Below, piece by piece: positions 1 to 64,000 of a stretch of DNA of 64,000 nt; the stretch's first letter is position 1; each line of letters begins with the position of its first letter. Source of the stretch: an uncultured Desulfobacterales bacterium (lineage in GTDB: Bacteria; Desulfobacterota; Desulfobacteria; Desulfobacterales; SpSt-501); contig CALIUY010000007.1 of the NCBI GenBank assembly GCA_938048455.1, positions 1-64,000 on the forward strand, in the 5' to 3' direction. Position numbers and translations under genes: made by a program. The notes under the pieces were generated by a model that was not told the DNA's origin, did not search any database, and was given only the letters and a program-made list of their open reading frames with translations.

Positions 1-141
1 AAGACAAATGTCGATGTTTGGGCTAAATACAATGTGCTCGTCCCCGACACCGTCTCCGTCCCCGAGGCGGCAACGATGCTGCTTTTCGGTCTCGGCCTGG
101 TCGGTATCGCCGGGATGAGAAGAATGATTAACCGCAAGTAG
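1..141 (+). CDS. PEP-CTERM sorting domain protein, 3' end only
   Basis: The last 46 codons of a gene that begins before the window. The tail reads VPEAATMLLFGLGLVGIAGM followed by RRM and ends INRK. This is a PEP-CTERM signal: a V-P-E-A motif, a hydrophobic helix and a basic end. In the known family this tail directs exported proteins to an exosortase, which cleaves near the PEP motif. A strong hairpin terminator follows 24 bases after the stop. The function of the mature protein cannot be read from this fragment. A second PEP-CTERM gene lies at 5459 and a third at 46405. Confidence 0.85.
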   Translation, partial: KTNVDVWAKYNVLVPDTVSVPEAATMLLFGLGLVGIAGMRRMINRK

Positions 142-165
142 CTTTCGAGCAGTAAAAACTGAAAA

Positions 166-198
166 AGGCGGGCTCTCAACGAGCCCGCCTTTTTTTTT
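166..198 (+). terminator. Rho-independent terminator after PEP-CTERM gene
   Basis: A perfect 10-bp stem (AGGCGGGCTC, loop TCAAC, GAGCCCGCCT) is followed by a run of T. It closes the upstream PEP-CTERM gene, and it also sits just beyond the 3' end of the oppositely oriented tRNA-Leu gene. Confidence 0.9.
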
Positions 199-205
199 CG
201 GTTTC

Positions 206-292
206 TGGTGCCGGAGGCCGGAGTCGAACCGGCATGGGGTTGCCCCCGGAGGATTTTGAGTCCTCTGCGTCTACCAATTTCACCACTCCGGC
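206..292 (-). tRNA. tRNA-Leu (CAA anticodon), CCA encoded
   Basis: On the minus strand a class II tRNA of 87 nt can be folded. The acceptor stem is GCCGGAG paired with CTCCGGC, the D-arm region is GGTGAAATTGGTAGAC, the anticodon loop is CTCAAAA (anticodon CAA), there is a long variable arm, and the T-loop is GGTTCGACTCC. The discriminator A and the terminal CCA are encoded in DNA. CAA decodes the UUG leucine codon. A near-consensus promoter lies just upstream. Confidence 0.95.
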
Positions 293-301
293 ACAGCTGC
301 C

Positions 302-330
302 TCTATAAAGAATCGCCCGGCCGCTGTCAA
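302..330 (-). promoter_or_regulatory. Sigma-70 promoter of tRNA-Leu
   Basis: On the minus strand TTGACA (330-325), a 17-base spacer and TATAGA (307-302) stand 10 bases before the tRNA-Leu 5' end. The -35 box is perfect and the -10 box matches five of six positions. Confidence 0.8.
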
Positions 331-400
331 CGCGGCAGGTCGCCGCCCTGCAAAACGCCTTCCACCTGAAAAACACCGCGGCCGCGCGCGCCGCCCCGCT

Positions 401-1024
401 TCAGCCGATCTCCTTGGCGACCGCGAGGATCTCCGCCTTGGGAACCTCGCCCTCGCGGATCACGACCGGTTTTTCGCCCGTCACATCGACGACGGTCGAG
501 CCGACTCCGCCCTTCAAAACCCCGGCATCGAGGATGAGATCGACCCCCTTTCGTATCCGCGGCTCGAGATCGGGGATCTGCGCGCAGCCGGGGCTTCCCG
601 AAAGATTCGCACTCGTCCCGGTCAGCGGTCCGCCGAAAGCGGAAACGAGCGCCGCGGCGACGGGATGCCCGGCAAGGCGGATCCCGATCCTTCCCGTCCC
701 GGCCGTGAGCGGCTCGGGCAGCCCCGCCGCCGCCTCGAGGACCAGGGTGAGCCTCCCCGGCCAGAAGCGCTCCATCAGCACCCGCGCAAGCTTCGGGATC
801 CGGGCCGCCAGTCCCTCCATCTCCTCCGGCCGGTGGATGAGAACCAGCAAGGCCATCGTCGCCGGGCGTTGCTTCAACGAAAAAACCTTTTCCACCGCCG
901 CGGCGTTGCGCGCATCGGCGCCCAGACCGTAGAGGCAGCGCGTGGGATAGCAGACGACTCCGCCCGCGCGGATGATTTCCGCAGCGCGGGCGATCGCCGC
1001 CGGCTCGGGCTTGCGGGGATCCAC
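401..1024 (-). CDS. tsaC: L-threonylcarbamoyladenylate synthase (Sua5/YrdC/YwlC family)
   Basis: Makes threonylcarbamoyl-AMP from threonine, bicarbonate and ATP, the first step of t6A modification of ANN-decoding tRNAs. Visible family marks are the nucleotide-binding region YPTRCLYGLGADA, the KQRP stretch, and the later GTSANLSGSP and VGSTVVDVTG motifs. The product is about 207 residues, normal for the short YrdC form that lacks the Sua5 domain. The start is uncertain. A GTG at 1024 gives MDPRKPEP, near the usual family N-terminus and 11 bases after the purDE stop. A TTG at 1072 would add 16 residues and overlap purDE by 38 bases. It is probably the last gene of the run that starts with ddl. 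Confidence 0.9.
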   Translation of the reverse strand: MDPRKPEPAAIARAAEIIRAGGVVCYPTRCLYGLGADARNAAAVEKVFSLKQRPATMALLVLIHRPEEMEGLAARIPKLARVLMERFWPGRLTLVLEAAAGLPEPLTAGTGRIGIRLAGHPVAAALVSAFGGPLTGTSANLSGSPGCAQIPDLEPRIRKGVDLILDAGVLKGGVGSTVVDVTGEKPVVIREGEVPKAEILAVAKEIG

Positions 1025-1034
1025 CCTGACGAGC

Positions 1035-2807
1035 CTACCCTGGCTCCTCGAGATTCTTTGCCTTGCGCTCAACTTCGGCCGCCATTTCCGCTTTCATGCG
1101 CTCGAGCTCGGAGGCAAGACGCGGATCCGAAATCGCAAGCATCTGCACGGCAAGGATGCCTGCGTTGCGGGCCCCCGATTTGCCGATCGCCATCGTGGCC
1201 ACCGGGATGCCGGGCGGCATCTGCACGGTCGAAAGCAGCGCATCGAGCCCCTGGAGAGCCGAGGAGTCGATCGGGATCCCGATCACGGGCAGGGTCGTGT
1301 GTGCGGCAAGCACGCCCGCCAGGTGGGCCGCGTGGCCCGCGCCGGCGATGATCACCCGGATTCCCCGTTTGGCCGCTTGCTCGGCCAAGGCCGCCGCCCG
1401 CGCCGGGCTCCGGTGCGCGGAGGCGACCGTCATCTCGTAGGGCACATCGAATTTTTTGAGCACCGCCGCCGCCTCCTGCATGACCGGCAGATCCGAATCG
1501 CTTCCCATCACGATCGCCACTTTCGCCTTCCCCGCCTTGCGCGCCATCGCCTTCCTCCCGATGTCTTTTCGGTAATAGAGACCCTCCCAGCGGATTCGGG
1601 CCGCCGCCCGATAGGCCTTCTCGATCGCCTTCTCCACCGTTTCCCCGAGCGCGGTCACGCCGAGCACCCGGCCGCCGTCGGTTACGACCGCGCGACCCTT
1701 CCTTTTCGTCCCGGCATGAAAAACCCTGACCCCGGGGATGCGGTTTGCCGCCTCAATGCCGCGGATCGCGGCTCCCTTGGTGTAACTTCCGGGATAGCCC
1801 TCCTGGGCCAGGACGACGCAGACCGCCGCCCGGGGGTCGATTTCGATTTTGCAGGAATCGAGTTTGCCGGCGATCGCCGCCTCGATCAGGCTGACCAGAT
1901 CGTTTTTCACGCGCATGAGGATCGGCTGGGTTTCGGGGTCGCCGAAACGGGCGTTGAACTCGAGCACCTTCGCCCGGTCGCGGTCGATCATCAGCCCGGC
2001 GTAGAGCACTCCGCGGTAAGGCCGTTCCTCGGCCGCCATGGCGCGCACGGCCGGAATCATGATCTCCTCCATCACGCGTCGGTGCATCAGCCGGTCGACC
2101 ACGGGCGCAGGCGAGTAGGCGCCCATCCCGCCGGTATTGGGCCCGCGGTCGCCGTCGTAGATCGCCTTGTGATCCTGGGCCGAGGGCAGGGGAAGCACGG
2201 TCTTGCCGTCGGTCAGGGCGAGAAAGGAGGCCTCCTCGCCCGACAGGCACTCCTCGACCACGACCCGCGCGCCGGCCGCGCCGAACTCGCGCGCCACGAG
2301 GATGCGCCGGATCGCCTCGCGCGCCTCTTTCAGGCTGGCGCAGACGATCACCCCCTTGCCCGCGGCAAGACCGTCCGCTTTGACGACAAGCGGGGCGCCG
2401 AGTTCCGCCGCGAAGGACTCGGCCGCCCGGGGATCGGTGAAGCTCCGGCCCTGCGCCGTGGGGATGCCGTTTCGCTGCATGAACTGCTTGGCGAACGACT
2501 TGCTCGCCTCGAGCTCGGCGGCGTTTCGCCGCGGGCCGAAGATGGAAAGACCCTCTTCCTCGAAGCGATCGACGATCCCCGCGGCAAGCGGCCCCTCGGG
2601 ACCGACGACCGTGAGGTCGATCGCCTGTTTCCGCGCAAAGGCGAGGAGGGCCTCGATCTCGCCGGCGGCGATCGGCACGCATTCGGCAAGCTCGGAAATC
2701 CCCGCGTTCCCGGGTGCGCAAAAGATCTTCGCGACCCGCGGGCTCTGCGCGATCTTCCAGACGAGCGCATGCTCGCGGCCGCCTCCCCCCACGACCAGGA
2801 CCTTCAT
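1035..2807 (-). CDS. purD-purE: PurD-PurE fusion: GAR synthetase and N5-CAIR mutase
   Basis: One open frame of 590 codons holds two purine biosynthesis enzymes. Residues 1-420 are phosphoribosylamine-glycine ligase (PurD), an ATP-grasp enzyme that starts MKVLVVGGGGREHAL and carries KADGLAAGKGV and FNARFGDPETQ. Residues 421-590 are a class I PurE, with VAIVMGSDSDLPVM, the SAHRSP loop and GAGHAAHLAGVLAA. PurD forms GAR from phosphoribosylamine and glycine, and PurE moves the carboxyl group of N5-CAIR. No stop separates the two parts. The PurE part keeps its own ATG at 1547 with GGGAGG six bases before it, so separate PurE may also be made. The start ATG at 2807 follows GGAGAAGGGG. PurK, its usual partner, is not in the window. 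Confidence 0.95.
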   Translation of the reverse strand: MKVLVVGGGGREHALVWKIAQSPRVAKIFCAPGNAGISELAECVPIAAGEIEALLAFARKQAIDLTVVGPEGPLAAGIVDRFEEEGLSIFGPRRNAAELEASKSFAKQFMQRNGIPTAQGRSFTDPRAAESFAAELGAPLVVKADGLAAGKGVIVCASLKEAREAIRRILVAREFGAAGARVVVEECLSGEEASFLALTDGKTVLPLPSAQDHKAIYDGDRGPNTGGMGAYSPAPVVDRLMHRRVMEEIMIPAVRAMAAEERPYRGVLYAGLMIDRDRAKVLEFNARFGDPETQPILMRVKNDLVSLIEAAIAGKLDSCKIEIDPRAAVCVVLAQEGYPGSYTKGAAIRGIEAANRIPGVRVFHAGTKRKGRAVVTDGGRVLGVTALGETVEKAIEKAYRAAARIRWEGLYYRKDIGRKAMARKAGKAKVAIVMGSDSDLPVMQEAAAVLKKFDVPYEMTVASAHRSPARAAALAEQAAKRGIRVIIAGAGHAAHLAGVLAAHTTLPVIGIPIDSSALQGLDALLSTVQMPPGIPVATMAIGKSGARNAGILAVQMLAISDPRLASELERMKAEMAAEVERKAKNLEEPG

Positions 2808-2833
2808 CGTCTTTTCCCCTTCTCCACCGGTTT

Positions 2834-3604
2834 TTATCCTCCGGACGCCGTTTGCCCGGCCGCGGCCGCGATCTCCCGCTCCAAAGCCTCGCGCTTCCTT
2901 CGTGCCAGCTCCTCCCGCCCGATGCGCGCCGCCGCCGCCCCGGCCTCGAGGGCGATCTCGGCGAGGTAACATTTCCCCTCCGGGGTCAACTGGAGGTCGA
3001 TATGCGCGTATGGAAACCGGCCCCGCGCCATGACCGCGCGGCAGAAGCGCTCGGCCGCCGGATCCATGGGAAAGGGGCGGCCCGTGCCGCCGGCGGCGAG
3101 GTTGGCGCGGAAGTGAAAGGGGTTCTCGCGGAGATAGGCCTCGACATACTCCCCGACCACGATCACGCGCACGTCGGACACATCCGCCAAAAACGGCTGC
3201 AACACAAACGGAAAGCCCCTGTCCTCGAAGGCCGCCGTGTTGTAGAGCGCCTCGGCGCTCTCCCAGCGCCTGACCCCGTGGCCGCAGTGCATGCCCTCCT
3301 GCTTGCTCACGACCGCGCCGATCCCCAGCCGGGCGTAGTCGGAGACGGCCTGGAGCAGCTCCGCGCGCCGGCGCACGGCCCGGGTGTGCGGGGCCATGAA
3401 GGAAGAAAGAACCTCCGCCTGAGCGCACTTCGAGCGGCTCAACACCTGACACAATAGCGAGGGAACGAAGCGCACCCCCCGTTCCGCAAGGTCGATCCCG
3501 AGCGGCCCCGAGAGAAAGGAGGCCGGAAGCAGCCCCGCGGCGACATCTCCCGGCCCGAACTCCGGAAGCCGGGCGCGGATCGCCTCCAGCCCCCGGGCGA
3601 TCAT
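2834..3604 (-). CDS. RimK-like ATP-grasp domain protein
   Basis: A 256-residue protein whose second half has ATP-grasp features: DVRVIVVGEYVEAYLREN, HFRANLAAGGTGRPF, then AHIDLQLTPEGKCYLAEI. These resemble the RimK/glutathione-synthetase group, which joins an acid to an amine through an acyl phosphate. The N-terminal half (SRSKCAQAEVLSSFMAPHT) fits the region before the ATP lid. The usual E-x-N metal site near the end reads EIALEAG, so the Asn is missing. The start ATG overlaps the ddl stop (ATGA), so translation is probably coupled. The substrate is unknown. Its place between ddl and purD suggests a ligase, but no pathway can be named. Confidence 0.75.
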   Translation of the reverse strand: MIARGLEAIRARLPEFGPGDVAAGLLPASFLSGPLGIDLAERGVRFVPSLLCQVLSRSKCAQAEVLSSFMAPHTRAVRRRAELLQAVSDYARLGIGAVVSKQEGMHCGHGVRRWESAEALYNTAAFEDRGFPFVLQPFLADVSDVRVIVVGEYVEAYLRENPFHFRANLAAGGTGRPFPMDPAAERFCRAVMARGRFPYAHIDLQLTPEGKCYLAEIALEAGAAAARIGREELARRKREALEREIAAAAGQTASGG

Positions 3605-4569
3605 GCGGTCTTCCTCCGCGGGCCGCGGCCCTCGAGGCTGAGCTCGATCAACCGGTCGAGGAGCCCTCCGAAGTCCATTCCCGCCGCGGCCGCGGCGCGC
3701 GGCAGAAGGCTCGTCGCCGTCATGCCGGGGATCGTGTTCGTCTCGAGGACGAAGATCTCGCGGCCGCGCAGAATCATGTCGGTCCGGCTGTAGCCGCGGC
3801 AGAAAAGCGCGCGGTGCGCGGCGAGGGCAAGGCGCCTGCCCTCGGCGGCAAGCGCGGGGTCGATCCTCGCCGGACAAATCTCCTCGGTCGCACCCGCCGT
3901 GTACTTGGCGGCGTAGTCGAAAAACGCATAACCGCGTCCCGGAACGATCTCGATCAGGGGCAGCGCTTCGAGCTCCTCGTTTCCGATCACGGCACCGGTG
4001 ATCTCGAGCCCTTCGATGAAACGCTCGAGCATCACCTCGCGGTCGTGGGCGAGCGCGGCGGAAACGGCGGCCGATAGATCTTCCCTGCGGCGCACGATGC
4101 TCACCCCCACGCTCGAGCCCCCCACGACCGGCTTGACGACGAGCGGCAAGCCCAGGCGCGCGATCACCTGATCGGCATCCAGGGGATCGGAGGCCTTCAG
4201 AACGATGTCCTCCGGCACCGGGATTCCGGCCTCGCGGTAGAGGCGCTTGGCCGCGATCTTGTTCATGGCGACCGCACTGCCGAGCACCCCCGATCCCTGA
4301 TAGGGGATGCCGAGCAGATCGAGCATGCCCTGGATCGTCCCGTCCTCGCCGAAAGGGCCGTGGAGCAAAATGAGCGCCGCGTCGATCCGGGGGGCGTCTT
4401 CGACGAGCCGCAGAAGGTCGGTTCGGGGATCGTAGCAGGTGACCTCGTAGCGCGAAGGGTCAAGCGCCGCAAGCACCTGGCGGCCGGAGTTGAGCGAAAC
4501 CTCGCGCTCGGCGGAAACTCCGCCCGCAAGGAGCGCGATGCGCAAACGCCGGGGTGAATTCGAGTCCAA
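3601..4569 (-). CDS. ddl: D-alanine-D-alanine ligase
   Basis: A 322-residue cytoplasmic ATP-grasp enzyme that joins two D-alanines for the peptidoglycan stem. It begins RIALLAGGVSAEREVSL, the typical Ddl N-terminus with the first D-Ala-binding Glu. It continues with LHGPFGEDGTIQG, KPVVGGSSVGVS, YAAKYTAGATEE and the ETNTIPGMTATSLLPR metal and D-Ala site. The start is TTG at 4569 with GGAAG five bases upstream, and no in-frame ATG lies near. It overlaps the next ATP-grasp gene by four bases. No mur genes are adjacent, so it lies outside a division cell-wall cluster. Confidence 0.95.
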   Translation of the reverse strand: MDSNSPRRLRIALLAGGVSAEREVSLNSGRQVLAALDPSRYEVTCYDPRTDLLRLVEDAPRIDAALILLHGPFGEDGTIQGMLDLLGIPYQGSGVLGSAVAMNKIAAKRLYREAGIPVPEDIVLKASDPLDADQVIARLGLPLVVKPVVGGSSVGVSIVRRREDLSAAVSAALAHDREVMLERFIEGLEITGAVIGNEELEALPLIEIVPGRGYAFFDYAAKYTAGATEEICPARIDPALAAEGRRLALAAHRALFCRGYSRTDMILRGREIFVLETNTIPGMTATSLLPRAAAAAGMDFGGLLDRLIELSLEGRGPRRKTA

Positions 4570-4656
4570 TGACGCTTCCGTAGGTTGGGCTCCGCCGCCC
4601 GGTTTCAGCTCTGGGTTCAGAAGCCGACGCCGGGCCTGCGGGGGTGCCCGTGGGCG

Positions 4657-5043
4657 CTACCTGGGGCGGCGGCCGGTCTCGATCCGGCGCACCACGCGTT
4701 CGAGGTAGCGCTGCGGGATCTCCAGGGCGATCGGCATGCGGCGCAGGCTGTTCGCCTTGAGGACAAGGAAATTGAGTTTTTTCAACGCGCGGTATTTCTG
4801 CTCGGCGTCGGGCATGGCGGAAAGAAGCTCCTCAGTCTTTTCGATCTCGCGGCGAAGCTCGATCTCGGGCGGAAGACAGTCGGCGTTCTTGAGGATCCTG
4901 TAGGCAAGGCGCAGCTCCTCCGGAACGGTCGCGTCCTCCTCGAGCCGCAGCGGCTTTCCGGCGCCCTCGAGCCCCTCGAAAGCGCCCTCCTCCATCGCCC
5001 GCCGGATCCGCTCCTCGACGATCTTCTCAAAGCCGGTGATCAT
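4657..5043 (-). CDS. DUF1992 (DnaJ-C28-like) family protein
   Basis: A small basic/acidic helical protein of 128 residues. It begins MITGFEKIVEERIRRAMEEG and then GAFEGLEGAGKPLRLEED, the signature of DUF1992, which is shared with the conserved part of eukaryotic DNAJC28. A second half rich in Lys, Leu and Glu is predicted helical (EIEKTEELLSAMPDAEQKY). No enzymatic residues or membrane segments are seen and the molecular role is unknown. It stands 87 bases upstream of ddl on the same strand and could belong to the same transcript. Confidence 0.8.
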   Translation of the reverse strand: MITGFEKIVEERIRRAMEEGAFEGLEGAGKPLRLEEDATVPEELRLAYRILKNADCLPPEIELRREIEKTEELLSAMPDAEQKYRALKKLNFLVLKANSLRRMPIALEIPQRYLERVVRRIETGRRPR

Positions 5044-5201
5044 GTCTCTTGTTTCGTCCCTTGAGACGAGCCAAGCGCCGGGCCGTTTATACCGGGAGGA
5101 AGAGCCGGAGGCAAGAGCCGAAGCCGCGAAGCGGAAAACTCGCGGTGCAAGCGGCGCTCTTTCCCCGGCTACCGATGATCGCCACCGGCAATACCACCGA
5201 T

Positions 5202-5219
5202 TATGTATTTTTGTACATA
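5202..5219. promoter_or_regulatory. Palindrome TATGTA-N6-TACATA, candidate activator site
   Basis: A perfect 6-bp inverted repeat separated by six bases in an AT-rich stretch. It lies about 100 bases upstream of the sigma-54 promoter at 5314, the distance usual for enhancer sites of NtrC-type activators. PEP-CTERM genes are known in some genomes to depend on a PrsK/PrsR two-component pair acting with sigma-54. The assignment to such a protein here is inference. Confidence 0.45.
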
Positions 5220-5313
5220 GTCGTACTGGGATCGAGAGAATATGGCCTAATGGACCTTATTACAAATACTTGAATTCAAATATTATATTAAAATTATGGC
5301 ATTTTGCGAGTTA

Positions 5314-5330
5314 TTGGCGCGCATCTTGCT
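5314..5330 (+). promoter_or_regulatory. Sigma-54 (-24/-12) promoter of the PEP-CTERM gene
   Basis: The sequence TTGGCGCG-CATC-TTGCT matches the consensus YTGGCACG-N4-TTGCW except for G in place of A. The invariant GG (5316-5317) and GC (5328-5329) are exactly 10 bases apart. Transcription would start near 5341 and run into the PEP-CTERM gene at 5459. Confidence 0.7.
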
Positions 5331-5458
5331 TAGCGTAGGGCGAGTGTCTCGTAACTATGAAACATAACCGAAAGGAGGCTATCGGGAAATTACAGAAACC
5401 GCAGTCGTCGTAAATGGAGAACCCCAACCCGAACCGGAAAAGAAAAGGATTTTGATCC

Positions 5459-6115
5459 ATGAAAAAGGTCATTTTAACCACAGCGGCGATTTTCTTGTTG
5501 GCCGGAACCGCGCTTGCCCTGCCCGTGCCCGTGGTGGATTTCGCCTCGAGCGCTTTCAGCGCTGTCCACAATCAGCAAACGGCAACCGTGGCTTACGGCG
5601 GAGTCAACTATACCTTCACCGCCTACCCCAAAGGAGCCAAACTGACCTGGAATCCCGGTCCGGCGGGCGGCGTGGACGGGATCGGCATCAATGACGACGA
5701 AATCTCCGGCGCAATTCTTGATCAGAATGATGAACTTTTGAAAATCGGTTTTTCGAAACCCCTGTATGTCACCGGCATCTACATCACCGATCTTTTTAAG
5801 GAGAACGGCTATCTTGAGGAGGGGCTATACAGCTTGCAGTACACCTCGGGCGTATGGAGCAACTGGATTTCCTTCCAGGCCGATCCTTCCCAAGTTGCAG
5901 GCACAACAAACGGGGAGCTCTTCATCGCTCTTCTCGATCCGACGAATCTGCTGGGATTGAAGTTCACGACTCCCGATTATTGCAATTCTCTTCTTGATCT
6001 GAGAAACGATTTTTCCGTCCGCGGCATCGACGTTCCCGAGCCCGCGAGCATGCTGCTTCTGGGTGCGGGCCTGATCGGGATGGCGGCACTGGGCAGGAAG
6101 AAGTTCATCCGCTGA
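5459..6115 (+). CDS. PEP-CTERM sorting domain-containing exported protein
   Basis: A 218-residue protein with a signal peptide (MKKVILTTAAIFLLAGTALA) and a C-terminal sorting signal: DVPEPASMLLLGAGLIGMAA, then basic GRKKFIR. The body is rich in Gly, Tyr, Asn and beta-forming stretches and has no catalytic motif I recognise. It is predicted to be exported, cut near the PEP motif by an exosortase, and released or bound at the surface, often linked with exopolysaccharide. No exosortase gene is in the window. It has a sigma-54 promoter upstream and a terminator behind it. Base composition is more AT-rich than the neighbours. Confidence 0.9.
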   Translation: MKKVILTTAAIFLLAGTALALPVPVVDFASSAFSAVHNQQTATVAYGGVNYTFTAYPKGAKLTWNPGPAGGVDGIGINDDEISGAILDQNDELLKIGFSKPLYVTGIYITDLFKENGYLEEGLYSLQYTSGVWSNWISFQADPSQVAGTTNGELFIALLDPTNLLGLKFTTPDYCNSLLDLRNDFSVRGIDVPEPASMLLLGAGLIGMAALGRKKFIR

Positions 6116-6143
6116 AACATCGCTCTACAATCAAAAAAACAAA

Positions 6144-6180
6144 AAAGGCGGGACGCTTCAAAGCGCCCGCCTTTTTCTTT
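6144..6180 (+). terminator. Rho-independent terminator after PEP-CTERM gene
   Basis: Stem GGCGGG-A-CGCTT (6147-6158) pairs with AAGCG-CCCGCC (6161-6171), flanked by an A-run before and TTTTTCTTTTT after. Its layout closely resembles the terminator behind the first PEP-CTERM gene. Confidence 0.85.
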
Positions 6181-6252
6181 TTCTCTACCCGGGACCCGGG
6201 TTTTTTCCCGGATCGACAAGACCGCCGGCCGGGACTTTCTTTCCTGCCCATC

Positions 6253-6285
6253 AAAAAGGGCCCTCACCTTGCAGGAGGGCCCTTT
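6253..6285 (-). terminator. Terminator downstream of tRNA-Met
   Basis: An 11-bp perfect stem AAAGGGCCCTC / GAGGGCCCTTT with a 9-base loop. On the minus strand it is followed by a T-run (6257-6253). It lies 16 bases beyond the tRNA-Met 3' end. Confidence 0.8.
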
Positions 6286-6300
6286 CCGGTTTCCGCGATA

Positions 6301-6377
6301 TGGTGGCGATGCAGGGATTTGAACCCCGGACTCTGCGGATATGAGCCGCATGCTCTGACCAGCTGAGCTACATCGCC
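6301..6377 (-). tRNA. tRNA with CAT anticodon, most likely elongator tRNA-Met
   Basis: A 77-nt cloverleaf on the minus strand. The acceptor is GGCGATG with CATCGCC, the D-arm is GCTCAGCTGGTCAGAGC, the anticodon stem GCGG/CCGC encloses CTCATAT (anticodon CAT), the T-loop is GGTTCAAATCC, and the CCA is encoded. It is not an initiator, since the 1-72 pair is matched. CAT is also used by the tRNA-Ile that is modified to lysidine. The overall form favours Met but this is not decisive. Confidence 0.9.
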
Positions 6378-6390
6378 ACAAAGCGAGGCT

Positions 6391-6419
6391 ATAGTGCGTT
6401 AAACCGCTCGCATTGTCAA
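6391..6419 (-). promoter_or_regulatory. Candidate promoter of tRNA-Met
   Basis: A perfect TTGACA on the minus strand (6419-6414), a 17-base spacer and CACTAT (6396-6391), about 14 bases before the tRNA. The -10 box is weak; a shifted TATAGC would need a 20-base spacer. Confidence 0.5.
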
Positions 6420-6476
6420 GCCGAACCGAGGCGTTGCGCTCAAGCCGGGCCGGGCCGGCCTGCAAGCGGCGGCCCC

Positions 6477-8546
6477 TCATTTCGTGGATCCTGCGGCCTC
6501 CACGCTGTACTCTTCGAGATTCCCGGGCAGCCGGTCGAAGACGACCATGAAGGGCAGGCTCGCCCCCGGCTTCACCCCGACGTTGCGGTTCTGCTGCCCT
6601 TTCTGGTTTTTCAACCGCTCCGCGATCGCGGCCATGTCCTGGGTGGCGAGATCTTCCTTGCTCAAGGTGTTTCCGGCCCAGACGGTGCCCGCGCGGACGA
6701 CGTTCTTGTTCTTGTCGTAGAGCTTCGCCGTCACCTTGATGAAGCTGCGCGGGTGATCGTACTCGTTTCGCACTTGGCCGCGGATGACGACGATCCGTCC
6801 GGCGGAGGCGTTCTCCACATACTCGGCCTGCACGGTGTCGGCGACGGGGCGAATTCTCAAGGCTCCCGCCTCGTCCTGCGGGGCCACCTGGAAGACCTTC
6901 CCCAGAAAAGGCACCTCGAGATCGGCAAGGAAGGGGATCTCGAGGTCGGAAAGGAAAGGCACGTTCAGGCCGAGCTGCCGCGGAACGATGAGCGCTGCGG
7001 CGGCGACGACCACGAGCACAAGAAGGGCGTAGACGAGCCGCTTCACGAAGCCGCCGGCGCGGCGCGGCGTGCTTTTCTTTTTCTCTTCGGCGCCGAAATC
7101 GGTTTCTTCCTCCTGCGGCTGGGCTTCGAGAACGGCGGTCGCCCCCCCGGCAGCGGCCGGAACGGCGGGGGAGAAGGGGTCGGTCGAGGAGGCTCCCTCG
7201 GAAAAACTTTCGGCACGGGCCTTCGCCGCGGCAAACACGGCCGCGGCACCGGCGGCGGTCGCGGCGACGGCGGCGCCCGCCCCTGCGCCCGGCTTTTCTT
7301 CCTCCTCGGCAAGCGGCTCGATCATGATCTCGGGCTCTTCTTCCTCCTTTTTCTCCGCGGCGGGCTCAAGGAAAAGATCGAGATCGAGGTCCTCGATTTC
7401 CTCTTTTTCGGCCTTGCCGGACGAGGGGAGCGGCGTGGTGTCTTCCTCCTCGGCGAGGAGCTTCTCCAGATCGAGCGTGTCCTCTTCGGCGGGCGGGGAG
7501 GAGGAGGGGGTTTCCTCTTTTGCGCCTACAGGTTCGACCGCCGGCTTCTTTTCCGGCGCGGGAGCGGCCTGCCCCTCGCCCTCGAGAATCGCCTCGAGAT
7601 CCGAGAAATCGAGCTCCTCGGTTTTCACCGAGGGCTTTTCGGCCTGCGCGGGAGGTTCCACCTTCTTCGGCGGCTCGACGATCGCCGCAAGGTCAAGTTC
7701 TTCGAGTTCGCCGCTTTTCGGCTTTCCGCCGATCTCGGAGGCGAGATCAAGCTCGAGATCGATCCCCTCGGTCGCCGCGGGCTTTTTCCCCTCCGAGAAA
7801 ACGGCGGGGCCGTCGCCCTCGAGCATGGCCTCGAGGTCGGAAAGATCGAGTTCGTCCTCGTCGGAGACAGCCGTCCCGGCCGCTTCCCTTGCCTGCGAAT
7901 CCCCAGTGGGAGCGCCCAGCCCGGTCCCGGCCGGCTCGCGCTGCTGAAGAAACGATTCGAGATCGAGGTCGAGCCCATCGCCCGCTGCGGCCTTCGCGGC
8001 GTCTTGCTCCGCGGCGGGCTTGGCCTCCTTCGCCTCCTCGAGCAGCGGGAGATCGGCCAAATCGAGTTCCAGCTCGTCGGTCGAGGGGAGAAGGGGTTCG
8101 CCGGGGGCGGAAAGCGGCGCCGGTGTTTCGGCTTCGATGCCGGGCAGCTCGAGATCGAGCTCGAGGCTTTCGGCGGCGGAATCTTTTACGGGCTTGAGCT
8201 TTTCATCGGCCGCGGGGATTGCGGCAAGGAGGTCGTCCAGGTTGAGTTCGGCGGCAAGTTCGTCTTCAGCCTGTCCGCCTCTCTCCGCCGCCGCCCCCAC
8301 CGCAGGCTTCTCCTGGAGAAGCTCGTCCAGCCGCTCGTCGATCCCCGCGAGCGCGATACCGGGTTCCTTCTCCGGCGGCACCTCCTCCTCCAGCACGAGG
8401 GGCTCCTCCTCGGGTTCCAGAGCGGCGGGCGGATAGACCGTGAACACATGCCGGCATTTGGAGCAGCGCACCTTGGAGCCGGTCGGCCGGATCTTCGATT
8501 CGTCCACCTTGAACTTCGACTCACATCCCTCGCAGGTCACGTTCAT
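6477..8546 (-). CDS. Zinc-ribbon and DUF3426 membrane protein with long acidic repeats
   Basis: A 689-residue protein. Residues 1-35 form an MJ0042-type zinc ribbon (C5, C8, C28, C31). Residues about 40-480 are a low-complexity acidic region that repeats an LDL/SDLEA(M/I)LEG(D/E)G theme several times. One transmembrane helix lies near 500-520 (ALLVLVVVAAAALIV). The C-terminal DUF3426 domain (about 560-685) includes VIRGQVRNEYDHPR. Just after the helix the unit PFLxDLE occurs in three near copies. Proteins of this plan are common in delta-proteobacteria and their function is unknown. The ATG overlaps the hpt stop (ATGA), so the two are coupled. Confidence 0.85.
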   Translation of the reverse strand: MNVTCEGCESKFKVDESKIRPTGSKVRCSKCRHVFTVYPPAALEPEEEPLVLEEEVPPEKEPGIALAGIDERLDELLQEKPAVGAAAERGGQAEDELAAELNLDDLLAAIPAADEKLKPVKDSAAESLELDLELPGIEAETPAPLSAPGEPLLPSTDELELDLADLPLLEEAKEAKPAAEQDAAKAAAGDGLDLDLESFLQQREPAGTGLGAPTGDSQAREAAGTAVSDEDELDLSDLEAMLEGDGPAVFSEGKKPAATEGIDLELDLASEIGGKPKSGELEELDLAAIVEPPKKVEPPAQAEKPSVKTEELDFSDLEAILEGEGQAAPAPEKKPAVEPVGAKEETPSSSPPAEEDTLDLEKLLAEEEDTTPLPSSGKAEKEEIEDLDLDLFLEPAAEKKEEEEPEIMIEPLAEEEEKPGAGAGAAVAATAAGAAAVFAAAKARAESFSEGASSTDPFSPAVPAAAGGATAVLEAQPQEEETDFGAEEKKKSTPRRAGGFVKRLVYALLVLVVVAAAALIVPRQLGLNVPFLSDLEIPFLADLEVPFLGKVFQVAPQDEAGALRIRPVADTVQAEYVENASAGRIVVIRGQVRNEYDHPRSFIKVTAKLYDKNKNVVRAGTVWAGNTLSKEDLATQDMAAIAERLKNQKGQQNRNVGVKPGASLPFMVVFDRLPGNLEEYSVEAAGSTK

Positions 8547-9100
8547 GTTCGTTCTCCGCCGTTCTGAGCCTCCTCCACCAGGCGGTAGACGCCGGGGAGG
8601 TGGCGGTATTGCTGGGCGCAATCGAGCCCGTAGCCGACGAGAAAGCCCTCCTCGATCACGCCGCCCGCGTAATCGAGCGGCGTCTCCGCCTCGCGCCGCT
8701 CGCGCTTGTCGATCAGGGCGCAGACCCGCACGCTCGCCGGACCCTTGGCGAGCAGGTGTTGCCGAAGCGCCTTGAGGGTGTGCCCGGTGTCGGCGATGTC
8801 CTCGACCAGGAGCACGTCCTTTCCCCGCAGGTCGATCCCGCAGTCGAGCAGGATGCGGATGCGGCCCGAGGAGGCGGTGTCGTCCCCGTAGCTCGAGGCC
8901 TGCAGGAAATCGATCTCCACCGGGATCGAGAGCGCACGCGCCAGATCGGCGAGAAAGACGAACGCCCCCTTCAGCACCCCGACCAGGACGAGCCTGCGGC
9001 CGCGGAAATCCTCCGAGATGCGGCGGCCGAGGTCAAGGACGATCTCGCGGATCCTCTCGGGGGCAAGAACAGGCTCCAGCCTCCGGCCCGCGACGGTCAT
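8543..9100 (-). CDS. hpt: Hypoxanthine phosphoribosyltransferase
   Basis: Purine salvage enzyme that forms IMP or GMP from hypoxanthine or guanine and PRPP. The 185 residues carry the PRPP loop VLLVEDIADTGHTL, the early LVGVLKGAFVFLADL, and DFLQASSYGD, which includes the flexible-loop SY pair. Length is normal. The gene follows a promoter with a palindromic spacer at 9169-9197. Its stop overlaps the start of the zinc-ribbon/DUF3426 gene, so both are one transcript. Confidence 0.95.
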   Translation of the reverse strand: MTVAGRRLEPVLAPERIREIVLDLGRRISEDFRGRRLVLVGVLKGAFVFLADLARALSIPVEIDFLQASSYGDDTASSGRIRILLDCGIDLRGKDVLLVEDIADTGHTLKALRQHLLAKGPASVRVCALIDKRERREAETPLDYAGGVIEEGFLVGYGLDCAQQYRHLPGVYRLVEEAQNGGERT

Positions 9101-9168
9101 GTGCGCCCCTTTGCTGCAAGCTCTTCCGCCGCCCGCCTGTAGATCGCTATCGGCGGCCCTTGTGGAAA

Positions 9169-9197
9169 ACTTTATCCCGATCGGGATCTCAAGTCAA
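9169..9197 (-). promoter_or_regulatory. hpt promoter with palindromic operator in the spacer
   Basis: On the minus strand TTGACT (9197-9192), 17 bases, TAAAGT (9174-9169). The spacer contains the perfect 12-base palindrome TCCCGATCGGGA (9175-9186). A protein bound there would block RNA polymerase. The start of transcription would be near 9162, about 60 bases before hpt. Confidence 0.6.
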
Positions 9198-9221
9198 ACG
9201 CGAGCAGGGCGCAAACTTTGC

Positions 9222-10130
9222 TTAAATACCTGTTTCTGATAGCTTTTCGACAAGCTCGCGCTGCTCGCGGGTAAGCGCCCGAGGAATCTGGACATGGATG
9301 TGCACGTAGAGATCGCCGCGCTTTCCGCCCCTCATCGCCGGCAACCCCTGGCCCGGGATGCGGAGCTTGGTGCCGCTTCGAGTTCCGGGGGGCACCTTGA
9401 GGCTCAAGGTCTTCTCCTCGAGTGTGGGGATGGATAGCGTCGTCCCCAGAAGGGCCTCGGTGAGCTTGATTTCCCGGTGCGTGACCAGATCCTGGCCCTC
9501 GACCCCGAAGACCGGGTCGTCGAGCAGCACGGTCTGGATGTAGAGGTCTCCCCGCGGGCCGCCGAAAGGCCCGGGGTTCCCCTTGCCGGCAAGCCGGAGC
9601 TTCTTGCCGGTGGTCATCCCTTTGGGGATCTTGACCGCGATCCGCTCGGGAGCCCCCTGCACCTGAAGGGTGATCGTTTTCTCCCCCCCGAAGGCCGCCT
9701 CGCGCAGGGAGATCGGAAGCTCGTAGACGATATCGCTTCCTTTCACGGCCTGGGCCTGGCTGCGTCCGCGGCCGCCGAAGGGGGAGCCCGTCGCATAGGT
9801 GAAGCGCGTGCCGCGGCCCTCGCCGAAGAAATCGGCGCCGAAGCCGAACTCGCGCAGGATGTCGTTGATGTTGAAGCCCCGGAAAATGTCCTCCTGGGTG
9901 AAGCGCTCCCGGAAGCCCTCCGAGCCGAAGGTATCGTATTCCTGCCGCTTCTGCTTGTCGCTCAAAACCGCATAGGCTTCGCTGATCTTCTTGAACTTCT
10001 CCTCGGCCGTCTTGTCCCCCTTGGCATGGTCGGGGTGGTACTTCATCGCGAGCTTGCGGTAAGCCTTCTTGATCTCCTCCTCGCTCGCATCCCGGCCGAC
10101 ACCGAGGATCTTGTAGTAATCTTCCGCCAT
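9222..10130 (-). CDS. DnaJ-like co-chaperone (CbpA type, no zinc finger)
   Basis: A 302-residue J-domain protein that should stimulate a DnaK/Hsp70. Residues 1-70 form the J-domain with the essential KYHPDHAK loop. A Gly/Phe region ([12 protein letters not shown]) follows, then two beta-sandwich substrate-binding domains ([15 protein letters not shown] and [19 protein letters not shown]). The CxxCxGxG zinc repeats of true DnaJ are absent, so it is of the CbpA/type II class. The ATG at 10130 gives [11 protein letters not shown], the usual J-domain start. No dnaK or grpE is nearby. It lies 100 bases behind mnmG with its own promoter-like sequence. Confidence 0.9.
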
Positions 10131-10171
10131 GATGTTGCACCTCGATTCAAAACTTTTTTCAGTCCGGTGCA

Positions 10172-10199
10172 AAAATAAAATAAAACTCAATGGTGTCAA
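10172..10199 (-). promoter_or_regulatory. Candidate promoter of the DnaJ-like gene
   Basis: In an AT-rich gap, the minus strand shows TTGACA (10199-10194), a 16-base spacer and TATTTT (10177-10172), about 40 bases before the ATG. It resembles a housekeeping rather than a heat-shock promoter. Confidence 0.55.
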
Positions 10200-10230
10200 G
10201 ATGTTGTGTTTCTCGGAAAGCCCTTCTCTG

Positions 10231-12117
<1,887 letters not shown>

Positions 12118-12277
12118 CGCCGGAGAACGGACTCCCGATTCGGATTGTGATGAACGCCGGGGCTGTGGTAGAAAAGAGAGGCGGCTCGTGCGGCCCCTTG
12201 CGTGGGCCGACGTCGATGCGAAAGTGACCCGACGCCCGATTATAGGCGCGCCGCCGCGCGCGGGTCAACCCTTCTTC

Positions 12278-13201
12278 ATGGCCGACAGATACCGGGACCT
12301 CAACTCCTATCTGCGCGAACGCTTCGGCTGCCGGGTCCAGAAGATCACCCTCGATGCGGGGCTCACCTGCCCCAACCGCGACGGCGCCAAAGGGACGGGC
12401 GGCTGCATCTACTGCAACGCGCGCGGATCGGGAACCGGCGCCCACGGCCGGGGGCTTTCGATCCGTGAGCAGCTCGAAGCCGGCAAGGCCGCGGTCGCGC
12501 GCCGCTACGGGGCCGGACGCTTCATCGCCTACTTTCAGTCCTTTTCGAACACCTACGCCCCCCCGGCGCGCCTGCGCGCGCTCTACGAGGAGGCGGCCTC
12601 CGTTCCCGGCGTGGCCGCGCTCTTCATCGGGACCCGGCCGGACTGCGTTTCCGAAGAGGTGCTCGATCTGCTCGCCGAATTCTCGCGGCGGCTTCTCGTG
12701 TGGGTCGAATACGGCCTGCAGACGGCAAACGAGAAGACGCTCGCCGCGATCGGCCGCGGCCACGGGCTGAAAGAGTTTCTCGCGGCGACGGCCGCCACCC
12801 GCGCCCGGGGGATTCCCGTGTGCGCGCACATCATCCTGGGGCTCCCCGGCGAGACGCGCGAGGATGCGCGCCGGACCGCGCGCATCCTCGCGCAGGCCGG
12901 CGTCGAGGGGGTGAAGATCCACAGCCTTTACATCGTGCGCGGGACCGCTATGGAGGAGCTCTACCGCCGGGGGGGATACCGGCCGCTGTCGCGTGAGGAA
13001 TACGTCTCCTGGGCCGCGGACGTGATCGAGCGGCTGCCGCCCGAAGTCGTCATCCAGCGCCTGACGGGAGACCCGCACCCCGCGGAGCTGGTCGCGCCGG
13101 CATGGTGCCGGGACAAGGCGGCCGTGCTCGCCGCCATCCGCGGGGAACTCGCACGCCGGGAGAGCCGGCAGGGAACATTCGCCCATGCAGAAGCAGACTG
13201 A
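12278..13201 (+). CDS. TIGR01212-family radical SAM protein (YhcC-like)
   Basis: A 307-residue radical SAM enzyme. The iron-sulfur site is the long motif CPNRDGAKGTGGCIYC, with its first Cys widely spaced from the last CxxC, typical of the YhcC/Elp3-like group. Downstream are YFQSFSNTYAP, GTRPDCV, WVEYGLQ and HIILGLPGE, conserved in this family. Its substrate is not established and tRNA-related roles have been guessed. The start ATG at 12278 gives MADRYRDLNSYLRERFG, the usual N-terminus. Its 3' end overlaps the next gene by 17 bases, so the two are probably co-translated. Confidence 0.9.
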   Translation: MADRYRDLNSYLRERFGCRVQKITLDAGLTCPNRDGAKGTGGCIYCNARGSGTGAHGRGLSIREQLEAGKAAVARRYGAGRFIAYFQSFSNTYAPPARLRALYEEAASVPGVAALFIGTRPDCVSEEVLDLLAEFSRRLLVWVEYGLQTANEKTLAAIGRGHGLKEFLAATAATRARGIPVCAHIILGLPGETREDARRTARILAQAGVEGVKIHSLYIVRGTAMEELYRRGGYRPLSREEYVSWAADVIERLPPEVVIQRLTGDPHPAELVAPAWCRDKAAVLAAIRGELARRESRQGTFAHAEAD

Positions 13202-16187
13202 CTCCGCCTGCGGTCCTTTTCCGCGTTTCTTCGGGGCCGAGGAGTTCGACCTCTCCTTCAAGGTCTTCCACGAACTCATGGCCCGCAAGGTGACCGACAT
13301 CCTTCTCGTTTGCAGCCCCTACGAAGCCTTCATCATGGAGGAGGAGGGCAGGCTTGCCGAGCGGATCATCCACGAGTACCGGGGGCTCAACCTTTCGCGC
13401 CCCCCCATGCTCACCTGGGTTTCCAACTCCGCCGAGGCCCTCGAGGCGCTCGGGCGCCGCAAGTTCGATCTCGTGATCACGATGCCGCTGGTCGACGAGA
13501 TGGACGCCAACGAACTGGGACAGGCGATCAAGGCGCAGCACCCGGAGCTTCCCGTCTTTCTTCTGTTGCATCGCACCGGCCGCCAGATCCTCGAAGAGTC
13601 GACCTTCGACCCGCAGGCGATCGACCGCGTCTACGTCTGGCAGGGAAACGCCGATCTGCTGCTTGCGCTGATCAAGAACCTCGAGGACCGCATGAACGTC
13701 CTCTACGACACCGAACGCGCGCGGGTGCGCGTGCTCGTCCTCGTCGAGGACTCCCCGGTCCATTACTCGGCGCTCTTGCCCATCCTCTACAAGGAGGTCG
13801 TCTCCCAGACCCAGGCCGTGATGGAGGAGTCGGTCAACGACGAGCACCGCATCTTCCGCATGCGCGCCCGGCCCAAGGTGCTGCTCGCCCGCAGCTTCGA
13901 GGAGGCGATCGAACTCTGCCGCCGTTTCCGGCCCTATCTGCTGGGGGTTCTCTCCGATGTCCGCTTTCCGCGGTCGGGAAAACTCGACGACCAGGCGGGA
14001 TTCGCGCTGCTCTCGCAGATCCGCGCCGAGGATCCGGATCTGCCGCTTCTCGTCCTGAGCACCGAGGAGGCGAACCGCGAGCGCGCCGTCTCCATCCCCG
14101 CCGCCTTCCTCAACAAGGGCTCGCCCACTTTGCACGCGGAGATTCACGATTTCTTCGTGCGGAGCCTCGGCTTCGGGGACTTCGTCTTCCGCACGCCCGA
14201 GGGCCGCGAAATCGCCCGGGTCTCGAACCTCGAGGAGATGGAAAAGCGGCTGCCGGAAATTCCCGAGGAGTCGATCGCCTTCCACGCCGGCCGCAACCAT
14301 TTCTCGAGTTGGCTCATGGCGCGCTCGGAGATCATGCTCGCCTCGCGCCTGCGGCCGCTGAAGCTCGAGGACTTCGCGAGCGTCGCCGATTTGAAGCGCT
14401 TTCTCGTCGAGGCGATCCGCGAGCGCCGGCGCGGCATCCGCCGCGGCGTGATCGCGGCCATGGCGGCCGACCGCTTCGACCCCGAGGCCGAATTCACGAA
14501 GATCGGACGCGGCTCGCTCGGCGGCAAGGCCCGCGGGCTCGCCTTCGCGGCGACCTTGCTCCGCGACTGCACGGATCTGCGCCGCGATCTTTCGGAGATC
14601 GAAATCCGCATCCCCAAGGCCCTGGCCGTCAGCACCGAGGCCTTCGACGCCTTCATCGCCGAAAACCGCCTCGAGCGCTTCGCCGCCGAGGACGTGGAGG
14701 AAGAGGCGGTCGCCCGCACCTTTCTCGCCGCCCGCCTGCCGGAGTGCTTGCGGCGGCAGCTGGCGCTCTTTCTCGAGCATACCCGCTGCCCCCTCGCCGT
14801 GCGTTCCTCGAGCCTGCTCGAGGACGCGCAGTTCCAGCCCTTCGCCGGGATCTACCGCACCTACATGCTCGCCAACAACGAGGCGGACTTCGGGGAGCGG
14901 CTGGCGCGCCTGGAAACCGCGGTCAAGGCGGTCTACGCCTCGACCTATTACCGGAACCCCAAATCCTTCGCCCGCAGCATGGGCCACCACCTGGGCGAGG
15001 AGAAAATGGGCGTTCTCATCCAGCATCTCACGGGCTCGCCGTGGCGGGGGCTTTTCTTCCCCGCGCTCGCCGGGGTGCTGCAGTCCTGGAACTTCTACCC
15101 CATCGGGCCCATGCGCGCCGAGGAGGGGATCGCCCACATCGCCCTCGGCCTGGGAAAGACCGTGGTCGAGGGCGAGACGGCGCTCCGCTTCTCGCCGCGC
15201 CACCCGCAGCACCTGCCGCAGTTTTCGACCGTGGAGGACATCCTGCGCAACTGCCAGAAACACTTCTTCGCCCTGCGCCTGGCGGGAACACCGCCGATCA
15301 CGGGGGCCGAGGACGACCCGGCCGTCATCCGCGTTCCGGTCGACGAGGCGGTCGATTGCCCGGCCGTGCTGCGCCTGGCCGACACCTACGTCGCCTCCGA
15401 GCACCGCATCCGCGAGGGGGTGACCGCCGAGGGGATGGCCGTGCTCACCTTTTCCGGGATCCTCAAGTACCGCGAGTTTCCGCTGGACGAGATCCTCAAC
15501 CGCCTGCTCGAAATCGGCCGTCGCGGCATGGGCTGCGCGGTGGAGATCGAATTCGCGGTCGATTTTCCGGAAGCAAGACGGCCGGTCTTCGATCTGCTGC
15601 AGATCCGGCCGATGACCATCGCCCGGCAGCGGGCGCGGGTCGAGATCAGCGAAGAGGACCGCCGGCGGGCGATCTGCCGCTCGCAGACGGCGCTCGGCAA
15701 CGGGGTCACGACCGGGATCCGGGATATCGTCTACGTCGACCCCGAGGTCTTCGACGCCTCAAAAACCGTGGAGATCGCCTCCGAAGTCGGGCGCTTGAAC
15801 CGCAAGCTTGAGGCCGAGGGCCGGTCCTATTTCCTGATCGGCCCGGGCCGCTGGGGCTCGGCGGACCGGTGGTTGGGAATCCCGGTCAAGTGGAGCGACA
15901 TCTCGGCGGTCAAGGCCGTGGCCGAAACCGCCTCCCCGTTGCTTCGCGCCGATCCCTCGCAGGGATCGCATTTCTTTCACAACATCACCTCGCTCGGGAT
16001 CTGCTATCTCACGGTATCCGATAACGGCGGGGATCACATCGACTGGAATTGGCTGAACGCGCAGCCGCTCGTCGACCGCACGCCGCATCTGCGCCACGTG
16101 CGGCCCGAGCGGCCGCTCATGATCAAGATCGACGGCCGCCGGTCGCTCGCCGTCGTTTTGCCGGGCGAGGATCAGCGGGAGGCCTGA
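13185..16187 (+). CDS. REC-REC-PPDK N-terminal domain (PEP/pyruvate-binding) protein
   Basis: A 1000-residue cytoplasmic protein. A first receiver-like fold (about 36-150) has lost the phosphorylation site: C43/S44 stand where acidic residues belong and M100 where the Asp belongs. A second receiver (about 181-325) keeps E188/D189, D258 and K311 and should accept phosphate. From about 440 to 900 it matches the ATP-binding domain of pyruvate phosphate dikinase/PEP synthase (GRGSLGGKARGLAFA, PLAVRSSSLLEDAQF, FDLLQIRPMTI). The swivelling phosphohistidine domain and the PEP barrel are absent. It may be a phosphorylation-controlled ATP-dependent phosphotransferase, but the partner is unknown. Confidence 0.85.
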   Translation: MQKQTDSACGPFPRFFGAEEFDLSFKVFHELMARKVTDILLVCSPYEAFIMEEEGRLAERIIHEYRGLNLSRPPMLTWVSNSAEALEALGRRKFDLVITMPLVDEMDANELGQAIKAQHPELPVFLLLHRTGRQILEESTFDPQAIDRVYVWQGNADLLLALIKNLEDRMNVLYDTERARVRVLVLVEDSPVHYSALLPILYKEVVSQTQAVMEESVNDEHRIFRMRARPKVLLARSFEEAIELCRRFRPYLLGVLSDVRFPRSGKLDDQAGFALLSQIRAEDPDLPLLVLSTEEANRERAVSIPAAFLNKGSPTLHAEIHDFFVRSLGFGDFVFRTPEGREIARVSNLEEMEKRLPEIPEESIAFHAGRNHFSSWLMARSEIMLASRLRPLKLEDFASVADLKRFLVEAIRERRRGIRRGVIAAMAADRFDPEAEFTKIGRGSLGGKARGLAFAATLLRDCTDLRRDLSEIEIRIPKALAVSTEAFDAFIAENRLERFAAEDVEEEAVARTFLAARLPECLRRQLALFLEHTRCPLAVRSSSLLEDAQFQPFAGIYRTYMLANNEADFGERLARLETAVKAVYASTYYRNPKSFARSMGHHLGEEKMGVLIQHLTGSPWRGLFFPALAGVLQSWNFYPIGPMRAEEGIAHIALGLGKTVVEGETALRFSPRHPQHLPQFSTVEDILRNCQKHFFALRLAGTPPITGAEDDPAVIRVPVDEAVDCPAVLRLADTYVASEHRIREGVTAEGMAVLTFSGILKYREFPLDEILNRLLEIGRRGMGCAVEIEFAVDFPEARRPVFDLLQIRPMTIARQRARVEISEEDRRRAICRSQTALGNGVTTGIRDIVYVDPEVFDASKTVEIASEVGRLNRKLEAEGRSYFLIGPGRWGSADRWLGIPVKWSDISAVKAVAETASPLLRADPSQGSHFFHNITSLGICYLTVSDNGGDHIDWNWLNAQPLVDRTPHLRHVRPERPLMIKIDGRRSLAVVLPGEDQREA

Positions 16188-16657
16188 AGAAAACTCCGGG
16201 CGTCCTCGTCGCCCAGCTCCGCCGCGCGTCGGAAATCTTTGCTTGCGCGCTCGAGATCGCCCGCCAGCAGATGGGTGCGGCCGCGGCCGTAGTAATAATG
16301 AGCGTTTTGCGGCTCGAGGGCGATCGCCCGATCCATGTCGGCGAGCGCGCGGCCGAGCTCCCGCAATTCCGCCCAAGCCACCCCGCGCGCAAACCAGGCG
16401 GCGGCGTGCCCGGGGTCGAGGGCCAGGACGCGATCGAAGTGGCGGATCGCTCCGCGGTGGTTGCCGTAGGTCGAAGCGAGCACCCCTTGCTCGAAAGAGA
16501 CCGCGGCGTCCCGGCTTCGGGCGCCGGGCGGCACGGCGGATGACTTCGCGGCACCGTCCGCCGCTGCGGCGGGCGAAGAACAGAGAACCCCGACGAACGC
16601 CGCCAGCACAATGAAGGCCACGGCGCCCCCGAGAAAGGAAATCCGAAGCATGCGCAT
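16172..16657 (-). CDS. Exported tetratricopeptide (TPR) protein
   Basis: A 161-residue protein with a signal peptide or anchor (FLGGAVAFIVLAAFVGVL, then SSPAAAADG) and about three TPR units: AVSFEQGVLASTYGNHRGAI, AAAWFARGVAWAELRELGRA and AHYYYGRGRTHLLAGDLERA. It is a likely periplasmic protein-protein interaction module. The ATG at 16657 is preceded by a G-rich ribosome binding site (GGGGGGAAG). It converges with the REC-PPDK gene and overlaps it by 16 bases. No partner is evident. Confidence 0.75.
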   Translation of the reverse strand: MRMLRISFLGGAVAFIVLAAFVGVLCSSPAAAADGAAKSSAVPPGARSRDAAVSFEQGVLASTYGNHRGAIRHFDRVLALDPGHAAAWFARGVAWAELRELGRALADMDRAIALEPQNAHYYYGRGRTHLLAGDLERASKDFRRAAELGDEDARSFLQASR

Positions 16658-16819
16658 CTTCCCCCCTTGCATTCGTGGATTTTTATACGGTATCGGCTGC
16701 GGCGGAGCCAATCTTGAGTCTGCCGGAAAAGGGCCACCCGAGGTTTTGCTGGCATCGGCGGGAAGGCTGCGTTATGCTGATCGTGCCGTAAGGGAACGAT
16801 GCCGCCTGGGAGATCGGCG

Positions 16820-17536
16820 ATGCGTGAATACCGGATCATCCCCCTGGCGGTCGGAATCAACGAGACCGACCAGGGCATCCTGACCTACCTCCACGGCTAC
16901 GGCCGCAGGGTCTTGCTTCCGATTTACGCCTTTTACATCGAGGGGGCCGAGCGGCGGATTCTGGTCGATACCGGGCTCTGCGAGTTTCGGGTGCCCGAGG
17001 GGGCCGAGGAGAAGATGGGATTTCCGATTCTCGAATTCGAGGAGGCGCTTGCCCGCGTGGGCCTGGCGCCGGGGGAGGTCGAGATCATCGTCCACACCCA
17101 TCTCCACAACGATCACTGCGAAAACGACGCTCTCTGCCCGAACGCCGAGATCTGGGTGCAGAAAGCGGAAATGGAGTTTTTGCGCCGGCCGCACCCGGTC
17201 GACCACCGCTACGACGCGGAGCTTCTGGCGGGGCTGCAGGTCAAGGAGATCGAGGGCGATGGCCTGCTCGAGGAAGGGATCGAGCTGCTCTTTTCCCCGG
17301 GCCACACGCCGGGCGGCCAGTCGGTCGCCGTGAACACCGCGAAGGGTCGTGCGGTCATCACCGGGTTCTGTTGCAACGCCGAGAACTTCCCGCCGGTCGG
17401 CCCGGCCCTCGCCCCCGGCGTGCATCTCGACCTGATCCAGGCTTGGGAGACGGCCCAGCGGATCCGCCGCCAAGCCGATCTTTTGATCCCGATCCACGAC
17501 CCCGCCGTGGGGCGGATGCGGCGCATTCCCGAATGA
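16820..17536 (+). CDS. MBL-fold metallo-hydrolase (N-acyl homoserine lactonase-like)
   Basis: A 238-residue metallo-beta-lactamase-fold hydrolase. The metal motif HTHLHNDHC fits HxHxDH. Further ligands appear in SPGHTPGGQS and IPIHDP near the end. The arrangement and length resemble the AttM/AiiA-like group, whose members open lactone rings, but many relatives act on other substrates. The ATG at 16820 has GGGAG seven bases before it; another ATG at 16799 would add seven residues. Seven bases separate it from the next gene. Confidence 0.8.
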   Translation: MREYRIIPLAVGINETDQGILTYLHGYGRRVLLPIYAFYIEGAERRILVDTGLCEFRVPEGAEEKMGFPILEFEEALARVGLAPGEVEIIVHTHLHNDHCENDALCPNAEIWVQKAEMEFLRRPHPVDHRYDAELLAGLQVKEIEGDGLLEEGIELLFSPGHTPGGQSVAVNTAKGRAVITGFCCNAENFPPVGPALAPGVHLDLIQAWETAQRIRRQADLLIPIHDPAVGRMRRIPE

Positions 17537-17543
17537 GAACGCC

Positions 17544-17891
17544 ATGAGCGCCGAAAACGACCTCGTATTGATCTATTTCGAGGACAAGCCGCTTTCCTTT
17601 GCGCGCATCGAGAGCATCGAGCCCGACCACAAGCCGGATTGGTATCACGTGCGGCTGCTTCTGCTTCAGGTGCCGGTGCAGATCGTGACCTGGATCCTGC
17701 GGAGCGCCTACATCGAGGGCGCGGAGTTCACGATGAACGGCAAGCGCATGCGGCTCGAGAAGGTGAAGCCGCCGGCGGTGCCGATCGCGCACGAAAAGGG
17801 AAAAAAGCAGCCGGCGGCACCCGGCAAGCCGAAGGCCGGGGGGCAGCCCGCCAAAGTGATTTCGCTCTCCCAGCTCAAAAAAGACCGCTGA
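17544..17891 (+). CDS. Conserved hypothetical protein, 115 residues
   Basis: Begins MSAENDLVLIYFEDKPLSFA, then RIESIEPDHKPDWYHVRLLL with QVPVQIVTWILRSAYIEGAE. The first 75 residues look like a compact beta-rich domain in which a protein binds something through RIE and D-W-Y residues. A Lys/Pro-rich tail follows (KGKKQPAAPGKPKAGGQPAK). It could bind nucleic acid, but nothing proves it. It sits tightly between the MBL and DUF1848 genes and is probably co-transcribed with them. Confidence 0.65.
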   Translation: MSAENDLVLIYFEDKPLSFARIESIEPDHKPDWYHVRLLLLQVPVQIVTWILRSAYIEGAEFTMNGKRMRLEKVKPPAVPIAHEKGKKQPAAPGKPKAGGQPAKVISLSQLKKDR

Positions 17892-17906
17892 ACGTTTTTC
17901 CCCGCC

Positions 17907-18773
17907 GTGAACGACCGGAATGCGATCGTGATCTCGGCTTCCCGCCGGACCGACATCCCCGCCTTCCACATGCCCTGGTTTATGGACAGGATCGGGACCG
18001 GGGTCTTCGAGGTCGTGCACCCTTTCTCCCGAAAGATCAGGATTGTCCCCGTCAGCGCCGCTTCCGTGCACACGATCGTCTTTTGGTCGAAGAACTTCGG
18101 TCCCTTTCTCGAGGAAGGCTGCGGCGAGCGGCTCGAGGCGCGGGGTTTCCACCTCTATTTCCAATTCACGCTCAACCCCGAGGATCCCGTGCTCGAGCCC
18201 GGGGTCCCGCCTCTTGAGAACAGGCTCGCGCAGCTTCGTGAGCTGGCCTTGCGCTTCGGGGCCGCTGGCGTCAACTGGCGGCTCGACCCCATCTGTTTCT
18301 ACCGCCTGGAGGAAAAGGGACGCATGCGGAATAATCTCGGAAAGGTGGAACGGATCGCGGACGCGGCGGCCGCAGCGGGGATCGCAAGCTGCACGACGAG
18401 CTTTCTCGATCTTTACGCCAAGGTCAGGCGGCGGGCGGCGGGACGATCCGGCTTTTGCTTCGTCGATCCGCCGCTTGCGGCGAAAATCGAAACGCTGCTG
18501 GGGATCGAAACCATGCTCGCCCGCCGGGGGATTTCGCTCTTCACCTGCTGCGAGGCGCAGCTGCTCGCAAGCCTTCCCGAGACCTCGACGGTCCGCGCCG
18601 GGTCCTGCATCCCGAGCGAGCGTCTGGTCGCGCTCTACGGGGGAAGCCTCTCGATGGCCCGCGACCCCGGCCAGCGCCGTTCCCAGGGCTGCCTCTGCCG
18701 CGTCTCGGTGGATGTCGGCTCCTATGGCCGTCAGCGCTGCCGCCACGGCTGCCTTTACTGCTACGCCCTTTAG
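17907..18773 (+). CDS. DUF1848 protein, radical-SAM-like
   Basis: 288 residues matching DUF1848, with the start SASRRTDIPAFH and FWSKN in the first third. The C-terminal cysteines are CLCRVSVDVG followed by CRHGCLYCYA, likely an iron-sulfur cluster site placed at the end rather than the beginning. The family is related to spore-photoproduct-lyase-type radical SAM proteins; its substrate is unknown. The start is GTG at 17907. The TAG stop belongs to a copy of the GGACGTCC repeat, so the last residue (YAL then stop) is set by the repeat. Confidence 0.85.
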   Translation: MNDRNAIVISASRRTDIPAFHMPWFMDRIGTGVFEVVHPFSRKIRIVPVSAASVHTIVFWSKNFGPFLEEGCGERLEARGFHLYFQFTLNPEDPVLEPGVPPLENRLAQLRELALRFGAAGVNWRLDPICFYRLEEKGRMRNNLGKVERIADAAAAAGIASCTTSFLDLYAKVRRRAAGRSGFCFVDPPLAAKIETLLGIETMLARRGISLFTCCEAQLLASLPETSTVRAGSCIPSERLVALYGGSLSMARDPGQRRSQGCLCRVSVDVGSYGRQRCRHGCLYCYAL

Positions 18774-18797
18774 GGGACGTCCATTTATATATTATTA
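18769..18797 (+). repeat. GGACGTCC repeat, copy 1
   Basis: Core AGGGGACGTCCATTTATATA followed by TTATTA. It begins inside the last codons of the DUF1848 gene and provides its TAG stop. The AT-rich tail runs toward dus. Four more copies occur within 2 kb. Confidence 0.85.
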
Positions 18798-18826
18798 TCG
18801 CCCTTGCGCGGGGCGGGAAACCGGCG

Positions 18827-19819
18827 ATGAGGATTGGATCGCTAGAGCTGGGAGAGAAGCCCGTCTTTTTCGCCCCCTTGGCCGGGATCACTCACGCTCC
18901 GGCGCGGCTTCTGGCACGGCAGGCGGGATGCCCGATGGCCTGGAGCGAGATGGTGAGCGCGGAGGGTCTGGTGCGGCGTCAGGCAAGCTCGCTCAGCGAT
19001 CTCAAACGCTTGCCGGGTGAGGACCCGGTTGCGGTGCAGATCTTCGGAGCCGACCCGAAGGTCATGGCCGAGGCCGCCCGCATCGTCGAGGATAGCGGAG
19101 CCTCCGTTTTGGACATCAACGCCGGCTGCTCCGTGCGCAAGGTCGTTCGCCAGGGTGCCGGAGTCGCCCTGATGCGTGAGCCTGAGCGGATGCGGCAGGT
19201 GCTCAGCGCCGTGCGGCGGGCGGTGCGGATCCCGATCACGCTCAAGATCCGCAGCGGTTGGGAGTCGGATGGCGCCCAGGCGCTTGCCGTCGGGCGAATC
19301 GCTGAAGATTGCGGCGTCGACGCGGTCATCCTGCACCCGCGTACGGCGGCGCAAGGATTTACCGGGAAAGCGGACTGGACCCTCATCGCGCGCCTCAAAG
19401 GCGCGCTGTCGATTCCGGTAATCGGAAACGGCGACATCCAGTCACCCGAAGATGCACGGCGCATGCGGGAGGAAACCGGCTGCGACGCCTTGATGGTGGG
19501 ACGCCGTGCTGTGGGGGATCCCCATTTTTTTCGGCAAGTGATGCAGGCCCTGGAGGGCCGCCCGATTCCGCAGGAGACGCCCGCAGAGCGTCTGGCGCGG
19601 ATGCGCCGCTATGTCGAGCTCGGCATCGCCTGCCACGGCGAAGAGACCGCTTTTCGGCTTCTTCGCACCCGTCTTCCCTGGTTCACCCGCAACTTGACCG
19701 GTGCCGCCGCTTTGCGCCGGCGACTCGCCGCCTGCCGCAGCCTCGCCGAGATGCACTCCCTTTTATCCCTTTTAGGGGACGTCCATTCTTATATTGCTTG
19801 GGACCCCGATGCCATTTAA
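18827..19819 (+). CDS. dus: tRNA-dihydrouridine synthase with repeat-derived C-terminus
   Basis: FMN-dependent enzyme that reduces uridine to dihydrouridine in the tRNA D-loop. The 330 residues show FFAPLAGITHAP, EMVSAEG, DINAGCSVRKVVRQGAG with catalytic C101 (followed by Ser instead of the usual Pro), ILHPRTAAQGFTGKAD and IPVIGNGDI. The last 20 or so residues (LLGDVHSYIAWDPDAI) are translation of repeat copy 2 and the start of copy 3, which gives the TAA stop. The native end after LAEMHSLL has been replaced. The ATG at 18827 gives MRIGSLELG. Confidence 0.93.
   Translation: MRIGSLELGEKPVFFAPLAGITHAPARLLARQAGCPMAWSEMVSAEGLVRRQASSLSDLKRLPGEDPVAVQIFGADPKVMAEAARIVEDSGASVLDINAGCSVRKVVRQGAGVALMREPERMRQVLSAVRRAVRIPITLKIRSGWESDGAQALAVGRIAEDCGVDAVILHPRTAAQGFTGKADWTLIARLKGALSIPVIGNGDIQSPEDARRMREETGCDALMVGRRAVGDPHFFRQVMQALEGRPIPQETPAERLARMRRYVELGIACHGEETAFRLLRTRLPWFTRNLTGAAALRRRLAACRSLAEMHSLLSLLGDVHSYIAWDPDAI
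19771..19795 (+). repeat. GGACGTCC repeat, copy 2 (read through in dus)
   Basis: TTTAGGGGACGTCCATTCTT followed by ATATT. It lies inside the dus frame, where TTA-GGG-GAC-GTC-CAT is translated as L-G-D-V-H, so its TAG is out of frame. Confidence 0.85.
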
Positions 19820-19843
19820 GGGACGTCCATTCTTATATTATTA
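19815..19843 (+). repeat. GGACGTCC repeat, copy 3 (stop codon of dus)
   Basis: TTTAAGGGACGTCCATTCTT followed by ATATTATTA. One base differs (AAGGG for AGGGG), turning the TAG into the TAA that ends dus at 19819. It faces copy 4 head to head. Confidence 0.85.
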
Positions 19844-19868
19844 AAAATGCCGAGTTCAATCTATCATG

Positions 19869-19890
19869 ATATATAAATGGACGTCCCCTA
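19869..19890 (-). repeat. GGACGTCC repeat, copy 4 (stop codon of hydrolase)
   Basis: On the minus strand TAGGGGACGTCCATTTATAT followed by AT. Its first three bases are the TAG of the alpha/beta hydrolase gene. With copy 3 it makes an inverted pair between two convergent genes. Confidence 0.85.
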
Positions 19891-20646
19891 TTTGAGGAAG
19901 GAGGCGATGGCCGCGTTGACCGCAGCGGGTTTTTCGATGGGCACAAAATGGCCGGCATCGAGAATGTGCACGCGACGCGCACCCGGGATGTGCTTCTCCA
20001 AGTACTCGCCGTATTTCGGCGGGGTGAGACGGTCGTCTTCGGCCGAAATCACGAGCACCCGCTGGTTGATTTCGGGCAGGCGCGGCATCACGTCAAAGGC
20101 GTCGCAGGCCTTGAAATCCCCCCAGGCCACCTCGGAATCGGCCTTCCGCGAATCCTCCAAAAACGGTCTTTTCACCTCTGCAGGGGTCTTCGGCGAAAAG
20201 CCCATCTGATCGATCCAGGCCACATAGCCGTCGGGGTCTTTCCGGATCAGATCGAAGAGTCCCGGCCAAACCCGAAGCCGCGCCCCCGAGCTGACGATGA
20301 TCCCCTCCCGAAAGAGGCCTGCGTGTTCGAGAAGCAGCTGCAGCGTGATCGCCCCCCCCATGCTCAACCCACAGGGGATGGGATGGGGCAGCCCGAGCCG
20401 CTGAATGAAGTCAGCCACGAACGCGGCGTAATCGACGACGGATCTCTTCGCCGTCCCCCCGCTTTCGCCATGTCCCGGAAGATCGAGGGCGAGCGTGTTT
20501 GCCACCCCGCAAAGTCCCTCCACCTGGGCCTCCCAGAGCAGCGCCGATTCCCCCGCCCCGTGAATGAATACGAGTGTGGGGCGCTTTTCGTCCCAGCCGT
20601 CCCGGCCGCGCAAATAGGAGATTCCCCCCGTTCGATCCCGTTTCAT
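19888..20646 (-). CDS. Alpha/beta-fold hydrolase
   Basis: A 252-residue cytoplasmic hydrolase. It has the oxyanion region VFIHGAGESALLW, the nucleophile elbow PCGLSMGGA, the acid in VISAEDDRLTPP and the His in DAGHFVPIEKPAA, so the Ser-Asp-His triad is complete. The cap domain is modest. The substrate is unknown; esters or C-C bonds are possible. It follows the TRAP transporter genes on the same strand with a 72-base gap that holds repeat copy 5, so it may process the transported compound. Its TAG stop is part of repeat copy 4. Confidence 0.88.
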   Translation of the reverse strand: MKRDRTGGISYLRGRDGWDEKRPTLVFIHGAGESALLWEAQVEGLCGVANTLALDLPGHGESGGTAKRSVVDYAAFVADFIQRLGLPHPIPCGLSMGGAITLQLLLEHAGLFREGIIVSSGARLRVWPGLFDLIRKDPDGYVAWIDQMGFSPKTPAEVKRPFLEDSRKADSEVAWGDFKACDAFDVMPRLPEINQRVLVISAEDDRLTPPKYGEYLEKHIPGARRVHILDAGHFVPIEKPAAVNAAIASFLK

Positions 20647-20694
20647 GTCCTCGCGCTCCGTTATTTCGTCATTCCCCGCCGGATCACCGCAATC

Positions 20695-20721
20695 TAATAA
20701 TATGTAAATGGACGTCCCCTA
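20695..20721 (-). repeat. GGACGTCC repeat, copy 5 (stop codon of dctM)
   Basis: On the minus strand TAGGGGACGTCCATTTACAT followed by ATTATTA. The leading TAG is the stop of the TRAP large permease gene. It lies between that gene and the hydrolase. Confidence 0.85.
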
Positions 20722-22032
20722 TTTGACGAAGGAGGGCAGCCAGGTGGCGATCGGAGGGAAGAGGATCACGATGAGCAGACCGATGATCTGCAGGATCATG
20801 AACTCGGCCATGCCCTTGAATATCGTGGTGAGGTCCCACTCGGGAACCACGGATTTGAGGTAATAGGCCGACATGGCGACCGGAGGCGACATGTAAGCCG
20901 TCTGCAGATTGACGGCGGTCAGGATACCGAACCAGACCATGTCCACCTTGAGCGTCGCTACCACAGGGATCAAAATCGGAAGAAAGAGCAGAATGATCGC
21001 CGGCCACTCAAACGGCCAGCCCAGGACGAAGATAAGCACCATGATCAGGATCAGCATGAGCATCGGGCTCAGGTCGAGCGCCAAAAGCGTCTGCGTCATC
21101 ACCCCGGCCGATCCGAGCCGCCCGAAGACCGCACCAAAGATGTTGGAGGCGAGCGCCAGAAACAGAATCATGCTCGAGGTCTGCATCGTCCGCAGCGCCG
21201 CCGACTTCAACGCGGCGACGGAGAGCCTCCCGTAGCAGAGGCTCAGGATCAGTGCCCCCAGACAGCCGATCCCCGAGGCCTCGGTCGGGGTCGCCAACCC
21301 GAAAAGGATGCTCCCTAAGGTCCCGGAGATCAGAACGAACAGGGGAACAAACCCCACCAAAAGCTCGAGCACAACCGCGCTCTTGGACTCGAGCCGTTGC
21401 TCCGGCGGCAGGGCCGGCCCCAGCTCGGGTTTGAGAAAGCAGCGCAAGAGGCAGTAGCCGATATAAAGGAGCGCCAGCAGCAACCCCGGTCCGAAGGCCC
21501 CGGCATAGAGCTTCACGACCGAGACGTTCAGGACCGGCCCCATCACCACCAGCATGACGCTCGGCGGAATCAGGATCCCGAGCGTTCCCCCCGCCGTGAT
21601 CGCCCCCGCGGAGAGCCGCGCGTTGTAGCGGCTCTGGATCATGATCTGCCCGGCCATGATGCCGAGCACGGTCACCGCGGCCCCCACGATGCCCGTCGCC
21701 ATGGCGAAGATCGTCGCCGTGAGGATGGTCCCGATGTAGAGCGAGCCCCGCAGCGCGGCGAACAGGTGCTGAAACGCCCGGAAGAGCCGCTCCATCAGCC
21801 CCGCCTCTTCGGTGATGTGGCCCATCAAAATGAAGAGCGGCACGGCGGCCAGGACCTCCTCCTTCATGATCCCGTAGGTCTGCATGACCATGAGATCGAA
21901 GACCATGCCGCCCAAGCCCCAGTAGCCGAAGCCCACGGCGAGAATGATCAGGGTGAAGGAGATGGGAAAGCCCAGGAAGATCACCACGAGCATCAGGGCG
22001 AGCATCAGAAAGCCGATGAGCTCATTGCCCAT
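20719..22032 (-). CDS. dctM: TRAP transporter large permease (DctM)
   Basis: A 437-residue inner-membrane protein with about a dozen hydrophobic helices. It is the ion-driven channel of a tripartite ATP-independent periplasmic transporter. Family marks are PLFILMGHITEEAGLMERLF, ATGIVGAAVTVLGIMAGQIM, GGTLGILIPPSVMLVVMG and FGLATPTEASGIGCLGALIL. It overlaps dctQ by 11 bases. The stop TAG lies in a repeat, so the C-terminus (PSFVK) may be shortened. The ligand, probably an organic acid, cannot be told from the permease. Confidence 0.95.
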   Translation of the reverse strand: MGNELIGFLMLALMLVVIFLGFPISFTLIILAVGFGYWGLGGMVFDLMVMQTYGIMKEEVLAAVPLFILMGHITEEAGLMERLFRAFQHLFAALRGSLYIGTILTATIFAMATGIVGAAVTVLGIMAGQIMIQSRYNARLSAGAITAGGTLGILIPPSVMLVVMGPVLNVSVVKLYAGAFGPGLLLALLYIGYCLLRCFLKPELGPALPPEQRLESKSAVVLELLVGFVPLFVLISGTLGSILFGLATPTEASGIGCLGALILSLCYGRLSVAALKSAALRTMQTSSMILFLALASNIFGAVFGRLGSAGVMTQTLLALDLSPMLMLILIMVLIFVLGWPFEWPAIILLFLPILIPVVATLKVDMVWFGILTAVNLQTAYMSPPVAMSAYYLKSVVPEWDLTTIFKGMAEFMILQIIGLLIVILFPPIATWLPSFVK

Positions 22033-22546
22033 GGGGCCGTTCTCCGTAAATGGCGGTCCGGAGGCTTTTGAAAAACTGCGAGAACCCCTGCAGGAGCAAA
22101 AGCAGCGCCGTCAGCGGGATGACCGCCTTATAGGGATAGATCGGCGGCCGCCAAAACGTGAGCGATCCCCGCTCCCCGATCGACCAGGAATCGTGAAAGT
22201 AGTTCCAGCCCGCGATCAGGAAGAAGAACATCCCGGGGAAATAGAGGAAGAGGTAGATCGCCGCGTCGATCGCCCCCTGCATGCGCAGGGGGAATTTCTG
22301 GTAGAGAACGTCGGTCCGGATGTGGCCTTCGTGCAGCAGCGTGTAGGGGGCCCCGACCATGAAAATCGTCCCGTAGAGCATGTAGGTGAGGTCGTAGGCG
22401 AAAAAGGTGGGCGCGCGGAAGAGGTAGCGCGAGAAGACCTCGATGCTCAGGATCACCACCAGCGGATAGACGAGCAGGCTGACCAACCTGCCGCTCGCCT
22501 CGGAGACGGCGTCGATCCCCCTGAGGATGCGGGCCCCGGCACTCAT
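22022..22546 (-). CDS. dctQ: TRAP transporter small permease (DctQ)
   Basis: 174 residues with four transmembrane helices. Marks include SIEVFSRYLFRAPTFFAYDL and the conserved HEGHIRTDVLYQKFP loop that contacts the large subunit. It forms the membrane complex with DctM. The start ATG at 22546 lies 84 bases after the dctP stop. The long loop with SWSIGERGSLTFWRPP and the last helix before the stop are typical of DctQ. Confidence 0.93.
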   Translation of the reverse strand: MSAGARILRGIDAVSEASGRLVSLLVYPLVVILSIEVFSRYLFRAPTFFAYDLTYMLYGTIFMVGAPYTLLHEGHIRTDVLYQKFPLRMQGAIDAAIYLFLYFPGMFFFLIAGWNYFHDSWSIGERGSLTFWRPPIYPYKAVIPLTALLLLLQGFSQFFKSLRTAIYGERPHGQ

Positions 22547-22630
22547 CCGGGCTCCTCCTTTCCCCGCAGCGACCCCCCCGCACCCGGCGGCCTCCCGACC
22601 GAGTGCCGCCGGATGCGGGTTCGGCCGAGG

Positions 22631-23731
22631 TTATTTCTTCGGCCAGTAGTAGTTCGCGCAGATGTCGTAGCTCGCCTGGAAATCGCGGCGGAAGGGGACG
22701 ATCTGCCGCGCGAATTCCTTCATCGACTTCGAGACCTTGGCGAAGAAAGGATCCTTGGCCTCGTAATTCGCGTGCACCTTGTCCCAGGCCTTGAGGATCT
22801 CGACCAAAACCTCGCGCGGGGTCTCCATCACGTTCACGCCCGATTTGGTCTTCAGCTCCTCGAGCGCGTGAACGTCCTGGACCGAAATCTCCAGCCAGCC
22901 GCGCAGCAGGTTCTCGCGGCTCGCCATGTCGACGATCGCTTTCAGATCGGCCGGGAGTTTGTCCCATTTTTCCTTGTTCACGAGCAGCTCGAGCGTCCCG
23001 GTCGAGCGGTGCATGCCCGGGGCGTAGTAGTACTTGGCGACGTCCTGGAAGCCCAGCTCCTTGTCGAGGTAGGGGCTGTAGAACTCCGCGCCGTCGATCA
23101 CCCCGCGCTCGAGCGCGGGCAGAATCTCGCCCGCCGGCATGGCGATGACCGTCATGCCGAACTCCTTGTAAATCTCGGCCGTCAAGCCCGAGGCGCGGAA
23201 TTTCGCCCCCTTGAGGTCGGCCACCGTTTTGAAGGGCTTCTTGAACCAGCCGAGCGGCTCGGTGTTGAGGACGAGGGTGGGAATCACGTGGACCTTCATC
23301 TTGAGGACGTCCTGGTAGAGCTCGCGGTAGAGCTCATAGCCCCCCCCGTAGAAAAGCCAGCTCACGTAGTCGAGGTTGTCCATTCCGAAGGGACCGCCCG
23401 AAGCGCTGGTGAAGAAGTTGAGCGCGGGCTGTTTGCCCACCCAGTAGGCCGACCAGCCGTGGGCGCAGTCGACCAGTCCCTTGTGAACGGCCTCCAGCAC
23501 ATCGAAGGCCCCCACGACCGTCCCCGCCGGGACGACGTCGATCTTGAGGCGGCCCCCCGCCATCTCCTCGATCCGTTTGGCAAGGCCCTCGGCGTTGCGG
23601 TGAAAGGCAAGCCCCGCGGGCCAGACGGTCTGCATCTTCCAGACGATGGGGGCCTGGGCGCGGGCCGAATCGGCCGGCAACCCGGCGAACAGCAGGCATA
23701 CGGCGAACAGGACGCAGAGCATTCTCTTCAC
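22631..23731 (-). CDS. dctP: TRAP transporter substrate-binding protein (DctP)
   Basis: A 366-residue periplasmic receptor with a signal peptide (MLCVLFAVCLLFAGLPADSA, then RA). It contains the DctP signature KGAKFRASGLTAEIYKEFG and LERGVIDGAEFYSPY, which hold the Arg that pairs with a carboxylate ligand. The start is GTG at 23731 with GGAGG seven bases upstream; an ATG three codons later is possible. YVSWLFYGGGYELYRELYQ is typical of the group often annotated for C4-dicarboxylates or alpha-keto acids. It is the first gene of dctP-dctQ-dctM and the hydrolase. Confidence 0.93.
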   Translation of the reverse strand: MKRMLCVLFAVCLLFAGLPADSARAQAPIVWKMQTVWPAGLAFHRNAEGLAKRIEEMAGGRLKIDVVPAGTVVGAFDVLEAVHKGLVDCAHGWSAYWVGKQPALNFFTSASGGPFGMDNLDYVSWLFYGGGYELYRELYQDVLKMKVHVIPTLVLNTEPLGWFKKPFKTVADLKGAKFRASGLTAEIYKEFGMTVIAMPAGEILPALERGVIDGAEFYSPYLDKELGFQDVAKYYYAPGMHRSTGTLELLVNKEKWDKLPADLKAIVDMASRENLLRGWLEISVQDVHALEELKTKSGVNVMETPREVLVEILKAWDKVHANYEAKDPFFAKVSKSMKEFARQIVPFRRDFQASYDICANYYWPKK

Positions 23732-23954
23732 AGTTCGATCCTCCTTTCCGTCGTGTGCTGCATCGAAGCGGTCATGCACCTCACCGCTCGTTTTTTGCGG
23801 CCTGCAAAGCGGCCGCCGCTTCGGATGCGCTCTTTGGGAAACAGGTCGCCGGGCAAAGAGGCGTAGCGGCCGCCCCCGGCGAGCGGCGAAAGGCCACACG
23901 GGCAGGGCCTTTCCCGGAGGTCAAACCCACCCTGCCCCCGGCTCAGAGTGCGGC

Positions 23955-23984
23955 ACTATGGTATGGATTCGGATGCGTTGTCAA
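23955..23984 (-). promoter_or_regulatory. Candidate promoter of the TRAP operon
   Basis: A minus-strand TTGACA (23984-23979) overlaps the stop codon of the CoA-disulfide reductase gene. With an 18-base spacer CATAGT (23960-23955) follows. The leader to dctP would be about 220 bases and contains an 8-bp inverted repeat (23900-23907 with 23930-23937). The -10 is weak. Confidence 0.35.
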
Positions 23985-25654
23985 GATGCAACACGGCCGC
24001 CGCGATGAAGGTAGGTCCGGTACCCCCCGCTCAGGTTCCGGCAGCGCCGTCCCCGTTGCTGGAGGATGCGCGAGGCGAGGTAGGAGCGCTGCCCGACGAA
24101 GCAGTAGGCCCAGATTTCGCGGTCCCGCGGCAGCTCTTCCAGGCGCTCCCGCAAGCGGTCGATCGGAATGTGGACGGATCCGGGCACACGGCCGCGGCGC
24201 ACCTCTTCCTCCGAGCGCACATCGAGAAGCAGTCCCGAAAAGGCCTCGAGATCCTCCCAGTGTGCGATCCGGGCATCGCCGCGGATCACGTTGGCGGCGA
24301 TCATCCCGGCCACGTTCACCGGGTCCCGCGCGGCTCCGAACTGCGGGGCGTAGCAGAGCTCGGCCTCCTCGAGATCGAAGACGCTCCCCTCCTTCTGAAT
24401 CGCCATGGCGATGACGTCGATCCGCTTGTCCACCCCCGCCCGGCCGACGGCCTGGGCGCCCACGAGGCGCCCGTTGTCGCGGCGGAAGATCAGCTTGAGG
24501 GCGATCGGCTCGGCTCCGGGATAGTAGCTCGCATGGTGGCCGGGATGGAGGAAGACCTTCTCGAAGGGGCCCTCCTTGCCCCACAGCCCGGCGCGCCGCA
24601 GCGCTTTCTCGCTCGGGCCGGTGCAGGCGGCGGTTTCCTCGAACACCCCGACCACGGCCGTCCCCTGGGCGCCGCGGAAGGAAGCCTCCCGGCCGAAGAT
24701 GACGTCGGCGGCGATCCGCCCCTGGCGGTTGGCCGGCCCGGCGAGCGGAACCGGCCCCCAGCGGCCGGTCACGACGTCCTTCACCTCCACGGCGTCGCCC
24801 ACGGCCCAAATTCGCGGGCTGCTCGTACGCAGGTGGGCATCGACACGGATGCCGCCGCGCTCGCCGATCTCGAGGCCGGCCTGCCGCGCAAGCTCCGTCT
24901 CCGGTTGAACCCCGAGACAGAGGAGCACGAGATCGGCGCGCTCGGCGGCGCCGGAGGAAAGCCGCGCCCGGATCCCGCCCGCGGGATCGGGTTCAAAGCC
25001 GACTACGCTTTCGGACAACCGGAGCTTCACGCCGTGAGCTTGGAGCGTCTCCGCCAGCGGGGCGACCATCTCGGGATCGAAGAGCGGCAGCACCTGGGCC
25101 TCCCGCTCGACCACGGTCACGGACAGGCCGCGGCGGACGAGGTTTTCGGTCATCTCGAGTCCGATGTAGCCCCCGCCGACGACGAGCGCGGTGCGCGCCC
25201 GGTGCTCCTGGATCCAACCCCGGATGCGCCGCGCATCGGGAATGGTCCGCAAAGAGAAGATCCCGGGAAGATCGATTCCCGGCCAGTCGGGCCGGATGGG
25301 CCGGGCGCCGGGGGAGAGGACGAGGGCGTCGTAGCGCTCCTCGGATTCCCTCCCGCTGGCCAGCTCGCGCACCCGCAGCCGCTGCCGGCGGCGGTCGATC
25401 GCCACCGCCTCGGTCTGGAGCCGCACCTCGATGCGCAAGCGCTCCCGGAAGAGCTCGGGGGTGGCAACGAGGAGCTCCTCCTCTCGGCCGATCACCCCGC
25501 CCACGTGGTAGGGAAGCCCGCAGTTGGCGAAGGAGACGAAATCGCCGCGTTCGAAGACGACGATCTCCGCCTCTTCGGAAAGCCTGCGGGCGCGTGCGGC
25601 ACAAGAAGCCCCGCCCGCCACTCCGCCTACGATCAGCAACCGGAAGCCGCCCAT
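23981..25654 (-). CDS. CoA-disulfide reductase with rhodanese domain
   Basis: A 557-residue FAD/NAD(P)H disulfide reductase. It starts with the FAD fold LLIVGGVAGGASCAARARRL and has the single active Cys in SFANCGLPYHVGG (C45), then the NAD(P)H fold ALVVGGGYIGLEMTENL and ASYYPGAEPIALKL. Residues about 460-557 form a rhodanese domain with YCFVGQRSY (C518 region). Enzymes of this plan reduce CoA disulfide, CoA persulfide or polysulfide and serve in redox balance or sulfur metabolism. It is upstream of the TRAP genes on the same strand, but a 249-base gap suggests a separate unit. Confidence 0.92.
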   Translation of the reverse strand: MGGFRLLIVGGVAGGASCAARARRLSEEAEIVVFERGDFVSFANCGLPYHVGGVIGREEELLVATPELFRERLRIEVRLQTEAVAIDRRRQRLRVRELASGRESEERYDALVLSPGARPIRPDWPGIDLPGIFSLRTIPDARRIRGWIQEHRARTALVVGGGYIGLEMTENLVRRGLSVTVVEREAQVLPLFDPEMVAPLAETLQAHGVKLRLSESVVGFEPDPAGGIRARLSSGAAERADLVLLCLGVQPETELARQAGLEIGERGGIRVDAHLRTSSPRIWAVGDAVEVKDVVTGRWGPVPLAGPANRQGRIAADVIFGREASFRGAQGTAVVGVFEETAACTGPSEKALRRAGLWGKEGPFEKVFLHPGHHASYYPGAEPIALKLIFRRDNGRLVGAQAVGRAGVDKRIDVIAMAIQKEGSVFDLEEAELCYAPQFGAARDPVNVAGMIAANVIRGDARIAHWEDLEAFSGLLLDVRSEEEVRRGRVPGSVHIPIDRLRERLEELPRDREIWAYCFVGQRSYLASRILQQRGRRCRNLSGGYRTYLHRGGRVAS

Positions 25655-25773
25655 GACGATCGCAAACTCCTTTCTTTCGATGAGGTCGGCGCCCAGGCGC
25701 TGAAGGCGGCCGAACCGTTGGCCCTGGATCGCCGGAACCCTCTCTGACCGACGAGCCGACCCGAGGCGGCCGG

Positions 25774-25802
25774 TTGACCCGCGGGGAGGGATTTCCTAAG
25801 CT
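25774..25802 (+). promoter_or_regulatory. Candidate promoter of the universal stress gene
   Basis: TTGACC, 17 bases, TAAGCT, placing the start of transcription near 25809 and leaving a leader of about 32 bases with a strong GGGAGGAAGGAAGG ribosome binding site. Confidence 0.5.
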
Positions 25803-25840
25803 CCAAGCGGGATGCCCGTGCGAAGGGAGGAAGGAAGGCC

Positions 25841-26233
25841 ATGAACATTCTCGTCGCCTACGACGGCACGCGCGAGGCCCGGCAAGCCGCGCGCCTTGCG
25901 GCCCTGCACGCCAAGGCGATGCAGGCGCGGGTGATTCTCGCCCATTCGATGGTCGGCGGGCCGCAGATCCCGCGCCCGGATTTCGAACGCGCCGAAAAGG
26001 AATTGAAACACCAGGAATTCGCCCTGAAAGAACAGGGGATCGACTGTGAAAGCCTGCTCTCCGTGCGGGGTCTCGAGGCGGGCGAGGACATCGTTCAGAT
26101 CGCGCGCGAAAAGCAGGTGGACGAGATCGTCCTCGGCATCGAGCGCCGCTCCAAGGTGGGCAAGCTTCTGTTCGGCTCAACCGCCCAGTACATCCTTCTG
26201 AACGCCGATTGCCCCGTCGTAACCGTCCGCTGA
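25841..26233 (+). CDS. Universal stress protein (UspA family)
   Basis: A 130-residue single Usp domain. It starts MNILVAYDGTREARQAARLA and ends with the ATP-binding motif GIERRSKVGKLLFGSTAQYI and a final CPVVTVR strand. This belongs to the ATP-binding subtype (G-2x-G-9x-G-S/T). It likely aids survival under energy or redox stress; no specific partner is visible. It is a monocistronic gene between the divergent CoA-disulfide reductase and the convergent kinase-BON gene. Confidence 0.92.
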   Translation: MNILVAYDGTREARQAARLAALHAKAMQARVILAHSMVGGPQIPRPDFERAEKELKHQEFALKEQGIDCESLLSVRGLEAGEDIVQIAREKQVDEIVLGIERRSKVGKLLFGSTAQYILLNADCPVVTVR

Positions 26234-26235
26234 AG

Positions 26236-26270
26236 CCGGCTTGCGAAAGGATCCCGCCTGCGCAAGCCGG
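26236..26270. terminator. Inverted repeat between convergent genes
   Basis: A perfect 10-bp stem CCGGCTTGCG / CGCAAGCCGG with a 15-base loop lies three bases beyond the usp stop. No T-run follows on either strand, so it may act as a pause or mRNA end rather than a classic terminator. Confidence 0.45.
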
Positions 26271-26287
26271 AAGAAGGCCCCGCCGGA

Positions 26288-27103
26288 TCAATCCCCGCCG
26301 CGGACCACCTCGATCCGCGAAGAGAGCTCTTTCACCCCGGCCACCGCGCGCGCCGCCTCCACGACGCGCTGCCGGTCCTCGGCGTTCGTCACCACGCCCG
26401 CAAGATGCACCCGTCCTTTTTCGGGGATCTCGATCAGGATGTGCGCCGGGTCGATCTGCCGCTCGATCAGCGCGGCGCGGACCCGTTTCTCGAGCTCGAG
26501 CTTCTCCATCGCCTCGAGAGCGCCCAGGCTGCACTCCTGCATGCTCTCCGCCCGGGCGGCGGCGACGATCAGCTCCGCGGCGGCCTTGCCGTCGAGCTTG
26601 TTCAAATGGATCACGAGGTCGTAGAGGCCCGGGTCCTCCCAGTCGATGCGGTAGGCAAACTTCAGAAAGCCGGCACGGTCGCGGTCGCCCTGCCGGATGA
26701 GGCGCCTTGCCGCATCCGGGTCCATGCCGCTTTTCTTCGCCAGGGCCGCGGCACGGCGGGTTTCCGACTCGAAGAGACGGACATGGAAGGCGCAATCGAA
26801 ATCCTGGAGCAGCACCTGGCTTCCGTGGCCGACGATCACGGCTTCGCCGCTCCGGGCCGTATCGTAGACCACCGATTCGAGCACCTTGACGAAAACATGC
26901 GGGCGGGTGTGAAAGAAAAGCTCGAAGAACCCGGGCGTTTTTTCGTCGAAGCGATCCACCTCATCGGGCGAAAATCCTTTGGCGACGATCTTCTCCCGCA
27001 GTGCCGGGTCGTCCACAAGCGTCCAGCCCAGCGTCTTCGCCACCTGTCGGGCGATCTCTTTCCCGTTTCCTCCGTAGCCTTCGGTAATCGTGATCAGCGC
27101 CAT
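26288..27103 (-). CDS. Cytidylate-kinase-like protein fused to a BON domain
   Basis: 271 residues. The N-terminal 190 have the cytidylate-kinase-like P-loop ITEGYGGNGKEIARQVAKTL, an FDEKTPGFF segment, and the DRDRAGFLKFAYRIDW region. Residues about 205-268 are a BON domain (ILIEIPEKGRVHLAGVVTN), a fold that usually binds membranes or phospholipids and is rarely joined to a kinase. The substrate need not be CMP. The ATG at 27103 has GGGAGG in front; upstream in-frame residues look non-coding. It may be a stress-related protein, since it lies opposite a Usp gene. Confidence 0.8.
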   Translation of the reverse strand: MALITITEGYGGNGKEIARQVAKTLGWTLVDDPALREKIVAKGFSPDEVDRFDEKTPGFFELFFHTRPHVFVKVLESVVYDTARSGEAVIVGHGSQVLLQDFDCAFHVRLFESETRRAAALAKKSGMDPDAARRLIRQGDRDRAGFLKFAYRIDWEDPGLYDLVIHLNKLDGKAAAELIVAAARAESMQECSLGALEAMEKLELEKRVRAALIERQIDPAHILIEIPEKGRVHLAGVVTNAEDRQRVVEAARAVAGVKELSSRIEVVRGGD

Positions 27104-27180
27104 CGTAGACCTCCCTTCGGGTTCTTTGCGGCAAACATAAGCGTGGGCAACGGGTTTGCCAAGCCCGTCACAGGCCGGCA

Positions 27181-27209
27181 TTGACAGCCTGCAGCGCTCT
27201 CATTATAGA
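27181..27209 (+). promoter_or_regulatory. Sigma-70 promoter of the thiamine operon
   Basis: TTGACA (27181-27186), 17 bases, TATAGA (27204-27209). Perfect -35 and five of six at -10. Transcription would begin near 27216, at the edge of the TPP riboswitch. Confidence 0.85.
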
Positions 27210-27217
27210 GATGTCGA

Positions 27218-27295
27218 TCGTTTCGGGGTGGCCGAATCCGGCCTGAGATCATACCCGTCGAACCTGATCCGGGTCATGCCGGCGTAGGGAAACGA
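27218..27295 (+). promoter_or_regulatory. TPP riboswitch (THI element)
   Basis: P1 pairs TCGTTTC (27218-27224) with GAAACGA (27289-27295). Between them are the conserved GGGGTGGCC with GGCCTGAGA, and the pyrophosphate-sensing arm ACCCGTCGAACCTGATCCGGGT followed by CATGCCGGCGTAGGGA. These are the classic TPP-binding features. Bound TPP should hold P1 closed and permit the downstream terminator to form. Confidence 0.95.
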
Positions 27296-27323
27296 AACGC
27301 GCCTCTTCTTGCCTCGCACGCTC

Positions 27324-27360
27324 GCGGCCGTTTCCCGGCGGAAACGGCCGCCTCCTTTTT
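27324..27360 (+). terminator. Attenuator terminator of the TPP riboswitch
   Basis: A perfect 12-bp stem GCGGCCGTTTCC / GGAAACGGCCGC with loop CGGC is followed by CTCCTTTTTCTT, ahead of thiM. The CGTTTC in its left arm (27329-27334) can instead pair with GAAACG (27289-27294), the right arm of P1, giving an antiterminator when TPP is absent. Confidence 0.9.
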
Positions 27361-27379
27361 CTTCGGCGGAGGTCCCCCC

Positions 27380-28201
27380 ATGGAGCATCCGATCGCACGC
27401 GCGGGCGGAGTCCTGGCCGCGTTGCGGCGAAAAGCCCCCCTCGTCCATGCGATCACCAACTTCGTCTCCGCACCCTTCACGGCCAACGCGCTGCTCGCCT
27501 TGGGTGCCGCTCCCGTCATGGCGCACGCCGCCGAAGAGGTCGAGGAGATGGCCGGCCGCGCCGACGCGCTCGTGCTCAACCTCGGGACCCCGACTCCGGC
27601 GACCCTCGAGGCCATGCGGCTCGCCTCCCGCAAAGCCTCGGAGTGCGGCATCCCCGTGGTTCTCGATCCCGTGGGCGCGGGGTCGACCGCCTTCCGCACC
27701 CGGGCCGCTCTTTCCCTCATCGCCGAGGGCCGGCCGCGGGCGATCCGCGCCAACCCTTCGGAAATCCTCGCCCTCGCCGGCGGCCGGGGCGCCCGCGGGG
27801 TCGATGCCCGAAACGGCGTCGAGGAGGCTTGCCCCGCCGCACAAGTTCTCGCTGCGGGCGGAACGAGGGTCGTGGCCGTGACCGGCGCGATCGACTTCGT
27901 GACCGACGGCCGCCGGGGGATCCGGGTGGCCAACGGTCACCCGCTCCTTGCCCGCGTCACCGGCACGGGCTGTGTCGCCACGGCGCTCGTCGCCGCCTTT
28001 CTCGCCGTCGAGGCCGACGCGCTGCTCGCGACGGCGACGGCGCTCGCCTGTCTGGGGATCGCGGGCGAGCAGGCGGCGGAAAAGGCGGACGGGCCGGGCA
28101 CCTTCGCCGCCTTCCTGCTCGACGCCCTGCACGCCCTCGGCCCGGAAGAGATCGCCTCGCGGGCGCGCTTTTCGCTTTCCTCCGCTGCAGGAGAGACCTG
28201 A
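27380..28201 (+). CDS. thiM: Hydroxyethylthiazole kinase
   Basis: A 273-residue ribokinase-like enzyme that phosphorylates 4-methyl-5-(2-hydroxyethyl)thiazole, a salvage step of thiamine. Marks are PLVHAITNFVSAPFTANALL, VLDPVGAGSTAFR, ANPSEILALAG and the anion-hole VTGTGCVATALVAAF with the catalytic Cys. ATG at 27380 follows GGCGGAGG. It is the first gene after the riboswitch and shares the bases TGATG with thiL. Thiamine-phosphate synthase (thiE), usually next to it, is missing here. Confidence 0.95.
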   Translation: MEHPIARAGGVLAALRRKAPLVHAITNFVSAPFTANALLALGAAPVMAHAAEEVEEMAGRADALVLNLGTPTPATLEAMRLASRKASECGIPVVLDPVGAGSTAFRTRAALSLIAEGRPRAIRANPSEILALAGGRGARGVDARNGVEEACPAAQVLAAGGTRVVAVTGAIDFVTDGRRGIRVANGHPLLARVTGTGCVATALVAAFLAVEADALLATATALACLGIAGEQAAEKADGPGTFAAFLLDALHALGPEEIASRARFSLSSAAGET

Positions 28202-29214
28202 TGGAGCTGTCGGAAATCGGCGAATTCGGCTTCATCCGGCGCATCCGCCCCGGGACCCTTTTCCGGCCGGAGCGGATCGTGCGCGGAATCGGCGACGACG
28301 CCGCCGCCTTCCGGCCCGGCGAGGGAAAGCTTGCCCTGGTGACGACCGATCTTCTGGTCGAGGGCATCCATTTTCTCGCCGGGGATCGGCACTTCTACGA
28401 TCTCGGCTGGAAGGCGCTCGCCGTCAATCTGAGCGACATCGCCGCCATGGGGGGCGAGGCGCGCGAGGCTTTCGTGGCCCTCGCCGTGCCGCCGGCGACC
28501 CCGCTTGCGGCGCTCGAGGAGATCTACCGCGGGATCGGCGATCTCGCCTCGCGTTTTCAGGTGAATCTGCTCGGCGGCGACACGACCGGCGCGCCGCGGG
28601 ATCTCGTGATCTGCATCACGATTTACGGCGAGGCGGCCGAGGGGGAGCTTCTTCTCCGCTCCGGCGCCCGCCCCGGCGATCTCCTCGTCGTCACCGGCAA
28701 CCTGGGGGAGAGCCGCGCGGGGCTGGAGATCCTGCTGGAAGGCGCTCCGGCGGAAGGGGAGGACGAAGCGGCGCTTCTCTTCGCCCACCGGCGCCCCCTG
28801 CCGCATCTCGCCGAGGGCCGCTTTCTCGCCGCGGCGGGCGGTGCGGTGCATGCGGCGATCGACGTGAGCGACGGCCTCGGCGCCGATCTCGCCCACCTTC
28901 TCGAGGAGAGCGGGGTCGGCGCGCGCCTCCACGCCGCCAGGCTTCCGATTTCGGATCCGCTTCGCCGCTTCTGCCGCCGCCGCGGAGCCGCGCCGACACC
29001 GTACGCTTTCGCCGGCGGGGAGGATTACGTGCTCCTCGCCGCCGTCGCCCCCGAGGCCGTCTCCCGGCTTCAAGACCGTTTCCGTGAACGCTTCGGCCGC
29101 GGGCTCGTCGTAATCGGCGAGATCACCGCACCCGAGGTGCGCGAGTGGATCGAGGAGAACGGCGCGGTGCGGGAGCTCTCCGCCCCGGGCTGGGATCACT
29201 TTCGAAGGAGCTGA
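28201..29214 (+). CDS. thiL: Thiamine-monophosphate kinase
   Basis: A 337-residue PurM-fold enzyme that makes TPP from thiamine phosphate and ATP. It starts MELSEIGEFGFIRRI and contains GIGDDAAAFRPGE, TTDLLVEGIHF, AVNLSDIAAMGGEA, LLGGDTTGAP, AIDVSDGLGADLAHLLE and FAGGEDYVLL, all conserved ThiL metal and nucleotide sites. The start overlaps the thiM stop by one base and the stop is three bases before thiD, so the three genes are translated from one message. Confidence 0.95.
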   Translation: MELSEIGEFGFIRRIRPGTLFRPERIVRGIGDDAAAFRPGEGKLALVTTDLLVEGIHFLAGDRHFYDLGWKALAVNLSDIAAMGGEAREAFVALAVPPATPLAALEEIYRGIGDLASRFQVNLLGGDTTGAPRDLVICITIYGEAAEGELLLRSGARPGDLLVVTGNLGESRAGLEILLEGAPAEGEDEAALLFAHRRPLPHLAEGRFLAAAGGAVHAAIDVSDGLGADLAHLLEESGVGARLHAARLPISDPLRRFCRRRGAAPTPYAFAGGEDYVLLAAVAPEAVSRLQDRFRERFGRGLVVIGEITAPEVREWIEENGAVRELSAPGWDHFRRS

Positions 29215-29216
29215 AA

Positions 29217-30038
<822 letters not shown>

Positions 30039-30058
30039 GCAGGGGGGAGCGCTTCGCC

Positions 30059-30901
30059 TCAGCCGCCGAAGCGCGCGGCAAAGCCGTTTGCGGCGGCGAT
30101 CAGCAGGATGAGCCCCGTGAGGACAAGGAGCACGGCCGCCAGCGTGCGGTGAACCGCGCTCTCGCGGCGGCGCTCTTCGTAGCCGAGGAGCCGTCCGGCC
30201 GCGGCGCCGGCGAGCAGCCCGCCGCCGTGGGCCCAGTTGTTGATCCCGGGGACCAGAAAGCCGAAGAGAAAAAGAACCAGCGCCCAGGTGCCCACCTGGC
30301 GATAGAGGGCGGACCCGTAGGCCCCCCCGCGGCTCTTGCCGTAATAGAGGACCGCCCCCACCAGGCCGCAGACCCCGGCCGAGGCCCCCACCGTGAGCCG
30401 CACGCCGACCGCCCAGGAGGCAAGAAAACCGCAGACGCCCGCCAGGGTGTAAATCGCGAACATGCGGCCCGCCCCGTACTCGCGGCCGACGAGCAAACCG
30501 AGTTGCCGCAGGGCGGCGAGGTTGAAGACGATGTGCAACAGCCCCGCGTGCAGGTACCCCGCGGAAAGAAGCGTCCAGAGACGACCGTAGCCCTCGATCG
30601 GGATCGTCCCCGTCGCTCCCAGGGCGAAGAGCGCTCGGTCCGAAGGACGGAAGAGCAAAAGCGGGTTCATCGTGAAACCCGCCGCACGGGGGTCGAGGAG
30701 AAGGGCGAGGGCGAAAAAAAGGATGTTCGCCCCGATCACGAGGCGCAACAACGCCGCCGGGTCTCGCAGAATTCCTGCGGGCACCCAGCGCCGCCATGCG
30801 GCCGAAGGAGAGCGCAGCCCGCAGTGCGGGCAGGAGGGCTCGCCTGCGCTGAGCAGCCGCCCGCAGCGCGGGCAGAGAAAAGACGTCCGCTTTCCGTTCA
30901 C
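30059..30901 (-). CDS. Rhomboid family intramembrane serine protease with zinc ribbon
   Basis: A 280-residue protein with six or seven hydrophobic helices. The active site Ser lies in VGASAGVCGLVGA and the His in NNWAHGGGLLAGA, the two residues of the rhomboid dyad. HAGLLHIVFNLAALRQLG is the conserved helix-2 region. Residues 1-30 form an extra zinc ribbon (C10, C13, C24, C27) in the cytoplasm. The start is GTG. It cuts substrate proteins inside the membrane; the target is unknown. Convergent with thiD. Confidence 0.9.
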   Translation of the reverse strand: MNGKRTSFLCPRCGRLLSAGEPSCPHCGLRSPSAAWRRWVPAGILRDPAALLRLVIGANILFFALALLLDPRAAGFTMNPLLLFRPSDRALFALGATGTIPIEGYGRLWTLLSAGYLHAGLLHIVFNLAALRQLGLLVGREYGAGRMFAIYTLAGVCGFLASWAVGVRLTVGASAGVCGLVGAVLYYGKSRGGAYGSALYRQVGTWALVLFLFGFLVPGINNWAHGGGLLAGAAAGRLLGYEERRRESAVHRTLAAVLLVLTGLILLIAAANGFAARFGG

Positions 30902-30919
30902 GCCTGCGGCTGATCCTTC

Positions 30920-31252
30920 TTACGCCCCTCCGGCCGAAACCCAGGAGAGGCTGTCGGGCAGAAGACCGCGCCCGCGCCGGCCGCCGATTTCCCCGAGCAC
31001 GCGGCTCAAGGCATCCCGCGCCGTCTCATCCCCCCCCTGCGCCTCCCGCGTCCCGACCGGGCATAGACCGGCCAGCTCCGCAAGCCTGCGGTCGATCCCC
31101 TCGAGAAACGACGCCAGCGTCTCCTGCGGGCTCCCGCCGGCGGAAGAGGAGCTTTCCTCGCCGCGGGAAAGACCGGAGAACCTTTCGCGCAGGGCGGAGC
31201 GGATCTCGGCGATGCGCGTCGCCAGTTGTTCGCAAAACGTATCGTTTTTCAT
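30920..31252 (-). CDS. Small hypothetical protein, 110 residues
   Basis: Begins MKNDTFCEQLATRIAEIRSA and contains a Ser/Gly linker and a second amphipathic stretch (TLASFLEGIDRRLAELAGLC). The rest is Gly/Arg-rich. Predicted mainly helical, cytoplasmic, with no known motif. It is 18 bases upstream of the rhomboid gene on the same strand, so they may be co-transcribed. Codon use is like the neighbours; the ribosome site AAGGA is somewhat far from the ATG. Confidence 0.5.
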   Translation of the reverse strand: MKNDTFCEQLATRIAEIRSALRERFSGLSRGEESSSSAGGSPQETLASFLEGIDRRLAELAGLCPVGTREAQGGDETARDALSRVLGEIGGRRGRGLLPDSLSWVSAGGA

Positions 31253-31459
31253 GACCGTATTTTTCCTTCGGGTCAAGCCGACCCGGCGGGATCGAGAATG
31301 GTTGTGCCGCGGCCGTCTTCGTTTACGACCGAAAGCCGAACATAAGGCCCCGGAGGAACGGGTCAAGCCTGCGCGGCCCCGAAAGCAAGGGCGATTGACA
31401 GGGCCGGCCCTTTGCGTGTACGGCTGTTTCGGATCATCCCCCTTCACCCGCAAAGCCCG

Positions 31460-32479
31460 ATGGCCGTATCCTGCACCGCCTCCAGCCCCGCCCGCCCTTC
31501 GCGGCGCGAATCCCGGATCGCCGCCGCGATCCTGCTGTTTCTCGCGCTCATCGCCGCCGCCGTTCTGCGGGAACAAAGCCGCCCGCACCCGGCGGTCGAA
31601 AACTTCCTGCACGCCCGCGCCCTCGCCGTGGGGACCCGGGGTCCGGCTGCGGCCGGGCGGTTTGCGCTCCCCGAGGGAACATTCGCCCTGAGCCCTCCCG
31701 AGCGCTTCGACCGCGACAGCCTCTCCGAGAAGATCAACGGCAAGGCCGAGCTCTACCTCGCGGCGGGCTTCGTGCGTCTGGATTGCTGGCGCCTTGGGCT
31801 CGCCGGCGCCGAGGACTCCTGGATCGAGGTCTTCGTCTACGAGATGGGCAGCTTCGAAAACGCCTTTTCCGTTTTCAGCGCCCAGCGCCGGGCGGACGCG
31901 GTCGGCCTCGAGCTGACGGAGTTCGCCTACGCCGCCGAAAACGCCTTCTTCTTCGTCCACGGCACGCGCTACATCGAGCTGATCGCCTCCGGGGCGGGCG
32001 AGCCCTTCACGCGGGCGATGGAGGCGATCGGCCGCCGTCTGATCGCCGAGCGGCCGGCCCTGCAGGCGGCCCTGACGGAGCGCGATCTCTTCCCCTCCGA
32101 AGGACTCGTCGCGGACAGCATCCGGCGGATCGCCGCCGACGCCTTCGGGCTCGCCGGCCTCGACCGCGTCTACAGCGCAAGCTACCGCACGGACGGGGGG
32201 GAGGCGGTCGTCTTTTTCACGCGGCGGGACCACCCGGATCAGGCCGCCGCCCTCGCCCGATCCTACCTGGAGATGCTCCGCGCCTTCGGGGCGGCGGTCG
32301 CACCCGCCGAGGGGATGGACGGGGCCTTCCGCGTCGAGGTCCTGGACACCTTCGAGGTCGTCTTCACCCGGGCGGAATTCTTCGCCGGCACGCGCGAAGC
32401 CACCGACTCCGGACTCGCCCTCGAGCTTGCCCGCAGGCTGGAGAAACGCCTGGAGGAGGCCGGCCATGCCCTCCGCTGA
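31460..32479 (+). CDS. DUF6599 family protein, membrane-anchored
   Basis: 339 residues with an N-terminal hydrophobic segment (IAAAILLFLALIAAAVL) that should anchor it, the rest outside the cytoplasm. The conserved part reads INGKAELYLAAGFVRLDCWR and EVFVYEMGSFENAFSVFSAQ, and later VDSFEV-like residues occur twice, suggesting two related domains. This matches DUF6599 as I recall it, whose members stand beside DUF362 and 4Fe-4S genes. No catalytic site is seen. The ATG at 31460 is chosen; a TTG at 31412 is less likely. It overlaps the DUF362 gene by 14 bases. Confidence 0.7.
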   Translation: MAVSCTASSPARPSRRESRIAAAILLFLALIAAAVLREQSRPHPAVENFLHARALAVGTRGPAAAGRFALPEGTFALSPPERFDRDSLSEKINGKAELYLAAGFVRLDCWRLGLAGAEDSWIEVFVYEMGSFENAFSVFSAQRRADAVGLELTEFAYAAENAFFFVHGTRYIELIASGAGEPFTRAMEAIGRRLIAERPALQAALTERDLFPSEGLVADSIRRIAADAFGLAGLDRVYSASYRTDGGEAVVFFTRRDHPDQAAALARSYLEMLRAFGAAVAPAEGMDGAFRVEVLDTFEVVFTRAEFFAGTREATDSGLALELARRLEKRLEEAGHALR

Positions 32480-33449
32480 TCCGCTCGACCGCCGCGAGTT
32501 CCTCCGCCGCGCGACCCGCGCGGGGCTCGGCGTGGCCTTGGCCGGCGGCCTCGCCGCGCTTTCCTTCGATGCCTCCGGCCCCTCCGCCTCTCCCCCGGAG
32601 CGGGCGAAAACCGGGCTGCCCGATTTTTCGCTTCCGCAGGCGGCCGGCCGGATCGCCGTCGCCCGCGGCGCCGTGCGCCGGGAGACGCTTTGGCTCGCCC
32701 TGCAAGCGCTCGGCGGCATCGAGTCCTTCGTCGGCCGCGGCGATCGCGTTCTGATCAAGGTGAACGCGGCCTTCGCCTCGCCGCCGATCCTTTCGGCCAC
32801 GACCCACCCCGATCTCGTCTTCGAGCTCGCCCGGCTCTGCTACGCCGCCGGCGCCGCCTCCGTCGTCGTGACCGACAACCCGATCAACGACCCGGCGAGC
32901 TGCTTCGCCCTGAGCGGCATCGGCCCCGCCGCGCGACGGGCGGGGGCGAGCGTCGTGCTGCCCGCCGAGAGCCTCTTCCGCCCCGTCAGCCTCGAAGGCG
33001 CCCGCCTGATCCGCAACTGGCCGGTCCTCACCGGGCCGCTCGCGGGAATCACGCGGCTGATCGGAGTCGCCCCGGTCAAGGACCATCACCGCAGCGGCGC
33101 CTCGATGACCCTCAAGAACTGGTACGGGCTGCTCGGCGGGCGACGAAACCTGTTCCACCAGGACGTCCACCGCCTGATCGCCGAACTGGCGCTTCTCGTG
33201 CGGCCGACCCTCGTCGTCCTCGACGGGACGACGACGATGATGACGAACGGGCCGACGGGGGGCTCGCTCTCCGATCTGCGCGAAACCCGCACCCTGATCG
33301 CCGGAACCGATCCCGTGGCCGTCGACGCCTGCGGCGCGGAGCTTCTCGGCAAGCGGCCGGAGGATCTCCCTTTCCTCGGGGCGGCCGAGAAGGCGGGGGC
33401 GGGGACGGTCGATTTCCGCCGCCTTTCCCCGCGCGAGGTCGCCGCATGA
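32466..33449 (+). CDS. Tat-exported DUF362 protein
   Basis: 327 residues. The N-terminus DRREFLRRATRAGLGVALAG is a twin-arginine (Tat) signal, so it folds with cofactor in the cytoplasm and is then exported. The rest is DUF362: RVLIKVNAAFASPP, SVVVTDNPINDP, KDHHRSGASMTLKNWYGLLG and AGTDPVAVDACGAELLG. DUF362 occurs in iron-sulfur proteins, but this copy lacks a ferredoxin domain of its own and few Cys are present. It overlaps the next gene by ATGA, so it is coupled to the polyferredoxin. Confidence 0.88.
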   Translation: MPSADPLDRREFLRRATRAGLGVALAGGLAALSFDASGPSASPPERAKTGLPDFSLPQAAGRIAVARGAVRRETLWLALQALGGIESFVGRGDRVLIKVNAAFASPPILSATTHPDLVFELARLCYAAGAASVVVTDNPINDPASCFALSGIGPAARRAGASVVLPAESLFRPVSLEGARLIRNWPVLTGPLAGITRLIGVAPVKDHHRSGASMTLKNWYGLLGGRRNLFHQDVHRLIAELALLVRPTLVVLDGTTTMMTNGPTGGSLSDLRETRTLIAGTDPVAVDACGAELLGKRPEDLPFLGAAEKAGAGTVDFRRLSPREVAA

Positions 33450-35191
33450 GCCTTCGGAGCGCCCGCCGCGCAAGCCAGATCTTCTTCACCGTGCTGTTTT
33501 TCTGGTTCTGCGTCGTCGCCACGCTCGGGGAGCGCTTCACGGAACTGAGCGGCTGGCCGGTCAACCTCTTTCTCGAACTCGACCCCCTGGCGGCGATCGC
33601 GACGCTGCTCTCCACGCACACGCTCTACCGCGGGTTGCTCTGGGCGCTGCTGACCGTGTGCGCGACGATTCTGCTCGGCCGCGTCTTCTGCGGCTTCGTC
33701 TGCCCCTTCGGGGCGATGCACCAGTTCGTGGGCCGCCTCAGCTTGCGGGGGCGGCCGACGGCCCTGCGCCTCGAGAAAAACCGCTTCCATCCGGCCCAGA
33801 ACCTGAAGTACGTGCTTTTGGCCTTCTTTCTCGCCGCGGCGGCGCTCGGCCCGGGGGGCGGCGGCTCGCTTCTGGTCGGCCTGCTCGACCCCCTCTGCCT
33901 CGCCCAGCGGTCGGTCAACCTGGCGCTTCTTCCCTTCCTCGAGCGGCTGGGGATCGCCGTGCGCGGCGAGCCGCGTCTGGCCCGGGAGGCGCTGGCGATC
34001 GCGGCCGTCTTCCTTGCGGCGATCCTGCTCAATCTTCACCGGCCGCGCTTCTTCTGCCGCTTCCTCTGCCCCTTGGGGGCGCTTCTCGGGCTGCTCGGCC
34101 GCTTCGCTCTCCTGCGCATCGGCCGCACTCCCGAGGCCTGCACCGGGTGCACGCTCTGCGAGCGCAGCTGCGAGGGCGCCTGCGAGCCGACCGGCCGCAT
34201 CCGTACGGCCGAGTGCGTGCTCTGCCTCAACTGCCTGGCGGACTGCCGCCACGGGGCGATCGCGCTTTCGACGCGCGCTTCCGCCGCCGGCGAGATCCCC
34301 CTGCCCGACCCCGGCCGCCGCGCCGTGCTCGCCGCCGCCGTCGCCGGTGCGGCGACCGTCGCGCTCGGCCGCGTCGGGGGAGCCACGGGTGCGACCTGGA
34401 GCCCCAGCCTCGTCCGGCCGCCGGGGGCTCTGGCGGAGGAGGAATTCCTTTCCCGCTGCATCCGCTGCGGACAGTGCATGCGCGTCTGCCCGACGAACGT
34501 GATTCACCCCGCCGGCCTCGAGGAAGGCCTCGAGGCGCTGTGGACCCCGAAGCTCGATTTCCGCGCCGGAACGAGCGGCTGCCAGCATACCTGCATCGCC
34601 TGCGGCCGGCTCTGCCCCACGGCCGCGATCCGACCGCTGCGACTCGAGGAGCGGCTGGGGACCGCGGAGTTCGCCTCCCGAGGCCCCTTGCGCATCGGCT
34701 GCGCCTTCGTCGACCGCGGCCGCTGCCTGCCCTGGGCGATGGATCGGCCCTGCATCGTCTGCCAGGAAAACTGCCCGGTCAGCCCCAAGGCGATCTTCAC
34801 GCGGCCGGTCTACACCGAGGTGCGTCTGGCCGAGCCCCTGATCGTCCGCGAGGCCGCCGGGGAACGGATCGGGCTGGCCGCAGGCCGGCTTCCGCCCGGC
34901 CGTTTCGCCACCGGCGATTACTATGTTCCCTTGCCCTCGGGCAGGCGTCTGCGCATCCGTGCTCACGGGGAGCAGGCGATCGAGCTTGCCGCCGCGATCC
35001 CGGAGGCGGAGCTTCCCTTTTCGGGGAGCGCGCTGTCGATCGCCATCCGGCTGCAGCAGCCTTACGTCGACCCGGAGCGCTGCATCGGCTGCGGGGTCTG
35101 CGAACACGAGTGCCCGGTGCTGGGAAAGCGGGCGATCCGCGTCACGGCGGAAAACGAAAGCCGCCACCCCCGGCACCGCATGATCCTGTGA
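33446..35191 (+). CDS. NapH/CcoG-like membrane polyferredoxin
   Basis: 581 residues. The N-terminal third has four or five helices with two CxxxCP motifs, CGFVCPFGA and CRFLCPLGA, as in NapH. Then come several 4Fe-4S clusters: CTGCTLCERSCEGAC, CVLCLNCLADC, CIRCGQCMRVCPTN, CIACGRLCPT, CIVCQENCPV and CIGCGVCEHECPV. A second hydrophobic stretch (AVLAAAVAGAATVALG) interrupts them. It should move electrons between a quinol or ferredoxin pool and the outside, possibly to the neighbouring Tat proteins. The terminal acceptor is not known. Confidence 0.9.
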   Translation: MSLRSARRASQIFFTVLFFWFCVVATLGERFTELSGWPVNLFLELDPLAAIATLLSTHTLYRGLLWALLTVCATILLGRVFCGFVCPFGAMHQFVGRLSLRGRPTALRLEKNRFHPAQNLKYVLLAFFLAAAALGPGGGGSLLVGLLDPLCLAQRSVNLALLPFLERLGIAVRGEPRLAREALAIAAVFLAAILLNLHRPRFFCRFLCPLGALLGLLGRFALLRIGRTPEACTGCTLCERSCEGACEPTGRIRTAECVLCLNCLADCRHGAIALSTRASAAGEIPLPDPGRRAVLAAAVAGAATVALGRVGGATGATWSPSLVRPPGALAEEEFLSRCIRCGQCMRVCPTNVIHPAGLEEGLEALWTPKLDFRAGTSGCQHTCIACGRLCPTAAIRPLRLEERLGTAEFASRGPLRIGCAFVDRGRCLPWAMDRPCIVCQENCPVSPKAIFTRPVYTEVRLAEPLIVREAAGERIGLAAGRLPPGRFATGDYYVPLPSGRRLRIRAHGEQAIELAAAIPEAELPFSGSALSIAIRLQQPYVDPERCIGCGVCEHECPVLGKRAIRVTAENESRHPRHRMIL

Positions 35192-35251
35192 ACCCGCTCC
35201 TTCCCGGCCCCCGGGCCGAGGAAGCCTGGAACACGGTTCTGGAGGACTCCG

Positions 35252-36454
35252 ATGAAAGAGGCCCCTTCCTGCTCCCGCAGGCAATTCCTCAAGACGACCG
35301 GCGCGGCCGGTCTGGGGTTGCTCGCCGCCTCGGCGCTCCCCCCCGCCCTCCTCGCCCAGGAGACCCCCCGGGTCCCCACCCGCCCCTTCGGCAAAACGGG
35401 GATCGAGGTCGCGATCCTTTCGCTCGGCGGCATGTTCGACATCCCCGGAAACCAGCTCATGCTGCGCCAGGCGGTACGCTGGGGGGTGACCTACTGGGAC
35501 ACGGCCAACTCCTACGAGGGCGGAAACAGCGAGCTGGGGATCGGCAAGTACTTCGAAAAATACCCCGAGGACCGCAAGAAAATCTTTCTGGTCACGAAGT
35601 CCACGGCCTGGACGCTCAAAGGCATGAGCGATCATCTCCACCTCTCGCTCGAGCGCATGAAGACCGACTACATCGATCTCTTCTTCGTCCACGCCGTGCG
35701 CAGCATCGGCAAGATGGACGAGGATGTCCGCCGTTGGGGCGAAAAGGCGAAGGCCGAGGGCAAGATCCGCCTGTTCGGCTTCAGCACCCACAGCAACATG
35801 GAGGAGTGCCTGCTTGCGGCCTCGCGCCTGGGCGGGATCGACGGGATCATGACGACCTACAACTACCGCCTGATGCACACCGACGAGATGCGCCGCGCCG
35901 TCGACGCCTGCGTGAAGGCCGGGATCGGACTGACGGCGATGAAAACCCAGGGCGGAGGCCCGGTCGGAACCTCAACCGAGGCGGAGCTCAAGCTCGCCGG
36001 TCGCTTCGTCAAGGAAGGCTTCACCCCCGGGCAGGCGAAGCTCAAAGCCGTGTGGGAAAACCCCCAGATCGCCAGCATCTGCTCGCAGATGCCGACGATG
36101 GCGCTTCTCGCCGAGAACACGGCCGCCGCGGTGAACCGCACGCGGCTCTCCGCCGCCGGCCACGAGGCGCTCGCCGAGCTCGCGGCGGCCACCGCGGGAG
36201 CCTATTGCGCGGGCTGCACGCGGATCTGCGAGCCGGCCGTCGCCGAGGGGGTCCCGGTCGGGCGGGTCATGCGCTACCTCATGTACGCGCGCGGCTACGA
36301 TCGGGGGGATTTCGCCCGCGCTCGTTACCGGGCGCTTCCGATCCGCGTGCGCGAAGCGCTCGCCGGCGCCGACTACGCGCGGGCCGAGGCCTTGTGCCCG
36401 CAACGGCTGCCGATTGCGCGTCTCATGGCCGAGGCGGCCTACGAGCTCGCCTGA
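35252..36454 (+). CDS. Tat-exported aldo/keto reductase-like protein
   Basis: 400 residues. It starts with a Tat signal (SRRQFLKTTGAAGLGLLAAS) and continues as an aldo/keto reductase barrel: FGKTGIEVAILSLGG, YWDTANSYEGGNSELGIGKY (Asp and Tyr of the tetrad), FLVTKST, YIDLFFVHAV (His). The C-terminal CAGCTRICEPAV resembles the truncated 4Fe-4S region of iron-sulfur aldo/keto reductases. Export of an NADPH enzyme would be odd, so it may use another electron donor, perhaps the adjoining polyferredoxin. 60 bases follow the upstream gene. Confidence 0.88.
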   Translation: MKEAPSCSRRQFLKTTGAAGLGLLAASALPPALLAQETPRVPTRPFGKTGIEVAILSLGGMFDIPGNQLMLRQAVRWGVTYWDTANSYEGGNSELGIGKYFEKYPEDRKKIFLVTKSTAWTLKGMSDHLHLSLERMKTDYIDLFFVHAVRSIGKMDEDVRRWGEKAKAEGKIRLFGFSTHSNMEECLLAASRLGGIDGIMTTYNYRLMHTDEMRRAVDACVKAGIGLTAMKTQGGGPVGTSTEAELKLAGRFVKEGFTPGQAKLKAVWENPQIASICSQMPTMALLAENTAAAVNRTRLSAAGHEALAELAAATAGAYCAGCTRICEPAVAEGVPVGRVMRYLMYARGYDRGDFARARYRALPIRVREALAGADYARAEALCPQRLPIARLMAEAAYELA

Positions 36455-37436
36455 GGGACGGGGCGTAGCGGCGGGCCAGAGCTTCGGCCTCCGAGGCGAC
36501 CGCCCGCCGCAACCCCTCCGGAGCCAGCACCTCGGCCTGGGCACCCCACTTCATCACCCAGCGCTTGATTTCCTCCTCCCCGGCCACGTCCGCCTCGAAG
36601 AGAACGCTTCCGTCCGGCTCGCGCGCGATCCGCTGGCGGGGATGCCAGGTCTTCTCGAGAACGTAGGGGGCGGCTTCGGGCGCAAACCGCACGCGCACGG
36701 TGACCGGCGGGCCGTGAAAGACCCCGAAGTCGGCCTGCAGGACCTCTTCCGGTCGGAGACCCTCCGGGGGCGTGAATTTCTCTTGCGTCACCGCCAGGCG
36801 GCGGATGCGATCCACGGCGAAGACGCGGATGTCCTCTCTCCGGTGGCAATAGGCGAGCAGATAAAAGGAGCCGCCGTGGTAGAGCAGCCGGTAGGGATCG
36901 ACCCGGCGGCGGGTCTGCCGCGCCGCGGAGACCGCGCGGTAGGTGATGTCGATCCGGCGCCCGGCGCTCACCGCGGCCGCGATCTCCTCCAGCACGCCGC
37001 GGTAGGCTTCGTGGCGCTTGGCGGCCGGCGCGGCGACGGCGATCGCCTGCTGTTCGCGGTCGAGGTGCGCGGCCATCTCCGGGGGGAGAAGCAGCCGGAG
37101 CTTCGCCCCCAGGGATTCAAGCGCCTCGTAGAAAACGGTTCCCTCCAGGCCGGCGGCGAGCCTGCGGCCCAGGTAGAGCGCCAGCAGTTCCGGCAGGGTG
37201 AAGGGGACGGGCAGGCTTCTCTTCGCCGGGTCGAGAAGCGACCAGATGCTGCGGCGGCCCTCGCGTGCGTTTGTGACCGGAAACCCCGCGGCCTGCAGCG
37301 CCTCGAGATCGCGGTAGACCGTGCGCACGTGGCAGTCGACGGCGGAGGCGAGCTCGGGGACCCCGCGCCCCGTGCGCGAGGCGATCAACTCCTGCAGGAT
37401 CCGCCATTGCCGCGCCAGCTGGTCTCCGCGTGCCAT
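36423..37436 (-). CDS. WYL-domain transcriptional regulator (YafY type)
   Basis: A 337-residue DNA-binding protein. Residues 1-60 are a winged helix (ILQELIASRTGRGVPELASA, CHVRTVYRDLEALQAAGFPV). The middle is the WYL domain (ITYRAVSAARQTRRRVDPYR, then GGSFYLLAYCHRREDIRVFA), with C-terminal WCX strands. WYL regulators sense nucleic acids or small ligands and often control their neighbours. It converges with and overlaps the aldo/keto reductase gene by 32 bases. The DNA before its start holds palindromes that may be its operators. Confidence 0.9.
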   Translation of the reverse strand: MARGDQLARQWRILQELIASRTGRGVPELASAVDCHVRTVYRDLEALQAAGFPVTNAREGRRSIWSLLDPAKRSLPVPFTLPELLALYLGRRLAAGLEGTVFYEALESLGAKLRLLLPPEMAAHLDREQQAIAVAAPAAKRHEAYRGVLEEIAAAVSAGRRIDITYRAVSAARQTRRRVDPYRLLYHGGSFYLLAYCHRREDIRVFAVDRIRRLAVTQEKFTPPEGLRPEEVLQADFGVFHGPPVTVRVRFAPEAAPYVLEKTWHPRQRIAREPDGSVLFEADVAGEEEIKRWVMKWGAQAEVLAPEGLRRAVASEAEALARRYAPSLRRARRPPRP

Positions 37437-37507
37437 GGACCGCTGCCTCCGTTCGGGGAATCGGGGTTCTTCGTGCCGCCGCGGCGGCGCACCGTTTTTT
37501 ATAGCAC

Positions 37508-37526
37508 GTCAAAAATTTTTTTTGAC
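37508..37526. promoter_or_regulatory. Palindrome in the WYL regulator upstream region
   Basis: GTCAAAAA-TTT-TTTTTGAC, an 8-bp perfect inverted repeat in an AT-rich spot of a GC-rich gene gap. A second imperfect one, GTGAC-N7-GTCAC, follows at 37529-37545. On the minus strand TATAAA (37503-37498) lies just after the first repeat. Likely operator of the divergent regulator. Confidence 0.45.
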
Positions 37527-37616
37527 CTGTGACCGGATCCGTCACGAAGCCCTGCCAACGTGGGGGCCGTCGGGGGGACTCCTCCCGCAAACCCGAAAAC
37601 GGCAAGGAGGCCGGTC

Positions 37617-37784
37617 ATGAGGCGCGAAATCGAAAACGAATTCTACGAGGACCGCTTCGAGTATCAGGGAGGAACGCTGATCGAGCACCTGCGCACCCGC
37701 GCGGGAAAAATCCTGTGGCGGGAGTGGCTCGAGTTCGAGACGGTCGAGGAGGCCGAAGAGGCCTTCCACCTCGAGCTTCTCTGA
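37617..37784 (+). CDS. Small acidic hypothetical protein, 55 residues
   Basis: MRREIENEFYEDRFEYQGGT, then LIEHLRTRAGKILWREWLEF and an acidic end (ETVEEAEEAFHLELL). The ATG at 37617 has AAGGAGG seven bases before it. High Glu and Tyr content and no Cys or membrane part. Divergent from the WYL regulator and thus possibly under its control. No family recognised. Confidence 0.6.
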   Translation: MRREIENEFYEDRFEYQGGTLIEHLRTRAGKILWREWLEFETVEEAEEAFHLELL

Positions 37785-37798
37785 CGCCGGAGGCCGCC

Positions 37799-38128
37799 AT
37801 GCGAACCGAAGAAAGAAGACGCACGGGAATCGGCTGTTTCGCCCCGCGGGAGCGGCTGGTCCACCTCCTGCGGCGCATGGCCGCGATCCCCCTTGACGAA
37901 GCGGCAGGCTTGTCCGCCCGGGGCAATCTTGCGGCCGTCGCGGACGGGGCGATCCCCGCCGCGGCGGTCGGCTTTTTCATCGCCCGGACGGCGACGGGTT
38001 GGAGGCTCATGATCTTCGAGCGCCACCATGCGGCCTCTTCCGAAATTTGTCGCCCCGCCGGCGATCTGCTACAGGAAGGGAAAACCCTATCCGGAGCCAT
38101 GCCATGGACATCCGCTGGATCTACATGA
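37799..38128 (+). CDS. Hypothetical protein, 109 residues
   Basis: MRTEERRRTGIGCFAPRERL, then VHLLRRMAAIPLDEAAGLSA. A hydrophobic stretch (IPAAAVGFFIARTATGWRLM) is followed by a Ser/Thr-rich end. GGAGG stands six bases before the ATG. It begins 14 bases after the preceding small gene and its 3' end overlaps cutA by 25 bases. The last 30 residues look less protein-like. It might be a true small gene or a leader for cutA. Confidence 0.45.
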   Translation: MRTEERRRTGIGCFAPRERLVHLLRRMAAIPLDEAAGLSARGNLAAVADGAIPAAAVGFFIARTATGWRLMIFERHHAASSEICRPAGDLLQEGKTLSGAMPWTSAGST

Positions 38129-38427
38129 CGGCACCGAGCCTGGAGGAGGCGCAACGAATCGGCCGCGCGCTCGTTGAAGCGGGGCTGGCAGCCTGCGTGA
38201 ACGCCCTGCCCGGAATGCGCTCGATCTATGTCTGGCAGGGCAAGGTGGAGGAAGCCGCCGAGGCGGTGCTCATCGCCAAGACGACCGCGGAGCGGGTGGA
38301 AGAGCTTTTCGCCGCCGCAAAGCGCCTTCACCCCTACGAGTGCCCCTGCCTGTTGAGCTTCACGGTGGAGCAAGGCTTTGCGCCGTTTCTGGACTGGATT
38401 CGGCAATCCGTCCGGAAGCGGGCTTGA
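38104..38427 (+). CDS. cutA: Divalent-cation tolerance protein CutA
   Basis: A 107-residue CutA1 protein that forms a trimer and in E. coli affects copper tolerance. It reads MDIRWIYMTAPSLEEAQRIG, then ALVEAGLAACVNALPGMRSI, VWQGKVEEAAEAVLIAKTTA and LHPYECPCLLSF. All core residues are present. The start ATG at 38104 overlaps the previous frame; its end overlaps the convergent gene by 68 bases. Molecular role remains unclear in the whole family. Confidence 0.93.
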   Translation: MDIRWIYMTAPSLEEAQRIGRALVEAGLAACVNALPGMRSIYVWQGKVEEAAEAVLIAKTTAERVEELFAAAKRLHPYECPCLLSFTVEQGFAPFLDWIRQSVRKRA

Positions 38428-39541
38428 AGAAAAGCCTCAGGAACCGAGGACGATAGAGCTCGGGGCGGCTTGAGAGAAGCTCGGGGTCGATGGCGTTGGC
38501 GACGTAGGTCACCACCAGCTCCTCGGGACCCGAGGAAAGCGCGGGGTGCCCCTTGGCGGCGTAGCAGAAAATGCGCTCATCTGCGCCCGCCTCCGGGCAG
38601 GAGTAGACCGGGACCGCCGGGCTCCACGGCCCCTCGGGCCGCGGGGCCCGGCGCACGAGGATCCGCGGCGAGAGCCCCTCCTCGCTCGAAACGAGCACAT
38701 AGCCGCCTGGCGCCGCAAGCGGCGATACGGAAAACTCGGCGGCGATCCCCGTGAACAACGGCCGTGCCCGCTCGACCGCAGAAGACCAGCCGCCGCCCGT
38801 GTGGAATTCCCAGGAGGAAAAATCCGCGATCCCCGTCCGCGGGGCCCGCGCGAGCAAAAGGTGCCGCAACAGGGATCCGCCCTGCCCCTTCTCCTCGAGC
38901 GTGCCGTAGATGAAGGCGTGCTCCCCCCGGACGAGGACGGCCTGGCCGAAGCGGCGGCGCGGTGTGCCCCAAGGCAGTTCGTGGAGGCGAAGCCGCCAGC
39001 CCTCGGGGGGGTCCGAGGGATTTTCGATCACCGCCAACAGGCTTGCGCCGGGCGAAAAGGCGAAGGCCTCCGGGCCCGCGGCGGGCTGCACGGCGAGAAG
39101 AAAGAGCGAGAGGCCGCCCGCCTCCTTCAGGCCGTGAAAGGGCCAGCGCCAGGACCCGTCTCCGCCCGGGGGGAAAAAGTCGGAGGGCTGCCCTTCGGGG
39201 GTGCGGCCGAAATGAAAGGAGATCGCCTCCGCCGCGGGGGTGCGGCTCCGTTGCAGGGCGATCGCGTTGCGGACGAAGAAGGCGATCTCGCGCCGGCCCT
39301 CCCGCACCTCGCCCACCAGGCTGTCGCCGAAGGTCCAGAGAAGAACGCCGTCTCCGAGCGCCAGAGAATGGGCCCCGTCCCCGCCGACCCAGCCCGAGGA
39401 ACTCGTGAAAGCCTCGTCGTACTCGGGGAGCGGACTGACGACGATGTGCGCCGCCGGCGCGCAGGCGAGGAAGAGCGCGGCGAGGCCCAGGACGATCCGG
39501 CGCCGCGTCTCAGGCCTCTTCGAGGGGGATCTTCCCCGCAT
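38360..39541 (-). CDS. Predicted secreted lipoprotein with beta-propeller-like (DUF4185-type) fold
   Basis: 393 residues with a signal (IVLGLAALFLACAPAAHIVV). The FLAC sequence could be a lipobox, though Phe at -3 is not ideal. The body has repeated strand motifs: ALGDGVLLWTFGDSLVGEV, AFIYGTLEEKGQGG, SPLAAPGGYVLVSSEEG and ELVVTYVANAIDPELL. These look like blades of a DUF4185/DUF5005-type propeller, often glycan-related. Catalytic residues are not clear. Its stop lies 68 bases inside cutA on the other strand and its start overlaps the CoA-transferase gene by 32 bases. Confidence 0.6.
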   Translation of the reverse strand: MRGRSPSKRPETRRRIVLGLAALFLACAPAAHIVVSPLPEYDEAFTSSSGWVGGDGAHSLALGDGVLLWTFGDSLVGEVREGRREIAFFVRNAIALQRSRTPAAEAISFHFGRTPEGQPSDFFPPGGDGSWRWPFHGLKEAGGLSLFLLAVQPAAGPEAFAFSPGASLLAVIENPSDPPEGWRLRLHELPWGTPRRRFGQAVLVRGEHAFIYGTLEEKGQGGSLLRHLLLARAPRTGIADFSSWEFHTGGGWSSAVERARPLFTGIAAEFSVSPLAAPGGYVLVSSEEGLSPRILVRRAPRPEGPWSPAVPVYSCPEAGADERIFCYAAKGHPALSSGPEELVVTYVANAIDPELLSSRPELYRPRFLRLFFKPASGRIAESSPETAQSLAPP

Positions 39542-40928
39542 ACATCTTCACCCCGCGCGGGGTCGCCCCCGGGCGATAGCCGAAGGGCTTGGTGAACATC
39601 GGGTCCTCGAGCACGTAGCGCTGGAGCTCCTCGCGCACGCTCGGGTGCGCGATCGAGGCCAGCGCGAGCGCCTTTCCGCCCACGGTCAGCTCGCGCAGAT
39701 CGGCGATCCCCCACTCGGTCACGACGACCACGCCGTCGTAGGAGCTCGCCGTCAGGCCGATTCCCGGCGGGCTGTGCTTGACGATCTTCGATTGCCCCTT
39801 TTCCGTCACGCTCTTCATGGCGATGATCGGCGTGCCGTAGATGCGGTCGTTCAGCGCGCGCACGAAGTCCGGCTGGCCGCCCACCCCGCTGTAATAGCGA
39901 CGCAACTCGATGAAATCCGCCCAGACGTTGCCGAAAAGATCGACGCCGATCGCCGTGTTGATGGAGACGAAGGGGCTGTTCTTGCGCACGGTCTCGGCCG
40001 AGTTCGTCCAGGCCGAGGGCCGCATCTGCACGCCGGTTCTCATGTGCACGAAGTCGTAGAGCTCGCGCGAGCCCATGATCAGACTCGTCGTGCTGTAGCC
40101 CTGGTTCACCTTCTTTTTGCGGTTGGTGACGATGCCCGCTTTCTGGAGCGTCATCAGCCCGTCGCCGTAGATCTCGGTCTGGATGCCGAGGTCGCGGTAG
40201 GCGGCGCTGCGGATCGAGCCGATGACGGCGTCGGGGATCTTGCCGATCCCCACCTGGATCGTGACCCCGTCGCGGATGAAATGCTCGGCGATCAGCTCGC
40301 CGATCCGGCGCTCGGCGGCGGGCAGGTGATCGAAATCCGGGGCGGGGAGCTCGTGCACCGGTTTGACGCCGTCGCGGATCAGATAGTCGATCGAGGAGGC
40401 GTCGACGACGCTTTGCCCCTCGGTGAAGGGCATGCTCGGGTCGAGCTCGGCGATCACCACCCGAGCGTTGTCGACCGCCGTGTGCAGCGCCTCGACCGAC
40501 AGGCCCATGCTGTACTCGCCGGTGAAGGGGTTTCGGCTCACCTTGAAGAGGACGGCGTCGGGCTCGAAGCGCCGTCCCTGGCCGATCAGGCTGTCCAGGT
40601 TGGCGAGCGTGCAGGGCAGGTAATAGGCGCGGCCCTCGTTCGCCGCGGTCCGCACCTCGCCCGCAGAAAAGATCGAATAGGTCATCACCCGGTCCTGGAG
40701 ACCCGGCTCCACGTAGGGGACCGGCCCCTGGAGCAGCAGGTGCACCATCTTGAGGAAGGGAAGACCGGCCCGTCTTTCCTTCACCGCCGCGGTCAGGGCT
40801 TCGAGCGAGGCCGTCGGCGTGGCCGCATTCGAGCCGACGTAAACCGTGATCTCCTGCTTTTGCCGAAAACGGGCGATCAGCACATCGGCGATCTCCTCCA
40901 GCCGGATGATCTTCGGCTCCCCCCCCAT
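39510..40928 (-). CDS. Acetyl-CoA hydrolase/CoA-transferase family protein
   Basis: 472 residues of the Cat1/4-hydroxybutyrate CoA-transferase class. It has EITVYVGSNAATPTASLEAL, VFHM-like KMVHLLLQGP, VGIGKIPDAVIGSI, the catalytic Glu in TEIYGDGLMTLQKAG, and VVTEWGIADLRELTVGGKAL. It moves CoA between acids, for instance acetate and a C4 acid, or hydrolyses acetyl-CoA. It precedes and overlaps the secreted protein gene by 32 bases, but no shared function is evident. Confidence 0.9.
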   Translation of the reverse strand: MGGEPKIIRLEEIADVLIARFRQKQEITVYVGSNAATPTASLEALTAAVKERRAGLPFLKMVHLLLQGPVPYVEPGLQDRVMTYSIFSAGEVRTAANEGRAYYLPCTLANLDSLIGQGRRFEPDAVLFKVSRNPFTGEYSMGLSVEALHTAVDNARVVIAELDPSMPFTEGQSVVDASSIDYLIRDGVKPVHELPAPDFDHLPAAERRIGELIAEHFIRDGVTIQVGIGKIPDAVIGSIRSAAYRDLGIQTEIYGDGLMTLQKAGIVTNRKKKVNQGYSTTSLIMGSRELYDFVHMRTGVQMRPSAWTNSAETVRKNSPFVSINTAIGVDLFGNVWADFIELRRYYSGVGGQPDFVRALNDRIYGTPIIAMKSVTEKGQSKIVKHSPPGIGLTASSYDGVVVVTEWGIADLRELTVGGKALALASIAHPSVREELQRYVLEDPMFTKPFGYRPGATPRGVKMYAGKIPLEEA

Positions 40929-40986
40929 GGAAAAAACCTCCCTCTTGCCTTACCGTGTTCGTGAGGCCCCGTTCGGGATGAGGATC

Positions 40987-41015
40987 GATCTACCCGGAAT
41001 CGGGGTGAAACTCAA
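40987..41015 (-). promoter_or_regulatory. Candidate promoter of the CoA-transferase gene
   Basis: Minus strand TTGAGT (41015-41010), 17 bases, TAGATC (40992-40987), about 60 bases before the ATG. The gap is shared with the divergent DUF2845 gene. Weak -10. Confidence 0.4.
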
Positions 41016-41039
41016 CCCACGCCTCTTCGGAGCGAACCG

Positions 41040-41417
41040 ATGCACACCGCCCGCACGGCCCTGTTTCTGCTCTCGGCCCTGCTTCTTTTTTTCGCCGCCG
41101 AGGCCGCGGCCGCAGCGCTTCGCTGCGGAGCAAGGCTCATCACCGAGGGCGACCCGCGCGAAAAGCTCCTCCAGGAGTGCGGCCCGCCCACGGAGACCGC
41201 TTCCTGGCAAGAAGAGCGCTGGGAGGAATTCGACCACCCGCCCTCGCCCCGCCTCTACCGCGAGTTCGAGCGCCGTCGCGGGGGCGGCTACGGGGTGCGA
41301 CGCCTCGTCCAGGTGGAGCAGTGGATTTACAACCACGGCCCGAGCCGTTTCATCGACATCGTGCGGATCGAAAACGGCTTCGTCCGCCGCATCGAAAGCG
41401 GCGGCTACGGCTATTGA
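41040..41417 (+). CDS. DUF2845 exported protein
   Basis: 125 residues. A signal peptide (ALFLLSALLLFFAAEAAAAA) is followed by the family motif LRCGARLITEGDPREKLLQE and CGPPTETASW, with two conserved Cys that could form a disulfide in the periplasm. The C-terminal half (RLVQVEQWIYNHGPSRFIDI and VRIENGFVRRIESGG) is the typical DUF2845 strand pattern. Function unknown. It stands alone upstream of the pseudopilin promoter. Confidence 0.85.
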   Translation: MHTARTALFLLSALLLFFAAEAAAAALRCGARLITEGDPREKLLQECGPPTETASWQEERWEEFDHPPSPRLYREFERRRGGGYGVRRLVQVEQWIYNHGPSRFIDIVRIENGFVRRIESGGYGY

Positions 41418-41463
41418 AAAGGCAGGCCCCCATCGCCGCAACCCCGGGAAATCCTTGTTCGAA

Positions 41464-41492
41464 TTGACTTGCCGCTAGACCCCGGATATAGT
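41464..41492 (+). promoter_or_regulatory. Sigma-70 promoter of the pseudopilin operon
   Basis: TTGACT, 17 bases, TATAGT. Five of six matches in each box. Transcription should begin near 41499, about 55 bases before the first pseudopilin ATG at 41553. Confidence 0.8.
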
Positions 41493-41552
41493 GAATTCGT
41501 GCATTCGAAGCCCGTTTCGCTTTCCGGCACCTCCCCTTTCCCCCGCGAGGCC

Positions 41553-42065
41553 ATGAGCGTGCGCCGCACGGCCGGCTTCACCATCGTCGAGATGATCGTG
41601 GTGCTGCTGCTCATGACGCTCCTTGCCGCCACCGTGCTCGGCCGCGCGGTGACGACCGCGGAGATCGACCTTTCTTCCGCCGCGGACAAGGTGCGAAACC
41701 AGATCCGCTACGCCCAGGCCATGGCGATGAAGACCGCCCACCCGGGCGCCCCGGTCTGGGGGGTGAAATTCTCAGGCGCCGAGTACTGGGTCTTTCGCGG
41801 CCTCAACCCCGATCTCGCCGCCAACGAGCGCCGCGTGCCCGGCGGGGATTACCCCGCCGCCGGGAACCGGATCCGCGAAGAGGATCTCAAGGCCGAGATC
41901 CTGGAAAACGCGGTCGTCTTCTTCGACCGCATCGGGCGGCCCTACACGGCCTACAGCGATGAGACGACCAACACACCCCTTGCCGCGCAACTGCTGCTCA
42001 CCCTGCGCTCCGGGTCCGAAATCCGGACGGTCAGCATCGAGCCTGAGACGGGGCTCGTGCGCTGA
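41553..42065 (+). CDS. GspH/FimT-like pseudopilin
   Basis: A 170-residue prepilin-like protein. The leader MSVRRTAG ends in Gly, followed by FTIVEMIVVLLLMTLLAATV with Glu at +5, the signature processed by prepilin peptidase. The globular part (KVRNQIRYAQAMAMKTAHPG, then APVWGVKFSGAEYWVFRG) matches GspH/FimT minor pilins. It sits in the inner membrane and can join a pseudopilus tip. The upstream start at 41469 would add 28 unlikely residues. First gene of a four-gene operon. Confidence 0.9.
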   Translation: MSVRRTAGFTIVEMIVVLLLMTLLAATVLGRAVTTAEIDLSSAADKVRNQIRYAQAMAMKTAHPGAPVWGVKFSGAEYWVFRGLNPDLAANERRVPGGDYPAAGNRIREEDLKAEILENAVVFFDRIGRPYTAYSDETTNTPLAAQLLLTLRSGSEIRTVSIEPETGLVR

Positions 42066-42072
42066 GGACGAA

Positions 42073-42519
42073 ATGCGGCTTGCTGCCTCCCGCGCCGGGT
42101 TCACGCTGATCGAGGTGATCGTCACCATCGTCGCCGCGGCGATCGTCGGGGTGATTTTCATCCAGTTCATGGGGACGGCGATGAGCCGAAGCGTCCGGCC
42201 GCTCGAGATCGTCCGCGGCGAGGCGGAGGCCGAGCGCTTGCTCGAGCGGATCACGGCGGACTACGTCTTTGAGGTGAACCGCGACCCGGCGGGGGCTCTG
42301 CTCACGCTCAAGGGCCAGATCGACCCGCCCACGCGCAAATACGGGGAGACGGTCTCCGCGGACTACATCCAGTTCAACGCCGGCGGAAACGAGGTCCCCT
42401 TCGCCGGCCCGGCCGCCGAAGCGCGAACGCTCAAGGTCACGGTGAACGCCGCGGGAAACGATCTCGTCGCCCTCTTCACCCGCAGCCGCACGGCGAACTC
42501 GCCGCCGGTCGCCTTCTGA
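42073..42519 (+). CDS. Pseudopilin / minor pilin (GspI- or PilV-like)
   Basis: 148 residues. MRLAASRAG precedes FTLIEVIVTIVAAAIVGVIF, again with Glu at +5. The head is beta-rich with ERITADYVFEVNRDPAGALL and QIDPPTRKYGETVSADYIQF. It has no more specific match by eye. Seven bases after the previous stop and two before the next ATG, so it is clearly co-transcribed. It probably packs with the other minor pilins. Confidence 0.87.
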   Translation: MRLAASRAGFTLIEVIVTIVAAAIVGVIFIQFMGTAMSRSVRPLEIVRGEAEAERLLERITADYVFEVNRDPAGALLTLKGQIDPPTRKYGETVSADYIQFNAGGNEVPFAGPAAEARTLKVTVNAAGNDLVALFTRSRTANSPPVAF

Positions 42520-42521
42520 CG

Positions 42522-43037
42522 ATGGAACGGAAATCCGGCAAGGGCTTCATTCTGATCGAGCTCGTCACCACCCTGATCCTGATCGGGGTGATCGGCGCTT
42601 TCGCGGGGCTGTTCCTCTACAGCGGGGTGAACGGCTATATCGCCTCGCGGCGCAACTCCGAAGCCGCGCTCAAGGCCCAGATCGCCCTCGACCGCATCAG
42701 CGCCGAGCTGCGCGCGCTCAAGCCGAGCCCCGCCCCCACGTTTGCGCCCCGGCGGATCACCTACCAAAACGATCTCGGCACGGGAAACCGGACGCTCGAG
42801 ATCGAAAACGGCCCCCAGGGTCCCGGAATCTATCTCACCGTCGGGGGAGGGAAATTCCTGTTGCTGGATAACGTCCCGGTCGAGACCGCGCAGATCGCCT
42901 ACACGGCAACCCGCGATCTCGACAACGAAAACAACGACAACGAGGTCGAATCGATCCGCGTCTCCTTCCGCATGGCGGGGCTCGAGAGCCCCTTCGCGGT
43001 GGAGATCTACCCGCGCGCCCTGATCAACGCCCCATGA
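42522..43037 (+). CDS. Pseudopilin / minor pilin (GspJ- or PilW-like)
   Basis: 171 residues. The leader MERKSGKG is followed by FILIELVTTLILIGVIGAFA with Glu at +5. The head has SRRNSEAALKAQIALDRISA and a Asp/Asn-rich loop (RDLDNENNDNEVESIRVSF) that might bind calcium, as in some GspJ/PilW-like tips. The stop overlaps the next ATG (ATGA), which couples it to the large surface protein. Confidence 0.88.
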   Translation: MERKSGKGFILIELVTTLILIGVIGAFAGLFLYSGVNGYIASRRNSEAALKAQIALDRISAELRALKPSPAPTFAPRRITYQNDLGTGNRTLEIENGPQGPGIYLTVGGGKFLLLDNVPVETAQIAYTATRDLDNENNDNEVESIRVSFRMAGLESPFAVEIYPRALINAP

Positions 43038-46000
43038 AAGAAGACCGCATGCCCCCTACCCGGCGCCCCTGGGCTCAAGCCCTCGGATGGTTCCTCCGGC
43101 CCCTGTTCTCCCGCCGGGGGAACCTCCTCGCCTACGTCGTTCTCGTGATGGTGATCTTCGGCCTGCTCGGGGCGCTCATGGTCTCGTTGTTCAGCACCTC
43201 GCTTGCCGGCTCGGCCGAGGCGAACGCCCGGCGTCGTGCGGTCTACCTCTCCGAGTCCGGGCTGCGCTACGGCATGAGCGAGCTGCGCAACACCGGTTTT
43301 TCCAGCGCGGCGATCAACCGTCTGAACACGACCACCCACCGCCTCTCTCCTGCCGGGGAATTCCGGGTCAACGCCTTCAGCCCCTGGTTCGAGTCGGCGA
43401 CCAACCAATCGATCGAGCCATCCGGCCCGGTGCGGCTGAATGTCGCCAAGGGACGGGTGCCCGAGGGCTTCCTGGGACGGATCCCCGTCACCGCCCCGCT
43501 TCTGCGGCTCGTCAATTTCGACTTCATCAACCTCGGCGGAACGGGCATCCCGGAGACGGCGAAGACCGCGATTGTGGGGGCGTCGCTTATCGACGACAAC
43601 ACACTCGATTTTCAGGCAACCGACGATTTCATCGTCGGCAAGGGCGAGACGATCTGCTTCTCGGTACACCCTTTCGCCGCCGGCCAGACGCTCATGACCC
43701 TGGGAAACTTCGACCTGCAACCGGTCGCCAAAAACATTTTCCCTCTGCGGGACGGAGCCTTCCGCTTCCGGAATTGCGACTTTTACTACCGCTCCGCCGA
43801 AGACCTGGGCGACCGCTTCCGGCTGTACAGCTTAAGCTCGACGCAGATCCCGTGTATCGGGATCCCCTTCACGAACATCCCGGCGGATGAGGAGATCATC
43901 TTCTCGCCGCGGAACTATCTTCTCACCTCACGCGGGATCTCCGGCGAGGTGAGCTACGGCGGCGATCTCGACCATGCGATCGGCGTCACCAGCCACGCGG
44001 GTCTTTCCCCGAACGAGCGCGGCGCGGACATCGCCTTCGAGGAGGAGACCGATCTGGCAAGCGTGCTGCGGCAGGTCAAGCGCTCGGAAAGCGACCGTTT
44101 CGTCACCGTGGATAACGAGCAGAAGGCGATCATCCTGGGCGGCGAATCGGGCCCCGCACTGGGCGGCGTCTTCTTCCGCGACACGCGGAACATCGGGGGC
44201 GTGCGCGAGTACTGCAACGCCCAGGGATGTTTCTTCAACCGCGGGATCCGCGTCTTCTTCACCCTGCAGTACAGCGGGACGGGCGACGGCCTGATCTTCG
44301 CGCTCGTCAACGGCAACCCCGACAAGAACGATACGGCCTCGATCGGGGGCGACATCGAGCGCAGCGAGCTCTTGGGCTTTGCCGGCGACAGCCGCCTCGA
44401 CCCGGCGGGGACGATCTTCCTCGACAACTCCGGTCCTGCGCGGGGGCTTCTGCCGCCGAAGATCGGGCTCGAGTTCGACACCCGGGTCAACTACAGCGCG
44501 GCGCTGGAGCAGAGTCTGCGCTACTGCGAAGGGTCGAGCCTGAACGCCGATACGCGAAACGACCCCGGCGCCGGCGACCGGGACGCCGTCCAGTATGTAT
44601 TCTGGGGCAACAGCTCCTTGAACATCCCCTGCCGCCGGGAACCCTACTGCGGCGGAGCAAGCTCCTGCCGCGGGGACCCCTCCTACGACGACAACCGTCA
44701 CAACGCGACCGGGGACGACACCCCGAACTGGGACTATCGCACGAGCGGAACCCTCGAGTCCTCTCCCGCGGTCGCCGCCGACGGGACGATCTACTTCGGC
44801 TCCGGGGACGGCCACCTCTACGCCTTGAGCCCGAACGGGACCTTGCGCTGGCGTTTCGCTACCGGCGGCCGGGTTTACTCCCCCGCCGTAGGGGGCGGCG
44901 GCACCGTCTATGTCGGCTCAGAGGACGGAAATCTCTATGCCATCCACCCGGATGGCTACGAAACCTGGCGCTACGCGACAGGGGGCGCGGTCAGGACCCG
45001 TCCGGCGATCTCGCCCGTGGGAAACCTCTATTTCGGATCCGATGACGGCTGGTTCTATGCCCTCACTTCCGGGGGCTCGCTGCTGTGGCGGTACAACGAC
45101 GGCTCCCCGATCCGCTCCTCAGCCGCGTTTTCGCCATCCGGCGGGACGGTCTATTTCGGCTCCGATTCCGGCGTCTTCTATGCTTTCACCGCCGCAAGCG
45201 GAACACTGGTCGGCCTTACGGTGCCGACCCCCGTCAACGCCTTCGTCTCCTCCCCCGCCGTGGGCCCGGACGGCCGGGTCTATGTCGGAAACGACAACGG
45301 CCGCATCTACGCCTTCAACAGCGCGGCAAGCGGTGTCGTCTGGTCCGTGGCCACCGGAGAGGCGGTGCGATCGAGCCCCGCGGTGAGTGCCGACGGATCG
45401 GTTTACGCCGGCTCCATGAACGACCGCCTTTATGCGATCGACGCCGCCACCGGTGCGGTGCGCTGGACCTATCAGGCCGGCGGGAACATCCAATCGCCGA
45501 TCGCGACCGATGCCGACAACCACATCTATTTCGGCTCCGACGACAAGCGCGTTTACGCGCTCTACGCCGACGGCAGCGTCAAATGGACCTTCGAGACCGA
45601 CGGGGACGTGCGGGGAAAACCCCTCGTTCTTGCCGACGGGACGGTCTACGCCGCATCCTTCGACTTCCGCCTGTATGCCATCAACCAGTTCGCCAACCCC
45701 AAAAACTACCGCGACCGCCTGATCACCTACGACAGCGGCCGGGTGGGAGGAGTCCCCGCGGTCGTGGACGACCCGAACGAGTGGCTGAAAGGCGCCTCCT
45801 CGCGCGGCCCGTGGGCGGTTCGCATGGAGATCACGCGCAACCGTTTTGCAAGCGGCGGGACCTACGCCTACAGCTTGAAAACCTGGCTCCGCCAGTGCAC
45901 CACCGCGGCCTGCAGCGGCGAAAACGAGCCGCTCTCCAGCTTCTTCGCCGACACCCGCGTCAACTATTCGCCCGCGACACGGCCTGCACAGCTCGAGCAG

Positions 46001-46168
46001 ACCATTCATCTTCTTCCCGCCGATCATGCGGATTTCGAACGCGTCATCTTCGGTTTCACCTCTCAGACCGGGCCGGCCGATCTCCAGACGGCGACCATCC
46101 GCAATTTCCGGCTCAGCTTCATCCGTCCCGAAGACCCCACGGTTTCGAGCGATCCCACCTGGCCTTGA
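43034..46168 (+). CDS. PilX-like anchor fused to lectin-like domain and PQQ-type beta-propeller
   Basis: A 1044-residue surface protein. Residues about 28-60 (LLAYVVLVMVIFGLLGALMV, then ARRRAVYLSESGLRYGMSEL) match the N-terminus of PilX/GspK-type minor pilins. Residues about 385-560 resemble the first half of a legume-like lectin (FFTLQYSGTGDGLIFALVNG, PPKIGLEFDTRVNYSAALEQ, DAVQYVFWGN). Residues about 565-885 hold eight YxGSxDGxxYA repeats of a PQQ-type propeller. From about 890 the lectin fold resumes (PWAVRMEITR, ERVIFGFTSQTG, IRNFRLSFI). Its role is probably an adhesin or sensor at a pseudopilus tip, comparable with PilX plus PilY1. Confidence 0.85.
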   Translation: MKEDRMPPTRRPWAQALGWFLRPLFSRRGNLLAYVVLVMVIFGLLGALMVSLFSTSLAGSAEANARRRAVYLSESGLRYGMSELRNTGFSSAAINRLNTTTHRLSPAGEFRVNAFSPWFESATNQSIEPSGPVRLNVAKGRVPEGFLGRIPVTAPLLRLVNFDFINLGGTGIPETAKTAIVGASLIDDNTLDFQATDDFIVGKGETICFSVHPFAAGQTLMTLGNFDLQPVAKNIFPLRDGAFRFRNCDFYYRSAEDLGDRFRLYSLSSTQIPCIGIPFTNIPADEEIIFSPRNYLLTSRGISGEVSYGGDLDHAIGVTSHAGLSPNERGADIAFEEETDLASVLRQVKRSESDRFVTVDNEQKAIILGGESGPALGGVFFRDTRNIGGVREYCNAQGCFFNRGIRVFFTLQYSGTGDGLIFALVNGNPDKNDTASIGGDIERSELLGFAGDSRLDPAGTIFLDNSGPARGLLPPKIGLEFDTRVNYSAALEQSLRYCEGSSLNADTRNDPGAGDRDAVQYVFWGNSSLNIPCRREPYCGGASSCRGDPSYDDNRHNATGDDTPNWDYRTSGTLESSPAVAADGTIYFGSGDGHLYALSPNGTLRWRFATGGRVYSPAVGGGGTVYVGSEDGNLYAIHPDGYETWRYATGGAVRTRPAISPVGNLYFGSDDGWFYALTSGGSLLWRYNDGSPIRSSAAFSPSGGTVYFGSDSGVFYAFTAASGTLVGLTVPTPVNAFVSSPAVGPDGRVYVGNDNGRIYAFNSAASGVVWSVATGEAVRSSPAVSADGSVYAGSMNDRLYAIDAATGAVRWTYQAGGNIQSPIATDADNHIYFGSDDKRVYALYADGSVKWTFETDGDVRGKPLVLADGTVYAASFDFRLYAINQFANPKNYRDRLITYDSGRVGGVPAVVDDPNEWLKGASSRGPWAVRMEITRNRFASGGTYAYSLKTWLRQCTTAACSGENEPLSSFFADTRVNYSPATRPAQLEQTIHLLPADHADFERVIFGFTSQTGPADLQTATIRNFRLSFIRPEDPTVSSDPTWP

Positions 46169-46276
46169 ACGGGCGGCTGATTTCCAAAAAGCGCGGAAGC
46201 CCGATTGCCGCCTGGGAATGAAAACTCCCATTTTGAGGCAAAATATTTCTTATCTATACGAAATTGCTGTTTTTTC

Positions 46277-46306
46277 TTGACAGCCTAAAATCAGGGAGAG
46301 TAATTT
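46277..46306 (+). promoter_or_regulatory. Candidate promoter of PEP-CTERM gene at 46405
   Basis: TTGACA, 18 bases, TAATTT in an AT-rich gap. The leader to the ATG is about 90 bases. No sigma-54 pattern is seen here, unlike for the gene at 5459. Confidence 0.5.
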
Positions 46307-46404
46307 CGGGTGAACTCGACCGTTCTCTTCTTGTGTCTCTGATGCGGCGTCGTTCTTCTCGGCGGGGGAAATATCGGCCGAAAAGATCCTTGGGGGAGGT
46401 GGTG

Positions 46405-47088
46405 ATGAAAAAGGAAAAGTTTTTATCCCGGACGCTGGTTTTGCTGGTTTTCCTGTTTTTATTCACCCCTCGCCTCGAGGCGGTCCCCATCGAACTGAAT
46501 TTCCTGTACTCCGGCGCCACGCCGGGGGACACCGCACCTTGGCTTACCGCCGATGTGAGCGACCGGTCGGGGGGCGGCGTACTTTTGCTTCTCGATGCGC
46601 GGAACCTCACCGGCACCCAGTTCGTCGGCTCATGGTTTTTCAATTTGTACAATTTAAGCGCCAGCACCGTTGTGCTTCCCTCCTTCGAAGCCGGTTACAT
46701 TCCCCCGGCCTTGTTCGCCTTTTCCTTCAGCCCGAGCGGTGGGCTGGGTTTGGGTACAAGCCCGCTGAGCGGCTTCGAGATCGAATTCAATTTCGCGTCT
46801 TCCAACAACGGAAACGGCAACCGCTTCACCGCCGGAGAGACCCTGCGCGTGATCCTCCCGGAGGTGACCGCCAGCTCCTTCTTCCCCCCTCCGGATGCAG
46901 AGGGCTACCTCTCCGCCGCGCACATCCAGGGGATTTCTCTCGACTCGTCCGTTGATGGAAGCGCTTGGATCGCGGCCCGAAGCACGACTCCCCCCAGGCC
47001 GCAGCCCGTCCCGGAGCCAAGTACGATCCTGTTTCTGGCTCTGGGTTTGACCGTGACGGCGGGATTCCTGCGCAGAAGGGTTTCCTAA
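46405..47088 (+). CDS. PEP-CTERM sorting domain-containing exported protein
   Basis: 227 residues. The signal LVLLVFLFLFTPRLEA is followed by a beta-rich body (PIELNFLYSGATPGDTAPWL and FAFSFSPSGGLGLGTSPLSG). The end is PQPVPEPSTILFLALGLTVT, then AGFLRRRVS, a PEP-CTERM signal. It looks like a secreted structural protein anchored or released after exosortase cleavage. GGGGGAGG lies near the ATG at 46405. It follows the pseudopilin operon with a 236-base gap and its own terminator, so it is not part of it. Confidence 0.88.
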   Translation: MKKEKFLSRTLVLLVFLFLFTPRLEAVPIELNFLYSGATPGDTAPWLTADVSDRSGGGVLLLLDARNLTGTQFVGSWFFNLYNLSASTVVLPSFEAGYIPPALFAFSFSPSGGLGLGTSPLSGFEIEFNFASSNNGNGNRFTAGETLRVILPEVTASSFFPPPDAEGYLSAAHIQGISLDSSVDGSAWIAARSTTPPRPQPVPEPSTILFLALGLTVTAGFLRRRVS

Positions 47089-47128
47089 GGAAAAACGCCG
47101 AGCAGCTCTCGAGCGAGCCACGATCACC

Positions 47129-47160
47129 GGGCAGGGAAATTCCTCCCTGCCCTTTCTTTT
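47129..47160 (+). terminator. Rho-independent terminator after PEP-CTERM gene
   Basis: A 9-bp stem GGGCAGGGA / TCCCTGCCC with a 6-base loop followed by TTTCTTTTTC. Confidence 0.85.
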
Positions 47161-47162
47161 TC

Positions 47163-48113
47163 CTACGGCGCCTCCGCGCCGCATTCCTCCTCGAACCAGT
47201 CGGGGTCCGGCGCGGCGGGCTGCTTGACGATAAGCACACTCGCCTCCGTCCGCGGCAGGATGCGCATGGGGAGGGTCCCGATCGTGCGGCGGTGCACGTC
47301 GTGCTTGCCGCTCTCGCCCAGGACGAGGAGAGCGTCCGCCCCGGCGGCATCGAGGATCACGCGGTAGCGCCGCGGCCCCACGGGCCGGGAGATCGCAGCC
47401 TTGCGGCCGGCCCGGGCGAGCCAGGCGGCCGCGGCGTTCAGGCAGCGCTGGGCGCGGCGGTGCTCCTCGGGCGGGGAGTCGGGCCGGTGGGCGCAGAGAA
47501 GCTCGATCGGGCCTTCGAGTGCGGGGAGCATCTTTTCGAGAAAAGGGAAGATGCGGTGCGAGGAGGGGGATCCGTCGGCGCAAACGATGATCCGGCTGGC
47601 AAGTCCCCCCCGGCGCGCGACGAGAAAGGAGGCATGCAGATCGAGGGCGAAGCGCCGGGGGGTGTTGAGCGGCGCAAAGCGCCCGAGCGCACCCCGGCGG
47701 GGCGCGGCGCAAACGACGAGATCGATCGCCTGCTCTTCGATCTCGTGGTTCAGCTCCTCGACGAGATCCCCGAAGCGCTCGACGAAGGTGACCTGCCCCC
47801 CCGCTGTCCGCTCGAGGTGAAAGCTCACCCCGTGGGCGGCGTCGCGCAGCCGGATCCCGGAAAAGGGGGAGAGCCGCCCCGCCTGCCGCAGCCGGTCGGC
47901 CGCGCCGAGAAGGATGCGGATTCCCTGGGGCAGGCCCGTGCGGTCGGCGACCGAAAGATCCTCCCCGAGCGGCGGCGGCGGCTCGGCGGCCGGGGTGCCG
48001 CGCCGCACGAAGGCGATCGTCCACTCGCCGGGGATCCGGGAGGCGATCGCGGCCGAAAGCTCGAGCGCCCGGGCCGACTCGGCTTTGTCGTTCACGAGAG
48101 TGAGAAGATTCAC
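47163..48113 (-). CDS. Tandem universal stress protein
   Basis: 316 residues with two Usp-like halves. The first starts LLTLVNDKAESARALELSAA; the second starts RIIVCADGSPSSHRIFPFLE and ends with VLGESGKHDVHRRTIGTLPM, a degenerate ATP motif, and ASVLIVKQP. The start is GTG with GGAGG seven bases upstream, and overlaps the SulP stop (GTGA), so the two are coupled. In the N-half the nucleotide motif is weak. It probably regulates the transporter or responds to its substrate. Confidence 0.82.
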   Translation of the reverse strand: MNLLTLVNDKAESARALELSAAIASRIPGEWTIAFVRRGTPAAEPPPPLGEDLSVADRTGLPQGIRILLGAADRLRQAGRLSPFSGIRLRDAAHGVSFHLERTAGGQVTFVERFGDLVEELNHEIEEQAIDLVVCAAPRRGALGRFAPLNTPRRFALDLHASFLVARRGGLASRIIVCADGSPSSHRIFPFLEKMLPALEGPIELLCAHRPDSPPEEHRRAQRCLNAAAAWLARAGRKAAISRPVGPRRYRVILDAAGADALLVLGESGKHDVHRRTIGTLPMRILPRTEASVLIVKQPAAPDPDWFEEECGAEAP

Positions 48114-49945
48114 CTTGGTTCCTCCTTGGCGGCCGGACCGCCCCCGCCGGCTCTTGCCGCCTCGAGCGCGCAACGCGGCCGCACCCCTTTTCCCAGGATC
48201 TCCCAGTTGCCGCGTTTGAGTTCCGGGCATTCATGGAACACCGCGAACTCGCAGGCCGCGCAGACCACCGGGCAGAAATTCTCGCGCATGGCCTGCCGGA
48301 TCGCCGCCCCGGTGGTCGGTCGGATGTGCGTGTCGCCCACGCGCTCGAGCAAGCCGGAGTTCTTGAACACCTGAAAGACGCGGTTGTTCACCCCGGAAAA
48401 GTAGATCCCTCCGCCGCGGCGGCGGAGCTCCTCGCCGATTCCGTCGATCACGTGGACGCCGCTCGCATCGAGGTTGTTCACCTGGTGCATGCGCAGCAAA
48501 AGACAGGCCATCCGCCGGTGGCTGCGCAGCCGCCGCTGCAGGTCCTCCTGCACCCAGGCGGCCGAGCCGAAGAAGATCGAGCCCTCGATGCGCACGATGT
48601 CCATCTGGCAGCAAAGCACGCCCCGCCTCGCGCGCACCATCTTGCCGCTGATGAGATCCGGAACCGTGGAGTAGATCCGCGGCCGCGAGGTCGTCTTGAG
48701 GTAGAGGGCGATCGAAAGCAGGACTCCGGCGAAGACGGCGAACTCGATCGAAAGAACGATCACGGACAGGAAGGTCACGACCAGGACGGCGGCGTCGCTG
48801 CGTGTGGCCCGCACGATGCGGCGGATCTCCCGCAGGTGGACCATTTCCCAGGAGACGACGAGCAGGGCGCCGGCGAGCGCGGCGATGGGAATGCGGGCGG
48901 CGAGAGGGGCGGCCGCCAGCACGGTGAGGGCGACCGCCGCGGCGGCGACCATGCCGCTCAAGGGGGTGTTCGCCCCGCTTTTGAAATTGACGGCCGAACG
49001 GGTGAACGAGCCGCTTCCGGGGTAGCCGCTGAAGAGACCCGCCGCGAGGTTCGCCATGCCCTGGCCGATGAATTCCTGATCCACGTTCAGCCGCTGGCGC
49101 GTCTCGGAGGCGATCGCCTTGGCGATCGACACCGCCTCCACCAGGCCGAGGACGGCGATCGCGACCGCGCCCGGGACAAGCCGCGGGATCTCCTCCCAAG
49201 AGACGCGCGGGATCCGAAAGGGCGGCAGGCTCTGCGGAATCGCCCCCACGACGGCGACCCCGCGGCGGTCGAGGTCGAAGAGGGCGACGGCCGCCCCGCA
49301 GAGGGCAAGCGCCAGGAGCGTCCCCGGCCAGGCGGGACGGAGTTTTTTCACCACCACGATCGTCACGACGGTGAACACGCCGAGCAGGCAGGTCTCGGCG
49401 TGCGTCCGGGGCAGCGCGGCGGCAAGCTCGGCGAGCGCCTTGAGAAAGTGCGCGCCCTTGCCCGCCTCCACGCCGAAAAAGTTGGGCAGCTGCTTGAAGC
49501 CGATCAGGAAGGCCGCCCCCGTGCTGAAGCCGACGATCACCGAATGGGAGACGAAATCCAGAAGCGCCCCCAGCCGCAAAAGCCCCATCGCCACCTGAAT
49601 CCCCCCGACGAGGAGCGCAAGCGCCAGGGCGTGCTCGACCCACGAGGGGTCCCCCGGGGCGAGCACCCCGGAGAGGGTCGTAAAGACGACGAGCGAGACG
49701 GCGGTCGTGGGCCCGGTGACGAGATGGGCCGAGCTCCCCCACAGGCAGGCCGCGAGCGTAGGGACGACCGACGCGTAGAGCCCGTAGTGCACGGGCAGCC
49801 CGGCGATCAGGGCGTAGGCCATGGACTGGGGGATCGCCACGACCGCGACGGTCAACCCGGCGACGAGATCACCCTTCAGGTGCCGCCGGGGGTACGCGAC
49901 GAGCCAAGAGGAAAAGGGCGCCAACTGGGAGAGAAATCCGACCAC
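48110..49945 (-). CDS. SulP family anion transporter with STAS domain and Cys-rich tail
   Basis: 611 residues. About 12 helices begin with GDLVAGLTVAVVAIPQSMAY, the SulP signature, and include FSGYPGSGSFTRSAVNFKSG. A STAS domain (about 440-545) has LLLRMHQVNNLDASGVHVID. The family moves sulfate, bicarbonate or other anions. The last 60 residues hold CPVVCAACEFAVFHECPELK and a further RC, six cysteines that could bind a metal or cluster, unlike ordinary SulP tails. GTG start. Overlaps the Usp gene by four bases. Confidence 0.9.
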   Translation of the reverse strand: MVGFLSQLAPFSSWLVAYPRRHLKGDLVAGLTVAVVAIPQSMAYALIAGLPVHYGLYASVVPTLAACLWGSSAHLVTGPTTAVSLVVFTTLSGVLAPGDPSWVEHALALALLVGGIQVAMGLLRLGALLDFVSHSVIVGFSTGAAFLIGFKQLPNFFGVEAGKGAHFLKALAELAAALPRTHAETCLLGVFTVVTIVVVKKLRPAWPGTLLALALCGAAVALFDLDRRGVAVVGAIPQSLPPFRIPRVSWEEIPRLVPGAVAIAVLGLVEAVSIAKAIASETRQRLNVDQEFIGQGMANLAAGLFSGYPGSGSFTRSAVNFKSGANTPLSGMVAAAAVALTVLAAAPLAARIPIAALAGALLVVSWEMVHLREIRRIVRATRSDAAVLVVTFLSVIVLSIEFAVFAGVLLSIALYLKTTSRPRIYSTVPDLISGKMVRARRGVLCCQMDIVRIEGSIFFGSAAWVQEDLQRRLRSHRRMACLLLRMHQVNNLDASGVHVIDGIGEELRRRGGGIYFSGVNNRVFQVFKNSGLLERVGDTHIRPTTGAAIRQAMRENFCPVVCAACEFAVFHECPELKRGNWEILGKGVRPRCALEAARAGGGGPAAKEEPR

Positions 49946-50087
49946 GGCCGATCCCGCGGACCCGGCGGAGTTTTCCCGGCCGTGAGCGATTCCCCCGCTT
50001 TGCCCACGGCGAGCCGAGCCGGGCTGCGGCCGACCTTACGCTCTCGCAGAAGGCGAGTCAATCGGGGAAAGCCGCCGCGCAGCGCCC

Positions 50088-51209
<1,122 letters not shown>

Positions 51210-51265
51210 GGTTGACCTCCGTCGCTTGAATCCCGGAGGGAACATGAGAACCGCGAAGGAAGCTG

Positions 51266-51775
51266 TCAATCCTCGAGGGAAGAAATCGCCGGGCCGGAGC
51301 CTGATGCGGGGGAAACGCAGAGATCGAGCGGCCGGGCGCCGGGCAGGACCCGGAAGCCGCCGGGGGCCATGGCAAGCATCCCCCCCCGGCCGCCGGCGTT
51401 GATGAGAATCCTTTCCCGATCGAGGATCGTCCGCTCGAACACGGCGGCAAGCGCATGCCGGGTTCCGAAGGGGCTCATCCCGCCCACGCGGTAGCCGGTC
51501 ACCCGCTCGACGTCGGACGGATCGGCCGGACGCACGCGTTTGCGGCCGAGCGCCTGCGCCAGCCGCCGCAAGTCCAGTTCGCGGTCGCCCGGCAGGAGCG
51601 CAAGAAGGAAACCGCCCGCGCCCGTCTCGACCACGAGCGTCTTCACCGCCTCGCCGAGCGCAACCCCGGTCGCCCGCGCGGCGAAGGCGGCCCCCTTCGC
51701 CGCATGCTCGTAGCGGACGACGCGGAAAGGGATGCCCCGGGCGGCGAGCCAGCGTGCGCCCCGCGCGACGCTCAC
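51266..51775 (-). CDS. YbaK/EbsC-type aminoacyl-tRNA deacylase
   Basis: About 169 residues in the YbaK editing fold, whose members hydrolyse mischarged Cys-tRNA(Pro) or similar. [20 protein letters not shown], then [40 protein letters not shown] and [20 protein letters not shown] are as in YbaK. The GTG at 51775 has AAGGGGA about nine bases before it and is preferred; ATG at 51808 adds eleven residues. Divergent from the histidine kinase gene. Confidence 0.85.
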
Positions 51776-51889
51776 GGCTCGAATTCCCCTTGGTTCCAAA
51801 GTCCGCATTGTGGTAGAGTGACCGGCGCCCTGTGCGATGCGGCGCCTCCGGATGCCCCCTGGGAAGCCAAACGACGCGGGAGCCTCCCC

Positions 51890-53608
51890 ATGAGACCTTC
51901 AAGCCTCAATCTGCGCAAGCCCTCGGACTCGATGGTGCTGTCGGTCATCCTCATCTCGACCGTCTATTGGGTGCTCGATTCCATCCTGAACATCTTCTTC
52001 TCGAACCAATTCAATCTCATCAAACAGCTGATCGGGCCGGACCTCTACGACATCTACATCCGGGTCGTCGTCCTCTGCCTGCTCGTCATCTTGGGCTCCC
52101 ACGCCCAGTCGATCATCAACCGTCTCAAGGAGGCGACCCGGAGGCTGAACGAGTCCGAGGAGCTGTGGCGCTCGCTCGTCGAGACCGCCCCCGACACGAT
52201 CCTCACCGTGGACCAGTCCGGCACGGTGCGTTTTGCGAACCACGCGCTCGCCGGCATGCCGCCGGGGCTCATGATCGGCCGCTCCTTCCACGACCTTCTG
52301 CCCGAAGAGGCGCGCAAGACCTCGCGGGAAATCGTACGCAACGTCTTCCAGACGGGCGAGACGGACATCTTCGAGGTGCTGATGGAAAACGGGCGGCGCT
52401 CGCTCTGGTACACCTTCCGCATCGGGCCGCTCAGGCTCGAGCGCCGGGTGATCGCCGCCACGATCATCGCCACCGATACGACCGAGTTCAAGCGCGCCGA
52501 GGAGCTCACGCGCTACAAAGAGCTCTTCGAGAACGTGGGCGACTGCGTCTTCATCCTCAACGAGAAAGGGGTCGTCATGGAGTGCAACGACCGCGTGCGC
52601 GAAAGCACGGGCTTCGAACCGCGCGAGCTCGTCGCCCGCCCGCTCGTGGAGTTCGCGGTCCCCGAAGAGGCCGAGCAACTCGCCGCCGTGCTCGCGGAGG
52701 CCGGCGCGGGCCGGGAGGCGCGGCTTGAGGTCCAGCTTCGCACCCGCGAGGGGGGGGCGATCCCCTTCGATCTGAGTTGCCGCCGGATCGTCTACCTGGG
52801 CGAGCCCTGCCGTCTTTGCGTCGCCCGCGACACCACGGCGATGAAGCGGCTGCAAAACCAGCTCATCCGCTCCGAGCGCCTGGCCGCCACCGGCCAGCTG
52901 GCGGCCTCGATCGCCCACGAGATCAACTCCCCCCTGCAGGGGATCACCGCCCTGCTCAACGTCCTGCGCACGACCTACAGCGGCGACGAATACCTTCAGC
53001 GCAAGCTCGAGCTGATCAAGAGCGCTTTCAACAGCATCCGCGACACGGTCAAAAACCTGATCGACCTGAACCGTCCGGGCAAGGAGCGCAAACAGCTCGT
53101 GGACATGAACCAGGTGGTCGAGAACACCTTCGCGCTCGTCAAAAGCCTGCTCAAGAAGAACATGATCACCCCGCGTCTCGAGCTGCAGGCCGAGCGGGCG
53201 ACGCTGTTCGCCTCTCCGCAGCAGATGGGGCAGGTGCTCATGAACCTCGTGAACAACGCCGCTGAGGCCATCACCGGAATTCCCGGCTACCTCGAGCGGG
53301 TCCACCTCCAGCAGGGCGCCTTCGGCGAGATCGCCGTGCGCACCTACAACCGCGGCGACGAATTCGTGATCGAAATCTCCGACACCGGCCCCGGCATTCC
53401 GCCGAAGGACCTGAACCGCATCTTCGACCCCTTCTTCACGACCAAGAAGACGATGGGGATGGGGGTGGGCCTGTCGATCTGTTTAGGGATCGTGGAAGAC
53501 CACCGCGGCCGCATCACGGCCGAAAACATCCCCGGGGGCGGAGCCAAGTTCACGATCGCTCTGCCGCTCAAGTCGGCCGATGCCGCGCTGCAGCCGGCTC
53601 TCGCCTGA
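51890..53608 (+). CDS. Membrane-bound PAS-PAS sensor histidine kinase
   Basis: 572 residues. Two transmembrane helices (about 15-37 and 55-75) enclose a short loop. Then come PAS1 ([20 protein letters not shown]) and PAS2 ([20 protein letters not shown]). The HisKA part carries the phospho-His in [20 protein letters not shown]. The ATPase has [23 protein letters not shown] and [10 protein letters not shown]. It detects a signal in the membrane or cytoplasm and phosphorylates a regulator not encoded here. Shows the NtrB-like form often used with sigma-54 activators. Confidence 0.93.
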
Positions 53609-53618
53609 TGCCGCGCCG

Positions 53619-53969
53619 CTATCCTTCCGCCGGCCGGCCGCATTCCTTGCAGCGGCCGTCCGGGCCGATCACCCCGATGCAGGAGTCGTCGCTGCAAAGA
53701 CGCCGCCTATCCCAGTCGTCGTCGCTCGCGGGGTCCGCCGAGGACGCCGCCTCCTCCGCGACGGGCGCAGGCTCCGGGGCCTCCGGGCGCTCCCGCACCG
53801 CGGGCGCGGGGGCCGGCTGCGGTGCGGCCCCTTCCGCGGGCCGCCCGCACTCCTTGCAGCGGCCGTCGGGACCGATCACCCCGATGCAGGACTCGTCGCC
53901 GCACAGGCGCCGTTCTTCCCAGCCCCCGTCCTCGTCGGCGCCTTCGGGCGGGTCGGAAACTGCAGTCAT
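53619..53969 (-). CDS. Small protein with duplicated zinc ribbons
   Basis: 116 residues. The unit SCIGVIGPDGRCKECGRPAE occurs twice, each preceded by RRLCxDxS, so each has four Cys in a C-x4-C-x9-C-x2-C zinc ribbon. The linker is rich in Ala, Pro and Glu. It probably binds zinc and a partner protein or nucleic acid; no function is known. The ATG overlaps the HAD stop (ATGA) and it is the last gene of a DUF1573-HAD-zinc ribbon operon. Confidence 0.75.
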   Translation of the reverse strand: MTAVSDPPEGADEDGGWEERRLCGDESCIGVIGPDGRCKECGRPAEGAAPQPAPAPAVRERPEAPEPAPVAEEAASSADPASDDDWDRRRLCSDDSCIGVIGPDGRCKECGRPAEG

Positions 53970-54640
53970 CCCGGATTCTCCTTTCGTGCGCGGCTCCCCC
54001 GGTTCCCGGCCTTCCGCGGCCGGGGGCCGTCGAGCAGACCCCGGAGCTGCCCGAGGGAATCGATGTGGTGCAGCGCTTCGAGCGCGGCGTTGCGGTAGGC
54101 GATGAAGGGGACGCCCGCCGCGTGCGCCGTCTCCTCGTCGACCGCCGAGTCGCCCACGAAGACCGCCTCCTGCGGGTCTGCGGCGAAACGCTCGAGGATC
54201 AACTGCAGGCAGTCGGGCGCGGGTTTCGGCCGGGCGACGTCGAGCGAGGTGACGACCAGATCGAAGCGCCCTTCCAGATCGAAGGCCCGCAACAGCCGGC
54301 TCATGGTGTCGGTGCGGTTGGTGGCGATCGCTTTCTTGAACCGCCCCTCCATCCAGTCGAGCAGGGCCTGCAGGTCGGGTTCGATCGCCAGATGGGCGAT
54401 GAAGTCGCCGTAGTCCATCGACCGGCGAAAGGCGTGCGCGGCCGCGCGCGCGGCCGGATCTTCGAAAAGGAGCGCGAGGGTTTCGTGGACGGTGTGCGCG
54501 TGGGCGAAACGGAGCCGGGCCTCGTCGAGCGGGGGACGGCCGAAGTGCGCGAGAATGCGGTTGTAGTAGTGACGGTTCGCCTCGAGGGTGTCGAAGAGAA
54601 CCCCGTCGCAATCGAAGGCGACCACGCGGATGCGCCTCAT
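53966..54640 (-). CDS. HAD-family hydrolase (phosphoglycolate phosphatase-like)
   Basis: 224 residues. Motif I VVAFDCDGVLFDT supplies the nucleophile Asp and the general acid. Motif II is KAIATNRTDT, motif III VARPKPAPDCL, motif IV VFVGDSAVDEETA, all HAD residues. A small helical cap follows motif I. The substrate is not defined and small phosphate esters are usual. It is coupled at both ends: ATGA with the DUF1573 gene and with the zinc ribbon gene. Confidence 0.88.
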   Translation of the reverse strand: MRRIRVVAFDCDGVLFDTLEANRHYYNRILAHFGRPPLDEARLRFAHAHTVHETLALLFEDPAARAAAHAFRRSMDYGDFIAHLAIEPDLQALLDWMEGRFKKAIATNRTDTMSRLLRAFDLEGRFDLVVTSLDVARPKPAPDCLQLILERFAADPQEAVFVGDSAVDEETAHAAGVPFIAYRNAALEALHHIDSLGQLRGLLDGPRPRKAGNRGSRARKENPG

Positions 54641-55380
54641 CGTCCCCGCTCCGGGCCCGCGGAGGCGGCGGGCGGCCTGAGGTAGACGAAGACCCGCAGG
54701 TCGAGTTCGGGCTTGCGGGGGTGGTCGGTCTTCAGACGGATCGTGTCGTTATAAGAGCCCGCTTCGGTGCGGAGGTTTTCCACCTGCAGGCGGAAGGCAG
54801 GCCGTCCGTCTCTTTCTTCGGCGAGTGTGGCGACGCGGATCATCCCGCCGCCGGCGCGGGCTTCCAGGATGCGGAAGGGGTGAGCCTCCTCCGGCTGGAC
54901 GAGGATCTCGCCGCGCAGCCGCTGCCCCGCCTCGCCCCGCAGGTGAAGCACCCGCGGCTGGATCAGCGCCAGCCGCTGCACCTCGCCCGCCAGGCGCAGT
55001 TTGAGGGAGGGCTCGGCCGGATCGCTGGTGAGCACGTCGGCGGCCTTGACGATCCTGCGGCCGCCGTAGCCCGTAGTGTCGAGCCGCAGCCGGATCTTGC
55101 CCTCGCCTCCGGGCGGAACCTGCCGCGGGTAGGAAACCGCCGTGCAGCCGCAGTCGGCGCGCACCTGGTGGATGAGAAGCGGAGCCTCGCCGCGGTTGGC
55201 GATCCCAAACTCATGCACGACGGTTTCCCCGTCGATCACCGGGGGAAACTCGAATACCCTCTCGGGAACGAACAGCGCCGGCCCCCCCGCCGCGGCCTGC
55301 GCGGCGGGAAGAAAAAACCCCACCGCCGCAAGCACGGTTGCCGCAAGCTTTTTTGCCGCCGAGGAGGTCGTTTTCCCCAT
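54637..55380 (-). CDS. Exported DUF1573 protein
   Basis: 247 residues. A signal peptide (KLAATVLAAVGFFLPAAQAA) leads to the DUF1573 fold: RVFEFPPVIDGETVVHEFGI, ANRGEAPLLIHQVRADCGCT, and GGEGKIRLRLDTTGYGGRRI. The DCGCT pair is the family mark. A second beta-sandwich domain follows. These extracytoplasmic proteins have no agreed function. Its stop overlaps the HAD start. The ATG at 55380 is preferred; an earlier start at 55458 would break the signal. Confidence 0.85.
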   Translation of the reverse strand: MGKTTSSAAKKLAATVLAAVGFFLPAAQAAAGGPALFVPERVFEFPPVIDGETVVHEFGIANRGEAPLLIHQVRADCGCTAVSYPRQVPPGGEGKIRLRLDTTGYGGRRIVKAADVLTSDPAEPSLKLRLAGEVQRLALIQPRVLHLRGEAGQRLRGEILVQPEEAHPFRILEARAGGGMIRVATLAEERDGRPAFRLQVENLRTEAGSYNDTIRLKTDHPRKPELDLRVFVYLRPPAASAGPERGR

Positions 55381-55485
55381 AAGCGCCGACGCCTCGCTTC
55401 CCTCCGGACGAAGGAACCTGTAGGAGGCGATCCTATGGAGCGGCCGCAGCCTTGTCAAGGCGCCGCGGCACCGGTCCGGCGCGGC

Positions 55486-57930
55486 TCAGAGCAGGAACAC
55501 CGGATCGACATCCACCTCCACCGTGACGGCGCGCGGCAGCCCGAGCTCCGTCCGGAGCCCCATCCAGCGATCGACGAAACGGTGCAGAGGCCCGGCGTCG
55601 GCGCACTTGAGCAGAACCTGAAAACGGCTTCGCCCCGCGATCCGGGCAAGCGGCGCCTCGACCGGACCCAGCACCTCGACCGCCGCGAAAACTTCGCTCT
55701 CCGCGCCCCGCAGGGCGCGGCAGGAATCGCCGACGGCCGCCGCCGCGCGGCCCGCCTCCTCTTTCTTCGGGCCGCAGATCCGGATCAGCACCAGCCGCGC
55801 AAGCGGCGGGTAGCGCAGTTCGCGGCGGAAGGCGATCTCCGCCTCGTAGAAGGCCTCGAAATCCTGTCGGCAGGCGGCCTGCAGAATGAAGTGCTCCGGG
55901 TTGTAGGTCTGCAGCACGACCCTTCCCGGCCGATCGCCGCGGCCCGCACGGCCGGCCACCTGGGCGAGCAGCTGGAAGGTGCGCTCCCCGGCGCGGAAAT
56001 CGGGGAAGTGAAGCGAAAGATCGGCACAGACGATCCCCACCAGCGTGATCCCCGGAAAGTCGTGCCCTTTGGCGACCATCTGGGTTCCGACGAGGATGTC
56101 GATCGTCTTGTCGCGCAGGCCCTGGAGCAGGGCGACGGCCCCTTGTTTCGTGCGCGTCGTGTCGCTGTCCATGCGGGCGATGCGCGCCTGGGGGAAAAGG
56201 GTTCGGAGCCCCTCCTCGAGCTTCTCGGTGCCCAGCCCCAGGGGGAGGATCTCCCGCCGGCCGCAGGAGGCGCAGGCCCCCTCGCCGGAGGGCCGCTCGA
56301 AGCCGCAGTAGTGGCAGCGGTAACTCCGCTCGGCGCGGTGGAGCGTAAGCGCAATCTCGCAGCGCGGGCAGCGCAGCGCCTCGCCGCAGGCGGCGCACAC
56401 CGGGAACCCCGCGAAACCGCGCCGGTTGAGAAAGACGAGCGCCTGCTCGCCGCGATCCAACGTTTCGGCCAGCGCACGCTGCAGCTCCTCGCTGAGGAAG
56501 CGGCCGGGGCCGCGCCGACCGCGAAGCGCGCGCAGGTCCACGAGCCGCACGGCGGGAAGCGCGCGCTCCTCGATGCGCCGGGTCAACACGAGCTCGGCGT
56601 ATTTGCCGCGTTTCACGTTGTAGACCGACTCGAGCGAAGGGGTCGCGGAGCCGAGCAGCACGACCGCCCCGTCGTTGCGGCCGCGCACCAAGGCGAGGTC
56701 GCGGGCGTGGTAGGGGACCCCGCCCTCCTGCTTGTAGGAGCTGTCGTGCTCCTCGTCGACGACGATCACCCCGAGGCGCGAAAACGGGGCGAAGACCGCC
56801 GAGCGCGCGCCGACCGCGATCGGCGTCCGGCCCTCGAGGATCCGGCTCCACTGGTCGTAGCGCTCCCCCTCGGAGAGCCGGCTGTGGAGGACGGCGATCC
56901 GCTCGCCGAAGCGGGCGCGGAAGCGCCGCTCGGTCTGGCTGATGAGCGCGATCTCGGGTACGAGCACGAGAACGGAAAGTCCCCGCGCCACAGCCTCGGC
57001 GGCGACGCGGAGGTAGATTTCGGTCTTGCCGCTTCCCGTCACCCCGCGCAACAGAAAAGGGGAAAAACCCCGGCCCAGGGCGTCCAGGACCCGACCGAGG
57101 GCCGCCTCCTGCTCGACGTTGAGCACGGGCGCCGCATCGGGAACAATCGCCTCGCCGAAGGGATCGCGGAAGAGGCGGCGCCGGAAACGCTCGACCCGCC
57201 CCTGGCGCTCGAGCGCGCGCACGGCGGCGGCGGCGCGCGGAAGACGCCGGGATAGCTCGTCGAGCGCGATCTCGCCGGCGCGCGCGATTTCGCAAAACAC
57301 CGCTTCCTGCCGCGGAGGCAGGCCCGCGGGGCGAGCCCCGGCAAGAGGGCGCACCCAGGACTGCATCCGGGGAGCCCCCGACCCCCCGCTAAAGCGGGTG
57401 GTGCGCTCGAGAACCCCCCGGCGCTCGAGCGCGGAAAGAAGGGACCGCAGTCGGGCGGCCGGAACGACACGGCAAAGGCCGGTGAAGGTCTTCCCGCCGC
57501 GGCGCAACAGATCCAGGATCCGCTCTTCGGCCGGATCCAGGGGCTGCGCCGCTTTCCGCGGGAGCGCTTCCTCCCGCAGCCGGTAGACGGTCCGCTCGGA
57601 GGAGCGCGTTCCCGCCGGAAGCGCCGTCTTGACCACTTCGCCCAGCGGCTGTTTGTAGTAAGCGGCCGCCCAGCGGAAAAAGGCAATCATCGTCGGCGGG
57701 AAAATCGGCCGGTCGTCCGGGACCTCCAGGACGGCTTTCAAATCGCCGCGGTCGGGCTGCAGCCCGGGGCCGAGCGCCCAGGCGGTCAGGCGCCGTCGCC
57801 CGAAGGGCACGATCACGCGCATGCCGGGGTGGATTTCTCCCGCCAGTCCCGCCGGCACCCCGTAGGTGAAGGTTTCCGCAAGCGGCAGCGGGACGGCGAC
57901 TTCCACGGTCTGGGGAAACTTCTCGGACAT
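55486..57930 (-). CDS. priA: Primosomal protein N' (replication restart helicase PriA)
   Basis: 814 residues. N-terminal DNA-binding part (VEVAVPLPLAETFTYGVPAG), then helicase motifs: LLRGVTGSGKTEIYLRVAAE (Walker A), GVIVVDEEHDSSYKQE (DEEH) and LGSATPSLES. Eight Cys zinc-binding region with CAACGEALRCPRC, YRCHYCGFERP and CASCGRR. C-terminal VAGRAGRGDRPG. It reloads the replisome at stalled forks. The ATG at 57930 gives MSEKFPQTVEVAV, and earlier in-frame residues look non-coding. Confidence 0.97.
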   Translation of the reverse strand: MSEKFPQTVEVAVPLPLAETFTYGVPAGLAGEIHPGMRVIVPFGRRRLTAWALGPGLQPDRGDLKAVLEVPDDRPIFPPTMIAFFRWAAAYYKQPLGEVVKTALPAGTRSSERTVYRLREEALPRKAAQPLDPAEERILDLLRRGGKTFTGLCRVVPAARLRSLLSALERRGVLERTTRFSGGSGAPRMQSWVRPLAGARPAGLPPRQEAVFCEIARAGEIALDELSRRLPRAAAAVRALERQGRVERFRRRLFRDPFGEAIVPDAAPVLNVEQEAALGRVLDALGRGFSPFLLRGVTGSGKTEIYLRVAAEAVARGLSVLVLVPEIALISQTERRFRARFGERIAVLHSRLSEGERYDQWSRILEGRTPIAVGARSAVFAPFSRLGVIVVDEEHDSSYKQEGGVPYHARDLALVRGRNDGAVVLLGSATPSLESVYNVKRGKYAELVLTRRIEERALPAVRLVDLRALRGRRGPGRFLSEELQRALAETLDRGEQALVFLNRRGFAGFPVCAACGEALRCPRCEIALTLHRAERSYRCHYCGFERPSGEGACASCGRREILPLGLGTEKLEEGLRTLFPQARIARMDSDTTRTKQGAVALLQGLRDKTIDILVGTQMVAKGHDFPGITLVGIVCADLSLHFPDFRAGERTFQLLAQVAGRAGRGDRPGRVVLQTYNPEHFILQAACRQDFEAFYEAEIAFRRELRYPPLARLVLIRICGPKKEEAGRAAAAVGDSCRALRGAESEVFAAVEVLGPVEAPLARIAGRSRFQVLLKCADAGPLHRFVDRWMGLRTELGLPRAVTVEVDVDPVFLL

Positions 57931-57978
57931 CGGCGGCTTGCCAAAAAATACGGAAAATCGATGGGTTGTGATTTCAAT

Positions 57979-58008
57979 TTGAGTTTTCGGGCGACCGGCG
58001 GATATAAT
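57979..58008 (+). promoter_or_regulatory. Sigma-70 promoter with perfect -10
   Basis: TTGAGT, 18 bases, TATAAT (58003-58008). Transcription should begin near 58015, about 100 bases before the small exported protein gene. Confidence 0.7.
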
Positions 58009-58015
58009 AGAGGAC

Positions 58016-58034
58016 GGTTGCAGGCCGTGCAACC
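58016..58034 (+). promoter_or_regulatory. Hairpin at the 5' end of the leader
   Basis: GGTTGCA / TGCAACC, 7 bp with loop GGCCG, right at the predicted transcript start. A smaller CCCG/CGGG stem and more GC-rich pairs follow. It may stabilise the mRNA or be part of an unrecognised control element. Confidence 0.4.
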
Positions 58035-58112
58035 CGTGACGGGCCGGCGGAACCCGCAAGCGACCCGCTCCCGCGGCGGGGATTCCCCGGGATTCGTGAG
58101 AAGGAGGAGATC

Positions 58113-58451
58113 ATGCGTTTCGGCAAATCGGCGTGGATGGCGGCCATGATGGCGGCGCTGGTCCTGTTCGCCGCAACGGCGACGGCGGCCGCGGGATACC
58201 GCACCCAAAGCGGCAACTGCCTGGAGAAGGAATACTACACCGGCTGCGAGCCGGAGCCGACCGGAGGCCAGATGATGTGGGACGCCCTCGTCCTGCGGCC
58301 GGTCGGGATCGTGGGGACGGTGCTGGGGACGGCGGTCTGGCTGGTGAGCTATCCCTTCTCGGCGCTCGGCGGCAACATCGACCAGGCGACCGAAAAACTC
58401 GTCGTCACCCCTTTCGACTGGACCTTCCAGCGACCGCTGGGCGAGTTCTGA
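58113..58451 (+). CDS. Small exported multi-pass or lipid-associated protein
   Basis: 112 residues. Signal MAAMMAALVLFAATATAAA, then two Cys (GNCLEKEYYTGCEPEPT) and one hydrophobic helix (PVGIVGTVLGTAVWLVSYPF). It ends KLVVTPFDWTFQRPLGEF, a pattern I have seen in small conserved membrane proteins of Gram-negative bacteria. GAAGGAGGAG stands before the ATG. No function can be given. It is the first gene after a good promoter and a structured leader. Confidence 0.7.
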   Translation: MRFGKSAWMAAMMAALVLFAATATAAAGYRTQSGNCLEKEYYTGCEPEPTGGQMMWDALVLRPVGIVGTVLGTAVWLVSYPFSALGGNIDQATEKLVVTPFDWTFQRPLGEF

Positions 58452-58517
58452 GCACGAATTTCCCCGCCGCGGTCCCGCGCGGCGCAGCAGACTCCGGGAA
58501 AACCGGCGGGGCGGGCA

Positions 58518-59063
58518 ATGGACGGATCCGTGGGGCGCTATCCGGTTCCTGACCCGGCGGCGGGCATGGCGCGCGCCCCGCTCGCCGCCGGCACCCGGAC
58601 CCACCGGAAGGAGCCCCCGGCGCTGCTGCGCCTGGGAGCGCGCCTCACCGAGGCCCTGCATGAGATGATCGCGTTCACGCGGCGGACGACGGGGATCGAG
58701 CCTTCCCAGGCGGAGCTCGCCCAGGCGCTCAAGTCCTACTTCACCCTCGAAGAAATGGCCAACCAGCTCGCCTACCTGCGCCGCCGGCCGCAGGCGGTCG
58801 AAGAGGAAGAGGATGCCGGTCAGGCGCTCTTCGTCCCGCGGATGCGGATCGACCTGAAAGGCGGGCCGGCGAGGAACAGCCTCGCCCGGGCGGGATATTT
58901 CCAGCGCGAGGTGGCCGAGGGTCTTCTCGCCATCCGCCGTCACGCAAAGGCCGTTCTGGGGAATGCGCCGGGGGAAGCCGCAATCGCGACCGGGCTGAAG
59001 AGCAGCTTCATCCTGAGCGAAATCAAGAACCAGATTCTCCACCTGCGCTCCGCCCGCAAGTAA
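58518..59063 (+). CDS. Hypothetical protein with internal duplication
   Basis: 181 residues, no known family. Two stretches repeat: AELAQALKSYFTLEEMANQL with AYLRR (about 63-89), and AAIATGLKSSFILSEIKNQI with LHLRS (about 153-179). These look like two helical units, perhaps a winged-helix or helix-turn-helix pair that could bind DNA. The N-terminus is Pro/Ala-rich and the region between repeats is acidic. Start ATG at 58518; M17 is an alternative. Confidence 0.6.
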   Translation: MDGSVGRYPVPDPAAGMARAPLAAGTRTHRKEPPALLRLGARLTEALHEMIAFTRRTTGIEPSQAELAQALKSYFTLEEMANQLAYLRRRPQAVEEEEDAGQALFVPRMRIDLKGGPARNSLARAGYFQREVAEGLLAIRRHAKAVLGNAPGEAAIATGLKSSFILSEIKNQILHLRSARK

Positions 59064-59158
59064 GTAATCCCCCCCCTTCCGGCTTGCGGTTTCCGGCTTA
59101 TGTTGTCGCATCGCCGGCGAACGCGTCGGACACCCTTTTCCCCGCGGGAGGGCCCCAT

Positions 59159-59890
59159 ATGAGCCAAGCCGCCGACCGCCGGCCGCAGCGGTCGATCTTT
59201 TTCCTTGCGGCCGCCGCCGCGGTCTTCTTCCTCGCCTCCCCGTCCCCCGCGGAGGATCTGCGCCGCGCCATCGCCCGCGGCAACGGGGTCGCGGCCTTCG
59301 ACCGAATCGAAGCAATCGCCTACACCTTCCATGTCCGGCTCCCCGAGCGGGAGGTGAGCCGCAGCTGGGTCTGGGCGCCCGCGGCCGACCGCGTCACCTT
59401 CCGGCCGGCGGAGGACGCCTCGGACGGTCTGACTTACGAGCGCGCCGCGCTTTCCGACGGCACCGCCTCCGAGCGCGCCCGCCGCGTCGACCCCCTGTTC
59501 GTGAACGACAACTACTGGCTTCTGTTTCCGCTGCGGCTCACCGCCGACCTCGCGGCGAGGCTCGTCGAGGACCCGACACCGGCTGTGCTTCCGATCGGCT
59601 CCGGTCGTGCGCGGCGCGTGGTCGTCACCTACCCTGCGGACGAGGGCTACACGCCGGGGGACGTCTACGAGCTCTACCTCGACTCCGAGGACCGCATCCT
59701 GCAGTGGGTCTACCGCAAGGCCGGAGCGCCTTCGCCCACGCGCGTGACGACTTGGGAGGACCGGCGGCCGGTGGGACCGCTGGTGCTCGCCCTTGACCGC
59801 CGCGGCGCCGACGGCCTATTCAGGGTCTGGTTCACGAACGTGGCGGTCCGGCCGAAAGGCGCCGCCGGCTGGATCCCCGCCCGACCTTGA
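59159..59890 (+). CDS. Exported protein of unknown function
   Basis: 243 residues. The signal FFLAAAAAVFFLASPSPAED leads to a beta-rich body: EAIAYTFHVRLPEREVSRSW, DRVTFRPAEDASDG, DNYWLLFPLRLTADLAARLV and VYELYLDSEDRILQWVYRKA. The overall pattern resembles outer-membrane lipoprotein carrier-like (LolA-fold) proteins, but the match is by eye only. GGGAGG lies eight bases before the ATG. It precedes a Dabb protein gene by 24 bases. Confidence 0.65.
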   Translation: MSQAADRRPQRSIFFLAAAAAVFFLASPSPAEDLRRAIARGNGVAAFDRIEAIAYTFHVRLPEREVSRSWVWAPAADRVTFRPAEDASDGLTYERAALSDGTASERARRVDPLFVNDNYWLLFPLRLTADLAARLVEDPTPAVLPIGSGRARRVVVTYPADEGYTPGDVYELYLDSEDRILQWVYRKAGAPSPTRVTTWEDRRPVGPLVLALDRRGADGLFRVWFTNVAVRPKGAAGWIPARP

Positions 59891-59914
59891 GGCGCCGCGG
59901 GGGAGGAAACCGCT

Positions 59915-60280
59915 ATGCTCCAACACGTCGTGCTGATGAAATTCAAAGCCGGCGTCGCCGAGGAGGAGATCCGGGCCCTCGAGCGACTGCTTGACGATCT
60001 GCCCAACCGCATCCCGGAAATCCGCATGTACGAATTCGGCCGCGACGTACTCAAAACCGAGCGCTCCTGGGACTTCGCCCTGGTCGGGCTTTTCGCCAAT
60101 CCCGAAACCCTCGCCCGCTACCAGGCTCACCCCGCGCACCGGCCGGTGGTTGAAAAGATCCGGTCGCTGTGCGAACATGTGGCCACGGTCGACTTTTACG
60201 GGACGGACGCCGGCGCGATCGACGCCGTCTCGCGTTTCTGGGAGCGCGACCCGCTCGACACCCTGAAGTTGAGACCGTAG
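59915..60280 (+). CDS. Dabb (stress-responsive A/B barrel) family protein
   Basis: 121 residues. It begins MLQHVVLMKFKAGVAEEEIR, then ALERLLDDLPNRIPEIRMYE, a typical Dabb fold with conserved His, and FALVGLFANPETLARYQAHP. It ends VATVDFYGTDAGAIDAVS. Dimeric alpha/beta barrel, usually without defined function; some plant relatives are cyclases. GGGAGG stands before the ATG. Confidence 0.85.
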   Translation: MLQHVVLMKFKAGVAEEEIRALERLLDDLPNRIPEIRMYEFGRDVLKTERSWDFALVGLFANPETLARYQAHPAHRPVVEKIRSLCEHVATVDFYGTDAGAIDAVSRFWERDPLDTLKLRP

Positions 60281-60377
60281 CGGAAGCGAAGACCGCGCTT
60301 TCGGAAAGGCGCCGGCGCCCGGATGCCGCCCTTTCCCGGGGGAGCAGCGCCGACCGGGGAGCGCTTTTCGGACCGCG

Positions 60378-61847
60378 ATGGGCGATTTCGAATCTTTCGA
60401 CATCCGCAGCCGCGTCACGGCCTCGGTGGTCGACACCTACGGCACGATGCTCGCCCTCGAGGTCGAGCCGCTCGAAGAAGAGCCGCCGCCGGGACACGGC
60501 GTGCACCGCCTCGTGGGCACCCTCAACTTCGCGGGCACCGTCACCGGGATTTTCAACCTGCAGGTGACCGAGGAGTTCGGTCGCCTGATGGCCGCGCGCA
60601 TGCTCGAGCAGGATCCGGCCGCGGTCGATCTCGCCACCGACGTGCGCGATCTTCTCGCCGAGGTGACCAACATCGTCGGCGGCAACCTCAAGTCCGCGCT
60701 GAACGACGCGGGCCACCCGTGCGTTCTCTCCACCCCCTCGATCACCTTCGGCACCGACTTCACCATCCGCTCGCTCGCCATGGACCGCTTCGAGCGCATG
60801 GTCTTCCGCCACGGCGACCACGTCTTCGTGGCCGAAACGGGGCTCAAGGGCAGCGAGGGCGCCGAGACGGGGCTCGATTTCAGCTCGCCCGAGGCGATGT
60901 CGCGGCTGCCGCACGTCGATCTCGCCCGGCTCGATGCGCTCGACCCCCGCGCCAAGGTTTCCGAAGGCGTGCTCGAGGTGTTCGAGACGATGTTCTCGCT
61001 TTCGATCGCGCCGGTCGAGACCGTCTCCGCCGCGAGCCTCACCGGCATGCGCTTCGTCTCTTCGGTCTGCTTCGCGGGGGATGCGACGGGCATCGTGAGC
61101 GTGCACGTCGGCCGGGAGCTCGCACGACGCATGGCCGCAAACATGCTCGGCATCGAGCCCGAGGAGATCGACGACGAGTCGGCGATCCACGACCTGCTGG
61201 GCGAGCTCGGCAACATCGTGACCGGCGGCCTCAAATCCGCACTGACCGACACGGGGCTGCGCTGCGCGCTCTCGACCCCCTCGGTCACGACGGGAACCGA
61301 CTTCATGATCGAGGCCTTGAGCCTCGACCGCTACGAGCGCTTCGCCTTCGAGGCGGGCGGGCATCCGGTCTTCGCCGAGATGGGCTTCAAGATCTCCGAT
61401 CTCGTGAAGGCCGCACCCCGCGGCGAAAAGGAAGTCCACTACCGCGTGGAAGACCCCCCCCCGCCGCCGGCCGCGGCGCCTTGTGCCGCCGCCCCCGAGC
61501 GGCCCGCCGTCCGGCCTGCCCCCTCCCCGGCGGCCCCGCCGCCGGAGCCGCCGCCCGCGCCCCAAGCCTCCTCCCTGCCCGAGGACTTCGGGCTCGATCT
61601 TCTCGTCGACATCCCGGTCGAGCTCACCGTGGAACTCGGTCGAAGCCGCATCCCCATCCAGGAGCTGCTCCGCCTGCAGCCGGGATCGGCGCTCAAGCTC
61701 TCCCGCCTCGAGGGCGAGCCGGTCGACATCCTGGCGAACGACGTCCTCATCGCCCGCGGCGAGGTCGTCGTGAAAAACGAAAAATACGGCATCCGCATCA
61801 CCGAGATCGCCGGCCGTCGCGAGCGGCTCCGCGGCCTCAAGGATTAG
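60378..61847 (+). CDS. CheX-CheX-FliN fusion protein
   Basis: 489 residues. Residues about 1-165 and 190-345 are two CheX/CheC-like domains, each with the active E-x2-N (EVTNIVGGNLKSAL, ELGNIVTGGLKSAL) and a SxPSxTxGTDF motif. A Pro-rich linker (about 360-405) leads to a FliN/SpoA domain (LLVDIPVELTVELGRSRIPI, LKLSRLEGEPVDILANDVLI, GEVVVKNEKYGIRITEI). CheX removes phosphate from CheY-P; FliN is part of the flagellar switch. The plan resembles FliY (CheC plus FliN) but with two CheX units. No flagellar or che genes lie near. Confidence 0.88.
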   Translation: MGDFESFDIRSRVTASVVDTYGTMLALEVEPLEEEPPPGHGVHRLVGTLNFAGTVTGIFNLQVTEEFGRLMAARMLEQDPAAVDLATDVRDLLAEVTNIVGGNLKSALNDAGHPCVLSTPSITFGTDFTIRSLAMDRFERMVFRHGDHVFVAETGLKGSEGAETGLDFSSPEAMSRLPHVDLARLDALDPRAKVSEGVLEVFETMFSLSIAPVETVSAASLTGMRFVSSVCFAGDATGIVSVHVGRELARRMAANMLGIEPEEIDDESAIHDLLGELGNIVTGGLKSALTDTGLRCALSTPSVTTGTDFMIEALSLDRYERFAFEAGGHPVFAEMGFKISDLVKAAPRGEKEVHYRVEDPPPPPAAAPCAAAPERPAVRPAPSPAAPPPEPPPAPQASSLPEDFGLDLLVDIPVELTVELGRSRIPIQELLRLQPGSALKLSRLEGEPVDILANDVLIARGEVVVKNEKYGIRITEIAGRRERLRGLKD

Positions 61848-62338
61848 CGCGCCGGAACCGGGATCCGCCGCAGCGGCCGTCCGAGCGCCTGGAGAAAGCG
61901 CACGAAGGCCTCGCGGCCGAGCACGAGGGTCGCCGTGTTGACCAGGGGATGCACCTGGATCCCCTCTGCGCCCCAGAGCTCCTCGTCGAGAAGCACCTCC
62001 ACGCGGCCTTCGGGGTCGTTCACCACGGCCAGCGGGGTCACCGCCCCCGGCGTGATGCCCAGCAACGATTCCAGCCGTTCGGCCGAAGCCAGCCCCAGCC
62101 GCTGCAGGCCGAGGGTACGGGAGAGGGCGGCCAAGTCCACGGCTTTCCGCGCCGGGACGGTCAGCAGCAGATGGCGCTTGCCCGGCTTGTCCCGCAAAAA
62201 GAGGTTTTTCGTTTTCGCCCCCGGAAGCGGCGGGACATGCCGCTCCGCTTCGGCCACGGTGAAGACCGCCGGATGGGTCACCCGCCGGTAACGGATCCCC
62301 TGCGCCTCGAGAAAAGAAAGCAGCCCCGCCTCGTCCAT
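61844..62338 (-). CDS. ProX/PrdX-type Ala-tRNA(Pro) deacylase
   Basis: 164 residues, YbaK fold of the ProXp-ala type. It has IRYRRVTHPAVFTVAEAERH, then VPPLPGAKTKNLFLRDKPGK, TVPARKAVDLAALSRTLG, GITPGAVTPLAVVND and VHPLVNTATLVLG. It hydrolyses mischarged Ala-tRNA(Pro) in trans. The ATG at 62338 gives MDEAGLLSFLE and is preceded by GGGGAGGG. The stop shares four bases with the stop of the convergent CheX-FliN gene. Confidence 0.9.
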   Translation of the reverse strand: MDEAGLLSFLEAQGIRYRRVTHPAVFTVAEAERHVPPLPGAKTKNLFLRDKPGKRHLLLTVPARKAVDLAALSRTLGLQRLGLASAERLESLLGITPGAVTPLAVVNDPEGRVEVLLDEELWGAEGIQVHPLVNTATLVLGREAFVRFLQALGRPLRRIPVPAR

Positions 62339-62364
62339 GTCTTTCCCTCCCCGCGGACGGCTTC

Positions 62365-62393
62365 TTGACACCGCCTCGCCCCTCCCGTATGAG
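62365..62393 (+). promoter_or_regulatory. Sigma-70 promoter of the cyclodeaminase-family gene
   Basis: TTGACA, 17 bases, TATGAG in the 101-base gap between divergent genes. Transcription near 62400, about 40 bases before the ATG. Confidence 0.65.
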
Positions 62394-62439
62394 GGATGCC
62401 TTCCCGAAGATCAACCCTCGAGCCGGAAAGGAAGCCTTC

Positions 62440-63417
62440 ATGGCCGCAAACCGCCTGCTCTACCTCTCCCAGGCCGACGTGGTGCGGGTCGGCCTCTCGA
62501 TGGCCGAGATCATCGAGGCCCTCGAAACCGCCTTCCGCGCCAAGGGCGAGGGTCGCACCGAAATGCCCCCCAAACCCGGGATCCACCCGGGGGGCGGGAA
62601 CAACTTCCTCCACGCCATGCCGGCCTACATCCCTGATCTTCAGTCGGCCGGGATCAAGTGGGTGGGCGGCTTCCCCGAGAACCCGAAGCGGGGTCTGCCT
62701 TATATCACGGGGTTGCTGATCTACAACGACGTCGGCACGGGACTGCCGCTGGCGGTCATGGACTGCGTGTGGATCACCGCCAAGCGCACGGGCGCGGCGA
62801 GCGCCGTGGCCGCGCGCCGCCTCGCCCGGCCGGATTCCTCGGTTCTCGGGGTCCTCGGCTGCGGGGTCCAGGCCCGCAGCCACGCCGAGGCTCTGCGGGT
62901 CACCCATCCCCTGCGCCGCATCCTTGCCTACGACATCGATCCCGCTGCGGCCGAACGCTACGCCCGGGAGATCGGCGCCCGACTTGAGCTCGAGGTCATC
63001 CCCGTCAAGACCCCGCGCGAAGCGGTGCGGGGCTGCGACATCGTCGTCACCGCCGGCCCCATTTTGAAGACGCCGCACGCCACGATCCAGGCGGGCTGGC
63101 TCGAGCCGGGGGCCTTCGCCTCGCTCGTCGACTACGACTCCTACTGGAGCCGCGCGGCGCTCGCCGAGGCGGCCAAGTTCTGCACCGACGACGTCCCCCA
63201 ACTCCGTCTTTACCAGTCGATGGGCTATTTCCAAGAAATTCCCGAAATTTATGCCGATCTGGGGGAACTCGTCACGGGGCGCAAGCCGGGCCGCGAGGAC
63301 CCTTCCGAGCGCACGATGACCGCCAACCTGGGGCTGGCGATCGACGACATGGCCGTGGCCCCCCTCATCTATCGCCGCGCCTGCGAAAAAAAAATCGGCA
63401 CCTGGCTCGAGCTGTGA
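62440..63417 (+). CDS. Ornithine cyclodeaminase/mu-crystallin family protein
   Basis: 325 residues. The NAD-binding fold SSVLGVLGCGVQARSHAEAL and the substrate region (EMPPKPGIHPGGGNNFLHAM, AGIKWVGGFPENPKRGLPYI) match the family. CDIVVTAGPI and VDYDSYWSR follow. Members act as ornithine cyclodeaminase, alanine dehydrogenase or ketimine reductase; the reaction here is not certain. The next gene codes for an amino-acid binding protein, suggesting amino-acid catabolism. ATG at 62440 after GGAAAGGAAG. Confidence 0.9.
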   Translation: MAANRLLYLSQADVVRVGLSMAEIIEALETAFRAKGEGRTEMPPKPGIHPGGGNNFLHAMPAYIPDLQSAGIKWVGGFPENPKRGLPYITGLLIYNDVGTGLPLAVMDCVWITAKRTGAASAVAARRLARPDSSVLGVLGCGVQARSHAEALRVTHPLRRILAYDIDPAAAERYAREIGARLELEVIPVKTPREAVRGCDIVVTAGPILKTPHATIQAGWLEPGAFASLVDYDSYWSRAALAEAAKFCTDDVPQLRLYQSMGYFQEIPEIYADLGELVTGRKPGREDPSERTMTANLGLAIDDMAVAPLIYRRACEKKIGTWLEL

Positions 63418-63450
63418 CGGCGCGGGCCGGGGCGTGCGAATGGAGACGCC

Positions 63451-63479
63451 TTGACAGACTGAGGCGCGTTTAGTAGTTT
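63451..63479 (+). promoter_or_regulatory. Candidate promoter of the binding protein gene
   Basis: TTGACA, 17 bases, TAGTTT. The leader of about 100 bases holds a GC-rich stretch (about 63500-63535) that may form a hairpin. Confidence 0.5.
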
Positions 63480-63585
63480 CACGGCGCTTCGCCTGATCAG
63501 GGCCTCGGCCGGGGTGGGCTTCGGCCCGGCCCCGTAAACGGAGGTTGCAAGACCGCATCCATCACTTCAACCCAAGGAGGCAGCC

Positions 63586-64000
63586 ATGACCCGTCGTTTC
63601 GCTCTCGTCGTCGCGTTGGTGGTGCTTGCCGGGTTCACGTTGGCGGGGTTCGCCCAGGCGGCCCCTCCCAAAGACCCGATCGGCGTCGTCACGATCAAGA
63701 AGGGGCAGCCCATCCATATCGCCTACTGGATGGTCGTCGCCGGGCCGGATGCCTCGCTCGGCACCGACACCAAGCGCGGGGTGGAAATCGCCATCCAGGA
63801 CAAGGGGGGAAAGCTGTTGGGACACCCGATCAAGCTGAGCGGCCAGGACGAAGGCTGCAACGCCGAAGGCGGTCAGGCCGCGGCCACCAAGATCGCCTCC
63901 GATCCGACGGTCGTCGCCGCGATCGGCTCGAACTGCTCGAGCGCCGCCCGGCCCGGTGCGCCGATCCTCTGGAAGGCGGGCATTCCCACGGTGTCGCCCT
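63586..64000 (+). CDS. Branched-chain amino-acid ABC transporter binding protein, 5' part
   Basis: 138 codons to the window edge. A signal peptide (FALVVALVVLAGFTLAGFAQ) is followed by the LivJ-type start: KGQPIHIAYWMVVAGPDASL, TDTKRGVEIAIQDKGGKLLG, HPIKLSGQDEGCNAEGGQAA and PTVVAAIGSNCSSAARPGAP. It is a periplasmic Peripla_BP_6 receptor. Ligand may be Leu/Ile/Val or a related compound. AAGGAGG before the ATG. Permease and ATPase genes probably lie beyond the window. Confidence 0.92.
   Translation, partial: MTRRFALVVALVVLAGFTLAGFAQAAPPKDPIGVVTIKKGQPIHIAYWMVVAGPDASLGTDTKRGVEIAIQDKGGKLLGHPIKLSGQDEGCNAEGGQAAATKIASDPTVVAAIGSNCSSAARPGAPILWKAGIPTVSP

Follow-up and report, generated by a model that had tools for sequence, protein, structure and literature searches.

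A minor-pilin-like protein with an L-type lectin split by an eight-bladed β-propeller in an uncultured Desulfobacterales bacterium

The locus and its four-gene operon

The DNA analysed is a 64,000-nucleotide stretch from an uncultured Desulfobacterales bacterium (assembly GCA_938048455.1, contig CALIUY010000007.1, positions 1–64,000 of the forward strand), hereinafter designated the window. It contains a conserved operon of four genes, and all features of the window described below lie on the + strand. The first gene (41553..42065) encodes a GspH/FimU-like minor pilin of 170 residues with the motif GFTIVEM. It matches the GspH profile TIGR01708 at 3.8e-7, which is below the cutoff, and N_methyl at 2.7e-4, and it is conserved upstream in relatives. 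The second gene (42073..42519) encodes a GspI/PilV-like protein of 148 residues with the motif GFTLIEV, which matches N_methyl over the cutoff and TIGR02532 at 1.4e-4. The third gene (42522..43037) encodes a GspJ/PilW-like protein of 171 residues with the motif GFILIEL and a weak N_methyl match (0.0087). The positions of both genes are conserved, and both are named mainly by position. The stop codon of the third gene overlaps the start of the fourth (43034..46168), which begins with ATG and encodes the 1044-residue protein under study, hereinafter designated the split-lectin pilin. Just downstream of the operon lies a gene for a PEP-CTERM protein, i.e. an exosortase-sorted surface protein (46264-47088, probably with an internal ATG start), which scores over the cutoff with TIGR02595.

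The split-lectin pilin begins with the end of a prepilin-like leader and an N-terminal helix (residues 27-99; 43112..43330; RRG/NLLAYVV..., without Glu at +5). The class III signal was called by eye, without a profile match. The AlphaFold2 (AF2) model of the full-length protein has a pTM of 0.41 and shows a helix at residues 31-86, with low pLDDT at the helix start; across divergent members, this helix region is the most conserved part (53%). The helix is followed by an N-terminal β domain (residues 100-320; 43331..43993; pLDDT mostly 84-90), which has no Pfam match and is absent at such size from the homologue L081 described below. Modular pilins are defined by a pilin N-terminus joined to a non-pilin module, with >1,200 reported and 264 architectures in the dataset of that study (PMC8179133). 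The split-lectin pilin has this composition, namely helix 31-86 plus a lectin plus a propeller.

As the fourth and last gene of a conserved H-I-J-K type minor-pilin operon, the gene occupies the PilX/GspK slot. Specifically, three pilin-like genes are found upstream of 11 split-lectin loci, while the motif filter picked up only one in L026 and two in L089; three such genes also precede L122 and L123. An earlier note had described the N-terminus as PilX-like. Gene position and the N-terminal helix support that description; the PilX_N profile (PF14341) has no match in the split-lectin pilin and a weak one, over the full model, in the relative L030 (E = 0.095). Elsewhere in the genome there are three PilY1 matches (contigs 2, 16 and 22) and two PilX_N matches, all on other contigs, indicating that the operon is likely an additional minor-pilin set and not the sole one.

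H-I-J-K sets are common to pilus and type II secretion machines (PMC9934059), and the seven T2SSE-type ATPase matches in the genome fit filament motors of either machine. The split-lectin pilin could thus belong to a type II secretion-like pseudopilus as its K subunit, with a head that recruits or pushes secreted substrates and does not attach cells; the operon's first gene does score best with GspH. We regard this as unlikely, since no secretion or pilus motor gene is among the flanking open reading frames scanned, and since the binding modules that relatives carry as heads (lectins, LamG and others) fit adhesion.

Predicted structure of the propeller and the surrounding lectin

Residues 566-884 (44729..45685) are predicted to form an inserted eight-bladed β-propeller of the BamB/PQQ type. 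The eight repeat core motifs lie at residues 586, 625, 665, 706, 749, 790, 831 and 871, with a spacing of 39-43 residues, and together span 586-882. Pfam matches this region with Beta-prop_ACSF4 (3.6e-87) and PQQ_2/BamB (8e-34), and the closest propeller sequences are the designed Cake/Scone/Bagel proteins, 3hxj and YxaL. The propeller is modelled with pLDDT mostly about 90. A fold search with the full-length model listed only propellers, and Foldseek overlays the model on the designed eight-blade protein Cake8 with a TM-score of 0.95 (by target length), indicating that the modelled propeller is a full eight-bladed ring. The eight-repeat propeller proposed earlier is therefore borne out, with boundaries almost identical to the original estimate of about 565-885.

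Membership of the split-lectin pilin in the PilY1 family was ruled out, as there is no match to PF05567. The earlier note had suggested that one chain joins what PilX and the propeller protein PilY1 do as two. The PilX gene slot and the presence of a propeller at the presumed tip make the comparison attractive, but the eight-bladed BamB/PQQ-type propeller belongs to a different family, and the three PilY1 and two PilX_N matches persist in the genome. Replacement of the PilX–PilY1 pair by the split-lectin pilin is thus very improbable, and the suggestion holds at most as an analogy.

The propeller is flanked by two halves of an L-type lectin. The N-terminal half (residues 356-562; 44099..44719) covers profile positions 1 to ~185 and carries the motifs GDGLIFAL, EFDTRVN and RNDP...D, while the C-terminal half (residues ~917-1032; 45782..46129) covers positions ~185 to 320 and carries GPWAVRMEI, FGFTSQTG and IRNFRLSFI. 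A family-specific DDNxH motif (residues 552-556; 44687..44701), which shows no variation among the aligned split forms and which most continuous forms retain, ends ten residues before the propeller insertion. Scanned singly against Pfam and NCBIfam, neither flank has a match. Eight full-length members (P0001, L024 and L026-L031) were aligned, and a profile of the two lectin flanks joined (A1) was run against 389 class genomes. In L081 (genome G285), a 547-residue pilin-like protein without a propeller, A1 matched in a single stretch at 8.7e-65. A second profile that includes L081 (A3), run against 395 genomes belonging to the phylum, adds unbroken lectins in L116, L117 (two), L118, L119, L120 and L121 (two), with E of about 1e-59 to 1e-68, as well as distant ones in L124-L126. 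Because a profile of joined flanks finds uninterrupted lectins in relatives, the strands that flank the propeller are lectin strands and not a chance resemblance, as the earlier note had proposed with the limits ~385-560 and 890-1040.

Measured in 12 split forms, the N-terminal half ends at positions 179-191 of the lectin model and the C-terminal half resumes at 152-207, with an insert of 316-390 residues between them. The end of one half approximately coincides with the restart of the other, indicating that the propeller sits in a loop and that no lectin strand is missing. The natural insert-free lectins, the unbroken profile and the fold search described below thus agree with the proposed insertion of the propeller into a loop of the lectin domain. 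The same architecture, for which the earlier note suggested a search, occurs in 14 of the 389 class genomes (A1 profile), including one copy with a masked stretch and one broken into two frames. The latter (L089:3519-6760, genome G125) has its break in the propeller, with the two frames overlapping, owing to either a frameshift or an assembly error.

The lectin parts of the split-lectin pilin are modelled poorly (pLDDT 27-80); we therefore folded L081, the natural uninterrupted homologue, as a proxy and rested the fold assignment on it. The AF2 model of L081 has a pTM of 0.67, and most of its lectin core has a pLDDT of 75-95; loop 299-337 is lower, and the loop matching the insertion site is of low confidence. 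All 50 of the 50 PDB matches listed in a fold search with this model are legume-type lectins or their relatives (ERGIC-53, YwfG), with E values starting at 1.6e-7. The matches have moderate TM-scores (0.43-0.66 by target length), which could be expected from long family-specific loops. The model of the homologue thus points to a legume-lectin β-sandwich, and we infer from the relatives that the two halves in the split-lectin pilin close into one domain.

Sequence comparison points in the same direction at lower scores. PF18483 (Lectin_L-type_dom) recognizes the L081 lectin below the curated cutoff, with E = 5.2e-7 and an alignment covering profile positions 43-207 of 215, and the joined lectin of L031 gives the best match of all (2.3e-8; 34.6 bits versus a curated cutoff of 78.3). 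The split-lectin pilin itself matches neither PF18483 nor PF00139, and none of the tested relatives reaches the curated Pfam lectin cutoff. A PDB sequence search with profiles A1 and A3 gave no lectin match; the only query that worked was L124, a more canonical relative, which retrieved legume lectins at 3.1e-8.

The earlier note had named two separate non-lectin domains flanking the propeller as the finding that would overturn its proposal. The missing Pfam matches of the single flanks and the low-confidence models of the lectin parts are what such an arrangement would look like, yet it is contradicted by the uninterrupted homologues (L081 and L116-L121) and by the fold search with L081; we give it almost no weight.

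Origin of the insertion and related loci

In a maximum-likelihood tree of 27 lectins, the 12 propeller forms make up one clade with support of 100/99, so one gain explains the insertion. The unbroken L081 and two small-module forms adjoin this clade (support 89/91). Propellers are not the only domains in this part of the lectin. Specifically, a LamG-like domain precedes DDNxH in L090, L091 and L093 (PF13385 at 1.8e-4 in L091), and small repeated modules are found in the same region of L122 and L123. The loop region thus appears to tolerate whole domains, and the LamG domain, the small modules and the propeller may represent independent insertions. Whether the loop region of a tip lectin acts as an evolutionary docking site is, in our judgement, evenly balanced; if so, propeller, LamG and small modules were inserted independently, the tip was re-tooled while the lectin stayed unbroken, and the nested propeller would provide two coupled binding heads.

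Relatives of the first 564 residues of the split-lectin pilin were found both within the genus and across several families of the order. The gene is patchy among close relatives, with no match in 3 of 7 genomes of the genus, and a search of viral contigs found no relatives. All regions are under purifying selection compared with the nearest relative (L026, 85% identical), with dN/dS lowest in the lectin (0.14) and the propeller (0.15) and slightly higher in the N-terminal part (0.18).

Several related loci differ in the arrangement of the head. L124:2988-4766, L125:1616-3415 and L126:2164-3951 encode class III pilins (GFTLIE) that belong to other families and carry a C-terminal L-type lectin; that of L124 is not called by Pfam, yet it is the one that matches PDB legume lectins. 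Two genomes (L117 and L121) have two tandem lectin pilin genes per locus, and L118:2860-4977 encodes a lectin pilin with an extra LamG domain behind the lectin (PF13385, 1.1e-28). L119:3382-5436 and L120:3296-5596 carry the same lectin without the pilin part, behind what appears by eye to be an ordinary secretion signal. Distant relatives with a pilin-like N-terminus (L032, L037, L039, L042 and L044) have a different β domain (YDAQVKVGF...), which in several is apparently interrupted by an InhA/MAM-like domain (PF20773 at 4.2e-6 in L042, just under the cutoff); these could represent another instance of nested pilin heads.

Putative binding site, proposed role and known systems

To map the putative sugar/metal site, L124 was aligned to pea lectin, and the positions were then carried to the split-lectin pilin via alignment A4. 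The DG-motif Asp, D418, aligns with a metal or sugar residue of pea lectin, as do E480, D482, N486 and D510. Five of the six site residues (Asp of DG, Glu, Asp, Asn, Asp and His) are thus kept. The His position is D517, at which L027 and L029 retain the usual His, and residue 484 is Arg instead of an aromatic residue. Among relatives, D418 is replaced in two and N486 in one, while E480, D482 and D510 are invariant.

The exchange of the canonical metal-binding His for Asp and the Arg at 484 could mean that the lectin fold is a scaffold that no longer binds sugar, and that the work is done by the inserted propeller, through protein binding. Propellers are common protein-binding platforms, and the insertion lies close behind the conserved DDNxH motif. 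The conservation pattern makes us doubt this reading: pairwise conservation across members is higher in the lectin (46%) than in the propeller (33%), and E480, D482, D510 and DDNxH are invariant.

We favor an adhesive role, and consider that the split-lectin pilin probably is a modular minor pilin that, in the K/PilX position, caps a type IV filament with an L-type lectin head carrying an eight-bladed propeller in a loop. In published work, a bulky K subunit caps the H-I-J-K set of minor pilins at the filament tip, and the lectin pilin PilC of Streptococcus sanguinis binds glycans (PMC9934059). By analogy, after leader processing the H-, I- and J-like pilins and the split-lectin pilin would form a filament-tip complex. 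The lectin would close round the two propeller stems and keep the putative legume-lectin metal/sugar site, and the propeller beside this site may widen the binding surface or bind a second ligand. The bacterium might thereby attach to a glycan-bearing surface or a partner cell through a metal-dependent lectin.

Pilus tips determine what a bacterium adheres to. In the known examples considered, the tip heads are strung behind the pilin or supplied by PilY1, whereas the head described here was enlarged by a whole ring domain inserted inside the lectin. The insert-free lectins of relatives offer a natural before/after pair, which makes the insertion step testable, and the lectin profiles are a search tool for lectin pilins missed by Pfam. 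Lectin-bearing modular pilins and tip propellers were known already. The literature covered yielded no L-type lectin or pilin with a propeller nested in it, consistent with the earlier statement that no protein of this plan has been described; a prior mention of the combination as a domain string may exist among the modular pilin architectures of PMC8179133.

One of the closest known systems is PilC of S. sanguinis, likewise a minor pilin that bears a lectin-superfamily head, which has been modelled at the tip of the filament (PMC9934059). PilC has a ConA-like module after an Ig-like module and no reported propeller, whereas the split-lectin pilin occupies the K/PilX slot and has an L-type lectin with a propeller inserted into one of its loops. 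PilC/PilY1 tip adhesins (PF05567) place a β-propeller at a filament tip with four minor pilins, as proposed here; however, PilY1 is a separate non-pilin protein with a propeller of another family, and its model is not matched. GspK and PilX are similarly the last of a four-gene minor-pilin set and have the N-terminal helix, and GspK is also large with an extra domain, but neither is known to contain a lectin or a propeller, both of which are present here. L-type lectins (PF18483 and PF00139; pea lectin and the bacterial YwfG) share the fold, as seen via L081, and the motif order DG.TF...VEFD.Y.N...DP..H; the split-lectin pilin differs in the extra DDNxH, the long loops, the propeller insertion and the Asp in place of His at one metal position. 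BamB/PQQ_2 propellers, YxaL and the designed Cake8 have the same repeat type and eight blades, but they are free-standing, whereas the propeller described here is nested in a pilin lectin.
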